A DNA stretch of 64,000 nt from a virus. Made by a program: the position numbers and the translations under genes. The first letter of the stretch is position 1. The number at the start of each line of letters is the position of its first letter. The notes below the pieces were generated by a model that was not told where the DNA came from, searched no databases, and saw only the letters and a program-made list of their open reading frames with translations. The stretch spans positions 82,478 to 146,477 of the IMG/VR virus record IMGVR_UViG_3300044629_000431; one strand, 5' to 3'. Of the stretch, positions 1 to 64,000 are shown piece by piece.

Positions 1-874
1 AGAACACCTCACGGTTGACCTTCTGACCGTCGATGATAGCACCAGTCTTGGACGTGATATACATCCAAGAGAAACCACGCTCCTCCAGTTGAGTGCAGAA
101 GTCAGTCTGAGAAACCAGAGAAACGATCTGCTTGGTTGCTTTAGAGCAGATCAGAACCTTGCCAACCTCTTGAGCATCAATAGTCTGAATGAGGTTCTCA
201 CAGTCAACGTCAGCGACGATCTGACCCTTGCTGAGCATCTCAAACTGCTGCACCACAACCTTAGGAGGAACGATGAAACCACCGTCCACCAGTTCAGGAG
301 CAGGAACATTGCAGATCACGTTGCCATAAACGGCAGCGTCATTCATACCAGGTTTGGAAATAGTAGCAGAATGCTTAGGAGTAGCAGTGAAGAAATAGCA
401 GCGGTCAGCATTAGCAGAGAAGTGCTCCGTAGCAGGGAAAAAGTGACGCTGAACGCTGTTGTGTGCCTCATCAAAGTAAATGGTATCAACGTGAATATCT
501 GCCTGCTGAAGACGCTGCAGGGAGTTATAGGTGGTAAAAATGAGTTTGTGACCCTTCGCTTGCTCATACCAGGCACGAATCACATTGGGGCGAGTGCTGC
601 TGAAGTGGTGCGTCTCACCAGAATGGACGTGCAGAACCTGAGCATTTGTGATAAACTCAAGGAACTCGCTGGACAACTGCTCTGCCAGGAGGATGCGCGG
701 AGCACAGACTACAATAGTCTGAGGAGTATTTTTCAGAAACTCACGAATAGCATCAAAGATAGCGATGTTGGTCTTGCCGCCGCCAGTCGGGATAATCACC
801 TGACCCTTGCGGTGTTGCAGCAGGGCATCCAGAGCACGTTGCTGGTGGGGACGGAGTTGAATCACTGACCTCAT
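1..874 (-). CDS. SF2 DEAH-box helicase, N-terminal 291 residues (runs off window)
   Basis: The start codon is ATG at 874 and the frame is open to the window edge. The visible part holds an RPHQ Q-type motif near residue 9, Walker A PTGGGKT at about 29-35, Walker B DEAH at 135-138 and motif III TATP at about 163-166. These are the hallmarks of superfamily 2 helicases of the DEAD/DEAH class. T4 UvsW belongs to the same superfamily, but this protein begins directly at the helicase core and lacks an N-terminal extension, so I do not name it uvsW. It probably unwinds DNA in phage replication or repair. A terminator and an extended -10 promoter separate it from the fibre gene upstream. The C-terminal helicase domain is not visible. 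Confidence 0.85.
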   Translation of the reverse strand, partial: MRSVIQLRPHQQRALDALLQHRKGQVIIPTGGGKTNIAIFDAIREFLKNTPQTIVVCAPRILLAEQLSSEFLEFITNAQVLHVHSGETHHFSSTRPNVIRAWYEQAKGHKLIFTTYNSLQRLQQADIHVDTIYFDEAHNSVQRHFFPATEHFSANADRCYFFTATPKHSATISKPGMNDAAVYGNVICNVPAPELVDGGFIVPPKVVVQQFEMLSKGQIVADVDCENLIQTIDAQEVGKVLICSKATKQIVSLVSQTDFCTQLEERGFSWMYITSKTGAIIDGQKVNREVF

Positions 875-887
875 TGCGTATAGGACT

Positions 888-896
888 ATTATAGCA
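888..896 (-). promoter_or_regulatory. Extended -10 promoter for the helicase gene
   Basis: On the minus strand the bases TGC precede TATAAT (888-893), an extended -10 element. No good -35 box is present. The predicted start lies only a few bases before the ATG at 874, giving a very short leader. Confidence 0.5.
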
Positions 897-897
897 C

Positions 898-922
898 TAA
901 AAAAGGGGGTCGGAACCCCCTT
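898..922 (-). terminator. Rho-independent terminator after the 945-3419 fibre gene
   Basis: An 8-bp stem (AAGGGGGT with ACCCCCTT) and a 4-base loop are followed on the minus strand by a run of T. It lies just past the stop codon at 945. Confidence 0.85.
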
Positions 923-944
923 GTGCCAGTTGTAAAACTGTCTA

Positions 945-3419
945 TTAGAACAATGTGAAACTTGTAGAACCTACACCAGGAACAGTGAACACTAACTGAT
1001 TGCCCACCGTTGTAATTTGAACAGCAGTTCCAATACCACTTAAGAAACCATTGGTTGCTGTTACTATACCAGCACTTACCGTAACACCAGTTCCAACTCT
1101 AAGAGATGATGTTGTTGTAACACCAGATACATTAAGTTGATCCAACTCAGTGTGTCCCAATACATCAAGTCCACCATTTGCATCAATAAATCCTTCAATT
1201 ATGGTGTCACCGGTATTGGCGACAACAAAGAATTTATCACCACCTGAGGGATTTCTAACAGCAAAGTCGTCATCAACATCGACCGTACCATTAAATTCAG
1301 AATTACCATTAATAGTAAGGTTTCCAAATGTAGAAACACCAGATACATTCAATTGTTTAGTAAAGAATGTAGGACCAGTAACTGTTGTAATGCCACTGAA
1401 AGTAGAAATACCTCCGCCTGCGCCAGGGAAAACATTCAATGAGGTGCAAGTTACAATACCACCAATTACATTGGAAGCATCAGTTGCGAAACCAGTAAAG
1501 TTAGCATAAGTTGCAATACCAGATCTTTCAGCATAAGAAATTGTTCCGCTTGCCGCCATTTGAACCCAAGCGGAACCAGTATAATACTCAGGAACTGCAG
1601 TGGTGGTATTAAATACGACTGCTCCTCTGATATTATCAGTCGAAGTATCTAAGTTATTTCTCTGAGTTGTATTCAGACGAGGAAGTATCATAAAGCGATA
1701 CGCATCGCTGAAATATCCAACTCCTGCTTCAGAGAAATCGACAGCAGCCTTTGGTCGTGTGGTTCCAACACCAACAGATCTTATAAGAACTCTCTTGCCA
1801 ATAGCATTAATATCAATTTGTGGATATGATGCTGTACTACCAACACCAATAAATGATGAAGAAGCAACTAAACCTAAACCACCAACTAGATCTTGATTAG
1901 TACCCAGTTGAAGAGAATAGTTGGTAGTATCAGTTCCGATAGCTACATTTGACAAACTTGCAAGATTAGTTACATCAATATCATAAAATGTTGATACCCC
2001 AATAGTATTATTGAGATTTGCACTAATGCCACCAAGAACATTTAAATTATTTGTGGTAAAGTTTCCACTAACACCTAAGTCTCCATATAAAGTTGAGTCT
2101 CCAACAACAAATAAGTCATCACCAATGTAAAGATCTTGAGTAATTGTTGAAGTTCCAACAACGTGCAACTCATGGTCTGGATTTGTTTTTGCAATACCCA
2201 GTCTACCACCATAAGTCAGAGTCATTTTTGCACTCTGATCTTGACCATAAACCCAGTTGAAGTTACCGGTTCCAAGACCAGCAGCACCACGATGAATATA
2301 ATAGTTTACGCTTCCTCTATCGTAATTGACAAGATCTAACGATGTTTGCCCACTAAAGGTATCTGCTAAGTTACCAAAACGAATCTCACCACCCTGTTGA
2401 CCTCTAGTTAAAGTTCTAGCAACACCAACATAAGATTCTTGAGTGCTGGTTAACTGAACTCCACCAACACCATTCTTTACAACATGTATTTCTGCAGTTG
2501 GAGAATGAGTATTCAGACCAATGTTATTTTCAACATAGAGTCTATTTGAAACAGAAGCAATTCCTGTTGTTGAGTTATTTGATACAGTTATGTTTGATGC
2601 TGTTACAAAACCCACAATAATATCAGGGGTTCCTGTTAATGAACGAGCAGTAGATGCTATTCCAGTTACGTTTCCAGTTACATCACCAGTTACATTACCA
2701 ATTAAGTTTCCTACAAAACCACCACTAGATGTCGTGACTCCAGTTACAACAAGATTATTAGTTCTTACAAATGGGGAAGTTAAAATGCCACTAATATTAA
2801 TATTTGATGCAAGGCGAGCATTGTCTAATGTTCCTGCAGAAATATTAGATGCATTTAATGCTGTAACTCCAGCTCCAGAACCAACATAACTTTGAGCAGT
2901 AACAATACCTGTCGAGTAGATATTACCAGTCGAGTCAATTCCAACACCTGTTGCACCAACATTTGCAAAGATTCTGCTTTGGTCAGAACCACCAACTTGG
3001 AAAGGATAGAATGGAGATACTGTGCTGACTCCAACAAATCCTTGTGCATAAATGCTCGTAAAACCTAGACCAATATCTACATCTAACCATTGAGATGTTG
3101 GTAGGTTAAGAAGTCTTCCACCATCACCATAATAAGTTACGATTCCAGCGACACCAGTAACAATTCCAGACTGACTAACTGAAACTATACCTGCTCTGAT
3201 ACCACCACTAAACGTAGAAACACCCGATGCTCTAATATTTGCAGCAAAAACTTCCGTAGCAGTGACTAGCCCGACTACCTTTGCAGTTCCTCTTACATCA
3301 AGAAGTTCGGTTGGAACTGATGTACCGATTCCAACCAAACCATTAGGGTTTACGATTAAATTGTCATCATCTACCTGTACACCATTACGAAAGTTAAAAG
3401 TTTTTCTAATATTAGCCAT
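945..3419 (-). CDS. Repeat-rich virion structural (tail fibre-like) protein
   Basis: This 824-residue protein is built from short beta-strand repeats. It has several GNVTG-type runs (near residues 245-255), repeated GVST/GIVT turns and a C-terminal GVGSTSFTLF. This composition is typical of fibre and other structural proteins of T4-like cyanophages, and the same GNVTG runs recur in the fibre genes at 43-64 kb of this window. I see no enzymatic motif and no S74 chaperone domain. A late promoter motif lies 19 bases upstream and a strong terminator downstream, so it is a monocistronic late gene next to the modification operon. The exact position in the virion cannot be told. Confidence 0.75.
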   Translation of the reverse strand: MANIRKTFNFRNGVQVDDDNLIVNPNGLVGIGTSVPTELLDVRGTAKVVGLVTATEVFAANIRASGVSTFSGGIRAGIVSVSQSGIVTGVAGIVTYYGDGGRLLNLPTSQWLDVDIGLGFTSIYAQGFVGVSTVSPFYPFQVGGSDQSRIFANVGATGVGIDSTGNIYSTGIVTAQSYVGSGAGVTALNASNISAGTLDNARLASNINISGILTSPFVRTNNLVVTGVTTSSGGFVGNLIGNVTGDVTGNVTGIASTARSLTGTPDIIVGFVTASNITVSNNSTTGIASVSNRLYVENNIGLNTHSPTAEIHVVKNGVGGVQLTSTQESYVGVARTLTRGQQGGEIRFGNLADTFSGQTSLDLVNYDRGSVNYYIHRGAAGLGTGNFNWVYGQDQSAKMTLTYGGRLGIAKTNPDHELHVVGTSTITQDLYIGDDLFVVGDSTLYGDLGVSGNFTTNNLNVLGGISANLNNTIGVSTFYDIDVTNLASLSNVAIGTDTTNYSLQLGTNQDLVGGLGLVASSSFIGVGSTASYPQIDINAIGKRVLIRSVGVGTTRPKAAVDFSEAGVGYFSDAYRFMILPRLNTTQRNNLDTSTDNIRGAVVFNTTTAVPEYYTGSAWVQMAASGTISYAERSGIATYANFTGFATDASNVIGGIVTCTSLNVFPGAGGGISTFSGITTVTGPTFFTKQLNVSGVSTFGNLTINGNSEFNGTVDVDDDFAVRNPSGGDKFFVVANTGDTIIEGFIDANGGLDVLGHTELDQLNVSGVTTTSSLRVGTGVTVSAGIVTATNGFLSGIGTAVQITTVGNQLVFTVPGVGSTSFTLF

Positions 3420-3438
3420 CGTGTATGGTATTTTTAGT

Positions 3439-3445
3439 TATTTAT
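3439..3445 (-). promoter_or_regulatory. Late promoter (ATAAATA) for 945-3419
   Basis: The minus strand reads GATAAATAAC, close to the T4 late consensus TATAAATA, 19 bases before the ATG. Confidence 0.6.
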
Positions 3446-3446
3446 C

Positions 3447-4622
3447 CTATTTCTTAATTGCTTTAAAAATAATGCAGGGCGACGCTGCATCTTGTCTAGT
3501 AGATGCACCACTAACATATTCATCGTTTACGTCTTCTTTCATTGGAAAAACATTGTAAAACAAGAAATCAATTAAATCACGATGTCTTCTACCAAGTGGT
3601 GTCAAAATATCATACATTTGCACATTATTTCCCATTTTTTCAATAACTTTTTCCCAGAAATTAATGGAGGTCCCATCTTTAAATCTCAAAGTCAGGTTTC
3701 CATTGTTACCCTTTTTATTGACAAAAAATTCATGCACTTCATTAATAAAAAATGTTTTTAAGTGAATTGTAGAATCCGTTTGTGGAATAATATGACCATC
3801 AGGAACTGAAAAATTATACTGTTCAAGTCTACGAATAAATGCTGGGACGTTCATTAACATTCCTAGACTTTGATCAGAGTATCCATATTCCCTGGATATT
3901 GGTGACATCACATTAAATGGGTTACGTTGGTTTTTAAACCTATCCCAATGCCTTTGCTCCTCTTCAGTCCAATAGTTCACAGTATATTTTTTCTCACCAG
4001 TTCGTAAATCGTAAGTTTTTTCTGCTGTAGATTCAATCATATACTCGGTATATCTATCAACATCGGACATAATTTTACTTTCCTGAGATATGGTCATTAC
4101 CTTTTCAAAATCAACTGTTAAATCAAATTCAGATATTACGCCAGGCATTGCAGAACCTGGATGCTTGCTAAACAAAGTTCCACCTGGTTTTAATACCCTA
4201 TAGCATTCTTTTATCATTTGCTCAACATCTTCAGCATAACCTATTGTTTCTAAAAACAATAACGTGTCAAAATAGTTGTCTTCAAATGGAAGTTTGTCCC
4301 AACTTGCTATTTTAAATCTTGATTCATATCCTGGATTTCTTTCTTTAGCACATTTTATTTGCTCTTCAGAAATGTCAATACCATAATATTTGACAGATTT
4401 TTTCTTTTTAATAAGTCTTTTAAAAAAATATCCTCCACCACATCCACACTCCAGTACATATTGTCCCATTTTGGACATTTTAATAATATTATCTACATCT
4501 TGATCAATAAATGTACTAGGATCAGAGTCTAGATCAACTAAAAGTGCTCCATTGTAATAGTTACCTTCATCATTACTCAATAAAGGTGCAATAGCATTAT
4601 AGTATTCAAGAGTATTGTCCAT
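3447..4622 (-). CDS. Class I SAM-dependent methyltransferase A
   Basis: This 391-residue protein has SAM-binding motif I VLECGCGGG at about 57-65, an acidic GIDIS motif II near 81-85, and a Methyltransf_11-like core with LKPGG at about 144-148. A long C-terminal region follows. It shares the unusual motif EYGYS..SLGML (about 245-256) and an E-(T/S)-IGY stretch with methyltransferase B at 7145-8302, so the two are paralogues. The substrate is unknown; neighbours suggest modification of a protein, a glycan or a small molecule. It is the last gene of the 10634-to-3447 operon. The gap to the gene before it is only 14 bases. Confidence 0.8.
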   Translation of the reverse strand: MDNTLEYYNAIAPLLSNDEGNYYNGALLVDLDSDPSTFIDQDVDNIIKMSKMGQYVLECGCGGGYFFKRLIKKKKSVKYYGIDISEEQIKCAKERNPGYESRFKIASWDKLPFEDNYFDTLLFLETIGYAEDVEQMIKECYRVLKPGGTLFSKHPGSAMPGVISEFDLTVDFEKVMTISQESKIMSDVDRYTEYMIESTAEKTYDLRTGEKKYTVNYWTEEEQRHWDRFKNQRNPFNVMSPISREYGYSDQSLGMLMNVPAFIRRLEQYNFSVPDGHIIPQTDSTIHLKTFFINEVHEFFVNKKGNNGNLTLRFKDGTSINFWEKVIEKMGNNVQMYDILTPLGRRHRDLIDFLFYNVFPMKEDVNDEYVSGASTRQDAASPCIIFKAIKK

Positions 4623-4633
4623 TTTTTTATTTT

Positions 4634-4640
4634 TATTTAT
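4634..4640 (-). promoter_or_regulatory. Possible late promoter motif before methyltransferase A
   Basis: ATAAATA on the minus strand overlaps the stop of the preceding gene. It is only 11 bases from the ATG, so it may be chance in A/T-rich sequence. Confidence 0.3.
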
Positions 4641-5377
4641 TGAATATATGGATTGGTGGAGTTATATGTTCTATAGAATTTGATAGTTGGTTTTTGATCT
4701 TTATAGAGCTTTACTTTGAAATGAAAATGGAACTTATTTGGAGTGTATCCATCAAAAATACGTTCATACTTATTAAAAATAGTTTTATTGATATTTGGAA
4801 AACACTCAAGCAATATATTTTTTGTATTTAAAAAAGTATCAACTGAATAGTTTGGTAGTAGTTCTACATTGATATTATCATGAATTACATTTCCATTTTT
4901 ATCAAAGTCAAAAGCATATAAAACATTATATGTGCCACCACCAAGAACTCTTGCTAGGTCTACAGCATCACTTTTCATCTTATGATCTATATTATTAAAC
5001 TCACCAAGCAAAAACCCACATTTAAAATCTGTGTCTTTACCAATATTATCAATTAATTTGGTAAAATAACTGTATCTATATTTTGTATTAAGTCCAAATG
5101 ACTTATTAATTAAATCATATTCTTTTTCGGTGACACCATTTACAGATAAATGAAAATATGGAGACTCAATAAACTTATTCTGTGGTGTTATTGCTTTGTG
5201 AAATGTTCTCAGACCTTGAACTTCATTTAGTTCATTTGTCAGAATATTGTAGATATAGTTGTAGTCATTTTTTATTTTCGACTTTTCTTTAAAAGAAACT
5301 TCACTATAGTCTAAAAAACAATAATGATATGAAACATGGTCAGAGGTCAAGTCCCTCTCAAAAAGATAATAAGTCAT
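4637..5377 (-). CDS. Unknown protein, paralogue of 8295-9014
   Basis: This 246-residue protein is of a family I do not recognise. It shares with the 239-residue protein at 8295-9014 an N-terminal SYHY segment, a central strand pattern ending INVELLPNYSVD here and VHLELYPQNTID there, and a C-terminal F.KVK...IK.YR segment. No metal or nucleotide motif stands out. Alternating alpha and amphipathic beta segments distantly recall ABBA-fold peptide prenyltransferases, but this is only an impression. Each of the two paralogues lies directly upstream of one of the two paralogous methyltransferases, so the pair has been duplicated as a unit. The ATG overlaps the stop of the hydroxylase gene upstream by 4 bases. 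Confidence 0.6.
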   Translation of the reverse strand: MTYYLFERDLTSDHVSYHYCFLDYSEVSFKEKSKIKNDYNYIYNILTNELNEVQGLRTFHKAITPQNKFIESPYFHLSVNGVTEKEYDLINKSFGLNTKYRYSYFTKLIDNIGKDTDFKCGFLLGEFNNIDHKMKSDAVDLARVLGGGTYNVLYAFDFDKNGNVIHDNINVELLPNYSVDTFLNTKNILLECFPNINKTIFNKYERIFDGYTPNKFHFHFKVKLYKDQKPTIKFYRTYNSTNPYIQ

Positions 5378-6063
5378 AATTGATTGTTATGAATACCAAG
5401 CCAGAATACAATTGTATATCTATTTCCAGAAGTAATAGGAGTTACTCCATGATAGTACATCCAGTTACTGGGGAAAACAATAACATCACCAGTTTTAAAA
5501 CCAAATGTTTTTCCTATTGATGGAAAATCTAAATATCCCCCCTCATAGTTCTCATTTAAGTAAACACATACTGTCAGTAACCTAGAGAAGTTTAGTGACT
5601 CTGCATAATGATCATGATGTATTCTAAAAAAGTCATCTTTAGAATAGTCTAAAATGTGGGAATCGCTGATATTTAATCTATCACCATAGGCATAATAAAA
5701 TGGTCTAACATCTCTTACATATCTTCTACCAACTTCTGCAGATATGTCACGAATAATTTTATTTGAAAATGTTTTGAACTCATCATCAACAGCAAAAAGA
5801 TTGACATATTCACCTGTCCTTAACAGGTCTGTCATTGGACTATCAAACTCATTCTTGTGCTTCTCATTATGAATTTTTTGAGAAAATTCCTCACAAATTT
5901 CTTTTTTTACCAAATTTGTATAAACTTTCACATAATCATCCATGTTTAAATTAAATTTGTTATCTTTAACTTCGGATAACATTTCAAGGTATTCCTTATT
6001 AAATCCATTCCTATACTCTTGATTATTAAATCTAGAATATAAATTTGTAAAAGTATTATGCAT
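5374..6063 (-). CDS. 2OG-Fe(II) oxygenase, prolyl-4-hydroxylase type
   Basis: This 229-residue protein carries the Fe(II) and 2-oxoglutarate ligands of the prolyl hydroxylase family: HxD at 149-151, the strand-rich LLTVCVYLNENYEGGYLDFP stretch typical of the double-stranded beta helix, a distal His at about 205 (YYHGV) and Arg at about 215 (NRYTIVFW). Family members hydroxylate proline or other residues in proteins using O2 and 2-oxoglutarate. Cyanophages commonly carry such genes near structural genes, with unknown targets. It overlaps both neighbours by a few bases, so expression is coupled. Confidence 0.8.
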   Translation of the reverse strand: MHNTFTNLYSRFNNQEYRNGFNKEYLEMLSEVKDNKFNLNMDDYVKVYTNLVKKEICEEFSQKIHNEKHKNEFDSPMTDLLRTGEYVNLFAVDDEFKTFSNKIIRDISAEVGRRYVRDVRPFYYAYGDRLNISDSHILDYSKDDFFRIHHDHYAESLNFSRLLTVCVYLNENYEGGYLDFPSIGKTFGFKTGDVIVFPSNWMYYHGVTPITSGNRYTIVFWLGIHNNQL

Positions 6064-6562
6064 CTTCTACACAAATATCAATACTAATAAATTCGAAATC
6101 TTTATCTGAGTTATTTTTTGCAGAATGTTTTATATGTCTTACATCAAAGAAGTATAGTTCTCCTTTTTTCCAATTAATTTCTTCATCGCCATAGTAAAAC
6201 ATTGCCTCAGTATCCATTAAAGGAATGTGTGCTCTAAAGAATTCTTTATGCCAATAGCAAGTATCAACATGCTCTCCAACATGCTGACCTGATGGAACTG
6301 TTATTTTTGAGAATGCCAGGATACGATCATCATTAGCAAACTTTTCAATTGTTTCTGTAGAATACTTATCTTTTGGAATGGTTGCTTCTTCTCTTGGAAT
6401 CTTCTTGAATGCATAAAGAACGCATCCACTGTCATCATCAATATTCCAAGAAATTTTCATATTTGTTTTTGGACTAAAGTATTCATCCAAAATCAACGGT
6501 TTTAACTCATTAATTTTATTATAAAAGTCAACATAATAAGGTCTAGAAAAATCAATAGTCAT
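6056..6562 (-). CDS. 2OG-Fe(II) oxygenase-like, aspartyl/asparaginyl hydroxylase type
   Basis: This 168-residue protein has HVD at about 98-100, Arg at 110 within RAHIPL, and a distal His in the HIKHSAKNNS segment (143-146). The spacing and the GEL-YFFD-RH pattern match the aspartyl/asparaginyl beta-hydroxylase (Asp_Arg_Hydrox) branch of cupin-type oxygenases. The substrate is unknown. The gene starts inside the end of the next upstream gene (4-base overlap) and ends inside the prolyl hydroxylase gene. Confidence 0.7.
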   Translation of the reverse strand: MTIDFSRPYYVDFYNKINELKPLILDEYFSPKTNMKISWNIDDDSGCVLYAFKKIPREEATIPKDKYSTETIEKFANDDRILAFSKITVPSGQHVGEHVDTCYWHKEFFRAHIPLMDTEAMFYYGDEEINWKKGELYFFDVRHIKHSAKNNSDKDFEFISIDICVEDA

Positions 6563-7170
6563 AATTTCTCATAAGCTCCCATATCAATATTTAGAACCTT
6601 CAAGTAAAGGGGGTCATTTGTAAAGTGTGAACCTAGATATTCTCTATCATTCTCATAAAGAATGTCAAAACAAAGGAAACAAAGATCTACGTCTTTTGAC
6701 TTGTTCGTTCCACTATGAGAGTCGTAAACAAAATCAAGTATAAAGGGTTTTCCTACTTCAACTTTAATAGTTCCAAAACTTTCAGCAGTAATATAACTTT
6801 CATCAGCGGTAATAGGAACTAAAATTCTCCAAAGGTTTTTGCCATAATAAGGAGGGTCTACATGCTCCTTAATGTCAGAACTTGCTGCAAAAGTATTCAA
6901 ACTCACAGTTGGAATATTCTCATCTAGAATAATATCCTTAAGTTTATCACTATAAAAGTTTTTAAGTTGAAGTCCATCCGTTGGAGACTTGATAACTCTA
7001 AATCTCCAGTCTCCATATTCATATTTTGATGGAACTTTATATTCAGGAACTTCTGTGAAGTCTTGTTTTAAAACATCTGGAGTTACATCAAGAATTTTTT
7101 GAAAGTAACTCTTTACATACTTAGACTCTAGATCTAAAAAGGGCTTATTCTGGGGAGTCGTCGATTTCAT
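6559..7170 (-). CDS. Second 2OG oxygenase-like protein of the Asp/Asn hydroxylase type
   Basis: This 203-residue protein has HVD at about 103-105 followed by RILVPI (Arg 115) and a distal His near 152 (YDSHSGTN), the same order as its neighbour at 6056-6562. The two are divergent but probably share the fold and may act on related substrates. The start codon lies inside the C-terminal coding region of methyltransferase B (26-base overlap), so its translation is coupled. A GKPFILDF segment replaces the GELYFFD of its neighbour. Confidence 0.6.
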   Translation of the reverse strand: MKSTTPQNKPFLDLESKYVKSYFQKILDVTPDVLKQDFTEVPEYKVPSKYEYGDWRFRVIKSPTDGLQLKNFYSDKLKDIILDENIPTVSLNTFAASSDIKEHVDPPYYGKNLWRILVPITADESYITAESFGTIKVEVGKPFILDFVYDSHSGTNKSKDVDLCFLCFDILYENDREYLGSHFTNDPLYLKVLNIDMGAYEKL

Positions 7171-8302
7171 AACTTACATCTAGATTAACAACACGTGATT
7201 CTGAAGTATCTTCTGCTACAGCATCACTTGAGAATGATGTTGAGTATGAAAGTGTAGTAGAAGAATCTGTAGTTGATGTCACACCAACACCATCATAAGA
7301 TATTTTTTCTTCACAAGGAACTTGAACAAATTCAGCTTGTTCTGGGTGTTGTGAAATATAGTTTTCTCTATACTCAGAATATCTCTGCATGTATGGAGCA
7401 TTTGGATGCGTAGGATCAATTTGAGACTTTTCAATACCTTCGTTATATGTCTTATTGATATGAGGAAGTTCGGAAATATGATTGATAGCATCGGCAACTT
7501 TTTTGAACACAAATATCATACACTCATGATATCTGTTTGGGGCATAATTTTGAGTCTCATTCTTTCTAATATGTTCAATATAAGATGGATGTGCTTCACA
7601 AAATTCATCAGATGAACAGAAAGTTTCATTATAAGTCATTACATCATATTCTGGGACTTCAATTTTTTCAACTTCAAAACCATTCTCAAGAAAACTTTCT
7701 TCTATGAGACTTTTGTTTGGAAGCATACCAAGAGATGCCTCACTATATCCATATTCTTTTTCTATGTCAGCAAACTTTTCTTGATATTTTGAATCAAGTT
7801 CTTCATCATGAACTACTTTAATTGGGTTTTTAATAATTACTCTACCACCAATTTTAAGTCCTGTTGATATAGTCTTAATAAGAGTATCAAGATTTGTTGT
7901 GTAACCAATACTTTCAATAAAGTAAACCGCATCAAAATACGGTTCAGCCATTACAAGTTCATTCATATCTTTACAGAAAAAAGATGATGCATAACTTTCT
8001 GCAGATTTTGATGCGTTATCAATTTGCTTTTCACAGCAATCTACACCAAGATATCTACAATTTTTGTAGTTTGGATGAGTTTTTAAGAACTTATGAAACT
8101 GACCATTACCGCAACCAACATCGGCAATGAATGAATCGTGATTAAGTTCCCCCAAGTCTGCTAAGTACTGATAGTTTTGTTCCCTAAGACCTAAAGATCC
8201 ATACTTTTCACTTTTAATCAAAGCAACTTGATATCCCTGAGGATACTTTTCGTTGATTACATCAGCAAGAGAATCATAATAAGATACGGTTGTTTCATCC
8301 AT
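7145..8302 (-). CDS. Class I SAM-dependent methyltransferase B
   Basis: This 385-residue protein has motif I IADVGCGNG at about 59-67 and motif II LGVDCCE near 85-91. The EYGYS..SLGML motif (about 183-194) is shared only with methyltransferase A in this window. The last ~100 residues are low in complexity and rich in Ser, Thr and acidic residues, unlike methyltransferase A, and may be a linker or interaction tail. It overlaps the paralogue upstream by 8 bases and the oxygenase downstream by 26. The substrate is unknown. Confidence 0.78.
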   Translation of the reverse strand: MDETTVSYYDSLADVINEKYPQGYQVALIKSEKYGSLGLREQNYQYLADLGELNHDSFIADVGCGNGQFHKFLKTHPNYKNCRYLGVDCCEKQIDNASKSAESYASSFFCKDMNELVMAEPYFDAVYFIESIGYTTNLDTLIKTISTGLKIGGRVIIKNPIKVVHDEELDSKYQEKFADIEKEYGYSEASLGMLPNKSLIEESFLENGFEVEKIEVPEYDVMTYNETFCSSDEFCEAHPSYIEHIRKNETQNYAPNRYHECMIFVFKKVADAINHISELPHINKTYNEGIEKSQIDPTHPNAPYMQRYSEYRENYISQHPEQAEFVQVPCEEKISYDGVGVTSTTDSSTTLSYSTSFSSDAVAEDTSESRVVNLDVSYEIDDSPE

Positions 8303-9014
8303 AGTAAAATTCTGGAATGTTTACGTTGATTGATCTGTAATACTTTATGTTTTTAATTTCCCCGTTTTCAATTTTAAACTTAACGTGGGAAAACTTTTTG
8401 AAGTTTAAAAAATATCTTTCAAATGGATCTGTATTGATACCATAAATCTTCAAAATATTTATAAAGCCCTTTGAACCATCAATAGTATTTTGTGGATATA
8501 ACTCTAAATGAACTGTGTCGTAATTGAGTTTTCCTCCACATCCATCAAAACCCAAACAATAAAAAATTGGATTGAACTTAGATATAATTTCTCTGGTCAT
8601 ATCTAGAGTATTAGTTCCCATATCAAATTCATCTAAATTTGCTTTGGGAAATATTTCTCGATGAGGAATATCATCTCCAATATCATCTAGATTAAAAGTA
8701 AAAGAGTTTTGATTTCTAATAGGGATAATTCCTAGTTTATTCACCTCATCGTATTTACTCTGGTCCTTCAGAGTAAAGTTTACAAAAGTTCCCCTGCGAG
8801 AAATATTCAAAAATAGAATATGAAAATTTATATTCTCAAACTTTTCTTTGATAGTTGCCTCTATTTTAAATAATTTTGAACTATTTTCACGTTCTGGTAT
8901 TTGAGATAAACTCTTATAACCATAATGATATGAAAAATATGGTTGAGAGTAAATCTCCCGTTCTATTCCAATACCAAAATCAGAATGTAACTGTACTACC
9001 TGCTGTTGTTCCAC
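8295..9014 (-). CDS. Unknown protein, paralogue of 4637-5377
   Basis: This 239-residue protein starts with GTG at 9014 inside the end of the glycine-rich fibre gene (35-base overlap). No ATG exists between this GTG and the conserved N-terminal SYHY region, so the GTG start is supported. It shares the SYHY segment, the VHLELYP/TID strand and the C-terminal K.KYYR region with 4637-5377. I do not recognise the family. It is followed at once by methyltransferase B, as its paralogue is followed by methyltransferase A. Confidence 0.6.
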   Translation of the reverse strand: MEQQQVVQLHSDFGIGIEREIYSQPYFSYHYGYKSLSQIPERENSSKLFKIEATIKEKFENINFHILFLNISRRGTFVNFTLKDQSKYDEVNKLGIIPIRNQNSFTFNLDDIGDDIPHREIFPKANLDEFDMGTNTLDMTREIISKFNPIFYCLGFDGCGGKLNYDTVHLELYPQNTIDGSKGFINILKIYGINTDPFERYFLNFKKFSHVKFKIENGEIKNIKYYRSINVNIPEFYYG

Positions 9015-9984
9015 TTGTCAATACCACATAATAAGCACTACTTCTACGACGAATTGCATCTCCACCAGAACCTCCACTACCTCCACCACTCGCGCCCCAT
9101 CCTCCACCTGGTGATCCAGAATTAGAGCAAATAGTTCCTTGAGGATATCCTCCACAACGTCCACCACCGCCGCCGCCAGAACCAGGAACGGTGCTTGTGT
9201 CCTCATCACCATCTCCACCAGATCCACCACCACCTGCCGGGAAGTTTGATGGTGGTGCGCCGCTGCCCCCGCCGCCTGCACCACCACCTTTTCCACCACC
9301 TCCACCAGATCCACCAATAGAAGTATTACTTACGTTACAGCAATAACATTCATTAAATGATTGTGTTTTGCCGCCACTACCGCCTCCACCACCTCCACCA
9401 CCAAGAATACGGTTATTATTTTTAAGATAGATATTTGAAGCAACAGAAAAAGCCGTTCCACCTGGAGATCCAGATCCTCCACCATCTCCACCCTTTCCAC
9501 CTTTTCCATAAATTGCATAGTCATTAGTCAAATAGCAAGTTGTATTTGATCTAGAACCTTGTGGAATTGTCAAACCATAGTTTGATGTTAGAGTTGCTCT
9601 ACAATTACCAGTTGTTTCTGCATCAAAAAATACCGTATTGTTGCTATTAGATTTTAATGCTTCATTTTCAATCGTATTAACATCAATTGAAGCATTATTT
9701 CCACTTAACTGGACTACCGCTTGTCTAGCATAATAGTATACTTTATTGTAAAAATTAGTAAGAGCAATAGTTGTCCCAGCTCCAGCAACAGGAACATTAT
9801 CAAAATGAGATGCTTTTGTTGGATGACTTGAATCAGTTCTTGCTTGATCAGTGCATTTATTTTTCTTCAAATATGTAGAACCATAATAAAACTCATTCAT
9901 TGCAACCTGACCCTGTGGACCTAAGTTTGTATACTCTGTTCTTAGATCCGATAAAGCAATTTGTCCGCTTGATTGTAAGGTCAT
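8980..9984 (-). CDS. Short glycine-rich tail fibre-like protein
   Basis: This 334-residue protein begins MTLQSSGQIALSDLRTEY, an opening common to phage tail and fibre proteins. It has a beta-rich N-terminal half, then about 150 residues dominated by runs of 4-8 glycines with Ser, Pro and Asp. The glycine-rich half resembles the modules in the large fibres at 43-64 kb. In Salmonella phage S16 gp38, such runs pack as polyglycine-II helices in a receptor-binding tip; a similar role here is inference. It is the only structural gene within the modification operon and may be a substrate of the neighbouring enzymes. Cys residues lie just before and within the Gly region, which is unusual for fibres. 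Confidence 0.7.
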   Translation of the reverse strand: MTLQSSGQIALSDLRTEYTNLGPQGQVAMNEFYYGSTYLKKNKCTDQARTDSSHPTKASHFDNVPVAGAGTTIALTNFYNKVYYYARQAVVQLSGNNASIDVNTIENEALKSNSNNTVFFDAETTGNCRATLTSNYGLTIPQGSRSNTTCYLTNDYAIYGKGGKGGDGGGSGSPGGTAFSVASNIYLKNNNRILGGGGGGGGSGGKTQSFNECYCCNVSNTSIGGSGGGGGKGGGAGGGGSGAPPSNFPAGGGGSGGDGDEDTSTVPGSGGGGGGRCGGYPQGTICSNSGSPGGGWGASGGGSGGSGGDAIRRRSSAYYVVLTSGTTAGSTVTF

Positions 9985-10634
9985 TTTTGTATTGAAAATG
10001 TATATGGTCCTGATTTGAATTTTGATGGAACAAAATTCATAGAGATAGAGACTCTTCCATTACCGATATTTATATCATACCCATGATCTAAATGAGATGA
10101 CCAAAGAACCAAATCACCTTCTTCAATAAAGTCACAAACTATTTCTTTTTGATTGAATGCTGTTGTTTCCGCGATGTTCAAATCAAAAAATGGTTCTACG
10201 TGAAGATTAAGAAATGGATTCAAGAATATAAGTGTAGAATGAATAGATGGAATATAGTTTACATAATAAGTTGCAGATACAAATGAGTTTCCGTGACTAT
10301 GAAATCTTTGAAACCCATTTTTATAGCAAGTGTTTATCCAGCAGTCAGTAATAATCAAATCATCCTCAAGGTCATATCCCATCACCCCCCTCACAAATCC
10401 ATATGAAGACTCAAGCAAAAACTCTTTAAAGTCTTCATCATTGATATAATCAAAGAAACCTTTTTCTAGTTCGGAAGAATTAAAGAAATGTTTAAGTTCT
10501 GGAGAAGTAATACCATCAACTTCTAGTTCTTTATTTTCTTTAATAAAGTCTAGAATTTTATCTTTAAACTCATTACGCTTTGGATATTGTACCTTTGCAA
10601 TAGGAACTGGAAATAAAGGATATACGCCTAGCAT
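9981..10634 (-). CDS. 2OG-Fe(II) oxygenase (2OG-FeII_Oxy_5 / TIGR02466 type)
   Basis: This 217-residue protein matches the family of putative 2OG-Fe(II) oxygenases. It has the opening VYPLFPVPI, the segment QRFHSHGNSFVSATYYV with ligands near His 112-114, a distal His near 184 (HLDHGYD) and Arg near 194 (GRVSISMNF). The usual HxD is replaced by a His-rich motif, as often seen in this family. It is the first gene of the operon that runs to 3447 and overlaps the fibre gene by 4 bases. A terminator lies just upstream and no clear late motif is visible between them, so it may depend on readthrough. Confidence 0.75.
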   Translation of the reverse strand: MLGVYPLFPVPIAKVQYPKRNEFKDKILDFIKENKELEVDGITSPELKHFFNSSELEKGFFDYINDEDFKEFLLESSYGFVRGVMGYDLEDDLIITDCWINTCYKNGFQRFHSHGNSFVSATYYVNYIPSIHSTLIFLNPFLNLHVEPFFDLNIAETTAFNQKEIVCDFIEEGDLVLWSSHLDHGYDINIGNGRVSISMNFVPSKFKSGPYTFSIQK

Positions 10635-10636
10635 AC

Positions 10637-10678
10637 TTTAAAAAGATAATACCAGTACTATAAACTAGCACTGGTATT
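10637..10678 (-). terminator. Rho-independent terminator after the 10682-16297 fibre gene
   Basis: A perfect 9-bp inverted repeat (AATACCAGT with ACTGGTATT) at 10648-10678 is followed on the minus strand by ATCTTTTT. Confidence 0.75.
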
Positions 10679-10681
10679 TTG

Positions 10682-13600
10682 TCAACCTATTTTCTTTTCC
10701 AGAGCATCTACCTTAGCAGAGAGTTCCTTGATAGCTTCGATAAGCAGAGGAACAATCTTCTCATACTGAACAGTGATGTAGTCTCCACTTACAGGTGCTG
10801 GTTTGACTGCCTCAGGAAGAACTGCCTGAACTTGTTGTGCAGAAACACCAACGTGAGTTTCTTCAGTATTAAAACCAAGTGAACCAGCGGTTTCATTGAA
10901 TGTATAAGTGAAACCACTTAACTGAAGAACTTTATCGAGTGCATTCTCAAGAGGTTGAATGTTTGTCTTGAGTCTTTCGTCAGAAACGAAAGCAATGACA
11001 TCACCAGTTGCACTGAACTCACCAGTGACTCTAGCACCATCAGAACGGGTATTGATTCTAACTGTGTTGTCATGATAGAGGTTGATTGCACCATCAGCGA
11101 CGGCATCAATCATGCTTTCGCCAGTATACTTCTGAATGTATACTCCACCATTTCCACGAATGAATAGTGAACCAGTTCCTCTATCATCAATATAACTGTT
11201 CGAACCATCATGGAATAGATCAAGGTCATCACTATCACCAAGATACAGGTGATCGTTATCACCAAATCTTATGGTTCCATTAGCAGTAATATTTCCAGTA
11301 ATCGTTGCAACTCCAGCAACGTTGAGGTTTCCACAGATATTCAGATTCTTAGCAATACCTGCACCACCAGCAACAACTAAGGCACCAGTCGTGCAACTGG
11401 TAGACTCGGTGGTTCCAGCAATAGTTTGAACGCCACCAATGTTCAGGTTCTTCTCAACACCTAGACCACCTTCAAGAACCAGAGAACCAGTATCCTTGCT
11501 TGTTGATTGTGTTGTTCCATTTACTGTGACATCACCACCAACATTCAGGTTCTTTTCAATACCAACACCACCATCAACAATCAGAGCTCCAGTGTCTTTG
11601 TTTGTTGATTGAGTTGTATTTGTAATTTCTACAGTATTGTTAACTTTCAGAGCACCATTGATTTGAACATCATCATTCATCTTCAACTCTTGGTTGAAGG
11701 TGACAGGACCATCAAACTGTGAAAGAATCTGACCAGAGTTTCCACCTTCAACAAGAATTCTTTCCTTGACAATAACTTCATCAAATACAACAGAAAGACG
11801 TGAAGGATCTTGTCCAGTTATGGTTGGAACTGGAATATCAAAAGTAATTTGCTCACCAGACTGTGCAGAATACTTGGTATTTCCAATAAAGAAGTCGCCA
11901 TCGCTGTTCATACCAGTGTAAATAACAGAACCGCAAGAACTTTCTTGAGACTGAGCAAGGAAGTCTTCTCTTTCAGTCAGAGTTCTGTTCTGAACCTGTG
12001 GTAGACCAGTTGAGTAGTTACCTGGTCCATATCCCATATATTCAAAAGTATGACCAGATGCACGAACAATCGATGGTCTACGAAGTTCAATAGGTACGGG
12101 TTTGATCTTGCGAATCATAGACCCTGAAGTATGGTTCTCTTTCAGAGTACCCATCGCTCCACGAATGACCTGGATTTCATCGTTTCCAGAACCAGACAGC
12201 GTGCTGCTGGTGATTCTCATAATCTCATTATTGATTTGAATATAAGAACCAAGTGGGAATCTTCTTGTGGTTCCAATACCAGCATTTGGTACGCTTACCT
12301 TGAACTGAGTATCATTTGTAATAGTTTGTCCAAGAGTCAGAACTTCATTCTGATAGAGAGAAACACCTCTAGTTCCAAGATTTTCACCAAGTGAATCTGA
12401 TGTTGCTTCGTTTGCAGAAAGTGCGTGCTTTAAGAGTTTTACTGAAGCAGGAATACTCTTTCTCGTTTTGGATGTGAATGATGTTGGTGAAATAAGTTCA
12501 TTAACAACAAAGTCTCCAAGATTATTATGAGAAGAGTCAAGAACTCTAAACTTATTACCTGCTACAAGACCGTGAGGAGTTCCACAAACAAAAGTCGAAA
12601 TACCCGTTGCTGAATCGTAAGATGGAGCAGAGCTAACATTGATTGAAGGGGCAATGTTAACGAAGTACTGACCTACAACAATACTTGGATCTCCAGAAGT
12701 TTGACCAACGGCAATTTGATTCTTAGCAGGAATATCAAGAACTCTATAGTATCCATCTGTGACTGTACCAAGTCCAGTAAACTGAACTGAGTTTCCAATA
12801 GATGTTGAAATACCAGAAGTTGCAATGGTAATAGCAGCACTTGGAGAACCACCAATTTGGTTGCTATCAAGATATAGTGTTTCACCAGTGGTGTATCCGG
12901 AACCACCAGTAATAATATCTAAGGAAGTAACTGAACCACCAGCAGATACAACTACCTTTGCAGTTGCACCATCCCAGTTTGTAAGAGTATTTTCATTATA
13001 AAGTTTGACGTTATAGTAGGTTCCTGGATTATGACCAGTTCCAGCAGTCAATGCATTGTAAGTTACAACACCATTCAGTTGATGCTCTCTGTTAAAGGTA
13101 ACAGTGGTAATACCAGAAGAGGAGGTTGTGATGCCAGTTACAATTGGACTTAAACCAAAGTAATGGAAGAACTTATCAACTGTTTCTCTAGTGATACTCT
13201 TTCTCAGATCGTTAGTTACGGTCTTACCAAGAGGATCTCTGTAGGCAAAAGTGACCGATGCCGCAGGGTTCTCATTTACATTATCCTTATCCAACTGAGG
13301 ATAAAGATCGACAACACTCTGAGAATACTTAAGGTTGGTAAACTCAGTTTGAATTGCATTAGAAGAGTTTAACAGATAAACGTGATATACACCATCTTGT
13401 GTATTGTAGATGTATGGTGTGATAACCTCACTTCTGTAAACAAAGAAGTTTCCTTTCAGGTCGTTTCTTTCAAAGCGAGGAAGTGAAACCGTTCTGTTAT
13501 TTGTATTATTAGTAAATGCACCTGGAGTATGAACGGTTCCGAAGATGTCTGTTGCACTGTATCTGAATGACTTATCATTAACAATTTCAGTAATTAGGAA

Positions 13601-16297
13601 TGTACCATTGTATCCAATGTTAATGGTTCCAGAAGTATTCGTAGTGCTGGTAACATTCTTAATGATAACTTGATCACCCGCTTTAAGATTGTGTGGGAGA
13701 TCAGAAGTAACAGTTACAATACTTGTTACAGCATTGAACGTACAAGTGCTAATGAATCTTGGATTACGCTCAAACAGATAGTCAGCTGCGGTAATACTTG
13801 AGAGTGAGAAGTCTGCATCACTTCTTGCACCTGTTGTGCTTGATTCTTGAATGATGAATCCTTCATTAGGATCTCTACCATTTACAAGTTCTTTTGGAAC
13901 AACAATACGAACTTTGTAAAGTTTTTCATCCAGACTTCTATTATCTTCAAAGCGTTTGAAGTAAGAAACTGCTGTTCTTTCTGTCAGTCCCGCTATGCCA
14001 AGTGTATTGATAGTAGTGTAAATATCATTATTCGTATTTGCATGAACATACCAACCAGAGTTTACCGAGTCCCATTGAATTGGTGAACCAATTTCACTAG
14101 CAGACTTATCAGATACTCTACTTACAACTTTGAGTTGCACACCACCATAAATGGTAATTGGTTGTGGAGTTGCTGCTTCTGCATTTGTTTTGGAAGAAGC
14201 AATTTTAATTTGAGTTGACGAATGACGAATTGCATAATAGATAACGTTTTCTTCCAAGTTTTCTGGAAGATCACCAGCATCACTAATGACTCTAATTTTT
14301 TCACCAGTTTGAATAGTATGACTTCCTAGAGTTAGAATATTAGAACCAGATGATGTTGCACTGTATACTTTTTCAGATGACCAAGTTCCAAGAGCAATAG
14401 TTGTTCCCGAACCAATGATATTATCAAGCATTAAAATGCTTGCACTCTTTGTTCCTGATGGAGTTTCTAAGTAGAGAGTATCATTAACTCTTGCACCAAC
14501 ACGATATCCTTGTGTGATAACTGGTGGTTCAATGTCTGGGTTATTGAAACCATACAGATAAAGATGACTTGAGATACCAACTTGCTTAACTTTGTTTACG
14601 TCAAAAGAAATCCAGTCAATATTTTGTTCTTCATTAACAACTGCTCTTGGCGTAACAATCGATGTAATGAATGCTTTATTGTCTTTATCAAAGGCTTCTT
14701 TTTTGAAACCGTCTGCAGATAGTGAGAACTGACCAAAGTTAGAGTTTGAGTTGGTGATAGAGGCATCACCACCAGACTCTACAGCAAAGTGCTTGTTGAA
14801 ACCGATTGCGAATACAGAAACAACCTGAATAAATGAATCATTTGTTGTTTTGATGTGAACTGGTTGCCAACCGTGTCTGTAAATTGCACCAGAATCAAGG
14901 TGATAAACTGTTGCAATATTTGTTGAAGATGAACCAGCAGAAAGTGCTGCTCCAGTTACTTTAGTATAAGAAATTGAGTCATATACTCTATTTGACTCAT
15001 TATATTTTACGAATGCACGGTCGTCTTTTTGCAGAGACACAGCGGTGAACTGTGCAACAACCATCGAACGGAAACCTGATGCTTTGCTACCATCAGCGTG
15101 CATACCTTGCATACCCCACACGGAGCGTAGCGAGATATTGAAGATATATGGAGATGCACCTGAAACCGTATCTGTTTCAATGGTTACTGTTGCTGAAGAA
15201 CCACTCAGTCCAGCAGCAGGACCTGCAGGTAGATTATCTCTTACGAAAGGAAGAACATAAGTAAACTGAGTTGCACTTGTAACTACCTGAACTTTTGTAG
15301 AGATATTATAGTCATCTACGTTGACTCCACGAATTTTAATTGGAGTTCCAGCAGTCAGTCCATGAGCGACTGTTGTTGTGACTGTTACAATTGAACCAGG
15401 AGTTGCACCATCACCAGAAATGATGGAGCTCATATTAATTGGGTCTGATGCAAAAGCACCAACGATTTCCCACTCAGGACGTTGCTTGGCGAAACCTAAA
15501 GTTTGATCTGGATATTTTTGATCAATATCTCTACCAGATGCCAGATTAAAGGCATTCGATAGTTTACTATAATACATATCAAGATCGGTCAATCCATATC
15601 CAGTAGGAAGATTGACACCATCACAATATTCAAAACAGGTTAGTTTATGGTGAGAGAATGTTGGTTTTGCCTGATTATTTGAAGAAAAATCGGCAGCATC
15701 AGTATAGACTAGTGTGTTTTCATCACCATCAAAGATAGAAAACTGCCAGAAATAGCAAGCGCCAGTAATTCTAAAGATGGCAGAGTTTGCTAGAAGATCG
15801 TCTGTTGGGTTAGGAACATATCTTGGACGAATCTTGGTCTTTCTTAAGTCTAGACCAACGATCGAAGTTCCACGAGGTACAACAACACCACCGTAGACAC
15901 TATTAAACTTATAAAGAATATTTTCCGACTGAGTTAAATCAAAATTACTGGTTAAGGTTAAACTTAACTCATTTTGAGCGACTGATTCTGCACCAGAAGG
16001 AGATACTGCAGTTGCAACTCCACCAACACTCTTAATTGCATAACCAGGTCTGTTATCAATAAGGTGCTCACCTGGAAAGAGCAAAATTGTGGTTTTCTCA
16101 ACAATATCGTTATTATCCCCTCTTAAATACGAAAATCTAGCAGATTCAAGCAGTGCTCTCTGAATCGTTTTAAAAGGTTTTGTTAAAGAGTTACCCTGAT
16201 TTTCAATACTATCCGTTGCATCAAGGTCATTAGGGTTTACATAAAGAATGCGACCTTCAGTATTCCTAATAAAATTTTCTAGCTTATTCAGTGGCAT
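10682..16297 (-). CDS. Giant beta-helix/fibre structural protein with C-terminal Peptidase_S74 chaperone
   Basis: This 1871-residue protein has three parts. The N-terminal part (about 1-250) has the pectate-lyase-like pattern RILYVNPND...KPFKTIQRALLESA. A long central part is rich in beta strands. Near residues 1545-1660 there are about three copies of a T(T/E)STS.DTGALVV.GG.GI.KNLN repeat. The last ~105 residues are an S74 intramolecular chaperone with SDERLKTNI and a terminal coiled-coil helix. S74 domains fold trimeric fibres and then cut themselves off just before the Ser; the Ser and Lys of the proposed dyad are present. The product is therefore probably a trimeric fibre or whisker. A late promoter lies upstream and a terminator downstream, so it is a single-gene late unit. 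Confidence 0.85.
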   Translation of the reverse strand: MPLNKLENFIRNTEGRILYVNPNDLDATDSIENQGNSLTKPFKTIQRALLESARFSYLRGDNNDIVEKTTILLFPGEHLIDNRPGYAIKSVGGVATAVSPSGAESVAQNELSLTLTSNFDLTQSENILYKFNSVYGGVVVPRGTSIVGLDLRKTKIRPRYVPNPTDDLLANSAIFRITGACYFWQFSIFDGDENTLVYTDAADFSSNNQAKPTFSHHKLTCFEYCDGVNLPTGYGLTDLDMYYSKLSNAFNLASGRDIDQKYPDQTLGFAKQRPEWEIVGAFASDPINMSSIISGDGATPGSIVTVTTTVAHGLTAGTPIKIRGVNVDDYNISTKVQVVTSATQFTYVLPFVRDNLPAGPAAGLSGSSATVTIETDTVSGASPYIFNISLRSVWGMQGMHADGSKASGFRSMVVAQFTAVSLQKDDRAFVKYNESNRVYDSISYTKVTGAALSAGSSSTNIATVYHLDSGAIYRHGWQPVHIKTTNDSFIQVVSVFAIGFNKHFAVESGGDASITNSNSNFGQFSLSADGFKKEAFDKDNKAFITSIVTPRAVVNEEQNIDWISFDVNKVKQVGISSHLYLYGFNNPDIEPPVITQGYRVGARVNDTLYLETPSGTKSASILMLDNIIGSGTTIALGTWSSEKVYSATSSGSNILTLGSHTIQTGEKIRVISDAGDLPENLEENVIYYAIRHSSTQIKIASSKTNAEAATPQPITIYGGVQLKVVSRVSDKSASEIGSPIQWDSVNSGWYVHANTNNDIYTTINTLGIAGLTERTAVSYFKRFEDNRSLDEKLYKVRIVVPKELVNGRDPNEGFIIQESSTTGARSDADFSLSSITAADYLFERNPRFISTCTFNAVTSIVTVTSDLPHNLKAGDQVIIKNVTSTTNTSGTINIGYNGTFLITEIVNDKSFRYSATDIFGTVHTPGAFTNNTNNRTVSLPRFERNDLKGNFFVYRSEVITPYIYNTQDGVYHVYLLNSSNAIQTEFTNLKYSQSVVDLYPQLDKDNVNENPAASVTFAYRDPLGKTVTNDLRKSITRETVDKFFHYFGLSPIVTGITTSSSGITTVTFNREHQLNGVVTYNALTAGTGHNPGTYYNVKLYNENTLTNWDGATAKVVVSAGGSVTSLDIITGGSGYTTGETLYLDSNQIGGSPSAAITIATSGISTSIGNSVQFTGLGTVTDGYYRVLDIPAKNQIAVGQTSGDPSIVVGQYFVNIAPSINVSSAPSYDSATGISTFVCGTPHGLVAGNKFRVLDSSHNNLGDFVVNELISPTSFTSKTRKSIPASVKLLKHALSANEATSDSLGENLGTRGVSLYQNEVLTLGQTITNDTQFKVSVPNAGIGTTRRFPLGSYIQINNEIMRITSSTLSGSGNDEIQVIRGAMGTLKENHTSGSMIRKIKPVPIELRRPSIVRASGHTFEYMGYGPGNYSTGLPQVQNRTLTEREDFLAQSQESSCGSVIYTGMNSDGDFFIGNTKYSAQSGEQITFDIPVPTITGQDPSRLSVVFDEVIVKERILVEGGNSGQILSQFDGPVTFNQELKMNDDVQINGALKVNNTVEITNTTQSTNKDTGALIVDGGVGIEKNLNVGGDVTVNGTTQSTSKDTGSLVLEGGLGVEKNLNIGGVQTIAGTTESTSCTTGALVVAGGAGIAKNLNICGNLNVAGVATITGNITANGTIRFGDNDHLYLGDSDDLDLFHDGSNSYIDDRGTGSLFIRGNGGVYIQKYTGESMIDAVADGAINLYHDNTVRINTRSDGARVTGEFSATGDVIAFVSDERLKTNIQPLENALDKVLQLSGFTYTFNETAGSLGFNTEETHVGVSAQQVQAVLPEAVKPAPVSGDYITVQYEKIVPLLIEAIKELSAKVDALEKKIG

Positions 16298-16330
16298 TTT
16301 ATGATATTTCTTTTGAGGTTTATATGCCTT

Positions 16331-16337
16331 TATTTAT
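16331..16337 (-). promoter_or_regulatory. Late promoter (ATAAATA) for 10682-16297
   Basis: GGATAAATAAAG on the minus strand includes the stop codon of the 16334-16636 gene and lies 33 bases before the ATG. Confidence 0.65.
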
Positions 16338-16636
16338 CCCATTAAATCCTCCTCATCATATTCAATAACATCATCTGGCATATCTTCAGGGTTCTCTAAC
16401 TCAACTGGAAAGAAGCAAGGATGCACCTCTTCATCTATTAGGTAGAATGAATTTCTGTATAGGTCTTCTGGTTCAAAAGATCTTTCTTTGTCTGCTGCTC
16501 TACAAAGATCTTGGTCGTATAAATGACCGTCAGGAAGTTCGTCAAATGTAAATGGAATGTGATTGATAAAGTACATCTTCACGATCATACTGCCATTATT
16601 GTACCAGCAGTATGCGTGATCGATACGATAAGACAT
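16334..16636 (-). CDS. Small acidic hypothetical protein
   Basis: This 100-residue protein begins MSYRIDHAYCWYNNG and has a strongly acidic C-terminus (about the last 40 residues). I recognise no family. It lies between tRNA-Leu and the giant fibre gene. A late motif lies 20 bases upstream, and readthrough from the tRNA-Leu promoter is also possible. The sequence GGGAAG about 10 bases before the ATG could serve as ribosome binding site. Confidence 0.6.
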   Translation of the reverse strand: MSYRIDHAYCWYNNGSMIVKMYFINHIPFTFDELPDGHLYDQDLCRAADKERSFEPEDLYRNSFYLIDEEVHPCFFPVELENPEDMPDDVIEYDEEDLMG

Positions 16637-16656
16637 AGGAAACTTCCCATATCTTA

Positions 16657-16663
16657 TATTTAT
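16657..16663 (-). promoter_or_regulatory. Late promoter (ATAAATA) for 16334-16636
   Basis: The minus strand reads AATAAATATAAG, 20 bases before the ATG at 16636 and just past the 3' end of tRNA-Leu. Confidence 0.5.
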
Positions 16664-16668
16664 TTTTA

Positions 16669-16752
16669 TAGGGCGAGCGGGAATCGAACCCGCACGGGAA
16701 TACTCCCAGCAGATTTTAAGTCTGATACGGCTACCAGTTACGTCACCGCCCC
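16669..16752 (-). tRNA. tRNA-Leu (UAA)
   Basis: An 84-base class II tRNA. The anticodon loop is CTTAAAA (anticodon TAA), the long variable arm pairs GGGA with TCCC, and the T arm is GCGGGTTCGATTCCCGC. The acceptor stem GGGGCGG pairs with TCGCCCT, including G-U pairs at both ends. The discriminator base is A and CCA is not encoded. UAA suits the A/T-rich phage codon use. Confidence 0.93.
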
Positions 16753-16764
16753 ATTTATGAGACC

Positions 16765-16793
16765 ATTATAACTCAGAAAGTCTTTATGGTCAA
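16765..16793 (-). promoter_or_regulatory. Sigma70-like promoter for tRNA-Leu
   Basis: TTGACC (16788-16793), a 17-base spacer and TATAAT (16765-16770) on the minus strand. The predicted start is about 5 bases before the mature tRNA 5' end. Confidence 0.75.
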
Positions 16794-16878
16794 GAATGCC
16801 GTGTGTTTGTGAGACTAAATCAAAACCGTTTGATAGATGCCCCACTGGATTCTATCATAAGTTTTGAACCACGGCAAG

Positions 16879-16951
16879 TGCTGGTTGTCGGGATCGAACC
16901 GACCTGTCTTGCCTTATGAGGGCAGTGCTTTCTCCAGAGAGCTAAACCAGC
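16879..16951 (-). tRNA. tRNA-Met (CAU), elongator-like
   Basis: A 73-base cloverleaf with a perfect acceptor stem (GCTGGTT with AACCAGC), anticodon loop CTCATAA and T arm GTCGGTTCGATCCCGAC. The paired first position argues against an initiator tRNA. A tRNA-Ile with lysidine-modified CAU cannot be excluded from sequence alone. CCA is not encoded. The broken HNH frame ends inside its 5' end. Confidence 0.9.
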
Positions 16952-17362
16952 GTTTGCAGAAATTCTTTCCAACTATCACCATAGTGTATCATATGATGGC
17001 AGTTGTGGCAAAGAAGATCGCATTTATCAACTTCTTCTTTGATAAGTTCCCATTTTCTATTTGCGAAACTTCTCCCGTCAAGTTTTAGTTTTTTTTTGGG
17101 AAGGATCTCTATGGTGAAAACATAAAGTTGCTGGATTATCTTCACCACATTTTTGACACTTACCACCTTTATATTGAAGTGCCTCCCATTTATTGGAATA
17201 TGCACGTTCTTTTTGTTCAGTATAAGTGTTTCTGTTCATAACAAAAGGATCATTTTTATAACGCCACTTTTGACGGCAGGTTTCATTACAATAAAGTTTT
17301 GCTCTTCCACCTTTTCTTGTGTGTTGTAGAACTTCTTTCCCACACGCTTTACAATTAATCAT
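16942..17362 (-). pseudogene. HNH endonuclease with zinc-binding N-terminus, broken by a one-base frameshift
   Basis: Two overlapping frames form one protein of about 140 residues. The 5' frame (17362 to 17078) has CxxC pairs (INCKACG, YCNETCRQKW, CQKCGEDN) and the first HNH His pair CFHHRDP. The 3' frame (ending 16942) continues KLDGRSF...CDLLCHNCHHMIHY, the rest of the HNH zinc-finger fold. They are separated by a run of nine A (minus strand; 17089-17097). Removing one A restores a single open frame. This could be a real inactivating insertion, slippage-based expression, or a sequencing error. HNH homing enzymes often sit next to phage tRNA genes; this one ends 10 bases inside tRNA-Met. Confidence 0.75.
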
Positions 17363-17388
17363 TTATGTTATGAACTTATACATACACC

Positions 17389-17395
17389 TATTTAG
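17389..17395 (-). promoter_or_regulatory. Late-type motif (CTAAATA) for the HNH gene
   Basis: CTAAATA on the minus strand, 26 bases before the ATG at 17362. Confidence 0.45.
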
Positions 17396-17492
17396 ATAAA
17401 GGCGTATTTTGGGCGAGGGTGTCTGACCACGATAATCTACGATTCAGCAGAGGGGACCCTTCGTTTAATACAACGTTCCTTGTTGTACCCGA

Positions 17493-17564
17493 TAGGAACA
17501 CTGGGAGTTGAACCCAGACTAACCCGTTATAAGCAGGCCGCTCTAACCATTAAGCTATGCTCCC
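17493..17564 (-). tRNA. tRNA-Ile (UAU)
   Basis: A 72-base cloverleaf with anticodon loop CTTATAA (anticodon TAT), T arm CTGGGTTCAACTCCCAG and acceptor GGGAGCA pairing with TGTTCCT including two G-U pairs. UAU reads the rare AUA codon. CCA is not encoded. The Phd-like gene ends 8 bases upstream. Confidence 0.88.
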
Positions 17565-17571
17565 TTACGGT

Positions 17572-17745
17572 TTATGATGCCTCGTTGTTTAACTCGGTGT
17601 GTATTCGTATGAGGTCATCATCCGCAGGTATCATAACTGCTACTCTACCGTCTTCGCCCACTATTCCTAAATGCTCTCCGTTTTCTACCCTTTCAATCAG
17701 TTCGTCAAAACGTTCTTGAAACTCTGCCACAGTGAAAACTTCCAT
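17572..17745 (-). CDS. Phd/YefM-like antitoxin (no toxin partner)
   Basis: This 57-residue protein begins MEVFTVAEFQERFDELIERV and continues NGEHLGIV..DGRVAVMIP. This is the compact Phd/YefM pattern: a beta strand, F..RFDEL..RV helix, NGE turn and a .AVM.P strand. Such proteins repress their own operon and neutralise a RelE- or Doc-like toxin. No toxin gene is adjacent: upstream is a 69-residue protein without toxin features and downstream is tRNA-Ile. It might block host toxins during infection or act only as a regulator. The usual C-terminal toxin-binding tail is short here. Confidence 0.7.
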   Translation of the reverse strand: MEVFTVAEFQERFDELIERVENGEHLGIVGEDGRVAVMIPADDDLIRIHTELNNEAS

Positions 17746-17756
17746 TTTTGTGTTTT

Positions 17757-17763
17757 TATTTAG
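17757..17763 (-). promoter_or_regulatory. Possible CTAAATA late motif before the antitoxin gene
   Basis: The motif overlaps the stop codon of the 17760-17969 gene and is 11 bases from the ATG, too close to be convincing. Confidence 0.25.
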
Positions 17764-17969
17764 TTGTTCTCCTGACCTTTGATAGCGAGGTCAGCATACT
17801 CAATCTGATCTGGGTCAAGTTGGTCGGTGACAACTTCCAGCACGTTCATAAACTCTTCTACAGTCTCACACTCAACCAGACGCTCGCTTCCCTGATCACT
17901 AATCAGAAGGAAGGTGCGAGTGCAAACGTCGATGACAATACCGAGAACAGTTTCTTGTGCGGTGCTCAT
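17760..17969 (-). CDS. Small hypothetical protein, early gene
   Basis: This 69-residue acidic protein begins MSTAQETVLGIVIDVC. Its centre, TFLLISDQGSERLVECET, looks like a small beta-barrel or two-layer fold. I do not recognise a family. A near-perfect sigma70 promoter lies directly upstream, so it is probably an early gene, first in a unit with the antitoxin and the tRNAs. Confidence 0.6.
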   Translation of the reverse strand: MSTAQETVLGIVIDVCTRTFLLISDQGSERLVECETVEEFMNVLEVVTDQLDPDQIEYADLAIKGQENN

Positions 17970-17994
17970 GGGTGGTTTTGTTGATTACCTGAGT

Positions 17995-18023
17995 ATTATA
18001 GGGCAGATGGGGGCGGGTGTCAA
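17995..18023 (-). promoter_or_regulatory. Consensus sigma70 promoter (early) before the antitoxin/tRNA unit
   Basis: TTGACA (18018-18023), a 17-base spacer and TATAAT (17995-18000) on the minus strand. The -35 box overlaps the stop codon of the structural gene at 18020. Confidence 0.9.
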
Positions 18024-18706
18024 GCGGTTGGTGAAGTATCTTTAATAGCCTGTATTGCTATGCTGATTTGAGTATTCTTATCGGTCAAAAGTCTAGTGGT
18101 TTTATTTTGTCCGTATCTTGCAATTTCATATTCAGATCGTTCACCTTTTACAGCATTTGTTTTTGTAACTAGATTTGTTACTTGAGATTGCAATGCTGAT
18201 ATTTGACTTTGTAATGTTGTTATAGAAGAAGCGTGTGAAACACAGACAGAAGATGTACAAGGTGTTCTAAAACAACTTCCTATAGTACCAAATAGGCTTC
18301 CAATGCCAGTTTGAGATGTATCAGACTGTGTATAAACGACAAAAGAACCTATACCAACATTTGATGCTGTTAAAGTATTGTTTGTATTTCCATAAGGATC
18401 ATTGCCATCATAGGTTGAAGTGGAATAGTTTGGAGTTTTTGCAACGATACTATCTGGGAAAATATTTGTTACTCCTACCGTAGTTCCACATCCAACTGCA
18501 AATGCATTTGTTGATAAGACAACAATTTGTGACTTTAGACTATTAATTTGTGAAACCAAAGACACAATATCACTATCCAACTTTACACAAGTGGGACTGA
18601 ACATCTCAATATCTGCCTGAGTCTTCGGCGTTTCTTGTGCCACATAACCAAGAGCATTTTCATTATTTTTAATTTTATTTTGAAGGTTATCAATTAACTG
18701 ACTCAT
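18020..18706 (-). CDS. Coiled-coil structural protein at the end of the baseplate operon
   Basis: This 228-residue protein has two predicted coiled-coil parts (about 1-65 and 155-225) around a beta-rich, Cys-containing centre (GSCFRTPCTSSVCVSH). Such proteins are found beside the hub genes of T4-like cyanophages and are probably virion components. The TAA of the gene before overlaps its ATG (TAATG), so the two are translated together. No enzymatic motif is seen. Confidence 0.6.
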   Translation of the reverse strand: MSQLIDNLQNKIKNNENALGYVAQETPKTQADIEMFSPTCVKLDSDIVSLVSQINSLKSQIVVLSTNAFAVGCGTTVGVTNIFPDSIVAKTPNYSTSTYDGNDPYGNTNNTLTASNVGIGSFVVYTQSDTSQTGIGSLFGTIGSCFRTPCTSSVCVSHASSITTLQSQISALQSQVTNLVTKTNAVKGERSEYEIARYGQNKTTRLLTDKNTQISIAIQAIKDTSPTA

Positions 18707-19398
18707 TACCCTACTCCATTTTTAAGTTCTTCAACGGTTGCTTTTAATTGATTTATCTGCTCTTGTTGCTCCTTAATTGCTTCGATGAGAAGACCAACTA
18801 GATTTCCATATTGAACACCTTTATACCCATCTGGTCTATTCACAACAACTTCTGGAATAATTTCTTCAACTTCTTGGGCAATAACTCCTATTTGTTTTTG
18901 CTTATTTTCTTTAAAGTCAAACGTGACTCCACGAAGCGCAGATACTTTTTTCAGAGGTTCTTGAATAGTCTCAATATTTTCTTTTAGGTTTTCATCCGAA
19001 GGTAATGACTTACCTAAAGCAAGTTCTGCTTCAAGATCTTTTCCATTAATTTTAACACTTCCAAATAAATTAACATCACCGATATAAGTCATTGACCCTA
19101 CAGACATAGAAAGTCCTGTATGCAATAATGTTGAAAATCCAGCAAGAATACCACCACTTGCAAACAGACTTGGAATGACTGGAATAATGTCAAATGGATT
19201 TTTAATTAGAAAAACACTTCCAGTTTTAATAGTTTGACCTAGAGTAACACTATTACCACCAGTTAAATGATTCTCATTTGCAATTACATTATCCTGAAAG
19301 ATTGACTCCTCAGAATAAGTCTTCTGTTTTCCAGGAATGTTACCACCCTTTAGAATGTCAAAAATTTTAAACAGACTTGTTAAAGCAGAAAAAGACAT
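18706..19398 (-). CDS. Short structural protein with C-terminal Peptidase_S74 chaperone
   Basis: In this 230-residue protein the last ~105 residues are an S74 domain (SDENLKENI, then IGVIAQEVEEIIPEVV, KGVQYGNLVGLLIEAIKEQQ and a coiled-coil end). The N-terminal ~120 residues hold a short beta-rich region. S74 domains trimerise fibres and then self-cleave; here the remaining product would be very small. Its place directly after the gp5-like and beta-helix genes suggests a short fibre or tip on the baseplate. Ser and Lys of the proposed dyad are present. Confidence 0.75.
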   Translation of the reverse strand: MSFSALTSLFKIFDILKGGNIPGKQKTYSEESIFQDNVIANENHLTGGNSVTLGQTIKTGSVFLIKNPFDIIPVIPSLFASGGILAGFSTLLHTGLSMSVGSMTYIGDVNLFGSVKINGKDLEAELALGKSLPSDENLKENIETIQEPLKKVSALRGVTFDFKENKQKQIGVIAQEVEEIIPEVVVNRPDGYKGVQYGNLVGLLIEAIKEQQEQINQLKATVEELKNGVG

Positions 19399-19399
19399 A

Positions 19400-19951
19400 T
19401 TATCCTCCTAAAAATTGTTCCGTAATACTACAGTTGCGACTGCGAGCTGCACTTGAACCTACATGAGACTCTTCGAAACATTTCTCTTTAAATGATTCAC
19501 CTTCTGGAAGCATATTACCAGTCTGTGCTTGAAGATTTGCAACGTTTGCGCTAATACCTAGACCGCCGCCTACTTTTATGTTCAAATCTTTTCCTACATT
19601 CATATCTAATGTTCCGTCGCAATCAATTTTAATACGACTACCACGTATTCTAACTTGTCCTGTTTTATCTGCTGTTAAGCAAATATCACCACCAGCAGTC
19701 ATAATCTCAATATCTATGCCTCCACCACTTTTCTTTCCAGCATGTATTTCAATTTTACCATCATTATAAATGCTCATTAAACCACCTTCAGACAAACTTA
19801 CAGAACTCTGCAGTTTATCTGCTGTTACCGCATAAAACTGATATACACCAGTTCCAGTTCCACCCATTATTGGGCTATGCAATGTTAGTTTAACATCGGT
19901 TGAGAAATTAACAAAATCTCTTTTATCCCAGTTCTTTTTTCTTTCTGCCAT
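19400..19951 (-). CDS. Baseplate spike-like protein with repeated beta strands
   Basis: In this 183-residue protein, residues ~60-140 contain alternating hydrophobic strands with the pattern seen in triple beta-helix spikes: GKIEIHAG, IDIEIMTAGGDICL, GQVRIRGSRIKID, GTLDMNVGKDLNIKVG. In T4 the comparable spike helix is the C-terminal part of gp5. Here it seems to be a separate gene immediately downstream of the gp5-like gene, 1 base apart. A function in membrane puncture is inference. Confidence 0.6.
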   Translation of the reverse strand: MAERKKNWDKRDFVNFSTDVKLTLHSPIMGGTGTGVYQFYAVTADKLQSSVSLSEGGLMSIYNDGKIEIHAGKKSGGGIDIEIMTAGGDICLTADKTGQVRIRGSRIKIDCDGTLDMNVGKDLNIKVGGGLGISANVANLQAQTGNMLPEGESFKEKCFEESHVGSSAARSRNCSITEQFLGG

Positions 19952-19952
19952 T

Positions 19953-21977
19953 TTATGTTGTTACACAATCTACAACTTGTTTAACTTCACCTTGTAAATC
20001 TGGTACATCTAGTTTTGGTTTTAAAATAGCACCAACACCAGTTTCTGTGACAACGCTTAAAACTGGTAAAGAAGTAACATTAACCCTATTTATTGGTGTG
20101 ACCTTAACGATGTATCCACTTGCAATTTGAGTTTCATATTCATTTCCTAGATCATCAATGACTTTATCTCCTGGTGAGTATCCACTTCCGGTATTAATTA
20201 CAGATACATCGGACACGATATATGGTTGTTCTACAGCAGGGTAGTTCTCACCCTCTGAAACAATGTAGATAGAGTTTACTTGACCATCCTTAATTGTCGC
20301 TCTAGCAACAGCACCATATCCTTGGTTGCAACTGTCGGTAATTTCTACGAATGGGGGATAAACATAACCAGAACCAGGATTGGTCATTTTAACTCCTATG
20401 ATTCCTCCTGTTACACCACCATTTGCGGCATCAACAATATTACCAAGTAAAGGAATTCCAGAAGCACCGCTTCCACCGCCACCAAAGATATTGATTGTTG
20501 GAGGACCACAGAACTGAGGAATACCAGCAAAACAATCGCTGATACCACTAAAGTCTGGTGATGAAATACCTGCATTGAAAATATCAAATGCACCGACGAT
20601 TTGCGATACACCTTCGATTGGATTACCTGCTCCAGTCTGTGCATCTGCAATTGAAAATGCAGTATTTGCAAGTTCAAGAATTGAATTGATATCAGTTACT
20701 TTTGGCATCTTTGTTCCATATCCAACAATCCATTCTTTCGTATCATTATCATCTTCATCTTCTTCACATTTAGGAATACCAAGCATTCCCAAGAATGACT
20801 CTCCAGTGTTGCGTAAAAAGTCTTCCGTATTAAATCCACCAACATATTTAAGAATAGATTGTAATCCACCAATAGCAGACTGAAGACCAGTTGCAATCTG
20901 ACCAATAATGCTGTTCATTATTGATCCCATAAATTGCTCCGCAACACAAGACACAAAGTTAGCAATATTATCAACGATTGCATACAACATTTGTCTAATG
21001 ATATTACCAATAGACTTAATGATACTTTCTATCAAACAAGGAATTCTTTTTTCAAGTTCACATATTACAGGAATCATTGCTTTCTCTGCAAGTTCACCTG
21101 CTTTGTTTGCAGTTGTTGGGTTTAGTGTTGCAGCAAATACTAGACCATAAACTGTAGAATAAAGAATTTTAAGACCTGCTTTAATGAGGGGGATAAGTGC
21201 TTTGAATACTGCATTAACTGCACCACCAACTTGCTGACTAACAATATCCTCTAACTGCTTTACACGAAAATCAATTTCTTGTTTTAACCATTCTCTTGCT
21301 TCCTCAATACCATTAGCAATCTTATCTTCAAACTCTGCATAGTCTTTTAAAAAATTGCCAAGAGCATTTTCAATCTTATCAAGAGTAGAAGGTTTTTTAG
21401 TTGCATTTAATACTTTATCACCAATTGCATCAGAAAGACCAACGGCACCCTTTCCACCAGCAGATTCTACTTGACTTTTCTGTAGAGCAACTGGTGATGG
21501 TTGAGATGTTGAAGACTGTTCGTTTGTGTTTCCACCTAGTATCTGAGATGTTGCTCCATCAGGTGGTTTGATATCATTTGTAAACCCAGTAAATGGAATA
21601 AAAGGTCCCGAATATGCTTTTTCTGGTTTATATGCAGTATGACCAAATGCACCGACAATTACAGGAACTTGAGCATTGTCCCCATCCATAAAAAATCCAA
21701 ATACCACATCTCCAGGTGCGACACGAACTTTTTGTGCCGAACCTTGACCACCAGTTCCTGCGGTCATTGGTAATACTATTTGTGCCCAAGGAAGATCTTC
21801 ATCTTTTAGTTCAACCGTATTTGCGGGATGATATCCCATAATACGGACCTTAGCCCTATTTCCCCACCCTTTACCATCTTTTTGGTCAGCCCATACCTCT
21901 TTAAGTGCTACTTGACCAATCCACCAACGGAATCCATCTCTACCAATAAAATTAGATTTTAATAAGGACTCTTCCAT
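19953..21977 (-). CDS. 5: Baseplate hub protein, gp5-like (OB-fold, no lysozyme domain seen)
   Basis: In this 674-residue protein the N-terminal region (about 15-120) matches the T4 gp5 OB domain: WWIGQVALKEVWAD, a strand rich in VRIMGYH, a PWAQIVLPMT turn and GDVVFGFFMDGD. T4 gp5 then carries a T4-type lysozyme, which I cannot find here. The middle is helical and hydrophobic, and the C-terminus has GSGY beta repeats (near 540-600). The peptidoglycan hydrolase modules instead lie in the 23275-25200 protein. It overlaps the gp27-like gene at one base. Confidence 0.75.
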   Translation of the reverse strand: MEESLLKSNFIGRDGFRWWIGQVALKEVWADQKDGKGWGNRAKVRIMGYHPANTVELKDEDLPWAQIVLPMTAGTGGQGSAQKVRVAPGDVVFGFFMDGDNAQVPVIVGAFGHTAYKPEKAYSGPFIPFTGFTNDIKPPDGATSQILGGNTNEQSSTSQPSPVALQKSQVESAGGKGAVGLSDAIGDKVLNATKKPSTLDKIENALGNFLKDYAEFEDKIANGIEEAREWLKQEIDFRVKQLEDIVSQQVGGAVNAVFKALIPLIKAGLKILYSTVYGLVFAATLNPTTANKAGELAEKAMIPVICELEKRIPCLIESIIKSIGNIIRQMLYAIVDNIANFVSCVAEQFMGSIMNSIIGQIATGLQSAIGGLQSILKYVGGFNTEDFLRNTGESFLGMLGIPKCEEDEDDNDTKEWIVGYGTKMPKVTDINSILELANTAFSIADAQTGAGNPIEGVSQIVGAFDIFNAGISSPDFSGISDCFAGIPQFCGPPTINIFGGGGSGASGIPLLGNIVDAANGGVTGGIIGVKMTNPGSGYVYPPFVEITDSCNQGYGAVARATIKDGQVNSIYIVSEGENYPAVEQPYIVSDVSVINTGSGYSPGDKVIDDLGNEYETQIASGYIVKVTPINRVNVTSLPVLSVVTETGVGAILKPKLDVPDLQGEVKQVVDCVTT

Positions 21978-23275
21978 TAGTTGTTATTTTTTCCGTATTT
22001 TCCAAATGTATCTCTAATCAGTTTCATAGATGTGAATGATCCATCTAGGTCAAAGTGATGACAGAGTTCTTTTATCATATATAGACCGCTTTGCTCTTCG
22101 TCAAAAACATTTTTATCAGAGTCTGTAATTTTTGGAATCTGACAGTTAATTAAATCTCCCGCTCTTAAGTTTGTATTTAACGGAACAGTCATACTTACAG
22201 TTTGAGTAAACATAATATTATATCTCATAATTGCTTGAGACTGATATTCAAATGGATTTGCATTTGGTTCCGTAGATATACCCTGATCCATTGTCCCAAT
22301 ATCAAGAACTTGAGTAATAATTCGAGTAGGAAGATTTCCTAAGTTTCCTGGTAGATTGAGGTTTGCTTGACCAAGATTTTTAGTTTTACCAACATAATTT
22401 TCTAGTTTAAATATTGCCTGACTTTGAGGAGTAAATGTTCCATCTAGAGGATTGAAAAACATTCTATAACTTGAATATGTTCCCAGTCTAAGTTTTTCTA
22501 TTAGGTTTTGGTTTCTTTCAGTTGTATAATCAATAATTGCAAAGTCATTATTTCTAAAGAAGTCAGACTCATTTGGTCCATAGTAAGTATAAGTTGCTTT
22601 TGACTCTGCCTGAATTAAATTATCAATGGCACGAAACTGAAATCCATCTTGTGTTTGGTAAAAGAAAAAACCAGCAGTTGCACTACCCGATGAATCTGGA
22701 ACTGCCTTAGACGCTAACCAAACCAATACAGTAAATGGTTTTCTTAAATTTCCAATAAAGGCATATTTGTTTGAGGTTTTATCAATTGTTCCTACTTTTG
22801 TTGCCTTAAGTTTATCATTTAATATTTGAGTTACTGCACTATCAATAGAAGTTCCTGGAGAAAACTTTCCACCGACTCTTGAAGTTTCATTTGTAATTGC
22901 TTCTCTTGAAACTAAGTGTAGTTGGAATACTTCTCGTTGACTTTGACTGATAACGTTTGAAATACTAGAAACATGAAGTAGATCGTCTGGTTTAGAAAAA
23001 TCTAGATCTGGATTTGTTGGCGAGTTTCCACCTATTTTTAACGCAAGTCTTTCGCCACCACGCAAGGGAAGACCATTATAAATTGACTGAAGTTCCCCAC
23101 TTTTACCTCTGATACTTCCACCGGTGTCCATTACAACTATTTTTGCAGTCACAGTTGGTGAGAATACATCTTCATAATAGTCAATAGAATATGTTCCAAG
23201 TCTAATGTCAACCGTCTTTGACTGATCCGTAGATTCTAGTATGAGTTTTTCGTATAGAGATCTTTTAGTTGACAT
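21977..23275 (-). CDS. Baseplate hub protein, probably gp27-like
   Basis: This 432-residue protein is beta-rich. Features include VDIRLGTYSIDYYEDVFSP near the N-terminus, FQLHLVSREAI, and a C-terminal part SGLYMIKELCHHFDLDGSF resembling hub proteins of contractile tails. Its place next to the gp5-like gene, its size (T4 gp27 is 391 residues) and its composition support a gp27-type hub ring that holds the spike. I did not recognise enough residues to prove homology. It overlaps neighbours on both sides by one base. Confidence 0.6.
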   Translation of the reverse strand: MSTKRSLYEKLILESTDQSKTVDIRLGTYSIDYYEDVFSPTVTAKIVVMDTGGSIRGKSGELQSIYNGLPLRGGERLALKIGGNSPTNPDLDFSKPDDLLHVSSISNVISQSQREVFQLHLVSREAITNETSRVGGKFSPGTSIDSAVTQILNDKLKATKVGTIDKTSNKYAFIGNLRKPFTVLVWLASKAVPDSSGSATAGFFFYQTQDGFQFRAIDNLIQAESKATYTYYGPNESDFFRNNDFAIIDYTTERNQNLIEKLRLGTYSSYRMFFNPLDGTFTPQSQAIFKLENYVGKTKNLGQANLNLPGNLGNLPTRIITQVLDIGTMDQGISTEPNANPFEYQSQAIMRYNIMFTQTVSMTVPLNTNLRAGDLINCQIPKITDSDKNVFDEEQSGLYMIKELCHHFDLDGSFTSMKLIRDTFGKYGKNNN

Positions 23276-25200
23276 TAGGTATAAGCAAGCTCCAACAACA
23301 TTCTTTGTTTGATAAGACTATTTAAGCTTGGTCCAGCAATAATAATTGGAGACCCCTCACCAGAACCGGTCATCATTGCTGGATTCTGATATAACTGTGG
23401 TGGAGCGGCAACAACCAATGTTTTTCCACTAGACTCCGGAGTAATACCATCAGATACTGTTGCTCCTTGTCTTCTTCCAGTTATTTGTGCTGGAACTGCT
23501 GTTGTGTTTCCAGGAGCATTAAAAGCAGCCTTGTTTGGTTGATTTGTGAGTAATAAAAGTGGAACATAAGGTGATGGATCAGCATCACTTCCATAACCCA
23601 TTTTTCCTTTTTGTCTTGTGTATTCAAGATGAATGTGAGGACCACTTGAACGACCACTGCTTCCAACTTGAGCAAATGACCTGCCTGCTTTCATTGTGGT
23701 AAACGCTCTCGGTTTTGCAAGCAAATGACCTAAACGAAGTTGGACTCCATATGAAGGAACCCATACATCTACAACGTGTCCATATCCACCATCATCCCAA
23801 CGATATCCAACCCACTCACAATCAACTCTCAATGCAATCCAAGTTCCAGAAGGACACGCAATATCAAGACCCAAGTGTCCAGGTCTATCTGGGTCCTTAA
23901 ATGAATCTGTGATTTGAATGAAAGGAACTCCTCTTCCAATGGATTGAGTCAATACATCTCCACTCACTAATGGTCTAGAACCAAGTCCACCAGGAGTTGC
24001 AGGTGGTGCTGGAGTTGTTTGTGCTGGTGGTGCAGTTGGTGTTCTACCTTTTAAATTTTTATAGGCATCAAGAATCTTATCCCCATGCGCCTTTCCACTA
24101 GTTCCATTTACATCTCTACTATTTGGATAATCACCACCAGTTAAATGATAAACTCCGAACTTTTGAACTAAAAAGAACTCATCAGCATTTGGGTATTTTC
24201 TTTTTATTTGAGTTAAAGTATTTTGTGCGTGAGTTGCAAATAAAGCATCTTGATCTTTTGGTGGAAAATATTTTATTAACTGTTGAGCAGCAGAACGATC
24301 TCCACTTAAAGATCTGTTTATTAAAGACTGTACTTGTGCTTTATTATTACCCGCATTTTTCAATAAAATTTGTTGGGTATCATTTCTTCCAGTCATAAAC
24401 TGGTATCTTCCCAATCCGTGACCAAGATACGTCGTTGGACCTACAGATCCATAGTTTCCTTCTGCTTTAGAAGTTGCATCAGCAAGAGCTTTTAGATTGA
24501 CTCCATAAGAAGTTCCAGTTGGACCACCTGGTGCTGATGGGGGAGTTGGTTGTCCTGTAGTTGGTGCTGGTTGCTGCTCTTCTTCACCAAAATCAAATGG
24601 TTGAACTAGAATATTAATTGCATTAAAAAAATCAACTTCCATTCTACTGAAAGTTGTTCTGACCCTCGACAACGAAGCATCGATTTGCTTACCCATATCA
24701 GAAAAATCAAAAGCAATTAAGTTACGAATAAATGCTGATGAAAGTGTTCCTATTTCTCGAAATATTGAAAGGGTATTCCCCATGAAATTAGACATCGTTC
24801 CAGATATCTTTACGATTCTTTCCCCTAGTTGTTTAGATAATGAAATAATAGTTGGTAAGTTTATAACTGCCCAACCAACCATTGTAATTGCAATGGCATC
24901 AAGTATTCTACCCAAAAATCCTTTGGTTGAGTTTGTGACTGCTCTACCTACACTTCTTATAGAACCAGTTGATCTTGATGCTTCAAATAGGTCTCTTTGT
25001 TGTTTTCTGCGAATACCGTCTTTTCTTTTTTGATAAATGCTTTGTCTTTTCGCAATAGACTGTCTTTTAAAAACAGACTGTTGTTGTAAAGTTCTTCCAA
25101 CACTTTTTGCAATACTATTACTCTGCTTTGATCTCTTTTCAAGATTATCTGTTGACTTGAACAGTTTATTCGAAGTAACTTTAATGAATGAAACGCTCAT
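23275..25200 (-). CDS. Tail hub/tape-measure-region protein with lysozyme-like and M23 peptidase domains
   Basis: This 641-residue protein begins with a basic, helical N-terminus (1-95), followed by a hydrophobic stretch (100-122) and a Pro/Gly linker (205-230). Residues ~233-355 look like a lytic transglycosylase or lysozyme fold (AEGNY with candidate catalytic Glu 247, then GRYQFMT). A second Pro-rich linker leads to an M23/LytM metallopeptidase (about 415-545) with H442xxxD446, a later GHL and HIH at 522-524. The protein could cut both glycan and peptide bonds of peptidoglycan during DNA injection. It sits where T4 has gp29 and gp28, and its N-terminus resembles the next gene. Confidence 0.75.
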   Translation of the reverse strand: MSVSFIKVTSNKLFKSTDNLEKRSKQSNSIAKSVGRTLQQQSVFKRQSIAKRQSIYQKRKDGIRRKQQRDLFEASRSTGSIRSVGRAVTNSTKGFLGRILDAIAITMVGWAVINLPTIISLSKQLGERIVKISGTMSNFMGNTLSIFREIGTLSSAFIRNLIAFDFSDMGKQIDASLSRVRTTFSRMEVDFFNAINILVQPFDFGEEEQQPAPTTGQPTPPSAPGGPTGTSYGVNLKALADATSKAEGNYGSVGPTTYLGHGLGRYQFMTGRNDTQQILLKNAGNNKAQVQSLINRSLSGDRSAAQQLIKYFPPKDQDALFATHAQNTLTQIKRKYPNADEFFLVQKFGVYHLTGGDYPNSRDVNGTSGKAHGDKILDAYKNLKGRTPTAPPAQTTPAPPATPGGLGSRPLVSGDVLTQSIGRGVPFIQITDSFKDPDRPGHLGLDIACPSGTWIALRVDCEWVGYRWDDGGYGHVVDVWVPSYGVQLRLGHLLAKPRAFTTMKAGRSFAQVGSSGRSSGPHIHLEYTRQKGKMGYGSDADPSPYVPLLLLTNQPNKAAFNAPGNTTAVPAQITGRRQGATVSDGITPESSGKTLVVAAPPQLYQNPAMMTGSGEGSPIIIAGPSLNSLIKQRMLLELAYT

Positions 25201-25201
25201 C

Positions 25202-26557
25202 TTATGCTACCACGTTATAGTTTGCCATCGAATAATACACGTAGAAATTATCAGGATTTGACGAAGAAATAGATGGAATATTATTTGCGACTGGGTTCAT
25301 GTTTGCAGGCACATCTCTTGGTTGCTGTTGCTGTCCTGCAGTCACAACGACGGTTGTTTCTGGTTCAGGAGCTGGACCAAGATTTTGTGCTCTAACTAAT
25401 GCAGGAGATGCAGTTGTTTGAACATTTGCTTGAACGGTCGCTGCAGCGTCAGACATTCCTGCCATAGTATATCTGGATGCATCTAATGCACCTTCTGGAA
25501 GATTAAATCCAGCCATTGTGCCAGAAGCTTTAGTAAAGAGATCTTGTCCTAAGTTATTAAGAGGAGAATATAAAGCAAATCCACCCAGTAGTTTAAGTGG
25601 TAATGGTAAGAATGGTATTTTTGAAAGTGCGGTTAGACCTGCTACTGCTGTTCCAGCACCCATAACTGCTTGTCCTGCAGGAACTCCAGAAGCAATATTA
25701 GCAGCAGTTCCAGCAGTTCCTTGCACAAATGGATTTTGAAACAGATTTCCAACTGACCTAAGCATCTGTCCCATTTGAGAAGATGGAGTTGCTGCTATTC
25801 CACTTGTTGGTGCTGCAGCAGGTGGTGGTGGATTTGTTGTGCCAGGACGAACAATGTTTCTAATATTATCTATTGTCCCCTGTGCAGCATTTTTTACAAC
25901 TTGAAAAGGATATTTGAATAGTCCGTTTGCAATTGCTTGCGAGATTCTAGATGTGGTTCTAGTGATTGATCCAACAATTCCTGCAAGACCCGTGTAGATA
26001 TTTCTGAATACATTTCCGGCAAGATTAAAACCTTTACCTACTTGGTTTTTAACTCCATTTAAAGCATCAGTCGTAAACTTAACTGCAGATGCAATACCAC
26101 CAATAACTTTTGGTGCTAACCATCCAGTCAATAATAAGGTAAAGAATCCCATCAAACGGGAAAGAGAAGACTGCGCTTTGACTGCAGCTTTTTGTGCTGG
26201 CGCAACAGTTGCATTCTCAATCTTTCTTTCGACTAATGCTTCTTGACCTTCCCTGAGTTGTTGCTCTGCGACTCTTCTTTCTCTTTCTTGCTCTATCGCT
26301 TCTTTCTGTCTTTCTAGAAAGGAATTTTGTGTAACCGATGCAGAAACAGTTTGCAATGACTGACTTAGACCAACCATTTGTCCGGTGATACGGTCAAGTC
26401 TAATATTCAAACCACCAACTAAATTTGAAACAGAAGACATTAACTGCTGTCTTTCTTGCTGTCTTTCTATTTCAATAGCACCACTCATCTGTCTAGGAGA
26501 AACCATTCCCCTAGCACTATTGATTCCACCTAAGATGGGTGATGCCAGTTCAGCCAT
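25202..26557 (-). CDS. Tape-measure-like or hub protein
   Basis: This 451-residue protein has a long coiled coil at about 30-115, a hydrophobic segment at about 137-155 (FFTLLLTGWLAPKVIGG), a second helical part, and an Ala/Pro-rich C-terminus. This arrangement fits a tape-measure protein packed in the tail tube. The hydrophobic segment and following helix resemble those of the 641-residue neighbour. The gene follows the gp26/gp51 chaperone pair, as tape-measure genes usually do. It overlaps the gp51 end by 8 bases. A length-determining role is inference. Confidence 0.55.
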   Translation of the reverse strand: MAELASPILGGINSARGMVSPRQMSGAIEIERQQERQQLMSSVSNLVGGLNIRLDRITGQMVGLSQSLQTVSASVTQNSFLERQKEAIEQERERRVAEQQLREGQEALVERKIENATVAPAQKAAVKAQSSLSRLMGFFTLLLTGWLAPKVIGGIASAVKFTTDALNGVKNQVGKGFNLAGNVFRNIYTGLAGIVGSITRTTSRISQAIANGLFKYPFQVVKNAAQGTIDNIRNIVRPGTTNPPPPAAAPTSGIAATPSSQMGQMLRSVGNLFQNPFVQGTAGTAANIASGVPAGQAVMGAGTAVAGLTALSKIPFLPLPLKLLGGFALYSPLNNLGQDLFTKASGTMAGFNLPEGALDASRYTMAGMSDAAATVQANVQTTASPALVRAQNLGPAPEPETTVVVTAGQQQQPRDVPANMNPVANNIPSISSSNPDNFYVYYSMANYNVVA

Positions 26558-26723
26558 TTACTTTGTTTTTAAGATTTTCTTCTTCTATGAAATTATGGAG
26601 AAGAGAAACATAAACTTCTCTTTCCCAAGGTATCATATTTTCAAGTTCTGTCAATGAGTATTTATGATGCTGAATCAAGGCAAAGTTGGTTTTGAAGTAT
26701 GACTCAAGACTTTCATGAGCCAT
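26550..26723 (-). CDS. 51: gp51-like baseplate hub assembly factor, probably made by -1 frameshift from gp26
   Basis: This 57-residue ORF begins MAHESLESYF and contains YSLTELENMIPWEREVYVSL, a motif I associate with the T-type partner of tape-measure chaperones. In T4, gene 51 follows gene 26, as here. The ATG is in the -1 frame relative to gp26. It lies inside a 12-bp RNA stem just after a T TTT TTC slippery site and shows no clear ribosome binding site. It is therefore probably expressed as a fusion with gp26 (about 299 residues); independent initiation remains possible. It overlaps the next gene by 8 bases. Confidence 0.7.
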   Translation of the reverse strand: MAHESLESYFKTNFALIQHHKYSLTELENMIPWEREVYVSLLHNFIEEENLKNKVNG

Positions 26724-26727
26724 ACTT
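26695..26727 (-). promoter_or_regulatory. RNA stem-loop downstream of the slippery site
   Basis: Bases 26716-26727 (AAGTATGGCTCA on the minus strand) pair with 26695-26706 (TGAGTCATACTT) over 12 bp with one G-U pair and a 9-base loop. The stem starts 4 bases after the heptamer and covers the gp51 ATG. Confidence 0.75.
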
Positions 26728-27448
26728 ACCCGAAAAAAGCCGTTAAACCCTCCAAGACAACATCACTCTCTACACCAGTGTTTGGATTCTTAACCGTAAG
26801 TGTGTGAGAAAGTTTTGGCATTGTTTCAAAGAACTTTTCAATTTCTTTGAATTGCTTTGAACTCAGTCCTTCTAAAAATTCTAGAAGTTCTTTTTTAGAG
26901 TAGTCGGAGGCACTCCAAGATTCTTCTTCATTATAAATCTGCTCTACGCAAGTTGAAATAAGATCAAATGTTTCATCTACAGTTACAGAACTACCATCTA
27001 CGCTAAAGTTACTCTTAATGAACTCAGTCATTGAAGGATACTTCATTCTCAAACTTAGATTATCATCTAGTTTAATATCTTTGGTGTGTTCTGAACTGAT
27101 TTGAACTTTGATTTCATCCAGAGTAATCAAAGTTGGAACTTGAGTCATTCCGTCATCAGGACAAGTAATTAAGACTTCAATATCTTCTCCAACAGACTTT
27201 CCGCGAATGTTCAAGAAAAGATATTCAATATCAAAAGTAGAAAGTTCATCTACTTTGATACCTTTGGTTAAAATACAGTTCGTAATTACGTCCTTAACCG
27301 CTCTTGCAATTTGCTTTGGATCCTCACTCTCCATTGCAATAATGAGAATCTTTTCTTCTTTGACTAGAAAAGGACGATACTTAACTTTCTTTTTATTTGA
27401 AGGCAACTCAAGTTCATAAGTTGGAGTCGCAATTGTTGGTAAAGGCAT
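26726..27448 (-). CDS. 26: Baseplate hub assembly protein gp26
   Basis: This 240-residue protein opens MPLPTIATPTYELELPS. The next part, KKVKYRPFLVKEEKILIIAMES..PKQIARAVKDVI.NC, is the signature of the T4_baseplate (gp26, PF12322) family. gp26 acts in assembly of the baseplate hub and is a likely tape-measure chaperone. The protein ends two codons after a T TTT TTC sequence at 26732-26738, followed by a strong stem-loop, so a fraction of ribosomes may continue into gp51. A CTAAATA late motif lies 26 bases upstream. Confidence 0.85.
   Translation of the reverse strand: MPLPTIATPTYELELPSNKKKVKYRPFLVKEEKILIIAMESEDPKQIARAVKDVITNCILTKGIKVDELSTFDIEYLFLNIRGKSVGEDIEVLITCPDDGMTQVPTLITLDEIKVQISSEHTKDIKLDDNLSLRMKYPSMTEFIKSNFSVDGSSVTVDETFDLISTCVEQIYNEEESWSASDYSKKELLEFLEGLSSKQFKEIEKFFETMPKLSHTLTVKNPNTGVESDVVLEGLTAFFG
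26732..26738 (-). promoter_or_regulatory. Slippery heptamer T TTT TTC (candidate -1 frameshift site)
   Basis: In the gp26 zero frame the codons are GCT TTT TTC GGG TAA. The heptamer T TTT TTC fits X XXY YYZ. After a -1 slip the frame reads CGG GTA AGT ATG, running directly into gp51. Confidence 0.75.
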
Positions 27449-27474
27449 AATATCCTATAAAGTTCAGTTATTTT

Positions 27475-27481
27475 TATTTAG
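27475..27481 (-). promoter_or_regulatory. Late-type motif (CTAAATA) for gp26
   Basis: CTAAATA on the minus strand, 26 bases before the gp26 ATG. Confidence 0.5.
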
Positions 27482-27484
27482 AGG

Positions 27485-28324
27485 TTATTGCTGAGGTCCA
27501 GACATACCAACAGAGTTCCACTGGTTTACCGGAACAATACCACTTGCATTATTTGCTTCGGTGACAGTATTATATTGATTTGCATCATAAGCACCAACTC
27601 CACCACCATAAAAACCAGGTGATACTGGGCGGAAAGATGGTCTGGTTACATTTCCAGTATCATTAGAATTTAAGAAGCTTGTCTTCTGACCAGAAACTTT
27701 GTTATTATCCGATCCAACATAAACACTATAACTGGTTGTCTTACCACAAACATACCTATCAAAGTTAAAAGATGCGGTAACTTTTAAAATATCCGAGTTT
27801 GCATATGAAACTGGAACGGAGTTCATTGCAATGGGAAACATACCATAAAAAGTGTATTCAATTTGTTGATTATAATTTCTATCAAATTTAATAATACGAG
27901 TTGCATCAGTTTTGTATTCTTGAGGATATCTCATTCTGAAAAAATATCCATCTCTTGCTGGAGATACACCAGAACCAAAAGAAATAAACTCAATCCAATG
28001 CTCTACAAACTTCAGTGCTTTATAAGATGCATCAACATAAAACTCAAGATCAATTTGAGTAAACAAACGAGTATGAGCAAACTTCTCAACCACACCCATG
28101 TAGTTTCCTGCAATATCTGCTGTTCCAAAAGAACTTCCTGGTAGAACTGCAGAACTACAGAGCAATCCCATACTTTCCCCAATGAAGTTGGCATCTAGAC
28201 CTCTATATGCTAGGTGACCTCTTAATGGAGCAGATAAACCAGCAAAGACTACTTCATAATGAGAAGTTTGTGCTAGGTTAGTTATCAGAGGTTTGATATC
28301 TGATATCCTTCTGGGAGTAGGCAC
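27485..28324 (-). CDS. Tail tube-related protein, probably gp54-like tube initiator
   Basis: This 279-residue protein starts with GTG at 28324. The segments CSSAVLPGSSFGTADIAGNYMGV, FTQIDLEFYVDASYKALKFVEHWIEFIS and MRYPQEYKTDATRIIKFD follow the tail-tube fold shared by T4 gp19, gp48 and gp54. The plus-strand block next to it holds gp48, so gp54 is the most likely assignment. It would cap the baseplate and start tube growth. A tail tube protein proper is less likely because of the extended C-terminal Gly/Asn-rich region. It has its own late promoter. Confidence 0.6.
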   Translation of the reverse strand: MPTPRRISDIKPLITNLAQTSHYEVVFAGLSAPLRGHLAYRGLDANFIGESMGLLCSSAVLPGSSFGTADIAGNYMGVVEKFAHTRLFTQIDLEFYVDASYKALKFVEHWIEFISFGSGVSPARDGYFFRMRYPQEYKTDATRIIKFDRNYNQQIEYTFYGMFPIAMNSVPVSYANSDILKVTASFNFDRYVCGKTTSYSVYVGSDNNKVSGQKTSFLNSNDTGNVTRPSFRPVSPGFYGGGVGAYDANQYNTVTEANNASGIVPVNQWNSVGMSGPQQ

Positions 28325-28325
28325 T

Positions 28326-28332
28326 CTAAATA
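28326..28332 (+). promoter_or_regulatory. Late-type promoter (CTAAATA) for the gp4-gp53 block
   Basis: CTAAATA on the plus strand, 29 bases before the gp4 ATG. It faces a minus-strand copy 22 bases away. Confidence 0.6.
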
Positions 28333-28354
28333 TCTTATATGGAATTGTTATAGT

Positions 28355-28361
28355 TATTTAG
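28355..28361 (-). promoter_or_regulatory. Late-type promoter (CTAAATA) for 27485-28324
   Basis: CTAAATA on the minus strand, 30 bases before the GTG start at 28324. It touches the gp4 ATG on the other strand. Confidence 0.6.
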
Positions 28362-28799
28362 ATGTCGTATAGGGGAAAATATAAACCGTCTTATCCGAAC
28401 AAATATAAGGGAGATCCCACAAACATTGTCTATCGCTCTTTGTGGGAAAGAAAATTTATGGTTTATTGTGACACTAATACAAACATTTTAGAATGGGGTT
28501 CTGAAGAAATGTTTATTTGGTATCGTTCCCCTATCGACTCAAAACCTCATAGATATTTCCCAGACTTCTATATCAAAGTTAAAGAAAGCACCGGTCATAT
28601 TAAAAAGTATCTGATTGAAATTAAACCACATAAACAGACTGCGCCTCCACCAAAACCTCAAAGGCAAACTAAAAAATATCTTTATGAGGCATATGAGTAT
28701 GCTAAAAATCAGGCAAAGTGGGAAGCAGCAAAAGAATGGTGCGCTGATCGTGGATATGAGTTCAAAGTTCTCACAGAAAACGAACTTGGTATCAAGTAA
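28362..28799 (+). CDS. 4: Head completion protein gp4
   Basis: In this 145-residue protein the pattern MSYRGKYKPSYPNKYKGD..IVYRSLWERKFMVYCD and later RYFPDFYIKV...YLIEIKPH is typical of T4 gp4 and cyanophage relatives. It resembles a PD-(D/E)XK nuclease fold (PDFY followed by EIKP). gp4 finishes the portal end of the head after DNA packaging. It is the first gene of the short plus-strand block, and its TAA overlaps the next ATG. Confidence 0.85.
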   Translation: MSYRGKYKPSYPNKYKGDPTNIVYRSLWERKFMVYCDTNTNILEWGSEEMFIWYRSPIDSKPHRYFPDFYIKVKESTGHIKKYLIEIKPHKQTAPPPKPQRQTKKYLYEAYEYAKNQAKWEAAKEWCADRGYEFKVLTENELGIK

Positions 28800-29206
28800 T
28801 GCCTAGAAAAAGTCTCAAAGAAAGACAGCAAAAAAAAGTTACAGATACTGATCGTAACCGTAACCGAGTTCGTCCTGTTCTTGATGGCATTATTGGAAAT
28901 GAAGATCCAGACGACTTGATGCTTGAGTTACTTGAAGTCATTCAAGAGTCTCCTAAAGTTCCAACTCCTGGTAAGTTTTATATTTTTGTTTATCGCCCTA
29001 AAACTCCAAATATTCAATACGATCAAAATCCCTTTGTTGCCGTGACAGATGTTTTTCAATGGGGATTTCGTGGCATTAACTTTCACTGGGGAGAAACAAG
29101 ACAATATACGTGGGATGAGATACCTGGAAAAATATACGAAGTCTTCCCATCCGAAGTCAAAGACTTGCAAGAGATACCATTTCAAAATATTAGACTAAAT
29201 AGTTAA
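28799..29206 (+). CDS. Conserved hypothetical protein between gp4 and gp48
   Basis: This 135-residue protein has a basic N-terminus (MPRKSLKERQQKK) and a C-terminal domain with TPGKFYIFVYRPKT, QWGFRGINFHWGETRQYTWDEI. I remember similar proteins beside gp4 in T4-like cyanophages but know no function. Coupled to gp4 by TAATG. It may be a small virion or head-completion factor; that is a guess from context. Confidence 0.6.
   Translation: MPRKSLKERQQKKVTDTDRNRNRVRPVLDGIIGNEDPDDLMLELLEVIQESPKVPTPGKFYIFVYRPKTPNIQYDQNPFVAVTDVFQWGFRGINFHWGETRQYTWDEIPGKIYEVFPSEVKDLQEIPFQNIRLNS
29195..29201 (+). promoter_or_regulatory. Possible late motif (CTAAATA) before gp48
   Basis: The motif overlaps the last codons of the upstream gene and lies 14 bases before the gp48 ATG. 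The sequence AAAGGAT near the ATG may serve as ribosome binding site. Confidence 0.4.
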
Positions 29207-29215
29207 AAAAGGATA

Positions 29216-30232
29216 ATGCTGGATCCATCCATAGGGTTTAACTCTGCAGTTAATGGTTTTGTTTCAAACACTCAAAACTCTAGCAATGATGGCACACCCA
29301 AAGCTAAGAGTTATAGGTATCCGCTGCGTAGAATTGAAAGCAAGAGCGACTATCTGGAAATAAGAATTGTAAAGTATGAAGCACCAAAATTTGTACCTGG
29401 AAATTTAGAAACTAAAACAGTAAATAATCAAACTACCATAAATGAAGAGACTGTTTCTTTGGCATCAATCCCAACAGGAACGGAAGCAAATAGAAATACA
29501 AAACCTTTAAAATACATTTACTTACCAATTCCACAAAACTTATCAGATGCAAACTCAATAACTTGGGGAGATGATACATTAAATCCTTTAGAAGCTTTTG
29601 GTTTAAAAGCAGGAACGAGTCTTGTTGGAAACCCTCTTGGTGCAGCAGCAGCTGCTGGAACTTTTTTCAAAAAATTTGGATCAGAGGTGCAAGGATTAAC
29701 AGAAGCAAATAAAGATTTGATTGCATCAGCAGTCGGTGGAGCATTAGTTAATGCTGTTGGTGGAAGTGTTAGTTACCAAAGCATTCTCGCAAGAGCCTCT
29801 GGACAAATTTTAAATCCAAACCTAGAACTTCTCTTTCAAGGTGTAAATCTTAGAAGTTTTCCATTTGTATTTGATTTTGCCCCGAGAGATGAAAGAGAAG
29901 CAAGAGAAGTTAAAGAAATAATTAGAGCATTTAAAATTCATATGACTCCCAAATCAACATCAACTGGCAGTCTTGGAAAAGTTTTTATCAAATCTCCAGA
30001 TGTATTTTTAGTTGCCTATAAAAGTGGTAATAAAACGCATCCATTCTTGAATAAGTTTAAACCAATGGCTTTGACTGATATGCAACTTTCTTACACTGGT
30101 TCTGGAACTTATTCAACTTATCAAGATGGGACACCAGTTCATATGCAAATGACCTTGACATTCAAAGAACTCAATCCAATTTACTCCGAAGATTATGAAA
30201 CCGAAGAAGGAAAAACAGGAGTAGGTTACTAA
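29216..30232 (+). CDS. 48: Baseplate tail tube cap gp48
   Basis: This 338-residue protein has segments typical of T4-type gp48: YRYPLRRIESKSDYLEI, a Gly/Ala-rich centre, NPNLELLFQGVNLRSFPFVFDFAPR, IIRAFKIHMTPK and LTDMQLSYTGSGTYSTYQDG. T4 gp48 (364 residues) sits on the baseplate and, with gp54, starts tail tube growth. It is followed after one base by gp53. Confidence 0.85.
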   Translation: MLDPSIGFNSAVNGFVSNTQNSSNDGTPKAKSYRYPLRRIESKSDYLEIRIVKYEAPKFVPGNLETKTVNNQTTINEETVSLASIPTGTEANRNTKPLKYIYLPIPQNLSDANSITWGDDTLNPLEAFGLKAGTSLVGNPLGAAAAAGTFFKKFGSEVQGLTEANKDLIASAVGGALVNAVGGSVSYQSILARASGQILNPNLELLFQGVNLRSFPFVFDFAPRDEREAREVKEIIRAFKIHMTPKSTSTGSLGKVFIKSPDVFLVAYKSGNKTHPFLNKFKPMALTDMQLSYTGSGTYSTYQDGTPVHMQMTLTFKELNPIYSEDYETEEGKTGVGY

Positions 30233-30233
30233 A

Positions 30234-30881
30234 ATGTCTTATTTCAGAGAACTTCCAGAAATTCAATACCAGTCACCCATTGAAGATAGAAATTCTTCTC
30301 TTGACTATGTGACTGCAAAAAACTTATTCAGAAGAGTCAAACTTCGTGATGACTTACAGAACGTTTTTACTCTCTTCAATAAGTATGAAATCAGAGAAGG
30401 AGAAAGACCAGACACAGTTGCAGAAAAAATTTATGGTGCTCCAGACTATGATTGGGTCGTTCTTTTATCTGCAAATATTACCAGCGTAAGAGATCAGTGG
30501 CCATTATCAGATAAAGACTTATATCTTTATGCTGAAAATAAGTATGGAACTATTTTAAATGATGTTAAGTTCTACGAAACAACTGAAGTCAGAGACTCAA
30601 AAAACAGACTTATTCTTCCTGCTGGTAAAGTGGTGGATAAAACATTTACAATACCAAATCCAAATAATCCATACACAACGTTAAATCCAGTTGTTGGAAT
30701 TTCTAACTTTCAATATGAAGTTAGAAAGAATGAGAAAAAACGTTCAATATATGTTCTAAAACCAGGATACCTACAACAATATGTAAATGACTTTAAGGAT
30801 ATTATGTATTATCCAAAGTCTTCTCAGTATGTCAACAACCGACTTATAAAAACAGAAAATACAAGAAATACTTCACCATAA
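30234..30881 (+). CDS. 53: Baseplate wedge protein gp53
   Basis: This 215-residue protein contains FTLFNKYEIREGERPDTVAEKIYG and DYDWVVLLSANI..VRDQWPLS, the conserved core of gp53. That core resembles a LysM-type fold and binds the wedge to the hub. It ends convergently with the Mom-like gene, overlapping it by 9 bases with no visible terminator between them. Confidence 0.88.
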   Translation: MSYFRELPEIQYQSPIEDRNSSLDYVTAKNLFRRVKLRDDLQNVFTLFNKYEIREGERPDTVAEKIYGAPDYDWVVLLSANITSVRDQWPLSDKDLYLYAENKYGTILNDVKFYETTEVRDSKNRLILPAGKVVDKTFTIPNPNNPYTTLNPVVGISNFQYEVRKNEKKRSIYVLKPGYLQQYVNDFKDIMYYPKSSQYVNNRLIKTENTRNTSP

Positions 30882-31460
30882 GAGTTCCAAACTCTTATCA
30901 AACATCATCACATAACGGTGCTTACGGGAGCGGTCTTTCCATTCTCCTTCAGCACCTTTTATTTTACCTCTTGAATGTTTGGTGCCGTCTGAATAGTAGA
31001 AGTCTTTCTTAGGGTCTGTAAGACCGCAATATTTAAAGTTGCAAGCACGATAAATTGTACCATCGTGAAAATCAGAATCCGCGTAAGATATGATTGCTGA
31101 TACCTTTGTGTCTTTGCGAAACTGTCTAATCGCTTTTGCAACGAACCAAGAAGTAATGTTGTACTCCTGTGACTGTGTATCGGGGTGGATGCAAAGTCTT
31201 GAGAGTTCGAAGAGTCCTTGTTGTTCATTTCTTCCAAGTCCAAATGCTCCTTGCGCGACTTCTGGAACTGGGAGTCCAGTAAAGATAATAATTCCCTGTA
31301 TTCCACCTATATTTAACGGACAAAAATCATTTTTCTTGAAAAGACCATAATTGTATCCTGACTTGAACCCTTTTGAAAAGTCCTTAAGATAATGAAACCG
31401 CAGAAGTAACTCTGCGGCTTCGGACTTACTTACACGTTCAATGTAGTAATCAGACTTCAC
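30873..31460 (-). CDS. Mom-like GNAT-fold protein (putative DNA adenine modification)
   Basis: This 195-residue protein contains FELSRLCI (about 84-91), a helix SWFVAKAI and SYADSDFHDGTIYRACNF (about 125-142). These recall phages' Mom proteins and relatives, a GNAT-fold group that in Mu modifies adenine N6 in DNA. In Mu this shields phage DNA from restriction. The GTG start overlaps the gp32 stop (GTGA). Alternative reading: a general acetyltransferase with another substrate. No com-type regulator is seen nearby. Confidence 0.6.
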   Translation of the reverse strand: MKSDYYIERVSKSEAAELLLRFHYLKDFSKGFKSGYNYGLFKKNDFCPLNIGGIQGIIIFTGLPVPEVAQGAFGLGRNEQQGLFELSRLCIHPDTQSQEYNITSWFVAKAIRQFRKDTKVSAIISYADSDFHDGTIYRACNFKYCGLTDPKKDFYYSDGTKHSRGKIKGAEGEWKDRSRKHRYVMMFDKSLELLW

Positions 31461-32380
31461 TCTTCGGCAAGACGGGCAAAGTAGGACAGGGCATCATCAT
31501 CCTCATCTTCCTCAACCGCAGCAGCACGACGAGTGGGTTGAAGATTGCTAAGTTCGGAACGAAGGTCTTCGGTCAGTTCACGGGTCGAACCACGGGTGTT
31601 GTCCTCATCAAGGTCTTCAGGATCCTGATAACGAGGAGTGCCTTTGGAACCCAGCACATACTCAAGACGCTTCTTCAGTTCATCATAGGTCTTGAACTGG
31701 TCAGCAGCAACGAGTTCGGCAAGGGAATACTGCTTCTTCCACACTGCTTCCATTGCGTCATCATCGTCCAGCAGAGGGGCAGCAGCGGCAAACTCACTAG
31801 AGTCATAGTTACGATAACCAGCAACATTCTTTGCCTTCAGTTTGAAATTGGCACCTTGCCAGAAGTCAAACGGATCAATCGCCTCTTCATCCTCAAACTC
31901 AGGTTGCATCGCTGCAGTCAGTTTGTCAAAGATCTTCTTACCATACTTAAACAGGAAGACTTTACCTTCGTTAGCAGGGTTGGCAGGATCCTTCACAACA
32001 TAGATGTTGCTCACATAAGTCAGTTTACGCTTCTGCTTACGTGCCAGTTCCTTACCAGCATCGGTGCCGTTGTTCCAGAGTTCGGAGTTCAGTTCCGATA
32101 CAGGATCCTTCTGACCCAGAGTAGTCAGAGAGTTCTCAATATACCAACCACCAGGACCTTGGAATGCGTGACTGTAGAGTTTCACGAACGGAAGGTCCTC
32201 ACCGTTCGGAGCAGGAAGGAAACGGATCACGGCATAACCATTGCCGCTCTTATCTACATCCAGTTTCCATACGCGGTCGTCACTAGAACCGCTACCAGTA
32301 TTCATTTTTTCAACTTCTTTGACCAGTTTGGCGGTCAAAGAACCAAGTTTAGACTGCTTTTTAAGGTCAGCAAAAGACAT
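31457..32380 (-). CDS. 32: Single-stranded DNA-binding protein gp32
   Basis: In this 307-residue protein the N-terminus MSFADLKKQSKLGSLTAKL is the cooperativity region, and VWKLDVDKSGNGYAVIRFLPAP starts the OB fold. The C-terminus is strongly acidic (EEDEDDDAL) as in T4 gp32, where it contacts replication proteins. There is no Cys in the whole protein, so the T4 zinc site is lost. The gene precedes gp59 and gp33 functions in the same cluster and has its own strong sigma70-like promoter. Confidence 0.92.
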   Translation of the reverse strand: MSFADLKKQSKLGSLTAKLVKEVEKMNTGSGSSDDRVWKLDVDKSGNGYAVIRFLPAPNGEDLPFVKLYSHAFQGPGGWYIENSLTTLGQKDPVSELNSELWNNGTDAGKELARKQKRKLTYVSNIYVVKDPANPANEGKVFLFKYGKKIFDKLTAAMQPEFEDEEAIDPFDFWQGANFKLKAKNVAGYRNYDSSEFAAAAPLLDDDDAMEAVWKKQYSLAELVAADQFKTYDELKKRLEYVLGSKGTPRYQDPEDLDEDNTRGSTRELTEDLRSELSNLQPTRRAAAVEEDEDDDALSYFARLAEE

Positions 32381-32423
32381 TTGGATACCTCGGATAGTTT
32401 GGATTCGGGGGATTTACTTAGAT

Positions 32424-32452
32424 ATTATAGCAAAGATGCTCTCAACGGTCAA
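32424..32452 (-). promoter_or_regulatory. Sigma70-like promoter for gp32
   Basis: TTGACC (32447-32452), a 17-base spacer and TATAAT (32424-32429) on the minus strand. It overlaps the end of the 32442-32774 gene and gives a leader of about 35 bases with GAGG before the ATG. Confidence 0.85.
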
Positions 32453-32774
32453 CGTATTTCTTGAGAGATTCGATTGTCTTGTCCATACTGCTGAACAGGA
32501 TGCTCATATCAGTCTCTGGTGGGAAACCCATCAGTGCCACTGACTTACGAAGGTTCTCTTTCATCTCAACCGCTTCTGGGTCATCTGAAAGAGATAGACG
32601 TGTATACATTACACGCTGTTTTTCAAGGAGCAACTGTAGTTTTTCAATGTGTTCCAGTTTTGTTTCACGGGACATTCCACCAAAAGTGAGAATACTTCCG
32701 TATATCTCCTCTTGCAACTTATTGATTTCTTTCAGTTCGTCTTGAATAATATCGGAGTCAAAAAAGTTACTCAT
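32442..32774 (-). CDS. Hypothetical helical protein between gp59 and gp32
   Basis: This 110-residue protein is mostly helical with a likely coiled coil (EINKLQEEIYGS, IEKLQLLLEKQRVMY). I know no family. It lies between gp59 and gp32 and overlaps gp59 by 8 bases, so a replication-linked role is possible by context only. The gp32 promoter lies inside its 3' end. Confidence 0.6.
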   Translation of the reverse strand: MSNFFDSDIIQDELKEINKLQEEIYGSILTFGGMSRETKLEHIEKLQLLLEKQRVMYTRLSLSDDPEAVEMKENLRKSVALMGFPPETDMSILFSSMDKTIESLKKYVDR

Positions 32775-33357
32775 CTATGATTTCCCTTAAAATCTTCTTA
32801 TACTGGAATACATCAATATTTAGAAATGGATTATATTTTTTGATTTTCAAACTGACGGTTTCCCACACTGGGTCCAAAAGTTTTTTATCAAAATCTTTTA
32901 CGATTGAAAATATTTTGTCGTAGATGACGAATGTTTCTGGCGATAATTTCCCGCTTAGAAATTTTTTGAGGACTATGGGGTGTCCTTTGGAACAGTTGAA
33001 CACAGTTTCTAATTCGTTCTCTGAGAACAATTCCGTTGATTGTTCTTTGAACAAGTAGGTCAAACTCTGTTGCCTCCGCATCCAATCTGCGTAGGTCCTT
33101 TCTCCAGAATTGATAATTTCTCCAATCCATAAGTTCTGTGGGTTGTCTGCGGATACAAAGTTTGAGAGTAAAAAATCTACTATTTCTTTATCTGAATATT
33201 TTCTTGAACTTTTTTCGAACCAGTATTTGTCTTTGCGTTTATTGAACGAAGTGACTGTTGCTCTGGATTTGCCTCCATACTTAAAAAAGTCATATTTACT
33301 GTTCGTAAAATGACTTTTCATCGAAAGATAAGTTTGATATGTCTCAAAAGGACTCAT
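32767..33357 (-). CDS. 59: Loader of the gp41 helicase, gp59
   Basis: This 196-residue protein opens MSPFETYQTYLSMKSHFTN and continues KYDFFKYGG, FNKRKDKYWFEKSSRKY and FVSADNPQNLWIGEI, matching the T4 gp59 N-terminal pattern (T4 gp59 is 217 residues). gp59 binds gp32-coated fork DNA and loads the replicative helicase. The two genes being neighbours fits this. It overlaps gp33 by 4 bases. Confidence 0.85.
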   Translation of the reverse strand: MSPFETYQTYLSMKSHFTNSKYDFFKYGGKSRATVTSFNKRKDKYWFEKSSRKYSDKEIVDFLLSNFVSADNPQNLWIGEIINSGERTYADWMRRQQSLTYLFKEQSTELFSENELETVFNCSKGHPIVLKKFLSGKLSPETFVIYDKIFSIVKDFDKKLLDPVWETVSLKIKKYNPFLNIDVFQYKKILREIIDE

Positions 33358-33614
33358 AACGGAAGTTTTGCTCTTGATGTTCGTTTCATAAAGTTAAGAC
33401 GAGTTGCGTCCCACTTTAGTTTCTCTTTCAAAGGTTTTGAAATGAGTTTCGTAACTGATTCTACCTCAAGACAATTGATTTCGCAATAGTGACAAATTGC
33501 ATCAATATAGTTAAAGTTTTCTTCTGCTACGATCTTTTCAATCTCAAGAGCAAACTTGGAAGGCGTTAGAAACTTATTCTCGATGGCTTGTTCTAGTTCT
33601 TTATTTGGTTCCAT
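33354..33614 (-). CDS. 33: Late transcription accessory protein gp33
   Basis: This 86-residue protein starts at the ATG at 33614; a longer open frame extends to 33719 but overlaps the exonuclease. It carries NKFLTPSKFALEIEKIVAEE and YCEINCLEVESVTKLI, similar to the T4 gp33 core. gp33 bridges RNA polymerase and the sliding clamp to activate late promoters. The many TATAAATA-type motifs in this window are its expected targets. The start overlaps the exonuclease end by 14 bases. Confidence 0.75.
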   Translation of the reverse strand: MEPNKELEQAIENKFLTPSKFALEIEKIVAEENFNYIDAICHYCEINCLEVESVTKLISKPLKEKLKWDATRLNFMKRTSRAKLPL

Positions 33615-34281
33615 AGAGCTCCAGTTTATCTCTAACAAACTTTCTAATGTATTTGCTGAGCAGTTTGATGTATTTTGATTTGTCATATTCTTCATAAACG
33701 ACGCATTCTCCATTTTCACAAGCCATGATAATTACAAGTTTTTTAACAGTCAGTCCTGTTAGTTCGTATAGCATACATCCATATGCCATACATTGAACAA
33801 AATAGTGTTCAATCCACTCACGTGGTTTTGGTTTTTTAGAAGTCTTAAAGTCGATTATTGATAACTCGCCATTATATTCGGCAATACAATCAACAGTCCC
33901 AGCAATACCCAGTTGCTTACTATATAGGGACCCTTCAAGGGCGTAAATATTATTTATACGATTGAGTTCTGATTTTGAGATCTTAAACAGAAAATCTGAA
34001 AGAGGTTGCACTTCTGGCAGTTCTTCATTTTTAAGGTAATGCTCAGTAAGAGAGTGCATATCAGTTCCACGACTTGTTGCCGCTTTAGTGACACGCTCTG
34101 CCTCTTCTTCACCCACCTTCTTACGCCAGTTAACAAAGATTTCCTTGTTAAAATGACTGGTCACCGAAGTGATGGAAACCAGTCGAATAAGTTCTTCTTC
34201 GTCTGGAACTTTGTAGTACCTTACACCATCAATGGTTTCACGCTCCAACTGAGGGAGTTCAATATCAACATGATTAAACAT
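33601..34281 (-). CDS. PD-(D/E)XK exonuclease (RecB/Cas4/MGME1-like)
   Basis: This 226-residue protein has the nuclease signature: RGTDMHS (about 71-77), an upstream Glu in YALEGSLY (about 113-120), GTVDCIAEY with Asp 131, IIDFKTSK with Asp 144 and Lys 146, and QCMAYGCML with Gln 163 and Tyr 167. The family degrades DNA ends or flaps. In cyanophages a similar gene sits in the replication cluster; degradation of host DNA or recombination is likely. It overlaps PhoH by one base. Confidence 0.8.
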   Translation of the reverse strand: MFNHVDIELPQLERETIDGVRYYKVPDEEELIRLVSITSVTSHFNKEIFVNWRKKVGEEEAERVTKAATSRGTDMHSLTEHYLKNEELPEVQPLSDFLFKISKSELNRINNIYALEGSLYSKQLGIAGTVDCIAEYNGELSIIDFKTSKKPKPREWIEHYFVQCMAYGCMLYELTGLTVKKLVIIMACENGECVVYEEYDKSKYIKLLSKYIRKFVRDKLELYGTK

Positions 34282-35039
34282 TAAAAACCTGCTTCCATTT
34301 TCGCAATGATGTATTCTTTAACAAGTCCAGAACGAACAATATCGTCTACACCAAACTCAATTATATCAAATGATGGCATTTTACGCAATACCGTCATAAA
34401 GTCCACAATACCATTACGCTCATTTGTTTTCTGCAAGTCTGACTGAGAAGCATCACCACAGAAACAAATCTTGGTATTTTCACCGACACGAGTAATAATA
34501 GAATCTAGTTCGTGGAAGTTTAGATTCTGAAACTCGTCCACAATAATGATTGCATTATCAAGCGTAGTTCCACGAAGAAAAGAAGTTGACCAGAACTTGA
34601 TGGTTTCCTGTGCTTTCAGATTGCCATAAAGCATTTCAAACTCAGAGTCACTTGGCATCTGGAACATGTACTTCACCATATTCTTATATGGAATCTGGTA
34701 AATATCTGCTTTGTCATCATGTGTTCCAGGAAGGAAACCAATTTCACGAGTGGCAACTAGTGAACGAACCAGATAGATTTTCTCATAAGGAGACTGTTCA
34801 TCTAGAACATCCTGAAGAGCATTATAAAGAGTAATGAAGGTCTTACCAGTTCCAGCACAACCATAGGCAACAATGTGTTTACCATCATTATAAGACTCAA
34901 AAAGTCTTTTTTGATTGTCTGTAAGAGGATCAATATCAATTAAGTATTCAGCACTTAGAGGTTTTCTCCTCTTCATTTGTTTTGCAGTCAGACCAACTCC
35001 GATTGGTTGATCGGTGTTTCCTCTTTTTCTTCTTGCCAT
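34281..35039 (-). CDS. phoH: PhoH-like ATPase
   Basis: This 252-residue protein has Walker A GCAGTGKT (about 60-67), Walker B IIIVDEFQNL (about 164-173) and GDASQSD near 195, the pattern of the PhoH family. The basic N-terminus MARRKRGN is typical of cyanophage forms. PhoH is widespread in marine phages; its function is unsettled and may concern RNA metabolism. It lies between a small unknown gene and the exonuclease. Confidence 0.9.
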   Translation of the reverse strand: MARRKRGNTDQPIGVGLTAKQMKRRKPLSAEYLIDIDPLTDNQKRLFESYNDGKHIVAYGCAGTGKTFITLYNALQDVLDEQSPYEKIYLVRSLVATREIGFLPGTHDDKADIYQIPYKNMVKYMFQMPSDSEFEMLYGNLKAQETIKFWSTSFLRGTTLDNAIIIVDEFQNLNFHELDSIITRVGENTKICFCGDASQSDLQKTNERNGIVDFMTVLRKMPSFDIIEFGVDDIVRSGLVKEYIIAKMEAGF

Positions 35040-35040
35040 A

Positions 35041-35292
35041 TTAGAGTTTTTTTACTTGTGATTTTGGTGCCTTACTTGCCTTAGAAAGAACTTCGTTCCA
35101 TCCAGGATGCTTATTAACGAGTTTATCCCTCCACTCACCAACTTCTCCAGGAGAAGGGCAAGTAGATGGATCAGACCAGTCACGAGTCCAGTCTGGATTA
35201 TCATTTTTCCACTGGTCCCAGACGTGGATACTCATTTCCACTTCTTTCTGTTCACCAGTTTTAGTATTAATTACAGGATATACGGGACACAT
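35041..35292 (-). CDS. Small hypothetical protein next to phoH
   Basis: This 83-residue protein begins MCPVYPVINTKTGEQKEVEM and has three Trp-Asp pairs (VWDQWKNDNPDWTRDWSDPS). The beginning looks like a short zinc-ribbon (FmdB-like) relic with one Cys. I know similar proteins in cyanophages but no function. It lies 1 base before phoH. Confidence 0.6.
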   Translation of the reverse strand: MCPVYPVINTKTGEQKEVEMSIHVWDQWKNDNPDWTRDWSDPSTCPSPGEVGEWRDKLVNKHPGWNEVLSKASKAPKSQVKKL

Positions 35293-35314
35293 AAGTTACG
35301 AATTCAAGATAAAA

Positions 35315-35321
35315 TATTTAG
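35315..35321 (-). promoter_or_regulatory. Late-type motif (CTAAATA) before the phoH unit
   Basis: CTAAATA on the minus strand includes the thyX stop and is 22 bases before the ATG at 35292. Confidence 0.4.
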
Positions 35322-35953
35322 ACCCATTCAAGGGCTTCGGCAACCGTTGGAAATTGTTCGGAAAACACCTTCTTACATTCCAGAGCAATGTCCATATGCT
35401 CCTTCTGAGTGCCATTAGCAGAACGAAGATTGATATAGTGAATCCAACTACGGCAAGAACCCGTCATATAGATGCGTGTAGGCGTCGCTAAGGGCAGTAC
35501 AAACCTTGCACACTCTTTTGCCACACCGTGTGCAAGAAGTTCCTTGTAGAGTTGCATAGAGTGTGCAAAATGGTCTTGAATTTTACTCTGAAGACTTAGT
35601 TTCTCATAGTCACCAATATCATCAATTGAGTTCTGACGGTTCTTAGTGTCCTGGCGGCGAAGGTCAGGAACAGGGATATAATCACTCAATAAAGAACTAT
35701 CAGCATATCGCTGCGAAAATTCTTGAAAAGTGAAACTACGGTGGCGCAATATCTGAGCTGCGATACCACGGTTTGTTTCAATCTCCAAACTCATAGACGA
35801 CTGCTCAAAAACAGACCAATGATTGTGCTTAATACAATAACGTAGCAAACCCGCATAGTTTTCAGAATCTTGATTCGCTGGATTAGAAACCCTAGCAATA
35901 TATGCCATTGTTTGTTCTGCATCGGGAGTCACACTGATAAGTTTTACGGTCAT
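35318..35953 (-). CDS. thyX: FAD-dependent thymidylate synthase ThyX
   Basis: This 211-residue protein has the ThyX signature RHRSFTFQEFSQRY (about 70-83) and SWIHYINLRSANGTQKEH near 165-185. ThyX makes dTMP from dUMP with methylene-tetrahydrofolate, NADPH and FAD, supplying dTTP for phage replication. It overlaps a small upstream gene by 4 bases (ATGA) and ends in the CTAAATA motif before phoH. Confidence 0.95.
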   Translation of the reverse strand: MTVKLISVTPDAEQTMAYIARVSNPANQDSENYAGLLRYCIKHNHWSVFEQSSMSLEIETNRGIAAQILRHRSFTFQEFSQRYADSSLLSDYIPVPDLRRQDTKNRQNSIDDIGDYEKLSLQSKIQDHFAHSMQLYKELLAHGVAKECARFVLPLATPTRIYMTGSCRSWIHYINLRSANGTQKEHMDIALECKKVFSEQFPTVAEALEWV

Positions 35954-36117
35954 TTCTTTCCAAATCCTTTTGATGTTTGTGCTTCAAGGTTTGCAAGTTC
36001 TTGTTTCACTACTCGCAGTTGTTTTTTCATTTCTATAAGTTGCTCAGCAGAATATAAGTGTTCTTTTTTGGTTAATTTCTCAAGCAACTTTACTAGTTCT
36101 CGTGCTCTACTAGTCAT
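35950..36117 (-). CDS. Small coiled-coil hypothetical protein upstream of thyX
   Basis: This 55-residue, highly charged, all-helical protein begins MTSRARELVKLLEKLTK. It overlaps thyX by ATGA and the gene before by 8 bases, so the three are co-translated. I recognise no family. It may be a small regulator or adaptor. Confidence 0.55.
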   Translation of the reverse strand: MTSRARELVKLLEKLTKKEHLYSAEQLIEMKKQLRVVKQELANLEAQTSKGFGKK

Positions 36118-36283
36118 CTAAATCAGAATCCTCAAAAATTTCGTCGTAATCTAAAATCGGTCTTCTTCTGACCTCTGCTTCGGTGTAGGAATAGGCAGAC
36201 GTATCAGAATAAACTTCTGCTTTCAAAGAATCAACAAGAAGTTCTAGATTACGGACAATAAGTTTTAGTTTGTCTTTGTCCAT
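36110..36283 (-). CDS. Small acidic hypothetical protein, first gene of the thyX unit
   Basis: This 57-residue protein has a helical N-terminus (MDKDKLKLIVRNLELLVDSL) and an acidic end (DYDEIFEDSDLDD). It is the first gene after the promoter at 36305-36333. I recognise no family. A DNA-mimic or protein-binding role could be guessed from the acidic tail but nothing proves it. Confidence 0.55.
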   Translation of the reverse strand: MDKDKLKLIVRNLELLVDSLKAEVYSDTSAYSYTEAEVRRRPILDYDEIFEDSDLDD

Positions 36284-36304
36284 AAGATACTATTCTCTTG
36301 AGGC

Positions 36305-36333
36305 ATTTTAACATAAAAAAAGGAGGGGATCAA
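36305..36333 (-). promoter_or_regulatory. Sigma70-like promoter for the thyX unit, embedded in a terminator
   Basis: TTGATC (36328-36333), a 17-base spacer and TAAAAT (36305-36310) on the minus strand. The -35 box and spacer lie within the terminator hairpin of the previous gene. Confidence 0.6.
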
Positions 36334-36341
36334 CCCCTCCT
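36314..36341 (-). terminator. Rho-independent terminator after the small-gene operon
   Basis: GGAGGGG (36322-36328) pairs with CCCCTCC (36334-36340); a run of T follows on the minus strand. Confidence 0.85.
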
Positions 36342-36497
36342 GTTAAATATTGGTTCCATATCTAAAACTTGTTCAAACCACTCTTTAAGATGTATGCGGT
36401 AACAAGACCAATACTTACACCCACGATATGTAAGTTGATAACAGGCAGGTTCTCTGCTGTCCTTATCCATATCGTCCCAGTGGTAATGGTAATCCAC
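36330..36497 (-). CDS. Small protein with YRG motif (possibly DUF4278-like)
   Basis: This ORF has a GTG start at 36497 (55 residues), overlapping the stop of the gene before (TAGTG); an ATG at 36470 would give 46 residues. It contains QLTYRGCKYWSCYRIHL, with the YRG core seen in cyanobacterial DUF4278 proteins and again in the gene at 36678-36815. The stop codon lies in the loop of the terminator hairpin. Function unknown. Confidence 0.5.
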   Translation of the reverse strand: MDYHYHWDDMDKDSREPACYQLTYRGCKYWSCYRIHLKEWFEQVLDMEPIFNRRG

Positions 36498-36580
36498 TAT
36501 TTAAAAAGAAATTGAATATAAAGCGACAATAAAGTAATTACAACCGCACAACCTGCGGTAATTTGTAATACTGCGAACAT
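36497..36580 (-). CDS. 27-residue single-pass membrane peptide
   Basis: The peptide begins MFAVLQITAGCAVVITLLSL and is nearly all hydrophobic, a single predicted membrane helix. Its start overlaps the previous stop (TGATG) and its stop overlaps the next GTG. It could bind a host membrane complex; that is inference. Too short for routine gene calling, but the overlaps support translation. Confidence 0.5.
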   Translation of the reverse strand: MFAVLQITAGCAVVITLLSLYIQFLFK

Positions 36581-36678
36581 CACTTTGCTCCAACGAGTTG
36601 TGCTAGTTGTGCTTGGTGACGGCGCTCTTCTTTTTGTTTTTGTTCTTTGATAAGTTGTAGGAAGTTTAGCTTTTGCAT
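36580..36678 (-). CDS. 32-residue charged helical peptide
   Basis: The peptide begins MQKLNFLQLIKEQKQKEERR and is rich in Gln, Lys and Glu. Its ATG overlaps the TGA of the upstream gene (TGATG) and its own TGA overlaps the next ATG. No family recognised. Confidence 0.5.
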   Translation of the reverse strand: MQKLNFLQLIKEQKQKEERRHQAQLAQLVGAK

Positions 36679-36815
36679 CACTTATGCCCCTCCTTTACGA
36701 ACTTAACACCACGATAGGTTTCGTTGTATTGTTGGGCTTGTTGTTGCATTTGCTGTTGGTATTCGATACGCTTTTGGGTATCGTATTCAACACCTCTGTA
36801 AACGACTTTAGACAT
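36678..36815 (-). CDS. Small YRG-motif protein (DUF4278-like)
   Basis: This 45-residue protein begins MSKVVYRGVEYDTQKRIEYQ, has a Gln-rich centre and a second motif ETYRGVKF. Two YRG motifs in one short chain are the hallmark of DUF4278, a cyanobacterial family of unknown function. A strong ribosome binding site (AAGGAG) lies 9 bases before the ATG. It heads a chain of overlapping small genes. Confidence 0.6.
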   Translation of the reverse strand: MSKVVYRGVEYDTQKRIEYQQQMQQQAQQYNETYRGVKFVKEGHK

Positions 36816-36855
36816 TAGGTTTTCTCCTTAGTTTTTTAGGTTAAAGAGCGTTCCT

Positions 36856-37008
36856 TCAGTCGGCTTTTGCGTCTATTTTACACTCCTTTGGAGCAATCTG
36901 TTTGATTTCCCAAATCAAGTCATTTTTTGCTTGTTTTGGAATATCAACTTTATAAACTCTTCCAATCATTAACTGTGCTTGTAAACAAGTTAATAAGAGT
37001 GTTTCCAT
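36856..37008 (-). CDS. Small hypothetical protein with hydrophobic N-terminus
   Basis: This 50-residue protein begins METLLLTCLQAQLMIGRVYK and ends with lysine-rich sequence. The short hydrophobic start could be a membrane anchor. It lies 40 bases before the next small gene and 46 after the previous. No family recognised. Confidence 0.45.
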   Translation of the reverse strand: METLLLTCLQAQLMIGRVYKVDIPKQAKNDLIWEIKQIAPKECKIDAKAD

Positions 37009-37054
37009 AGATGAACGATCCGTTCCGAGTCGGCTTACTTCCGTCCTATTCAGT

Positions 37055-37261
37055 TTAGCACTTAAGTCTCACAACATCCTTTCGGAGTTCTGATAGCAAT
37101 CGGTCTTCTTTTCTTTGGTCTACTACATCGTCGTTTTTAACGATGTCCATTAGTTCCCACGCTGCGTCACAACTTATTGTCACTTGATTTGATTTGGCAA
37201 GTTGAGGCGTAGAGATAGAAAGAAGTGGAACCCATGCTAAAAGCAAAAGTGCCTTAGACAT
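37055..37261 (-). CDS. Small secreted or periplasmic hypothetical protein
   Basis: This 68-residue protein has an N-terminal signal-peptide-like stretch (MSKALLLLAWVPLLSIS) with a possible cleavage after the Ala in QLAKS. It is followed by a helical, charged part with two Cys that could form a disulphide. Function unknown. It is the first gene after two sigma70-like promoters and so probably early. Confidence 0.6.
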   Translation of the reverse strand: MSKALLLLAWVPLLSISTPQLAKSNQVTISCDAAWELMDIVKNDDVVDQRKEDRLLSELRKDVVRLKC

Positions 37262-37281
37262 AGGATGAACGTTAGAGGGAT

Positions 37282-37311
37282 ATTATACCTCTATTCTTCT
37301 TATATATACAA
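37282..37311 (-). promoter_or_regulatory. Sigma70-like promoter for the small-gene operon
   Basis: TTGTAT (37306-37311), 18-base spacer, TATAAT (37282-37287) on the minus strand, about 20 bases before the ATG at 37261. Confidence 0.65.
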
Positions 37312-37355
37312 GTTTTATGTTGAAACAGTAACAATAGATACAAAAATGTATCCAT

Positions 37356-37385
37356 ATTATACTAAAAAGAATGAAGATTTATGAA
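37356..37385 (-). promoter_or_regulatory. Second, weaker sigma70-like promoter for the small-gene operon
   Basis: TTCATA (37380-37385), 18-base spacer, TATAAT (37356-37361) on the minus strand. Confidence 0.45.
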
Positions 37386-37436
37386 AACCCTCACGCAAAG
37401 AAATTTTGCCGGGAAATTTTCCCCCGATATGGGAAA

Positions 37437-37775
37437 CTACTTCCGCTTTTTGGTTTTGGGTGCTTGATAACCCCAGGTCTTTGGATTGTATCGACCATAT
37501 CCAAAGTCAATACTCTTTAAGTTTTCACGAAACTTATCCCAATACATATCAAACAAACGAGTTCTTGTTCCTCTAGTTAGGTCATAACAAACTTCTTCGT
37601 CTACAAGATATTTTACAATGTAAGCATCATTCGGTGCTTCTTTGGTGCAGACATCAGCATATGAACCATTTTCAATCATAATTTCACAACTGTAGCGTGA
37701 CTTGCAAGTTTCTTTTTCTGCTGATGTCCAATGATCCATATGCTTTTCCTGTGTTTTTTCAACAACTTGACTCAC
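37437..37775 (-). CDS. Cys-containing hypothetical protein
   Basis: This 112-residue protein starts with GTG at 37775, chosen because GTGA overlaps the stop of the upstream gene; an upstream TTG and an internal ATG at 37739 are alternatives. It has four Cys (ETCKSRYSC, VCTK, VCYDL) that could form disulphides or bind metal. I recognise no family. About 175 bases after it hold promoters only. Confidence 0.55.
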   Translation of the reverse strand: MSQVVEKTQEKHMDHWTSAEKETCKSRYSCEIMIENGSYADVCTKEAPNDAYIVKYLVDEEVCYDLTRGTRTRLFDMYWDKFRENLKSIDFGYGRYNPKTWGYQAPKTKKRK

Positions 37776-38404
37776 GAACGCCCTCCCCAAATAATATCAG
37801 GGAATGCTTGCGAAACAACATCTTTACCAATTTTGTACTTGGTTTCAAGTTTCTTATCTTTAACAAGGCAAACAATTTCTGCCTCAAGAGGATGAAGACC
37901 TTGAAGAAGATTGATAAACATTGTTTCTCTGCGAAGAGAACTCAGACTATCATTGCCACCTTTGACAAAGTTATAAAACTTTTGATACTCTTTGCGAATC
38001 GAAGAGCGTCCTTGATCCTGAGAACCAAGAGAGTTAGTTCCAAGTTCTTCCATCTTATCAACTGCATCAGCAATCTTCTCACTCAGAGTTCCCTTGAATG
38101 AGTCCATCTCATTTACCGCAGAGTATGGAACATCGCCAGGAGGAAGTGCTGATTGAATGGTCTCATCAAAGTTCCAAATGAACAGTGTTTTCAGACAAGG
38201 ATGAGCATACTTTTGAAGTGCTTCTACTTTCTTAACAGTGCTCTTTTGTTTTGCAGCAACATTCAGAATTTCAAAAACAAAAGGATTTGCTGGAAGGTCT
38301 GGAATCGGTGCTTCTGCAACTTTTGCTTTTGGTGCTGCTGGTTTTTTTGTTGCGGTAGTTTTTGCTCTACTCGTTGTCGCTGTCGTCTTCTTCGTCGTAG
38401 TCAT
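37772..38404 (-). CDS. Conserved cyanophage protein (DUF6433-like)
   Basis: This 210-residue protein starts with ATG at 38404; a TTG four codons upstream is less likely. After a Thr/Lys/Ala-rich N-terminus (about 1-40) it contains NPFVFEILNVAAKQKS, LKTLFIWNFDET, LPPGDVPYS and a highly conserved KFYNFVKGGNDSLSSLRRET. I recall this as a common protein in T4-like cyanophages with no proven function. It overlaps the genes on both sides. Confidence 0.65.
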   Translation of the reverse strand: MTTTKKTTATTSRAKTTATKKPAAPKAKVAEAPIPDLPANPFVFEILNVAAKQKSTVKKVEALQKYAHPCLKTLFIWNFDETIQSALPPGDVPYSAVNEMDSFKGTLSEKIADAVDKMEELGTNSLGSQDQGRSSIRKEYQKFYNFVKGGNDSLSSLRRETMFINLLQGLHPLEAEIVCLVKDKKLETKYKIGKDVVSQAFPDIIWGGRS

Positions 38405-38597
38405 GATAGTTTTCAAAATTAAATGCGATTACTTCGTCAGGTATAAGATTACCTTGCTGGTCAAACATCTCAGGATGTGGTCTTGGAATCTCCCGATAGT
38501 TCATCATGTATTCTCTTGCCACCCAACCTGCCATTACTCCCACTATAAGAAACAATACGGTTAGAAAGGAACCGAATACTAGACTAACTGCTAACAT
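38367..38597 (-). CDS. Small membrane-anchored acidic protein
   Basis: This 76-residue protein has an N-terminal membrane helix (MLAVSLVFGSFLTVLFLIVG) followed by a Pro-rich part and a very acidic tail (DYDEEDDSDNE). A ribosome binding site (GGAGAAAA) precedes the ATG. The C-terminus overlaps the next gene by 38 bases in another frame. Function unknown. Confidence 0.6.
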   Translation of the reverse strand: MLAVSLVFGSFLTVLFLIVGVMAGWVAREYMMNYREIPRPHPEMFDQQGNLIPDEVIAFNFENYHDYDEEDDSDNE

Positions 38598-38862
38598 TTC
38601 TTTTTCTCCGGGAAACTACTTTTTTCTTCCTTGACTTTAAGGAAAATTCAAAATAGATAGTGACTTCCCGATTGAGAAAGCAAACTATCTTTTCAAAGAT
38701 AATATGAAATGGTTGAGTCTGCTTTCTTTTACCTCCATTAAGAATGAGTTCAATGCCACGATTAAAGTGGTCTTCAGGTTTATTTATGTTCGTATCAGAC
38801 GATTTGGTTTTCTTTGAGGAATTTGATTGTGTCAACGGATCCTCCAATCTTTTTATCATCAC
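38584..38862 (-). CDS. Doubtful ORF between glutaredoxin and the membrane protein
   Basis: The open frame codes for 92 residues, but its first 22 codons overlap the glutaredoxin gene. The part PEDHFNRGIELILNGGKRKQ and FHIIFEKIVCFLNREVTIY looks like protein. No ATG or GTG lies at a sensible place in that part. A late-type ATAAATA at 38779-38785 lies inside. Either a real gene with an unusual start or a chance frame. Confidence 0.35.
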   Translation of the reverse strand: MMIKRLEDPLTQSNSSKKTKSSDTNINKPEDHFNRGIELILNGGKRKQTQPFHIIFEKIVCFLNREVTIYFEFSLKSRKKKVVSRRKRNVSS

Positions 38863-39031
38863 AAATTACCTGTGGAAAAGTAGAACCTTCTCCAAACTCA
38901 GAATAAAATTGTTCTCTTGTAAAATCTTCACCTAAAGTATAGACCACAAATGACTGTTTTGTCAACTCCAATACTTCTTTAACCTTAGTGCAATAGGGGC
39001 AATCGTTTTTACTATAAACAGTGAACTTCAT
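38795..39031 (-). CDS. grx: Glutaredoxin
   Basis: This 78-residue protein has the thioredoxin-fold opening KFTVYSKNDCPYCTK with the CPYC active site at 11-14. The cis-Pro loop STFPQV is at about 50-55, followed by KKIGGSVD. It probably reduces phage or host ribonucleotide reductase or other disulphides. Its ATG overlaps the stop of a short upstream reading frame (ATGA), and a terminator-like hairpin lies within that frame, so attenuation is possible. Confidence 0.92.
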   Translation of the reverse strand: MKFTVYSKNDCPYCTKVKEVLELTKQSFVVYTLGEDFTREQFYSEFGEGSTFPQVICDDKKIGGSVDTIKFLKENQIV

Positions 39032-39135
39032 ATTTCTTTAGATACGCTTAATAATTTATAAGAAAAAAGGAGGGCATAAACACCCTCCTCATTATACCAC
39101 CAACTCACCTCTCCCACCACAGAGAGGGTCTTCAT
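39028..39135 (-). CDS. Possible 35-codon leader reading frame ahead of glutaredoxin
   Basis: The frame begins MKTLSVVGEVSWWYNEEG and reads through the terminator hairpin. Its TGA overlaps the glutaredoxin ATG. The upstream GGGA is a weak ribosome binding site. A frame of this length can arise by chance, so the overlap is the main support. Confidence 0.35.
   Translation of the reverse strand: MKTLSVVGEVSWWYNEEGVYALLFSYKLLSVSKEI
39062..39089 (-). terminator. Rho-independent terminator or attenuator ahead of glutaredoxin
   Basis: GGAGGG pairs with CCCTCC (39069-39074 with 39083-39088) and a run of six T follows on the minus strand. It lies between the promoter at 39169-39197 and the glutaredoxin start. 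Confidence 0.75.
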
Positions 39136-39162
39136 TCCCAAAGTTACAAGGATGTTGAAGAC
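39064..39162 (-). ncRNA. Candidate ~100-base terminated transcript (small RNA or leader)
   Basis: Bounded by a consensus sigma70 promoter and a strong terminator. It also contains a second hairpin (CCTCTC pairing with GAGAGG, about 39109-39128). No homology is known to me. Confidence 0.35.
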
Positions 39163-39168
39163 TTGAAT

Positions 39169-39197
39169 ATTATAAGGGATTCTGAGTCAGGTGTCAA
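39169..39197 (-). promoter_or_regulatory. Consensus sigma70 promoter upstream of glutaredoxin
   Basis: TTGACA (39192-39197), 17-base spacer, TATAAT (39169-39174) on the minus strand, an exact match to the consensus. Confidence 0.88.
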
Positions 39198-39256
39198 GGG
39201 TTGACAAAGTATAATTTTGGGTCTAGACTCTGCTTTGTGGCGGTTGAAGATAAGTA

Positions 39257-39535
39257 CTATGATAAATTTAAAGACGTTGCTTGTACTTCTTCGTTTCTTT
39301 GTGCTGCTGTTTTGACTAGACCTTCTTCATAAGCCGCTAGAACCATATCATCTTTGTTGATAACAGTAATGGGTTGATTGCTTTCTAGTTTAGTCTTGAC
39401 ATACAAGTCACATATTTCGTCAATCGCAATGCGAGCACGGTTAGTTGCTACGTTTGTAATCCAAAAATCTACATCAGCAGCAATGTATTCCATTGCCTTC
39501 TGTTCTGCTTCTGTTAAAGTAACTGTGTAGTCCAT
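39257..39535 (-). CDS. Small fibre-region accessory protein, copy 1
   Basis: This 92-residue helical protein begins MDYTVTLTEAEQKAMEYIAAD and is almost identical to the 90-residue protein at 40466-40738 except at the C-terminus. I recognise no named family. Its fixed position after a fibre gene, with its own late promoter, suggests a fibre assembly factor or small virion part. The central segment ARIAIDEICDLYVKTKLESN is the best conserved. Confidence 0.6.
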   Translation of the reverse strand: MDYTVTLTEAEQKAMEYIAADVDFWITNVATNRARIAIDEICDLYVKTKLESNQPITVINKDDMVLAAYEEGLVKTAAQRNEEVQATSLNLS

Positions 39536-39551
39536 ATTGAGTCTTTTTGAG

Positions 39552-39558
39552 TATTTAT
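39552..39558 (-). promoter_or_regulatory. Late promoter (ATAAATA) for 39257-39535
   Basis: 16 bases before the ATG; it overlaps the stop of the fibre gene upstream. Confidence 0.6.
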
Positions 39559-40445
39559 TATCCTAAAAGGTATCCGCAAAACCAAGCATAATAAACCGCA
39601 TAACCACTAGCTCTACGTCTTGCTGATACAGTATCACCAGCAGTCAAATTCATTATTTGTGTGTTAGTTCCGGGTTGATATACAACACCATAATTCAACA
39701 TATTATTTGGGTATACGCTACCATTTTTTACTAAATTTACAAAATGAGAATTAGTATCTTCTGTTGAGAATGAAAATGAGAAAAAATATTTTCCAGAAAT
39801 TGGAGCAGTAAAAAGTCCAGTAGTTGTACTAAAATGATTTCCTACATTATGATCCACATTACTACCAAGATATATCTCTGGGGTTGTTGAATTAAAAGTA
39901 GCTCCATGAACCATAAATGATGGTTGAGAAGGTAGAGTTAATCTACCAGAACCATCAATAGTTGCTCTGACTGACGCATTACTTACATCAACAAAACGAA
40001 GAGATGGTGTTGATGTATTGCCATAAACATCAATATACCAACCAGTTGCATTATCAGTTGCTCTACCAAAACTTACTTGTCCACCCTCTTGAGATGCATC
40101 AACTCTACCTGCTTTGATTTCTCCACCAACAACTTCAAGTTTTTGTGATGGGACTGCGGTTCCTATACCAATATTAGCACTACTATCAATTCTTAATGCT
40201 TCTACACCACCTTCAGCAAAGGCTATAGTATCAGCACTCGGAAAGAATATTCCGGTGTTTGAATCGCCTGTTGGTGTTATGGACGGAGCACTAGCACTAC
40301 CGGCAGCAACGGTTGTAACACCACTATTTGTAATGCTTGTGCCAGATACTGAACCTACTAACGTTACACTTCCAGTCGCAGTTCCAATCGCAACATTGGT
40401 GCTGGTTGATGGTAATATCTGGTCTACACGAAGATTACTCGCCAT
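39558..40445 (-). CDS. Tail fibre-like protein with C1q/TNF-like C-terminus
   Basis: In this 295-residue protein the N-terminal half has fibre repeats (VAIGTATGSVTLVGSV, SASAPSITPTGDSNTGIFFPSADTIAFAEGGVEALRI). The C-terminal ~130 residues resemble a C1q-like jelly roll: TFNSTTPEIYL, FTAPISGKYFFSFSFS and LNLTAGDTVSARR-like strands. Such heads trimerise and bind ligands. It shares the GDSNTGI(F/L)FPSADTIAFAEGGVE block with the fibre at 40769-41695. A late promoter lies upstream. Confidence 0.65.
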   Translation of the reverse strand: MASNLRVDQILPSTSTNVAIGTATGSVTLVGSVSGTSITNSGVTTVAAGSASAPSITPTGDSNTGIFFPSADTIAFAEGGVEALRIDSSANIGIGTAVPSQKLEVVGGEIKAGRVDASQEGGQVSFGRATDNATGWYIDVYGNTSTPSLRFVDVSNASVRATIDGSGRLTLPSQPSFMVHGATFNSTTPEIYLGSNVDHNVGNHFSTTTGLFTAPISGKYFFSFSFSTEDTNSHFVNLVKNGSVYPNNMLNYGVVYQPGTNTQIMNLTAGDTVSARRRASGYAVYYAWFCGYLLG

Positions 40446-40462
40446 AGTGTGAGTTTTTTAGG

Positions 40463-40469
40463 TATTTAT
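40463..40469 (-). promoter_or_regulatory. Late promoter (ATAAATA) for 39558-40445
   Basis: GAATAAATACC on the minus strand, 17 bases before the ATG; overlaps the stop of the upstream gene. Confidence 0.6.
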
Positions 40470-40738
40470 TCGGGAAGTTGTGCTGCTGCTTCTTCGTTTC
40501 TTTGTGCCACTGTTTTGACTAGACCTTCTTCGTATGCCGCTAGAACCATATCAGGTTTGTTAGTTGCGGTGATGGGTTGATTACTTTCTAGTTTAGTCTT
40601 AACATATAAGTCACAGATTTCGTCAATAGCAATTCTTGCCCTATTAGTCGCAGCGTTAGTGATCCATTCGTCCACATCAGCAGCAATGTATTCTATTGCC
40701 TTCTGTTCTGCTTCGGTTAAGGTAATTGTATAATCCAT
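40466..40738 (-). CDS. Small fibre-region accessory protein, copy 2
   Basis: This 90-residue protein begins MDYTITLTEAEQKAIEYIAAD and is a close paralogue of 39257-39535. The changes are concentrated at positions such as DEW/DFW and at the C-terminal ~12 residues. It again follows a fibre gene with a C1q-like end, so the two-gene unit was duplicated as a block. Confidence 0.6.
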   Translation of the reverse strand: MDYTITLTEAEQKAIEYIAADVDEWITNAATNRARIAIDEICDLYVKTKLESNQPITATNKPDMVLAAYEEGLVKTVAQRNEEAAAQLPE

Positions 40739-40754
40739 ATAAAGTCTTTTTGAG

Positions 40755-40761
40755 TATTTAT
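40755..40761 (-). promoter_or_regulatory. Late promoter (ATAAATA) for 40466-40738
   Basis: 16 bases before the ATG, in the same context as the motif at 39552. Confidence 0.6.
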
Positions 40762-40768
40762 TACACTA

Positions 40769-41695
40769 TTATCCTAATAAAACCCCACTAAATCCACTAT
40801 ATGATGGTCCATAAATACGCAAATTATTATCTCTAGCAAATAAACTAACATAATCATTTACTGCTAATTGCAATAGAATACTATTAGATCTGCCCCTCTC
40901 TGCACTCATATACATTCTTGCTTGGGCAGTTGCGTCAGTACCATTAATAGCAAATGTGAGAGATCCTGACTGATCTGTTTCAGTTAGAACTGTAGTTGTA
41001 AATAAATACACTCCTGCTACAGGTGCTGTAAATCTACAAGTTGTAGTATTATAATGTGACCCAATATTATATGTTGTAAAAGTAAATTTTGTTATTTCTG
41101 CATTCGCCGAATAAGTAGTATAGCTGCCATCACCATATGCTTGAAAGGCTGGTTGAGAAGGTTTTGTTACTCTACCACTTGAATCTATACGAACTCTTTC
41201 TGATCCATTTGTATCAAAACGAATAAAACTATTCTCACGATTGCGAATAATAAAACTACCATCATCATTTAATGTTATTTCAGATCCATCGGAAGCAGAG
41301 CTTCCAGTATTGTTGTTCGTTAAATGAACAACTGGATATGATGGTGCTGATACGTGTATAGTAGTTTCATTTCCGTTTCCAGTTGGGTTATTCGTTCCTA
41401 TACCCAAACGACCACTACTATCAAACCTACCTACTTCAACACCACCTTCTGCAAACGCAATGGTATCAGCACTCGGGAAGAGGATACCGGTATTTGAGTC
41501 GCCACTTGGACTTATAGGGGGAGCACTAGTGCTACCGGCAGAAACTACAAGACCACTAGAAAACGTAGCAATACCAGAAGAATTAACAGTTCCAGTAACA
41601 TTACCAATCAAGTTACCCTGAATGTTACTACCAAAAGTAACCGTAGAAACTCCAGCGTCTGCTTGTATGTTATTAACAACTATCTTGCTAGTCAT
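40769..41695 (-). CDS. Tail fibre-like protein with C1q/TNF-like C-terminus, copy 2
   Basis: This 308-residue protein starts with MTSKIV at 41695, chosen because the ATGA overlaps the previous stop; an upstream ATG at 41707 is possible. N-terminal repeats include FGSNIQGNLIGNVTGTV and the same GDSNTGILFPSADTIAFAEGG block as 39558-40445. The C-terminus (CRFTAPVAGVYLFTTTVLTE and LQLAVNDYVSLFA) is again C1q-like. Confidence 0.65.
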   Translation of the reverse strand: MTSKIVVNNIQADAGVSTVTFGSNIQGNLIGNVTGTVNSSGIATFSSGLVVSAGSTSAPPISPSGDSNTGILFPSADTIAFAEGGVEVGRFDSSGRLGIGTNNPTGNGNETTIHVSAPSYPVVHLTNNNTGSSASDGSEITLNDDGSFIIRNRENSFIRFDTNGSERVRIDSSGRVTKPSQPAFQAYGDGSYTTYSANAEITKFTFTTYNIGSHYNTTTCRFTAPVAGVYLFTTTVLTETDQSGSLTFAINGTDATAQARMYMSAERGRSNSILLQLAVNDYVSLFARDNNLRIYGPSYSGFSGVLLG

Positions 41696-41934
41696 ACGAT
41701 TCTCCACTCTCCTTGTACTGTGACGGTGTAACCACTACTGACTGTTACCGTTCCGGCAGTGACTCCATTGGTTCCTGCTGGTATCGTCACATTCTCATCA
41801 ATCGTGTTCTTGTTTGCTTTAATCACACCATAAGTATCTAGCCACTGTGAGGCACCATTCGCACTGATGATGTCTTTAAAGTCAACGGTGCTTCCAGTTT
41901 GTGAGCGAACGGTATTAACAATTAAAGTTGTCAT
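41692..41934 (-). CDS. Short fibre cap module protein 1
   Basis: This 80-residue protein starts at ATG 41934, overlapping the preceding TGA. N-terminus MTTLIVNTVRSQTGSTVDFKD; C-terminus VTIPAGTNGVTAGTVTVSSG, then VQGEWRIV. This C-terminal beta motif recurs at the ends of the proteins at 41931, 47735, 57053 and 63923. Probably a small trimeric virion part. Confidence 0.55.
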   Translation of the reverse strand: MTTLIVNTVRSQTGSTVDFKDIISANGASQWLDTYGVIKANKNTIDENVTIPAGTNGVTAGTVTVSSGYTVTVQGEWRIV

Positions 41935-42170
41935 ACAATCACCCACTCACCAAGTTGTGTGACGGTATAACCATCGGCAATCGTGATGGGACCAGCAGAA
42001 AGTCCATTGGTGTCTGCTGGAATTGTGATGTTCTCAGCGATGGTATTACGATTGGTCTTGATGACTCCATAAGAATCCACCCATTGCTTATCACCATTTG
42101 CGGTGATTTGGTCCTTGAACTCTGTTGTAGAGGTCGTGGAGTCAATGATGTTAGCTTTGAGTGTGCTCAT
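41931..42170 (-). CDS. Short fibre cap module protein 2
   Basis: This 79-residue protein begins MSTLKANIIDSTTSTTEFKD and ends ITIPADTNGLSAGPITIADG, then LGEWVIV. It is a paralogue of its downstream neighbour with about half the residues shared. Its TGA overlaps the next ATG. A perfect TATAAATA late promoter lies 14 bases upstream, so it heads a three-gene late unit. Confidence 0.55.
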   Translation of the reverse strand: MSTLKANIIDSTTSTTEFKDQITANGDKQWVDSYGVIKTNRNTIAENITIPADTNGLSAGPITIADGYTVTQLGEWVIV

Positions 42171-42184
42171 TGGAGGTTTTTAGG

Positions 42185-42192
42185 TATTTATA
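42185..42192 (-). promoter_or_regulatory. Late promoter (TATAAATA) for the 42170-40769 unit
   Basis: Exact T4 late consensus TATAAATA on the minus strand, 14 bases before the ATG. Confidence 0.75.
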
Positions 42193-43381
42193 GACCAGCG
42201 GCATCTAAACGTGCTTGAAGTTCTGAAATGATAGTTTGCTGCTCTTGAATAGCTTTAAAAGCAACCGCAACTAAACTTCCATAGTCTAGACCCTTATATC
42301 CTGTTGCCCCATCACCAGTTGATACAACTTCAGGAATAATTTCCTCAACTTCTTGAGCAATAAATCCAATGTGAGTCTTATTATCACTATTCATTTCATA
42401 ATGTCTTGGTACTAAACTTAAAGCAGTTGTTAACCCATATCCTATTGGTCTAATATTTTGCTTGAGTCTTTCATCAGAAGCATTAGTCCATGCTCCAGCA
42501 GAACTTAAATATCCTTCATTTGTACCATTGTAAAAATAAAGATTACCAGAGGAGTTCGTATATATTGAACGATACACACCAGATGTACTATCTCTAACTC
42601 CTATTCCAGCTTGAGAACCTACAACTTGAAGGACGGCATAAGGACTATAACTACTAAAAGAACTATATGTTCCCCCAGTGTTGGATATAACAACCATACC
42701 AGCATTGTTACTGTCTGATATACGAAGTTTTTCTGTGCCTCCTGCCCCAAAGTTTAAAATATCAGTAGCGTGTTGATAATTTACCCATCCTCGGTACTGT
42801 GATGCAGATGCTGAATTATCACCAAACTGAACCCAGGAATTGCCATTTGTTGGATTTGCCCATAGTTGTAAACCTCCAGAAGAACCAGAAGCAGTTGATC
42901 CAACAGAAATTGTTTGAGTTCCAGCATTACTATCAACAGTATCACCAATATGAACATCATAAGATCCAGCAGGCATTTGTAAATGACCACTTGAAGATAT
43001 CCGAACTCTTTCAATATTATCAGTTCCTAAAATTAATGGTCTAGAGGATCTACCATTTATAGCAAAATGATCACTATCTCCTCTTGTTGGAGATCCAAAA
43101 AGTTGATATGCAGAACCTATCTCACCAATTGTTGTTCCATTTGTTTGCCACTGTAACCATCCACCCGTTGTTCCACCAATATTAACCAAAATAGATGGAC
43201 CATAAGATAAAGATTCTGGTTGAAAAATTTTTAATTTTGCAGTACTACTAGAAAATGTTGTGGATCCTATACCAACAGAATCATTAATATTGAACGTCCC
43301 AGCACTAATATTCGCAGCGTTTATCGTGACTGTCTGACCGCTTCCGACTGGTTGTATACGATTAACATTCAGAATACTCAT
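42188..43381 (-). CDS. Tail fibre protein with C-terminal Peptidase_S74 chaperone
   Basis: In this 397-residue protein the last ~105 residues carry ASDERLKQNI, HIGFIAQEVEEIIPEVV, KGLDYGSLVAVAFKAIQEQQ and a coiled-coil end: an S74 intramolecular chaperone. The N-terminal part is a repeat-rich beta shaft with LQLWANPTNGNSWVQFGDN-like strands. After trimerisation the S74 part would cut itself off before the Ser of SDERLK. A late promoter lies 14 bases upstream. Confidence 0.8.
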   Translation of the reverse strand: MSILNVNRIQPVGSGQTVTINAANISAGTFNINDSVGIGSTTFSSSTAKLKIFQPESLSYGPSILVNIGGTTGGWLQWQTNGTTIGEIGSAYQLFGSPTRGDSDHFAINGRSSRPLILGTDNIERVRISSSGHLQMPAGSYDVHIGDTVDSNAGTQTISVGSTASGSSGGLQLWANPTNGNSWVQFGDNSASASQYRGWVNYQHATDILNFGAGGTEKLRISDSNNAGMVVISNTGGTYSSFSSYSPYAVLQVVGSQAGIGVRDSTSGVYRSIYTNSSGNLYFYNGTNEGYLSSAGAWTNASDERLKQNIRPIGYGLTTALSLVPRHYEMNSDNKTHIGFIAQEVEEIIPEVVSTGDGATGYKGLDYGSLVAVAFKAIQEQQTIISELQARLDAAGL

Positions 43382-43395
43382 TTGAGTTTTTTAGG

Positions 43396-43402
43396 TATTT
43401 AT
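43396..43402 (-). promoter_or_regulatory. Late promoter (ATAAATA) for 42188-43381
   Basis: CATAAATACC on the minus strand, 14 bases before the ATG; the TAA is also the stop of the fibre upstream. Confidence 0.6.
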
Positions 43403-45540
43403 GATGGGTAAGCGATGATAACGATACCAGAACCACCGGAACCAGAAAGATATCCACCATTCCAAACTCCTCCTCCGCCGCCGCCAGTTCCCATTGTTCC
43501 AGAAGTAGCATTAGTATTAGTACCAGCTCCTGGAGCGCCTCCACCCAATCCACCACCAGCAGCTCCTGGACCAGTGCCACCGCCGCCGCCACCTGCATAA
43601 TAAGTAGCAGTTCCAGAAATCGTTGATATTAAACCATTTCCACCAAGACCAACTGGACCAGCAGTACCTGCGGCACCTGCTCCTCCTCCTCCTCCACCGC
43701 CACTAGCACCGGCGCCGCCAGCACCATTATTACCTTGTGGTGGTGATACTGGTGGGGTATTTCCAGAACCTCCAGTAGTTCCTGGACGACTTGATCCTCC
43801 ACCACCAGAACCACCAGGTCTTCCATTATAGTTTGGGGTTGATGGATTATTGTAATCTCCCCCCCCTCCACCACCAGTGGAAGTTATTGTGGAAAATATT
43901 GAAGGAGATCCATCATTACTTAAAGATGGTCCAGTTATTCTAGCACCACCACCGCCAACAGTAACTGACATACTTCCAGAAACAGATAATCCACTACCAG
44001 TTCTAAAACCACCAGCGCCTCCACCCCCCTCATAACCACCGGCGCCACCACCAGCGACCACAAGGTAGTCAACGGACGTTAACGCTGGGTTAGTGACCGT
44101 AAAGGTTCCTGATGAATAAAAGGTATGAACGGTCGTGGTTGGAGTATAAGAAATGGCACCACCAGTTGCTTTAGCGGTTCCTCCGACCTGTCCGATCTCA
44201 TAACGGACGACTACGATACCAGAACCACCAGCACCTCCCTCAGCTCCACCACTATGAGTATCTCCTCCCCCTCCACCGCCGCCTCTAGAAACAGTTCCAT
44301 TTGTATTTGTTGTTCTATTTCCAACTGGAGAAGAAGCTATTACCCCATCTCCGGCACCAAAAACAGCAGGTCCAGTTGGTCCACCACCATAACCACCATT
44401 TACGGTAAACCCATATCCACCAGCACCGCCACCTCCAGCATATCCAGTAGACGTTCCAGTAATACTATAGTTTAGTCCAGCACCACCATTTCTAGCCGAT
44501 GGAGTTGGTGTACTAGGTCCTGTACCACCAGTTCCACCCGCGCCGCCGCCTCCGCCGCCGCCAGTTCCAGGTGTATTACTTGGGTCATAAGTTCCTACTC
44601 CACCGGTATTTCCCCAACCAGATGGTGGAGAAGAACTATTATCTGTTCCAGAAGAAGAACCAGTAGCAGGTCCAGCTGGTGTAATCGCACCATTTCCACC
44701 AGATCCACCACCACTAGATCCCCCCGGACCTCCGGGATTACCATAACCACCACCATAACCGCCACCAGGAGAAGTTATAGTAGATGGAAAAGCAATTGAA
44801 GATGAAGAACCAGCAACACCATTTGGTGATGGTGTAGTTCCACCATTTCCACCAGCACCAACAGTTATGGTATAAGAACCAGTAGAAACTGGTTGCCCCG
44901 TTGCGTATTTTAAAGTTCCAGCACCGCCACCTCCACCATAGTATTGCCCGCCTCCACCACCACCTCCAGCAACGACAAGATAGTCAACGGTTTCGGTAGG
45001 AGACGCAGACTGAACCGTAAAGAAACCTGATGAAGTAAAGATATGAGCCCTATAAACCCTACCACCTTCAATGTACTCATTAACAATACCACCAGTGGCA
45101 CTCATTGCCTCTTTGCCAACATCACGCCAGGCATTACCATTGTATACTTGGACACTTCCAGTATCTGAATTAAAAATTAAAGTTCCTTGTGCTGTTGATA
45201 CACCAGCATTTCTACCAGTCGTTGAAGTTGTTCCAATACCAATAGCACCTCTTCTTATAAAAGTATCACCAATAGTAATACTTGAAGAAGATCCAACTTG
45301 AATACCACTAGAAAACGTGGCAATACCAGAAGCATTGACTGTACCAGTTACGTTTCCAGTTACATTTCCTGTTACGTTACCAGTTAAAGGTCCAGTGAAA
45401 CTTGTCGCACTTACAACACCTACAACACTCAAAGCACTGGTCGGTACTGAACTTCCGATACCAACACGTCCAGAAGAGTCCTGATAGACTCCTCCAGACC
45501 CTGTTCGATGTAACCAAGTGTTGAACCTTATATCAGACAT
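43399..45540 (-). CDS. Large glycine-rich tail fibre (two Gly modules)
   Basis: In this 713-residue protein the N-terminal ~150 residues are shaft repeats (TGNVTGNVTGNVTGTV and FNSDTGSVQVYNGNAWRDVG). Then two glycine-rich modules of about 250 residues each follow. Both begin with YLVVAGGGG(G/A)GG, contain a (Y/M)(T/S)(I/V)TVG(A/G)GG strand and the second ends SGIVIIAYPS. Long Gly runs alternate with Ser, Asn, Pro and Thr. By analogy with S16 gp38 such runs may form polyglycine-II sandwiches binding receptors, but that is inference. The last codons of the gene overlap the late promoter of the next fibre. Confidence 0.75.
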   Translation of the reverse strand: MSDIRFNTWLHRTGSGGVYQDSSGRVGIGSSVPTSALSVVGVVSATSFTGPLTGNVTGNVTGNVTGTVNASGIATFSSGIQVGSSSSITIGDTFIRRGAIGIGTTSTTGRNAGVSTAQGTLIFNSDTGSVQVYNGNAWRDVGKEAMSATGGIVNEYIEGGRVYRAHIFTSSGFFTVQSASPTETVDYLVVAGGGGGGGQYYGGGGGAGTLKYATGQPVSTGSYTITVGAGGNGGTTPSPNGVAGSSSSIAFPSTITSPGGGYGGGYGNPGGPGGSSGGGSGGNGAITPAGPATGSSSGTDNSSSPPSGWGNTGGVGTYDPSNTPGTGGGGGGGAGGTGGTGPSTPTPSARNGGAGLNYSITGTSTGYAGGGGAGGYGFTVNGGYGGGPTGPAVFGAGDGVIASSPVGNRTTNTNGTVSRGGGGGGGDTHSGGAEGGAGGSGIVVVRYEIGQVGGTAKATGGAISYTPTTTVHTFYSSGTFTVTNPALTSVDYLVVAGGGAGGYEGGGGAGGFRTGSGLSVSGSMSVTVGGGGARITGPSLSNDGSPSIFSTITSTGGGGGGDYNNPSTPNYNGRPGGSGGGGSSRPGTTGGSGNTPPVSPPQGNNGAGGAGASGGGGGGGAGAAGTAGPVGLGGNGLISTISGTATYYAGGGGGGTGPGAAGGGLGGGAPGAGTNTNATSGTMGTGGGGGGVWNGGYLSGSGGSGIVIIAYPS
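44085..44230 (-). repeat. Near-identical DNA block shared with 53047-53190
   Basis: About 145 bases in the linker between the two Gly modules differ at only about nine positions by eye from the corresponding part of the 52347-54443 fibre. Confidence 0.7.
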
Positions 45541-45553
45541 TCGTTTTTATTTG

Positions 45554-45560
45554 TATTTAT
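45554..45560 (-). promoter_or_regulatory. Late promoter (ATAAATA) for 43399-45540
   Basis: TAATAAATAC on the minus strand, 13 bases before the ATG; overlaps the stop of the next fibre. Confidence 0.6.
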
Positions 45561-47707
45561 TATGATGGGTAAGCGATGATGACGATACCAGAACCACCAG
45601 AACCTGCTTGTTGATTTCCTGTTCCAGTTGGTGCATTATAAGAACCTCCACCGCCTCCACCGCCAAGATTAACAGTTCCATTGGACGCTACCCCAGTCGT
45701 TGGACCACCAGCACCACCTCCACCAGGTCCTCCGGCAGCTCCGCTAGTGGGTGAGAAATTTGCACCATCAGCAGATCCTCCTCCGCCGCCACCACCAGCA
45801 TATGTTATTGAAGAACCACTAATACTAGATGCTAAACCAGATCCACCAATTCCACCAGCAGGTGGATTACTTCCAGAACCACCAGCACCTCCACCTCCAG
45901 ATCCAACGTATGGAGAAGCTGATGGTGATCCGGGTGATGCTCCTGGTGGACAGAATCCACCATTATTGCCTTGCGATGGGACAGTTGTTGCCGTTGGTTG
46001 ATTAGTTCCATCACCTCTATTTCCAGTTCCAGCAGTACTTTGGAAACGAGCAGCGCCTCCACCACCAGATCCACCATTTTTACCTGCGTTATTATCTCCT
46101 GCTCCACCTCCACCACCACCTTGCGATGTTATTGTTGAAAATATAGAAGCACTTCCAGGAGTTCCATCCGAAGCACCATTAGTACCCGTTCCACCAGAAC
46201 CTGCTCCACCACCACCACCAGATCCAACAGTGATTGAATATGAACCAGGAGATACAGAAAAACCACTTCCTGTTCTCATTCCACCAGCGCCTCCGCCGCC
46301 ACCAAAACGAGAACCACCACCACCAGCGCCACCAACTACAAGGTAGTCAACAGAACTTAAAGATGGGTCAGTGACTGTAAAGGTTGCTGATGAAGTAAAT
46401 GTATGAATGGTCTTACCACCGGAATAAGAAACTGTTCCACCGGTTGCTTTGACTGACTGTTGACCGACCTGATAGCGGATGATGACGATACCGGAACCAC
46501 CGGAACCGCCATTTGATACATTTGATCCACCTCCACCACCACCCAAATTAGCAGTTCCGGATACTCCAGTAACAGAAGGAGTATATCTAGCGCCTGCACC
46601 ACCACCTCCAGATCCTCCAGTTCCAGGAGTTCCATTATAAGTTGCTCCACCACCACCACCTGCATAAGTTACTGAAGAACCAGAAATAGCAGAGGCAAGT
46701 CCATCTCCACCAGCGCCGGCAACTGATGCTCCACCAGACCCTCCAGAGGAACTAGATCCTCCACCACCGCCTGCTTGAATATTGGGGTCAGAACTATTAT
46801 GATCTCTTCCAAAACCACCAGGATTTCCTTGTCCAGAAGTTCCAGAACCACCACTACCACCCGGACCAGGAGTTCCGGGAGTGCAACCACCTCCACCACC
46901 CGATCCACCAGGAACACCAGATGTTGGACCTGTACCCCTTCCACCACCACCTCCACCTGTTGAAGTTATTGTTCCAAAAACAGAATCATTACCATTAGCA
47001 CCAACAGTTCCTAAAGCAAATGCACCGCCAGAACCAACAGTAACTGTATAAGAACCGGGAGCAGCACTTACTGTAATTCCAATACCAGTTCTAAAACCGC
47101 CGGCACCGCCGCCACCGCCACTATATCCAGAACCAGACCCTCCACCAGCACCACCACCAGCAACTACAAGATACTCAACAGTATTATTGTAAGAAGGGGC
47201 ACTTAATACATTAAAAGTTGATGATGCTGTAAAAGTGTGAGCAGCCCATAAGACTCCACCACTGTAATAAGTTGTTACAATACCACCCGATGCTTGAATA
47301 AACCTATCAGACGTAGACTGCCAAGAAGAACCATTATAGACTTCTACAAGACCAGTTGAAGAATTATAAACCAGAGTTCCAGTCGCAGTCCCAACACCAG
47401 CATTACGTCCAGTGGTTGTTGTAGCACCTAGACCAACGCTTGTGGGTCTAATAAAAGCACTACCAACAGTCAGACCTGTGGTAAGAGTTAAGTCTGAACC
47501 AGTCGCAGAAGAAGTCAAACTTCTTGCGGTTGATGCGATACCAGTTACAGATCCCGTGATATTTCCCGTTACATTTCCAGTGACGTTACCAGTTACATTT
47601 CCTATTACATTTCCACTAAAAGATGCTGCCGTAACAATACCAGATGTGGTAAAGTCGCCATTAATACCATTAAATGTGAGTCCGACACCAACTCTTAATA
47701 TTGCCAT
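45560..47707 (-). CDS. Large glycine-rich tail fibre (two Gly modules)
   Basis: This 715-residue protein has N-terminal GNVTGNVTGNVTGNITG repeats, LTVGSAFIRPTSVGLGATTT, and a GTLVYNSSTGLVEVYNGSSW strand pair. Two Gly modules follow, separated by a linker VKATGGTVSYSGGKTIHTF, and the chain ends SGIVIIAYPS. The organisation equals 43399-45540 but the Gly parts differ in sequence. This suggests receptor-binding variants kept side by side. Confidence 0.75.
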   Translation of the reverse strand: MAILRVGVGLTFNGINGDFTTSGIVTAASFSGNVIGNVTGNVTGNVTGNITGSVTGIASTARSLTSSATGSDLTLTTGLTVGSAFIRPTSVGLGATTTTGRNAGVGTATGTLVYNSSTGLVEVYNGSSWQSTSDRFIQASGGIVTTYYSGGVLWAAHTFTASSTFNVLSAPSYNNTVEYLVVAGGGAGGGSGSGYSGGGGGAGGFRTGIGITVSAAPGSYTVTVGSGGAFALGTVGANGNDSVFGTITSTGGGGGGRGTGPTSGVPGGSGGGGGCTPGTPGPGGSGGSGTSGQGNPGGFGRDHNSSDPNIQAGGGGGSSSSGGSGGASVAGAGGDGLASAISGSSVTYAGGGGGATYNGTPGTGGSGGGGAGARYTPSVTGVSGTANLGGGGGGSNVSNGGSGGSGIVIIRYQVGQQSVKATGGTVSYSGGKTIHTFTSSATFTVTDPSLSSVDYLVVGGAGGGGSRFGGGGGAGGMRTGSGFSVSPGSYSITVGSGGGGGAGSGGTGTNGASDGTPGSASIFSTITSQGGGGGGAGDNNAGKNGGSGGGGAARFQSTAGTGNRGDGTNQPTATTVPSQGNNGGFCPPGASPGSPSASPYVGSGGGGAGGSGSNPPAGGIGGSGLASSISGSSITYAGGGGGGGSADGANFSPTSGAAGGPGGGGAGGPTTGVASNGTVNLGGGGGGGSYNAPTGTGNQQAGSGGSGIVIIAYPS

Positions 47708-47731
47708 TTATCTAAATAAACTCCTTTTCAA

Positions 47732-47738
47732 TATTTAG
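47732..47738 (-). promoter_or_regulatory. Late-type motif (CTAAATA) for 45560-47707
   Basis: CTAAATA on the minus strand, 24 bases before the ATG; overlaps the stop of the upstream gene. Confidence 0.5.
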
Positions 47739-48502
47739 ACTATTACAAGTGTAGATCCTGTCTCAACAATAATCGTAGAACCTAATGAGACTTCTGCTGG
47801 TCCGATGATCAGACCATTCTTACCAGCAGGAATTGTGACCATTCCATCAACAACTTGATCGGTAAGAACCGCTCCATCAGTAATTGAAATGTTACCAACG
47901 ACTTGTAGTGCTCCTGCAGAACTTGCTGCGCCAGCAATTGTTGTTGTGTTAATACCAATAATCTTTGTGGTGCTTAAACCTACAGAGTTAGAAGCAAAAA
48001 TTGTGTTTGCTGCACCACTTTGAATACTAATATCAACAGTATTTGTAGAAACATTATATGAAAAAGTATTTCCTGTTCCGACAAAATTAAGTGCAGTGAC
48101 TCCAGTACCAATGATAAGACCACCAGACTGAATACCAACACCTCTTGCTGATGGATCAAGTTTTTCAAAAGTTACAGATTGATACTGTAACTTATTCGTT
48201 GAAACAGTTCCTTCACCTGGAACTCCAATACCCAGTGCTTCTCCAAGAGAAATGCAGAAGAAGTCGTCAGTTGATTGTGGAGCTGCCGCAAAGATAATTT
48301 GGTTTTCATCAATTTCATATGCTGATGATGGTTCTTGTATAACACCACCAAGAGATACTAAGATTGAAAATGCTGAACCTGGATAATGTGGATTACCACC
48401 AGAGGTTAAGTTGAATCTTACGGTAGACCCATTAAACTGTGATGAGATATCATCCAGTTTGAGATAATTTCCAGCATTTAGTTGTCTACCAATATATGCC
48501 AT
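47735..48502 (-). CDS. Structural protein with fibre-cap C-terminus
   Basis: This 255-residue protein begins MAYIGRQLNAGNYLKLDDIS and contains FNLTSGGNPHYPGSAFSILV and VIQEPSSAYEI, a pattern common in phage tail proteins. Its C-terminus (MVTIPAGKNGLIIGPAEVSLG then TLVIV) is the same cap motif as in 41692-42170 and 57053-57553. Probably a distal fibre part or a connector. Confidence 0.6.
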   Translation of the reverse strand: MAYIGRQLNAGNYLKLDDISSQFNGSTVRFNLTSGGNPHYPGSAFSILVSLGGVIQEPSSAYEIDENQIIFAAAPQSTDDFFCISLGEALGIGVPGEGTVSTNKLQYQSVTFEKLDPSARGVGIQSGGLIIGTGVTALNFVGTGNTFSYNVSTNTVDISIQSGAANTIFASNSVGLSTTKIIGINTTTIAGAASSAGALQVVGNISITDGAVLTDQVVDGMVTIPAGKNGLIIGPAEVSLGSTIIVETGSTLVIV

Positions 48503-48516
48503 TATGGTTTTTTAGA

Positions 48517-48523
48517 TATTTAT
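48517..48523 (-). promoter_or_regulatory. Late promoter (ATAAATA) for 47735-48502
   Basis: CATAAATATC on the minus strand, 14 bases before the ATG; overlaps the stop of the upstream gene. Confidence 0.6.
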
Positions 48524-48984
48524 GATGGTTCTACTAAAACCCAACCTTTAGTATTATCAGACTGATATAACTCATCATTCCAAACATATCCAATGCCAGC
48601 AACTATTTGATCTCTTGTAACTTCTGGTTTAGGTAAAGGTGGATCCCATCTTCCAGTAGTTGAATTTAAAGTCCAAGAATTACATCCTTCTGGTTGTTTT
48701 TTATGAAAGATATCTAAATTTGAGTTGTAATACCAAGGATCTTCTGGATTATATTGACCTCCTGGAAAATTTGCTCTTAAAGGAGGTTTACCATACATAT
48801 GAACTCCATCAACTGTATTGTAAGAACATTTAACCCAAGTTCCAGCATCACCGTGAACTTTTTTTAATCTTTCTAGAGCAAGTTCTTCTATTTCAATTCC
48901 ATCAGGAGTCATACAGTCCCTATTATCAACGGAGTCAACTCTCAAAACTACATTATCAATTCCAAGTCTTGCGTAGTATGCCAT
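48520..48984 (-). CDS. Conserved fibre-region protein (paralogue of 51894-52295)
   Basis: This 154-residue protein begins MAYYARLGIDNVVLRVDSVDN and contains WVKCSYNTVDG, NSNLDIFHKKQPEGCNSWTL and GRWDPPLPKPE. The second protein with the same layout lies at 51894-52295. The family is common in marine phages, with no proven role; a virion or fibre-linked part is likely from its place. It is preceded by the sulfotransferase gene with no gap. Confidence 0.6.
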   Translation of the reverse strand: MAYYARLGIDNVVLRVDSVDNRDCMTPDGIEIEELALERLKKVHGDAGTWVKCSYNTVDGVHMYGKPPLRANFPGGQYNPEDPWYYNSNLDIFHKKQPEGCNSWTLNSTTGRWDPPLPKPEVTRDQIVAGIGYVWNDELYQSDNTKGWVLVEPS

Positions 48985-49764
48985 TTACTTCCAAAAGTTT
49001 AAGGTTGAGTAATAACTCAAAAGTTCTTCTGATATGTATTTAGAAACTTCATATTGAGTTTTTTCAATCCTGTTAGTTTTGATGTGATGTAAGTTTATAC
49101 CAACAACCGAATCATCATATTCATTATTATTTGATGAAAATTGTTTTAAATTCGTAAAGTTATGGGGATAAACTTTCATATCTAAAAATTCATACAAACT
49201 ACTTAATATTTCTTGTGGTTTAGATATTAAATTATCATATTCAATTAAATAATATGGGTAACCGGACTTAATAACATTGTAAATTGAACAATAAGATTGA
49301 ACGATTTGTAAATCTTCCCTCATCAAATGTTTGCATTTTGACTCTCTTGTTCCATCAGTCTCTTCATCTAAAAAGTTTGGTTTATTTTCTTCACTCCACT
49401 TAATAAAAGATGCAATTATATCTTGAATATCTCTTACTAGAACTACAAACTTTATTTCATTTGGACAATATTTTTTAAGCAACTTTAAGTTATTTGGACT
49501 TCCCCAAGAAGAGCGGTCTAAAATAATTTCATAATTCCAGTCTTTATAATAATTAGAAATGACATTGTTTAAAACATTATCATATGATAATGAGTCTGGA
49601 AAGTTCAAAAAAGTTCTATGAGTTTTTAGATTATTCAAGTTCCATAAGATATCAGAAACAATACTATTAGCGGTAACTTGAACTTTTGGATTTTGATTTA
49701 AAAGTGATCCAAGTAAGGTATTACCAGAACGAGGTAATCCAGTCAAATAATAAATTTTTTTCAT
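48985..49764 (-). CDS. PAPS-dependent sulfotransferase-like protein
   Basis: This 259-residue protein begins MKKIYYLTGLPRSGNTLLGS. The GLPRSGNT segment (about 9-16) is the 5'-phosphosulphate loop of sulfotransferases, and VVLVRDIQDIIASF near 107-120 matches the 3'-phosphate loop with Arg and Ser. It would transfer sulphate from PAPS to a sugar, lipid or protein tyrosine. It lies in a chain of fibre genes. Substrate unknown: host surface glycan or virion. Confidence 0.75.
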   Translation of the reverse strand: MKKIYYLTGLPRSGNTLLGSLLNQNPKVQVTANSIVSDILWNLNNLKTHRTFLNFPDSLSYDNVLNNVISNYYKDWNYEIILDRSSWGSPNNLKLLKKYCPNEIKFVVLVRDIQDIIASFIKWSEENKPNFLDEETDGTRESKCKHLMREDLQIVQSYCSIYNVIKSGYPYYLIEYDNLISKPQEILSSLYEFLDMKVYPHNFTNLKQFSSNNNEYDDSVVGINLHHIKTNRIEKTQYEVSKYISEELLSYYSTLNFWK

Positions 49765-49769
49765 TCAAA

Positions 49770-51521
49770 TTAACCAGGTGAAGCAATTACTGAATTATCG
49801 CCAGTTGGATAAGCAATTATAATTATACCAGAACCTCCTGCTCCTCCTGTGGTTGTTGAGTTATTGAATGGTCCCCCAGCACCGCTTCCATGAGCACCTG
49901 CTCCCCCACTTCCAGTGTTTGCTACCCCATTAATATTTGGTGAAGACCCAGAAACGCCATTTTGTGCTATTGCACCATTTCCCCCACCACCATTTCCACC
50001 TCTTCCGACTGCAGTTGCTGGATATGGTGGATTAAAATATATAGATGCAGAACCGCCAGCACCATAACGAACAGAAGAACCAGTAATACTTATTGGTTGT
50101 CCATCACCACCATTACCACCACCAGGAATAGTACCAAGATTTCCTACGCCGGCGCCCCCTGCGCCGCCGCCGCCAGCAGGTGCGTAACCACCAGGAATAC
50201 TTGGATATGCCCCTCCATCATTTCCATAATTTGTTCCTGGTTTTCCTGGATTTTGAGATGGTTGTGTTGCTGATCCACCAGGAGAAGGTCCAAGAGATCC
50301 TGCACCACCACCAGAACCGCCAGGTGCTCCAGCGTTTAAAGGTCCTCCAGGAGAAGTATATACACCACCTCCACCACCACCTTTTGAAATTCTATAAAAT
50401 GGTGATGGGGATGCTGGACCAAAAATTGAATCTGTTCCACTACCACCCCTTGCGTTAATAGATCCTCCAGATCCGCCAGGTCCAATATCTGCCGGATGAG
50501 TTCCTGAAGTAATTGTTAATCCGGTAGCATAATGAACTCCGCCGGCGCCACCGCCGGCGCCATATAATGACCCTCCGCCGCCGGCTCCACCAGCAACAAC
50601 AAGAAGTTCTGCATTTGTTAAATCACCGCCAGTAATAGTAAAGTTACCATCGGCAGTAAATGTATGAACTTTAAAACCAGCTCTAGCATCACTGACTGTT
50701 CCACCAGTTACAGTTATTGTATTTCTTATTCCAGTCCAAGATGTTCCATTATAATATTGAATCTGATTATCAGTAGAATTGTAAATGATAGTTCCAGCCG
50801 CAGTCCCAACTCCAGCATTTCTACCAGTCGTTGTTGTTTGACCTAGACCAATTTGATTATTTCTTATAAAACTTTGTCCAACAGTAATACTTGATGCTGA
50901 ACCAACAATTACATTTCCAGTAAGTGTAGAGATACCAGAAATGTTTGCTTGTTGTGCAGTGAAGTTAGTTGCAGTTGTGACTCCAAGAGTTGATATGCCA
51001 GAAATATTTGCTTGTTGTGCCGTAAAGTTAGTCGCAGATGTGACTCCAAGAGTTGTGATGCCAGAAGATTGAAGTCCTTGAGTCTGTAAAATTCCAAAGA
51101 CAGTCGCACCATATCCAGTTGTTTCAAGTTCTTTAGAATTATCAAACCATAATTCCACAGCACCATCCTGATTAAAGACTGCATAAGTCTCAATACCAGT
51201 TGGGTTGGTCATCTTAATCCGATTACCACCTTCAATCAATAGATCACCAGTTCCATTATCACGAATGATACTATCGGTGCTGTTATGCCAAATTAAAAGA
51301 TCTTGACCATCTCCAAAATAAGCAACGTCCCCATCACCCCAGAAAGAAGATGCCTGGAATGTGGAGACGCCTGATGCATTAATGGTAGTGGCATTTACAC
51401 TACCGTAGTTTGTAGCAGTGATCGAAGTCGCAGTAATAACACCGGTGATATTAATACCTGTTAGGGGTGAGGTACTTGAAATACCAGAGGCGGTAATTTG
51501 CGTAAGACGATCAAGTGTCAT
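49770..51521 (-). CDS. Glycine-rich tail fibre (one Gly module)
   Basis: This 583-residue protein has an N-terminal shaft with repeated TNFTAQQANISGISTLGVTTA units (near 155-200) and an SFIRNNQIGLGQTTTTGRNAG segment. A single Gly module follows (AELLVVAGGAGGGGSLYGAG and onwards) and the chain ends SGIIIIAYPTGDN plus about six extra residues. It lies directly upstream of the sulfotransferase. No late motif is visible near its start; it may be co-transcribed with the small gene at 51527. Confidence 0.7.
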   Translation of the reverse strand: MTLDRLTQITASGISSTSPLTGINITGVITATSITATNYGSVNATTINASGVSTFQASSFWGDGDVAYFGDGQDLLIWHNSTDSIIRDNGTGDLLIEGGNRIKMTNPTGIETYAVFNQDGAVELWFDNSKELETTGYGATVFGILQTQGLQSSGITTLGVTSATNFTAQQANISGISTLGVTTATNFTAQQANISGISTLTGNVIVGSASSITVGQSFIRNNQIGLGQTTTTGRNAGVGTAAGTIIYNSTDNQIQYYNGTSWTGIRNTITVTGGTVSDARAGFKVHTFTADGNFTITGGDLTNAELLVVAGGAGGGGSLYGAGGGAGGVHYATGLTITSGTHPADIGPGGSGGSINARGGSGTDSIFGPASPSPFYRISKGGGGGGVYTSPGGPLNAGAPGGSGGGAGSLGPSPGGSATQPSQNPGKPGTNYGNDGGAYPSIPGGYAPAGGGGAGGAGVGNLGTIPGGGNGGDGQPISITGSSVRYGAGGSASIYFNPPYPATAVGRGGNGGGGNGAIAQNGVSGSSPNINGVANTGSGGAGAHGSGAGGPFNNSTTTGGAGGSGIIIIAYPTGDNSVIASPG

Positions 51522-51526
51522 TTATT

Positions 51527-51868
51527 TTACTGCGGTGGTTGTCCTTCTGGTTTTGGATGTCTTGCTTTCACTGATTCTACCATCTGAACCCATTTACCAT
51601 TCTCCAAATTACCAGACTTGATATCATCATAGAGAAGGTTCAGTTGGTCTTTCCAATCTCCATACTCCGTTTCACGATTACGGGCATAGAGATAATAGTT
51701 ATAGGTTTCTACATCCTTTTGGATTTGTGCTTCAACTTCTTCCCACTCAGGTGGTTCAGATCCGTTTGGACATTCCCACCTTGTAAAGGTCCTATTGTAT
51801 AAGTCAAACTTAGCATCAGGACGAAGATATTTAATAGCAGTGTCAACACCAGGCAAACGAATATTCAT
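51527..51868 (-). CDS. Small fibre-associated protein
   Basis: This 113-residue protein begins MNIRLPGVDTAIKYLRPDA. The C-terminal part YGDWKDQLNLLYDDIKSGNL, then WVQMVESVKARHPKP is a pattern seen after fibre genes in many phages, with a possible role in fibre assembly. A ribosome binding site (TTAGGAGA) precedes the ATG. Confidence 0.55.
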   Translation of the reverse strand: MNIRLPGVDTAIKYLRPDAKFDLYNRTFTRWECPNGSEPPEWEEVEAQIQKDVETYNYYLYARNRETEYGDWKDQLNLLYDDIKSGNLENGKWVQMVESVKARHPKPEGQPPQ

Positions 51869-51893
51869 CTCAGTAGTCTCCTAATATAAAGTA

Positions 51894-52295
51894 TTATTCT
51901 GGGTCGTGAGTATGGACAGTATAAAGTTCCCACACTCCGTTTTCTTCATCCCAACGATAAGCAGATCCTGCTTGTTCTTCGGTCAGTTCTGGAGCAGGAC
52001 CAACAGGTGATTCCCAGTCAGCAGTTTCGTTGTTCAGAACCCAAGATTCATAAGGCTTTGGTGGAACAAAAGCATCGAGTCCAGCGTTATATGTGTAACC
52101 AATACCAGCGTAACGCTTTCTGATGTTGCTGTTATAAGAGGTCTGAACCCACTTACCACCTAGAAGCTTTTTACAGAAAGCAATACCTAGAATCTCATCC
52201 TCTTCACCAGTGTGAGGATCGGTAATGTCTTTGTTATCTACTACGATAACTTGTGTGACGACGTTGTTCTCGTCGAGTTGAGCAAAGTGTGCCAT
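51894..52295 (-). CDS. Conserved fibre-region protein (paralogue of 48520-48984)
   Basis: This 133-residue protein begins MAHFAQLDENNVVTQVIVVDN and contains GGKWVQTSYNSN, AGLDAFVPPKPYESWVLNN. It follows the same plan as 48520-48984. Such proteins accompany cyanophage fibres. Possibly a virion subunit. Late motif about 41 bases upstream. Confidence 0.6.
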   Translation of the reverse strand: MAHFAQLDENNVVTQVIVVDNKDITDPHTGEEDEILGIAFCKKLLGGKWVQTSYNSNIRKRYAGIGYTYNAGLDAFVPPKPYESWVLNNETADWESPVGPAPELTEEQAGSAYRWDEENGVWELYTVHTHDPE

Positions 52296-52336
52296 AAGTC
52301 TTTATTCGTGAATATAATAAATGAATGGTATGTTTT

Positions 52337-52343
52337 TATTTAT
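52337..52343 (-). promoter_or_regulatory. Late promoter (ATAAATA) for 51894-52295
   Basis: GCATAAATAAAAAC on the minus strand, 41 bases before the ATG. Confidence 0.5.
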
Positions 52344-52346
52344 GCT

Positions 52347-54443
52347 TTATGATGGATAAGCAATGATGACGATACCGGAACCACCGGAACCACCAAGACC
52401 TGGATTTCCTTTACCACCTCCACCATTTCCAGTGTTTGCTGCTGCTGGTACTAAGTTTACTCCTGGACTAAATCCACCATCAGAACTTCCACCAACAGCA
52501 TAAATTAGTGCCTGACCACTATAAGTATTAACTCTTCCGGCTCCTCCTAGTCCAGGATTAACTGGTGCTGTCCCATTACTTCCAGCACCACCTGCACCAC
52601 CACCGCCACCTCCAGAACCACCAGGACTTGCAGTACCACCTGGATTACCAAAACCAAATAAAGTTCCTGCTGTGGTTCCAACTGAATAGTTAAATGGTGC
52701 TTGTGTTCCAGACGCATTTGTTAAATTATTTCCACCGGCACCACCACCACTACCACCAGAAAGCCCAGCACCATTAGCGCCAGAACCACCACCTCCACCA
52801 GTAGCAGTAGCAGTTCCAATATTTGGATTTTGTAAAGATGAATTTGATCCAGAAATTCCATTTCCACTAGGATTTCCCATTGGTCCACCAGAACCAACAG
52901 TAATAACATAGTTACCAGGACTTGTGCTTAAAGGTATTAAACCTTCTAATAAACCACCAGCGCCGCCACCGCCAGCACCGTTACCGGGGAACGATCCTCC
53001 TCCGCCACCACCACCAACAATTAAAACATTGGCAGAAGTCAAAGCAGGGTTGGTGACCGTAAAGGTTCCTGATGAATAGAAGGTATGAACAGTCGTGGTT
53101 GGGGTATAAGAAATCGCACCACCAGTGGCTTTGGCGGTTCCTCCAACCTGTCCGATCTCATAACGGACGACTACGATACCGGAACCACCAGCAGCACCAC
53201 TACCATAAGTTCCAGGTGTGTCTCCTTGTCCTGACCCACCACTACCACCACCGCCACCACCAGTAGCAACAGTGCCATTAATTCCATTTAAAGTTGCTGG
53301 GAATGGTGGAGTTGACTGTACTGTATTAAATCCACCGGCACCTCCGCCCCCAGCGCCCCCAACGCCCCCAGCAGTTCCATTAACACCACCACCACCGCCA
53401 CCGGCGTATGTTGTTGTTATACCAGTAATAGAATACGATAGTCCATTACCACCTGCTCTTCCAACAGTTGATGGGGAAGTAAATGATGTTTGTCCTGGAG
53501 CGCCTGCACCTCCTCCACCCCCAGAACCACCATCATCATATTTTCTTCCTTGACTTCCTGAATTACCCCATCCACTTGATGGTGAAGTACTATCACTAGA
53601 ACCACCAGCAGCTCCAGGGCTTGTTCCGCCAGCAGCACCAGAAGTGTTGGGGTTATTAGCACCACCACCTCCACCAGAACCACCACTAGATCTTCCATTT
53701 ACTCCCGAAACTCCACCGGTGGTATTCCATGTACCACCACCACCGCCGCCTCCAGCAGTTATTCCAAAAACTGATGAATCACTACCATTATTACCAACCG
53801 CACCTTCGTTTGGTGTTGCTGGATTTACATCTTGATTAGCCGCTCCAGCCCCAACAGTAATCGTATAAGAACCTGGAGAAGACGATACTGGATGTCCGGT
53901 TTTGTAATGAAGACCTCCTGCTCCCCCGCCGCCACCATAAACAAGTCCTCCTCCTCCACCGCCACCAACTACAAGGTAGTCAACGGTTTCTGTTGGAGAC
54001 GCCGACTGGACGGTAAAGAAACCAGAAGAGGTAAAGATGTGAGCCCTATAAACCCTACCACCTTCAATATACTCATTCACCAAACCACCAGTAGCGGTCA
54101 TTGCTTCTTTGCCGACATCACGCCAGGCATTGCCATTATAAACCTGAACGGACCCAGTATCTGAGTTAAAGATTAAAGTTCCTTGTGCCGTTGATACTCC
54201 AGCGTTTCTTCCAGTCGTGTTTGTAGTTCCAATACCAACACTTGTTGCTCTTAAAAACGTATTGCCGACATTGATACCACCAGTCGCAGTGATAACTCCA
54301 ACAACAGAGGCACCAGCACCAACTGTAAGTCCACCAGTCGCTGTTACAATACCCGCAACCGAAATACCACCATTCGCAGACAACTGAATGTTTGTCGATG
54401 CGGAGTCTGGATTTTGGACGTTATATGTGCGGAGTATCGACAT
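52347..54443 (-). CDS. Large glycine-rich tail fibre (two Gly modules)
   Basis: In this 698-residue protein the region FLRATSVGIGTTNTTGRNAG to NAWRDVGKEAM (about 75-118) is nearly the same as in 43399-45540, and the linker between Gly modules is nearly identical at DNA level (44085-44230 versus 53047-53190). The second module starts ANVLIVGGGGGGG rather than DYLVVAGG, so it is a mosaic of different origins. Ends SGIVIIAYPS. Confidence 0.75.
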   Translation of the reverse strand: MSILRTYNVQNPDSASTNIQLSANGGISVAGIVTATGGLTVGAGASVVGVITATGGINVGNTFLRATSVGIGTTNTTGRNAGVSTAQGTLIFNSDTGSVQVYNGNAWRDVGKEAMTATGGLVNEYIEGGRVYRAHIFTSSGFFTVQSASPTETVDYLVVGGGGGGGLVYGGGGGAGGLHYKTGHPVSSSPGSYTITVGAGAANQDVNPATPNEGAVGNNGSDSSVFGITAGGGGGGGTWNTTGGVSGVNGRSSGGSGGGGGANNPNTSGAAGGTSPGAAGGSSDSTSPSSGWGNSGSQGRKYDDGGSGGGGGAGAPGQTSFTSPSTVGRAGGNGLSYSITGITTTYAGGGGGGVNGTAGGVGGAGGGGAGGFNTVQSTPPFPATLNGINGTVATGGGGGGSGGSGQGDTPGTYGSGAAGGSGIVVVRYEIGQVGGTAKATGGAISYTPTTTVHTFYSSGTFTVTNPALTSANVLIVGGGGGGGSFPGNGAGGGGAGGLLEGLIPLSTSPGNYVITVGSGGPMGNPSGNGISGSNSSLQNPNIGTATATGGGGGSGANGAGLSGGSGGGAGGNNLTNASGTQAPFNYSVGTTAGTLFGFGNPGGTASPGGSGGGGGGAGGAGSNGTAPVNPGLGGAGRVNTYSGQALIYAVGGSSDGGFSPGVNLVPAAANTGNGGGGKGNPGLGGSGGSGIVIIAYPS
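53047..53190 (-). repeat. Near-identical DNA block shared with 44085-44230
   Basis: Second copy of the linker block between Gly modules. Confidence 0.7.
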
Positions 54444-54456
54444 ATTGTTTTTTAAA

Positions 54457-54463
54457 TATTTAT
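54457..54463 (-). promoter_or_regulatory. Late promoter (ATAAATA) for 52347-54443
   Basis: TAATAAATATT on the minus strand, 13 bases before the ATG; overlaps the stop of the small gene upstream. Confidence 0.6.
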
Positions 54464-54693
54464 TAGAGACCTAGAAGTTCTTTGAGTTCTTCTATTGAAA
54501 GTCCTGCTGCCTCAAGTTTTTGTTGTGGAGTTGGAGGTTCTGGTTCGGGGATAGGGTCTGGTGGAAGAGGGGTGTTGCCTTCTTCTAACCATTTGAGATA
54601 CTGTTGATAGTCTTTGTTTTCTGGGTCTGGTGGAATAAAAGCATTGTCCGAAAGACGCTTAATTGTTTCGTAATTTGTTAATTGATAAGTCAT
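54463..54693 (-). CDS. Small Pro-rich fibre-associated protein
   Basis: This 76-residue protein contains DNAFIPPDPENKDYQQYLKW, a Pro-rich linker and the helix EAAGLSIEELKELLGL. The first motif is common in small proteins encoded next to phage fibres; role unknown, possibly fibre chaperone. It lies between two fibre genes. Confidence 0.55.
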   Translation of the reverse strand: MTYQLTNYETIKRLSDNAFIPPDPENKDYQQYLKWLEEGNTPLPPDPIPEPEPPTPQQKLEAAGLSIEELKELLGL

Positions 54694-54725
54694 AGTTCTT
54701 ATAATTTTATGTAATTAATTAGAAG

Positions 54726-55994
54726 TCATAATTCAGCATCAGCAACATATGTGAAAGATAATCCAAATGATGTAGAGGCACCATCATTACCCCATCCATG
54801 AGAAGTTGTTCGAACATTTTGTGCTGCAATTGATACAGATGCTCCGCCAGAATTTGTAACATTACTATATGTCATCGTGGGAGCAGTTCTTTTAGAAGTC
54901 ACAAACGGTTGGCCTGCTCTAATATATGCACTATGGTATCCAGTGGAAGACCAAATTATACCGTCACTAGTTTCATAATATCTCTGACATAATGCCAGTT
55001 CTTGTCCATAACTTCTTCTTTCAAACGGAGTCGCAACAGTGCCGGATTCTAACTGAACTCCTGTAAGATACCAAGTCGCACCGTTAGTTTGTACTAATTT
55101 AGTAACTCCCGTCCCACCAAAAACGTTTTGCCCATAAGTCCAGGTATTTGTAGTTGTAGTGTACGTTGTACCATTTCCCATATCAAAATAAATTCCCAAT
55201 CCAGCAGTATTATCAGTTGGCCAAGTACCAGATGTTGGACCAGGAACGGTCATTGCCTTGTATTCCCAGGTATTGGCACTATTAATTGTATAAGTTGCTG
55301 GATAATTTCCTGCTCCTTGAATGACCAAAGAAACGGAATAAGTTCCAGTTACACTTGAACGAACCCAAAAAGATAAAGTTACTGGTTTAGCATTAGCAGT
55401 TCCCCACATTAAGTCGGCAACATTATATCCTTCAATATATTGCCTTACAATATTATAATCACTAGATGCAACAACTCCATCTGTAGAAGTTACGGTAAAT
55501 AATAATGAACTTGTAAACCCTACTGGTGCAGTTCCACTTCTTTGAATGGTATATGCTTTATTATTAGAATTTTTAGTACCATCCCACCTATCTACTGTAT
55601 ATGTTTGTCCAGAAGTAAGTGTAGTAAAGGTAACTGCTGATCCATTATTTCTCTGATCCAGCCTCATATCTCCATTAATTATTCTATTCCGGGCACCGGA
55701 GATAGGACCATCATTCACAGAACCAATATAAGCAGTGGTAATACCAGCAGTTGTTACACCTACGATATTTGTTGCTCTTAATGTTGTGACAGTCGTGACA
55801 CCACTTGTTGCGTTTACGTTACCGCTAAAAGTCGCAGCGGTCACAATACCACTAACACTTACATTGCCAGCACTATCAGAACCTACAAGTCTTGTATTGC
55901 CTGATGGTAGTTCAAGCGTGTTGTTTCCTGCTGCATTTGGAGCAGCAATTTCAACATATCCACTTGAATCACCAACAATACGTATCTTAGCCAT
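54726..55994 (-). CDS. Tail fibre with carbohydrate-binding-type C-terminal region
   Basis: This 422-residue protein has a short N-terminal shaft (FSGNVNATSGVTTVTTLRATN), then ARNRIINGDMRLDQRNNGS followed by YTVDRWDG. This motif marks a large group of phage receptor-binding and carbohydrate-binding regions with a jelly-roll fold. The following part has strands LSFWVRSSVTGTYSVSLVIQ and NTWEYKAMTVPGPTSGTW and ends GLSFTYVADAEL. Probable receptor or glycan binding. It has its own late promoter. Confidence 0.7.
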   Translation of the reverse strand: MAKIRIVGDSSGYVEIAAPNAAGNNTLELPSGNTRLVGSDSAGNVSVSGIVTAATFSGNVNATSGVTTVTTLRATNIVGVTTAGITTAYIGSVNDGPISGARNRIINGDMRLDQRNNGSAVTFTTLTSGQTYTVDRWDGTKNSNNKAYTIQRSGTAPVGFTSSLLFTVTSTDGVVASSDYNIVRQYIEGYNVADLMWGTANAKPVTLSFWVRSSVTGTYSVSLVIQGAGNYPATYTINSANTWEYKAMTVPGPTSGTWPTDNTAGLGIYFDMGNGTTYTTTTNTWTYGQNVFGGTGVTKLVQTNGATWYLTGVQLESGTVATPFERRSYGQELALCQRYYETSDGIIWSSTGYHSAYIRAGQPFVTSKRTAPTMTYSNVTNSGGASVSIAAQNVRTTSHGWGNDGASTSFGLSFTYVADAEL

Positions 55995-56015
55995 TAGGTA
56001 TTATAGTTTTTTATG

Positions 56016-56022
56016 TATTTAT
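56016..56022 (-). promoter_or_regulatory. Late promoter (ATAAATA) for 54726-55994
   Basis: GAATAAATAC on the minus strand, 21 bases before the ATG; overlaps the stop of the upstream small gene. Confidence 0.6.
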
Positions 56023-56351
56023 TCTGATTTAGGATACTTTAACTTGACTTCTTCACATTTAGCATAATACTCATCAAGTTTTGTAGTATCGCCTTTCGAT
56101 GCCCAATAACAAGCATCAACATAGTCAGTTATAGGTGGATATTCTGGCACTCTTTGCCTTTGATATTCTTTCTGATTATATTCTGTTTGAAGTCTTTCTA
56201 TTTCTAGATTAACTTCTTCTTCTGTTGGTTTCTTTTGACCACCTTCTGATACTGGTGGTTCTGACCATTCAATATCTCCATAGGAGTTTCCTCTTAAAGT
56301 CCATGATGCTCCTGGACAAATAGAAAAAAGTGCTTCTGGTATTGAAATCAT
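56019..56351 (-). CDS. Small fibre-associated protein
   Basis: This 110-residue protein has an N-terminal beta part with PGASWTLRGNSYGDIEW, then a helical part EYQRQRVPEYPPITDYVDAC and KLDEYYAKCEEVKLKYPKS. The helical part is common in proteins encoded beside phage fibres. Its ATG overlaps the stop of the fibre upstream (ATGA). Confidence 0.55.
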   Translation of the reverse strand: MISIPEALFSICPGASWTLRGNSYGDIEWSEPPVSEGGQKKPTEEEVNLEIERLQTEYNQKEYQRQRVPEYPPITDYVDACYWASKGDTTKLDEYYAKCEEVKLKYPKSE

Positions 56352-57040
56352 GCCGCTATCTCCATTAAGATTAAAGAAGAAAAAGTTCCTTGATATGGTG
56401 GTGGATTCACTGCGAATCCTGGAGTCGCTTGATAAGCAAGTATTTTTGGAGTATAAGTTACGCTTGTAGATCCTGGAGTATCAAGGTTCATAATCGTAAA
56501 TTGAGTTCTTAATGTATTGCTGTCATAACCAGATCCAAGATTGGCACTATCATATTCCCAATGCATATATGCAGAAGAAGTTGAATCTCTAGTTAATGCA
56601 GTCGATCCTCTGTAAAGAGCAATCGCACCCACTCCAGAAACTCCATAATTTACAAGAACCAAAACTTTATTTGATGAAGATGATAAAGTTATTGATTGAG
56701 ATTCAATATCAGTCCAAGATGAAGTATTTGTGGTTAAAACTTGCGTAGTTAAATTTTTAGTTATAACTTGAAGAACACTTCCAGTGGTATTCAGGATAGG
56801 TTTTCCAGCAGTGGTTTGAATCGCACCTGTCTGTAGCGTAGTTATAGTAGAAACACCACTAGAACTTACATTACCTGTTACATTACCAGTTATGTTACCA
56901 GTTATGTTACCAGTTATGTTACCGACAACGTTGCCAGTCAAATTCCCAACAAAACCACTTGAAGCAGTAACAACACCAACAACATTCAATCCTTGGTCAA
57001 TACCAGTTACAGCACCATCTCCACTAATAGATACAGACAT
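56348..57040 (-). CDS. Tail fibre-like protein
   Basis: This 230-residue protein has an N-terminal GNVVGNITGNITGNITGNVTG run and a C-terminal ~150-residue beta domain (SSSNKVLVLVNYGVSGVGAIAL, TQFTIMNLDTPGSTSVTYT) that may be a small jelly-roll. Good ribosome binding site (AAGGAG) 9 bases before the ATG. It is coupled to 57053-57553 upstream and 56019-56351 downstream. Confidence 0.6.
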   Translation of the reverse strand: MSVSISGDGAVTGIDQGLNVVGVVTASSGFVGNLTGNVVGNITGNITGNITGNVTGNVSSSGVSTITTLQTGAIQTTAGKPILNTTGSVLQVITKNLTTQVLTTNTSSWTDIESQSITLSSSSNKVLVLVNYGVSGVGAIALYRGSTALTRDSTSSAYMHWEYDSANLGSGYDSNTLRTQFTIMNLDTPGSTSVTYTPKILAYQATPGFAVNPPPYQGTFSSLILMEIAA

Positions 57041-57052
57041 TTGTTTATCTCC

Positions 57053-57553
57053 TTATACTACGGTCCAAACGGAACCTGATGGTATCGTGACCACGACTCC
57101 TGCGTTCAAAGTGATCGGTCCGGCACTCATCGCATTCTTTCCTGACGTGATCTGATATGAGGCAGTCACACTCGTATCATTCTCATAAAAGACTGCATTA
57201 CCACTTGCACCTGACGCACCACCAAAACCGCCCCAGGCAGCAGCATAACCTTCAAACTGTTGGTTCTCGGTATTATAACGAATCATTCCAGGAACAGGAG
57301 TACCAGGTCTCTCTGATGATGTTCCTTTCGCAATTAAAATATGAGAAGTCGTTGTAAAACCAGCATTTCCAGTAACGGTAAGAACACCGACTGTGCTGAC
57401 TCCACTAACGACTAAACTATTGGTTCTTACATGTGCAGTTGATGCCGCACCAGTAATGATAGGAACATTTAGAACACCTGTAATGTTTAGGTTTTCTAAT
57501 GTTACCGTTCCTGTGCTCCCAATACCAGCGGCGGCAATCTTGGTAAAAGCCAT
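57053..57553 (-). CDS. Short fibre protein with cap motif
   Basis: This 166-residue protein begins MAFTKIAAAGIGSTGTVTLEN and contains HILIAKGTSSERPGTPVPGMIRYN (a widespread fibre motif); it ends TSGKNAMSAGPITLNAGVVV then SGSVWTVV, the cap motif of this phage. It heads the three-gene fibre unit to 56019, with a late motif 19 bases upstream. Confidence 0.6.
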   Translation of the reverse strand: MAFTKIAAAGIGSTGTVTLENLNITGVLNVPIITGAASTAHVRTNSLVVSGVSTVGVLTVTGNAGFTTTSHILIAKGTSSERPGTPVPGMIRYNTENQQFEGYAAAWGGFGGASGASGNAVFYENDTSVTASYQITSGKNAMSAGPITLNAGVVVTIPSGSVWTVV

Positions 57554-57572
57554 CTATATGATGTTTTTCTTT

Positions 57573-57579
57573 TATTTAT
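57573..57579 (-). promoter_or_regulatory. Late promoter (ATAAATA) for 57053-57553
   Basis: GATAAATAAAAG on the minus strand, 19 bases before the ATG; overlaps the end of the oxygenase gene. Confidence 0.6.
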
Positions 57580-58106
57580 CGCACTAACATATCCCAAGAA
57601 GTTACAACACGCTCTTTGTTACTTGCGTTTGACTGTGCGTAATGTAAAAGCACACTTGGAACAATATACATCACTCCTTCTTTGGCATCAGGAGCAAAAG
57701 CAAGTTGTGTGGTATCACTTACAGGGTCATTCCAGGGTCCAACAAATACCGTTGGTTTATGAACTTTCTCATCGTACTCAACATATAAGATACCACTGTA
57801 ACCGTGACTACGATGGTTGTGTACGGTCTGATAGTCTTCTTTCTTATATTTGATGGTCCAGATGTCGGTGATCTGATACTCTGAAACACCAGACTCTTCA
57901 CAGAACTTTTTCAGTTCTTCATTGAAGAGCATATCAAAGTCCAGAGCATAACTTCTGCCGTCCTTCTGGCGGTCTGTATAAAAGTGTTGAAGACCTTTCT
58001 TTTCAAAGTTCTTTCTTTCAATCTTCTTATACAGTGCCGCCTTTTTTCTGGACCAGTCTTCTACCTCATAACGGTAGATGGGTACAAAGAATAGGGGGTG
58101 TATCAT
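57576..58106 (-). CDS. 2OG-Fe(II) oxygenase (2OG-FeII_Oxy_5 type)
   Basis: This 176-residue protein begins MIHPLFFVPIYRYEV. The ligand region VHNHRSHGYSGILYVEY has His at 96 and 98, a distal His at about 155 (LLHYAQ) and Arg 166 (ERVVTSWDM). It is related to 9981-10634 in motif order. First base of the ATG follows the stop of the gene upstream directly. Target unknown; the last of three oxygenases in a row. Confidence 0.75.
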   Translation of the reverse strand: MIHPLFFVPIYRYEVEDWSRKKAALYKKIERKNFEKKGLQHFYTDRQKDGRSYALDFDMLFNEELKKFCEESGVSEYQITDIWTIKYKKEDYQTVHNHRSHGYSGILYVEYDEKVHKPTVFVGPWNDPVSDTTQLAFAPDAKEGVMYIVPSVLLHYAQSNASNKERVVTSWDMLVR

Positions 58107-58814
58107 TCAGCGAACTGCGTCAAAAGCACAGTGACAGAAAGGACCATTAGCATCCACGTAGTGAAGGAAGATCTGATGGTGGTAAGTATCATCAGGAAGT
58201 TTTCTAATCTTTCTCCACAGTCTTTGACGCCTTCCATATGCGGAAGGAAGTGGGTCACGCCAGTGTTCTCTTTCACAACCCTTATAAACCGCTGCGTCAC
58301 CATCATTCATCAATACACAACTTTCAGAACCATCAGGACGCTCAAACCAAATGGGCCAAGGATCATTAGGATGATTGGAACTGATTTGAAGAGTCACACT
58401 GACTTCACAAGCAGGACGGTCACTATGGCGCTTTAACTGTTGTCCAACAAAATAGAAACGGTCATAGAAATAAGTTGGGTGAAGGTCCATTTCAAGACGC
58501 TTTTCTATTTCTTTCTTGACCAGAAAGTGTAGTTCACGATAGGTCGGAATATTATAACGGGCAAGTGAACCATTGACTTGCTTCTCATCAGGACAGTAAT
58601 CATACTTGTCCATTCTGTTATTATAATAAGTTATTTGTCCGCGTTCTGCTGGTACATCAACCTTTAAGTTTTGTGGGTCAGCAATGAGACCTGGAATGAA
58701 TAAGTATCCATTCTTTTCAAAGGACTCATTCTTGGACATCTTACGAGGAGGCATCGCACAACGCTGATACCCTTCCTCATAGACTCCACCAGTGGACTTA
58801 TATTCTTTACTCAT
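58107..58814 (-). CDS. 2OG-Fe(II) oxygenase-like protein
   Basis: This 235-residue protein has KRHSDRPACEVSVTLQIS with a possible HxD at 130-132, and GDAAVYKGCEREHWRDPL with a distal His near 184. An Arg that could bind 2-oxoglutarate cannot be placed with certainty (REHWRDPLP or the RRQR run near 195). Similar proteins are present in marine phages and bacteria. A ribosome binding site GGAGG precedes the ATG. Confidence 0.6.
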   Translation of the reverse strand: MSKEYKSTGGVYEEGYQRCAMPPRKMSKNESFEKNGYLFIPGLIADPQNLKVDVPAERGQITYYNNRMDKYDYCPDEKQVNGSLARYNIPTYRELHFLVKKEIEKRLEMDLHPTYFYDRFYFVGQQLKRHSDRPACEVSVTLQISSNHPNDPWPIWFERPDGSESCVLMNDGDAAVYKGCEREHWRDPLPSAYGRRQRLWRKIRKLPDDTYHHQIFLHYVDANGPFCHCAFDAVR

Positions 58815-58817
58815 AAC

Positions 58818-59435
58818 TCACCTCCAACGGGGTCCAACCACCCAACCTACAAGGCTCTTACGCATACCAGACTTGACCTTACGAACTCGGTGAGGAGTGC
58901 GTGAGTCAAACAAAATCAGAGTGCCTCTCTGCTTGGGAGCAAAATAGGTCTTGCGTCCATTATCCATAAACTGAACTTCACCACCAGTATAGTCTTCTGG
59001 GTCTGATAGTTGCAGTGAGAAGGAAAGTTTTCTTACATACTCACCCTGAACCGTCATCAGGTCCTGGGCAATGTTGGTGCCAGAACTGACGATTTGTTGA
59101 GGTTTATAGGCAGTATCAATACCAGCATCAATATGCCAGTCATAAAACTGTCCAGCACCATATTGAGTGTATTGAATACTTTCGCCATCAATCGCAGTCA
59201 GGTCATACAGAAAATTTTCTCTGTTGGTTCTCTGAATATAATGCCAGATAAAACCACCGACCCAGTGAGAGGTGGGAATCCAAGCATTCTTGCTATCACG
59301 GATGACTTTATCTACTGCGTCTCCGTGAAGTCTGGACTCTTGTGCGATGGGGTCAAACTTCTTGATATCTTCTTCAAGAATTTCTATAATATCTTTGGGT
59401 AAGTCAGTCGTGTACCACGTCGTAAGAAATGACAT
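58818..59435 (-). CDS. PKHD-type 2OG-Fe(II) hydroxylase
   Basis: This 205-residue protein has YDWHIDAG with HxD at 101-103, RKLSFSLQLSDPEDYTGGEV, GTLILFDSRTPHRV with the distal His at about 182 and Arg 192. This is the clear pattern of the PiuC/PKHD prolyl-hydroxylase-like family. It is the first gene of the three-oxygenase operon, which has an extended -10 promoter-like site. Confidence 0.85.
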   Translation of the reverse strand: MSFLTTWYTTDLPKDIIEILEEDIKKFDPIAQESRLHGDAVDKVIRDSKNAWIPTSHWVGGFIWHYIQRTNRENFLYDLTAIDGESIQYTQYGAGQFYDWHIDAGIDTAYKPQQIVSSGTNIAQDLMTVQGEYVRKLSFSLQLSDPEDYTGGEVQFMDNGRKTYFAPKQRGTLILFDSRTPHRVRKVKSGMRKSLVGWVVGPRWR

Positions 59436-59466
59436 AAAAGAATAATGTGTTTCAGTTTTATTATAT

Positions 59467-59475
59467 ATTATACCA
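59467..59475 (-). promoter_or_regulatory. Extended -10 promoter-like site before the oxygenase operon
   Basis: TGG followed by TATAAT (59467-59472) on the minus strand; no clear -35. It is 31 bases before the ATG at 59435. No late motif is present here. Confidence 0.4.
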
Positions 59476-59489
59476 CAAGAAGTGATGTT

Positions 59490-61685
59490 TTATGATGGGT
59501 AAGCAATGATGACGATACCAGAACCACCAGAACCACTACCTCTTCCACCTGGTGATGGGGCTGGAGATAATTGACCAGCACCGCCGCCACCGGCACCAGT
59601 ATTTGTTAGACCATTTCCGGCAGTTTGAGAGCTTCCATCACCACCAGGACCACCACCAGCATAAGGTCCACCAGGTCCACCACCAGAACCTCCAGGTCCA
59701 ATTGCCACAGGGCTTGGGAAAGATGAAGATCCACCTCCACCTCCACCACCAGCAACCCAATATCCACCACCACCAGGACCAGGAGCACCTACTGATGATT
59801 TTGGATCTCTAAATGTTGCTGGCAATTGAATTCCAGGTCCACCGTAACCAGCAAGTTTTGGACTATTTGAACCAGCTAGACCTCCTCCGCCAGCACCACC
59901 GCCGCCGCCGCCACCACCATCGGGAGGATATGAAGCACCTCCTCCGCCAGTAAAACCTTGTCCAGGTACAGCTGGTCCTGGTCCCCCACCAACTGGATTA
60001 CCAGATCCACCGCCACCACCAGAACCACCAGGACCACCAGCAGCATTATATGCGCCACCATATCCCCCACCAGTTGCTGAATATGGTCCAGATGGATGAG
60101 TTATTGAACTGTTTCCCCCTTGCGAACCTGATGATGTACTTCCTGATGCAAGTCCAGCACCCCCAGATCCTACAGTAATTGTATAAGATGATGGTGCTGG
60201 AAAGGCAATTGATGGTTGTAAATTATATCCACCTGCTCCACCACCACCAGAAAGAATATTGCCACCGCCACTTCCGCCGCCAGCAACTATAACTACTTCT
60301 GCTGATGGAATTGCTGATATTGTTTGGAAAGTCCCCGTAGATGTAAAGGTGTGGATGATCTTACCATTATAATAACTAATAAGACCACCAGTTGCTTTTG
60401 CGGTTGCTGCTAAGTTTCCAATTTGATAACGGACGACTACGATACCTGAACCACCGGAACCACTAGCTAATGGTCCTCCCGATGGTCCTCCATATCCACC
60501 CCCACCACCACCGCCAGTGGAATAAGTTCCACTTGTTGCTGCTACTGCATTTTCTCCACCATTTCCACCGCCACCAGATCCTCCAATTCCCCGTGTACCA
60601 GGATCTGGAGTACCGAATATAGATACACCACCACCTCCTCCTCCAGCGTAAGGTGCTGTTATTCCAGTAATAGATGATGATGTTCCAGAACCACCTGGAC
60701 CTCCAAGGCTCGCAGTTCCGCTAGTTCCAGAACTACCAGCACCTCCTCCTCCACTAGCTCCATAAACACCTGAGCCGCCAGATTGGGTTCCACCAGGATT
60801 TCCTTGTGGTGGTGCTGTTGGTGGTGTATTTCCAGTTCCACCTGCCCATCCGGGCCAACGTCCTCCACCACCAGAACCACCTGGATCTCCAAATCCACTT
60901 GAACCACCACCTCCACCGCCGCCAGTAGAAGTAATGGTGGTTATAGTTGGATTTGCGATGGAGGACGAACTTCCTGGATTTCCATTGAATTGTGAGAGCG
61001 GTGCCGGTGGCGATGATACAACAGAATTACCACCAGCACCGACAGTAATTGTATAAGAACCAGGAGAAGCACTTACAGGTAATCCAGTACCAGTTCTAAA
61101 ACCTCCTGCTCCACCGCCGCCTCCACCAACTGAAACGACAGACGCTCCAGAACCACCTCCCGCAACTACAAGGTATTCAACAGTATTATTAGTTCCAGGA
61201 GCACGAGAAACAGTAAAAGTTCCAGACGATGTAAAAATATGTGCTCTATAAAGAACTCCACTTTGAGTATAGTCACTTATAGTTCCACCCGTCGCATTAA
61301 TATATTCCCCACCACCAACTATAACCCATTCTCCACCTGTCCATATTTCTAAATTTTTAGTGTCCGAATTATAAACAAGAGTTCCCGACGCAGTTCCAAT
61401 ACCAGCATTACGTCCTGTGGTCGTTGTAGCACCAATACCAATACTTGTTTCTCTTAAAAACGTATTGCCAACATTGATACCACCAGAAAACGTAGAGACC
61501 CCAGAAGTGTTTACTGTTCCAGTTACATTTCCAGTTACATTACCCGTTAAGTTTCCAGTGATACTCGTCGCACTCAAAATACCGACCGTTGTGATACCTG
61601 AAAGAACCACACCAGTATCACTGAATGTTACGGTGCTTAATCCACTTCGGTTTTGTATTTGATTGACACGAATTTCAGAAGCCAT
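59490..61685 (-). CDS. Large glycine-rich tail fibre (two Gly modules)
   Basis: In this 731-residue protein the N-terminal shaft has ITGNLTGNVTGNVTGTVNTSG and GTLVYNSDTKNLEIWTGGEW. Then two Gly modules begin EYLVVAGGGSG and EVVIVAGGGSG, with linker AKATGGLISYYNGKIIHTF; it ends SGIVIIAYPS. The Gly parts carry many PGG and GGP units. Same design as 61706-63889, next to it. Confidence 0.75.
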   Translation of the reverse strand: MASEIRVNQIQNRSGLSTVTFSDTGVVLSGITTVGILSATSITGNLTGNVTGNVTGTVNTSGVSTFSGGINVGNTFLRETSIGIGATTTTGRNAGIGTASGTLVYNSDTKNLEIWTGGEWVIVGGGEYINATGGTISDYTQSGVLYRAHIFTSSGTFTVSRAPGTNNTVEYLVVAGGGSGASVVSVGGGGGGAGGFRTGTGLPVSASPGSYTITVGAGGNSVVSSPPAPLSQFNGNPGSSSSIANPTITTITSTGGGGGGGSSGFGDPGGSGGGGRWPGWAGGTGNTPPTAPPQGNPGGTQSGGSGVYGASGGGGAGSSGTSGTASLGGPGGSGTSSSITGITAPYAGGGGGGVSIFGTPDPGTRGIGGSGGGGNGGENAVAATSGTYSTGGGGGGGYGGPSGGPLASGSGGSGIVVVRYQIGNLAATAKATGGLISYYNGKIIHTFTSTGTFQTISAIPSAEVVIVAGGGSGGGNILSGGGGAGGYNLQPSIAFPAPSSYTITVGSGGAGLASGSTSSGSQGGNSSITHPSGPYSATGGGYGGAYNAAGGPGGSGGGGGSGNPVGGGPGPAVPGQGFTGGGGASYPPDGGGGGGGGAGGGGLAGSNSPKLAGYGGPGIQLPATFRDPKSSVGAPGPGGGGYWVAGGGGGGGSSSFPSPVAIGPGGSGGGPGGPYAGGGPGGDGSSQTAGNGLTNTGAGGGGAGQLSPAPSPGGRGSGSGGSGIVIIAYPS

Positions 61686-61699
61686 TATGGTTTTTTAGG

Positions 61700-61706
61700 T
61701 ATTTAT
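61700..61706 (-). promoter_or_regulatory. Late promoter (ATAAATA) for 59490-61685
   Basis: TAATAAATACC on the minus strand, 14 bases before the ATG; overlaps the stop of the next fibre. Confidence 0.6.
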
Positions 61707-63889
61707 TATGATGGATAGGCGATGATGACGATACCGGAACCACCAGCAGCACCATTTCCACCCAAACTACCTGGAGGTCCATCATTTCCTCCTCCTCCTC
61801 CACCGCCGCCGAGATTGACGCTTCCAACTACTCCTGGTGTTGTTCCAGTACCACCAGCACCTCCTCCACCAGATCCGCCCGATGGTTGGGGATTAGATGG
61901 TGGTGCATTACCAATACCACCAGCTCCACCACCGGCATAAGTTACTGATGTTCCAGAAATAGCAGATGCTGTTCCGTTTCCACCACCACCTGTTCCAAAA
62001 GAACCAGTTCCATTTGAACCTGCTCCACCAGCTCCGCCACCACCACCGGCAGTATAAGCAGGACCTCCAGTATCTGCAGTCCCACCATTATTTCCTTGTG
62101 GTGGTGATACTGGTGGGGTATTTCCAGTTCCCGCAGTTCCTCCATAAGCAGCACCACCAGCACTTCCACCAGGTTGTCCATTTTGACTTGGAGGACCATA
62201 ACAACCACCAGCTCCACCACCAGTTGAAGTTATTGTACTGAATATAGATGGAGTTCCAGAAGAACTTAATGTTCCTGATGGAGCAATGCTTCCATTTCCT
62301 CCACCACCAACTTGAATGGGATAAACACCAGGAGAAGCACTTACAGGTAATCCAGTACCAGTTCTAAAACCTCCTGCTCCACCGCCACCACCATTTCCAA
62401 TATTGGATACTGATAATCCAGCACCACCACCTCCACCACCTGCAACTACAAGATAGTCAACGGAAGTTAAACTAGGGTTAGTAATCGTAAAAGTTCCTGA
62501 TGATAAGAAGGTGTGAACTGTTGTGGTTGGTGTATAAGAAATTACACCACCAGTTGCTTTTGCTGTGGTTTTAAGCGTTCCAATAGGGTAACGGACGACT
62601 ACGATGCCAGAGCCACCATTACCACCAAGTAATCCAGCACCTGGATTACTGGTTCCACCAGCACCACCGCCTCCGCCACCAGTAGAATAAGTTCCACTAC
62701 TTCCAGGTCCAGTTCCAGTACCGTCGCCAGCTCCACCACCAGCATATGGTCCACCTGGTCCACCACCAGGTCCTGGAGTATTGGGTCCAACACCACCACC
62801 GCCACCGCCGCCGGCAAACCATTGAGTTCCACCACCAGGTCCAGGTGCTCCAATGGAAGGAGAAATTTGAACTTGAGATCCAACTCCACCATAACCACCT
62901 GTAGGCTGTGGAGCAGACTGTCCTGCGCCACCAGCACCACCGCCACCACCGCCTGCATCATTTCCACCAGCATCATTTCCAGCACCGCCAGGATTTCCTT
63001 GTGGTGGAGATGTTGGTGGAGTATTTCCTGTTCCACCTGGTTGAACACCACCATTTCCTCCACCACCGCCGCCAGAACCACCTGGACTTCCTTGGTGTGT
63101 TGTTAAAGCAGTAGGAGCATTATAACCATGACCGCCACCACCACCACCATCAACAGTAACAGTGGTTATAAGTGGATTTGCAATAGAAGAAGAAGATCCA
63201 TTTGTGCCTCTTCCACCTGGAGCTGCTCCAAGACCACCATTACCACCAGCACCTACTGTTACAGTATAAGAACCTGGTGCTGACGACACCAAAAGTGTTG
63301 ATCCTGCTAATGGATGTCCAGAAAGACTAGTTCTTAAACCACCGGCGCCGCCGCCACCACCACCACCCGAATTCGTTCCACCAGCACCGCCACCGCCACC
63401 TCCAGCGACTACAAGGTATTCAACACTACTATTTGCTGGTGGAGCACTATTGACTGTAAAAGTTCCTGATGATGTAAAAATATGAGCCCTATAAACAGTT
63501 CCACTTTCAGTGTAGTCACTTATGGTTCCACCAGTGGCATCAATATAGTTTTCTCCAACGTTTCTCCATCTTACTCCATCCCATATTTCAACTCCTTTGG
63601 TATCAGAGTTAAATACAAGAGTTCCAGTAGCAGTCCCTATACCGGCATTGCGTCCTGTGGTCGTTGTAGCACCTAAACCAACACCAGAACTACTAATAAA
63701 TTTATCACCGACCGTAATACTAGTTTGTATTCCAGATATCTGACCAGTGACATTACCTGTTAAATTACCACTAAAAGACGTAGCAGTAACTCTATCAGTT
63801 CCGATTGATACATTGTTTCCAACAGTAATTGAACTCGCTACCGAGATCGTACTAACACCAGAAATACTGTTGAAATTAATGATTGCCAT
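61706..63889 (-). CDS. Large glycine-rich tail fibre (two Gly modules)
   Basis: In this 727-residue protein the N-terminal shaft has TSFSGNLTGNVTGQISGIQT and GTLVFNSDTKGVEIWDGVRW. It carries two Gly modules with linker AKATGGVISYTPTTTVHTF, as in 43399 and 52347, and the end SGIVIIAYPS. The module FRTGTGLPVSASPG is shared with 59490-61685, which suggests exchange between neighbours. Confidence 0.75.
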   Translation of the reverse strand: MAIINFNSISGVSTISVASSITVGNNVSIGTDRVTATSFSGNLTGNVTGQISGIQTSITVGDKFISSSGVGLGATTTTGRNAGIGTATGTLVFNSDTKGVEIWDGVRWRNVGENYIDATGGTISDYTESGTVYRAHIFTSSGTFTVNSAPPANSSVEYLVVAGGGGGGAGGTNSGGGGGGGAGGLRTSLSGHPLAGSTLLVSSAPGSYTVTVGAGGNGGLGAAPGGRGTNGSSSSIANPLITTVTVDGGGGGGHGYNAPTALTTHQGSPGGSGGGGGGNGGVQPGGTGNTPPTSPPQGNPGGAGNDAGGNDAGGGGGGAGGAGQSAPQPTGGYGGVGSQVQISPSIGAPGPGGGTQWFAGGGGGGGVGPNTPGPGGGPGGPYAGGGAGDGTGTGPGSSGTYSTGGGGGGAGGTSNPGAGLLGGNGGSGIVVVRYPIGTLKTTAKATGGVISYTPTTTVHTFLSSGTFTITNPSLTSVDYLVVAGGGGGGAGLSVSNIGNGGGGGAGGFRTGTGLPVSASPGVYPIQVGGGGNGSIAPSGTLSSSGTPSIFSTITSTGGGAGGCYGPPSQNGQPGGSAGGAAYGGTAGTGNTPPVSPPQGNNGGTADTGGPAYTAGGGGGAGGAGSNGTGSFGTGGGGNGTASAISGTSVTYAGGGAGGIGNAPPSNPQPSGGSGGGGAGGTGTTPGVVGSVNLGGGGGGGGNDGPPGSLGGNGAAGGSGIVIIAYPS

Positions 63890-63919
63890 CTATCTTATAA
63901 TAAGACTTCCAGTTTTGAA

Positions 63920-63927
63920 TATTTATA
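63920..63927 (-). promoter_or_regulatory. Late promoter (TATAAATA) for 61706-63889
   Basis: Exact T4 late consensus on the minus strand, 30 bases before the ATG; overlaps the stop codon of the partial gene upstream. Confidence 0.8.
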
Positions 63928-64000
63928 CGACGACCCAAACTCCATCAATCGTCAGAGAACCATTGACATTCACAGGTCCTGCCATCAGACCATTAAAGTT
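63923..64000 (-). CDS. C-terminus of another fibre-cap protein (partial)
   Basis: The visible 25 residues, NFNGLMAGPVNVNGSLTIDG then VWVVV, match the cap motif of the proteins at 41931, 47735 and 57053. The start lies outside the window. Confidence 0.6.
   Translation of the reverse strand, partial: NFNGLMAGPVNVNGSLTIDGVWVVV

Follow-up and report, generated by a model that had tools for sequence, protein, structure and literature searches.

A conserved slippery heptamer supports −1 programmed frameshifting from gp26 into the short "gp51" reading frame of a T4-like phage

In the present study, we analyzed a 64,000-nucleotide stretch of viral DNA (IMG/VR record IMGVR_UViG_3300044629_000431, positions 82,478 to 146,477), referred to below as the window. 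The analysis indicated, with a probability of about 93%, that a tail assembly chaperone in the window would be made in a short and a long version from one start codon, by −1 programmed ribosomal frameshifting, according to the logic of lambda G and GT. A first-pass annotation of the window had proposed such a frameshift fusing gp26 to gp51, and the comparison with relatives supported this proposal through a universal slippery heptamer, a stem kept in the near clade and the loss of the gp51 ATG elsewhere. From the sequence, gp26 is best read as the chaperone (TAC-N), and the short "gp51" ORF would extend it at the C-terminus. The features are collected in Table 1.

Table 1. Features of the gp26 locus in the window, with the T4 counterparts.
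Feature	Position	Strand	Evidence
Tail tube protein gene, upstream	27485..28324	-	Phage_TTP_2 E 1e-20; phrog_45 tail tube E 1.5e-40
gp26-like gene, 240 aa, putative short tail assembly chaperone (TAC-N)	26726..27448	-	PF12322 E 1.2e-74; phrog_150
GGAGGG, Shine-Dalgarno-like, candidate upstream stimulator	26748..26753	-	sequence; enrichment in relatives; function putative
Slippery heptamer T TTT TTC	26732..26738	-	sequence; T TTT TTC/T in 202/202 distinct relative junctions
−1 frame extension (putative TAC-C), 62 codons + stop	26550..26738	-	open frame; phrog_634 E 8e-28; open in untruncated relatives
Hairpin 5' arm, holding the gp51 ATG	26716..26727	-	fold z -5.3; pair counts
Hairpin 3' arm	26695..26706	-	fold z -5.3; pair counts
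Tape-measure-like gene, downstream; ATG overlaps extension end	25202..26557	-	weak phrog_4200 tape measure E 0.0014; position
T4 genes 26 and 51, paralogues	T4 locus L089, 2803-3429 and 3480-4229	- and +	

At its 3' end, on the minus strand, gp26 reads GCT TTT TTC GGG TAA, so that T TTT TTC has the canonical X XXY YYZ form in the zero-frame phase. The −1 frame contained no stop from the heptamer to the stop codon at 26552-26550. The predicted slip product was 299 aa, consisting of 237 residues and a 62-residue tail starting FFRVSMAHE, and the 57-aa "gp51" ORF (ATG at 26723) was contained in this extension. The position and phase of the heptamer near the gp26 stop, the gp51 ORF in a −1 frame open from the slippery site and the fusion of about 299 residues were therefore all as first described.

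Conservation of the heptamer in relatives had been set as a test of the proposal, and it was found to be universal in the sampled frameshift group. All 80 near relatives from IMG/VR kept T TTT TTC or T TTT TTT with an open −1 frame, and the codon before the heptamer always ended in T (GCT, TCT or AGT). A wider set, to which syn9-like, phiM12-like and Aeh1-like relatives were added, comprised 248 loci with 202 distinct junctions; T4, which has two genes, was excluded from this count, and Vibrio phage D532, one further locus fetched, had no T TTT TTC/T heptamer. T TTT TTC was observed in 189 of the 202 junctions and T TTT TTT in the remaining 13, preceded in every case by a T-ending codon, across seven amino acids (Ser, Ala, Asn, Asp, Thr, Gly and His). 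From each gene's own codon usage, about 80 of the 202 junctions would be expected to carry the heptamer, compared with the 202 observed; these counts are non-independent owing to relatedness, with protein identity spanning down to about 30%. Within the bodies of the same genes, in-frame T TTT TTY occurred at 6.6e-5 per position, or about 3 times in 45,354, and a chance origin of the heptamer was ruled out by this comparison with 202/202 at the site. The −1 frame was open for 59-75 codons in every untruncated relative of this set. When the scan was extended, T TTT TTC was also present in 26 additional loci of a distant group (20 distinct junctions) and in two PVA8-type Vibrio phages, and two Rhizobium-type sequences carried T TTT TTG. 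In six loci (L175, L201, L220, L221, L223 and L235), the zero-frame stop lay 24 nt past the heptamer, not 3, and the short form there is thus about seven residues longer.

According to the first-pass annotation, relatives in which gp51 had its own strong start would refute the frameshift; this was not what the relatives carried, the ATG often being replaced by a non-start Leu codon. Of 196 distinct relatives, 101 had Met and 91 had Leu where the window has its ATG; the ATG was swapped for CTC, CTA, CTG, CTT and other codons in 95, and no ATG, GTG or TTG occurred between the heptamer and the conserved domain in 50. The second half is also mis-annotated in many records. The public annotation of syn9 (L083, 3771-3914) places the start of the extension inside its conserved domain, that of Aeh1 (L086, after 3717) leaves the extension domain out, and others name a separate baseplate protein. 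Taken together, the 50 relatives lacking a start and these annotation cases indicated that, across the family, translation has to enter the domain from upstream. In the window's own clade, the ATG was always kept, so an additional free gp51 product may be made there.

These observations bear directly on translational coupling, according to which a separate gp51 would be produced by reinitiation at the ATG after the nearby TAA, the stem hiding the ATG until gp26 is translated. Such coupling would fit an ATG that lies 2 nt past the stop, within a stable stem, and is kept in the near clade, as well as the overlapping separate ORFs annotated in Rhizobium- and Vibrio-type records, but it is contradicted by the 95 relatives with a replaced ATG and the 50 with no start before the domain, and it leaves the fixed heptamer phase and the fused gp51 of T4 unexplained. 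Given the start-codon loss, pure coupling was rejected as the main mechanism, and we consider it very unlikely.

Frameshifting is further supported by the structure downstream of the heptamer. The stem consists of 12 pairs, including one G-U, with a 9-nt loop, and is separated from the heptamer by the 4-nt spacer GGGT, a spacing suitable for a canonical −1 frameshift. Its RNA fold reached -18.3 kcal/mol (z = -5.3), and none of 200 dinucleotide shuffles was as good. Every coordinate in the first description of this stem was reproduced, including the burial of the gp51 ATG (26723-26721) within the 5' arm. In the window's clade, 87.9% of stem cells were paired, compared with 28-42% for slid controls. 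One stem pair was seen as U-A, G-C and A-U; it joins the third base of a nearly always Ala codon (GCT, GCG or GCA, synonymous) with the middle base of a Glu, Ala or Val codon five codons downstream. Counted on a tree, the independent contrasts numbered 4 when restricted to supported branches, each of them concordant, and 10 over all branches. The two-sided covariation is suggestive, resting mainly on this one pair with too few contrasts for significance. The outermost pair was usually unformed in relatives, which puts the start of the stem at +11 to +12 relative to the P-site codon; for the dnaX and HIV stems, this placement has been reported to be important (PMC7282821).

Outside this clade, the stimulatory structure differed. 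In a sister clade (L113-L163 type loci), another hairpin, GGTCC-ATAT-GGACC, was found 10 nt past the heptamer, with compensatory changes in its GATCC/GGATC and GGTTC/GAACC versions, and many distant relatives had no clear hairpin. Across about 100 relatives, the mean folding z was lowest immediately after the heptamer. The expectation that the stem itself would be conserved was thus borne out in the near clade, where it is kept and covaries, and failed in distant relatives, which carry another hairpin or none that is clear. Rfam returned sub-threshold matches only, including a miRNA-like one to the hairpin, which were judged to be chance.

An upstream element, absent from the first-pass annotation, was also observed. 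In the window, GGAGGG ends 9 nt upstream of the heptamer. GGAGG was carried by 74 of the 202 relatives, where their own synonymous codon usage would predict 15.5, an enrichment in which relatedness is not fully corrected, and GAGG was present in 144 of the 202, mostly ending 10 nt before the heptamer. The Glu codon at the element was GAG in 135 of 177 cases, compared with 32% in the genes overall. This codon choice makes the element a candidate stimulator. In Escherichia coli dnaX, the internal Shine-Dalgarno sequence lies about 10 nt upstream of the heptamer, a spacing to which the 9 nt of the window, with its enrichment beyond codon usage, may be compared. The putative three-part layout and the stem placement in the window resemble those of the dnaX −1 signal, which is composed of an internal Shine-Dalgarno sequence, a slippery heptamer and a downstream hairpin (PMC5600365), whereas the dnaX heptamer is A AAA AAG.

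Transcriptional slippage, in which RNA polymerase would add or drop a U in the six-T run and a mixed mRNA pool would yield the same fusion, was considered in the light of these elements. The six-T run is conserved, and, as PMC5009743 reviews, homopolymer slippage is an established alternative to frameshifting by the ribosome. Polymerase slippage needs neither a fixed codon phase nor a downstream stem; the phase is fixed here, however, and the stem and the upstream GGAGG are under selection. Moreover, in most cases a C ends the run after six T, which is short for efficient transcriptional slippage, and we consider this explanation extremely improbable.

With ribosomal frameshifting as the preferred reading, the identity of the two products was examined. 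Against PF12322, the gp26-like protein scored 251.1 bits (curated cut-off 24.5), and a profile search found only this one PF12322 gene in the window's record. A pairwise search of the record with T4 gp51 gave no match, an uninformative negative. The extension matched phrog_634 and the end of phrog_150. The gene order was tail tube, gp26, extension and tape-measure-like gene, the tube assignment being clear and the tape measure assignment weak; the usual place of tail assembly chaperones is between tail tube and tape measure. A 641-aa tail-region protein with an M23 peptidase domain (window 23275-25200, minus strand; Pfam E 5e-7) adjoins the tape-measure-like gene. The AlphaFold model was confident (pLDDT 87.9), and its highest-probability PDB match was the HK97 tail assembly chaperone 2ob9 (probability 0.66, rmsd 3.6 over 72 columns), although at E 1.1. 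No credible match to PDB sequences came from a profile search, and NCBIfam held no model for either the gp26-like part or the extension. Short and long forms with a common N-terminal domain, as in G and GT, were evident in the sequence from the open −1 extension and the fused gp51 of T4. Because of the position between tail tube and tape measure, and because T4 gp26 and gp51 are both PF12322 proteins, the genes were read as tail assembly chaperones rather than baseplate genes. The earlier suggestion of G/GT logic applied to a T4-type baseplate pair was accordingly upheld for the G/GT logic and set aside for the baseplate pair, gp26 itself probably being the chaperone.

The comparison with T4 extended this reading. 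T4 gp26 and gp51 lie on opposite strands, and T4 gp51 (249 aa) carries the extension as its last part, with domain and extension in one ORF, whereas the "gp51" of the window is the extension only. The slippery site is gone from T4 gene 26, and T4 uses two genes in place of a frameshift. A tree built from the shared domain placed the gp51 proteins in one group (100/100) and the gp26 proteins in another (82/82); the frameshift carriers stood apart, together with two heptamer-less Vibrio sequences. In the T4 branch, this looks like a duplication, with the short form retained by one copy and the fused long form by the other. Since the tree does not fix the root, the direction of the change, from one recoded gene to two genes, is a matter of interpretation. 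The gp26 relatives of Vibrio phages D532 (L088, 3628) and YC (L256/L263) were without T TTT TTY, and their extension ORF overlaps the gp26 stop as TAATG; these phages may depend on reinitiation or on some other signal, which would be a third strategy beside frameshift and gene duplication.

Several known systems resemble the window locus. In the contractile-tail phage P2, E/E' reportedly arises by −1 frameshifting on T TTT TTG, likewise between tube and tape measure (Christie and colleagues, 2002). In lambda, the slippery sequence is G GGA AAG, differing from the T TTT TTC of the window, and a short chaperone is similarly accompanied by a rarer, longer −1 frameshift form, encoded between tail tube and tape measure. 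Among T4-like phages, frameshifting is said, in the abstract of the Vladimirov study, to be seemingly conserved in several groups, with T4 using genes 26 and 51. As cited in later papers, that study (Vladimirov, Gautam & Davidson 2022, Virology 566:9-15) described poly-T −1 frameshift signals in the TAC-N genes of T4-like phages (PMC12846349, 2025) and T4-like phages with one short and one long gene and no frameshift (PRFect, PMC10885494). As far as these citations convey, the T4-like chaperones gp26 and gp51 share with the window locus the PF12322 family and the short/long logic. The first-pass annotation knew of no published frameshift at T4-like gp26/gp51; on the same citations, frameshifting in T4-like TAC-N genes is already known, and the window locus is a further well-supported case. 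Possibly new are the anatomy of the stimulators and the way in which it turns over. In the literature searched, which includes few subscription papers, neither the covarying hairpins nor the Shine-Dalgarno-like element was found described.

The results are consistent with the following mechanism. Most ribosomes would terminate at the end of gp26, yielding the 240-aa short form (TAC-N), while a minority would be held by the hairpin at the mRNA entrance and probably also, from behind, by the internal Shine-Dalgarno-like element. On T TTT TTC, these ribosomes would move back by one base, with both Phe tRNAs re-pairing on TTT TTT, and continued translation would yield the 299-aa long form (TAC-NC). 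If the roles match those of lambda gpG and gpGT (function reviewed in PMC5009743), the shared domain would form a coat on the tape measure protein, and tail tube subunits would be brought in by the extension. In these steps, the occurrence and efficiency of slippage, as well as the chaperone function, are predictions from the nucleotide and protein sequences. We suggest more tentatively that the heptamer has been frozen while its stimulators turn over, producing a lineage-specific three-part signal; this doubtful but possible reading takes in the AUG-burying hairpin, by which free TAC-C would be suppressed, the covarying hairpin of the sister clade and the Shine-Dalgarno-like element selected through Glu and Gly codons. 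In summary, the locus probably identifies the product pair that controls tail assembly in cyanophage-like myoviruses, and the sequence set makes it testable how a recoded gene, one gene with two products, became two genes in the branch of T4.
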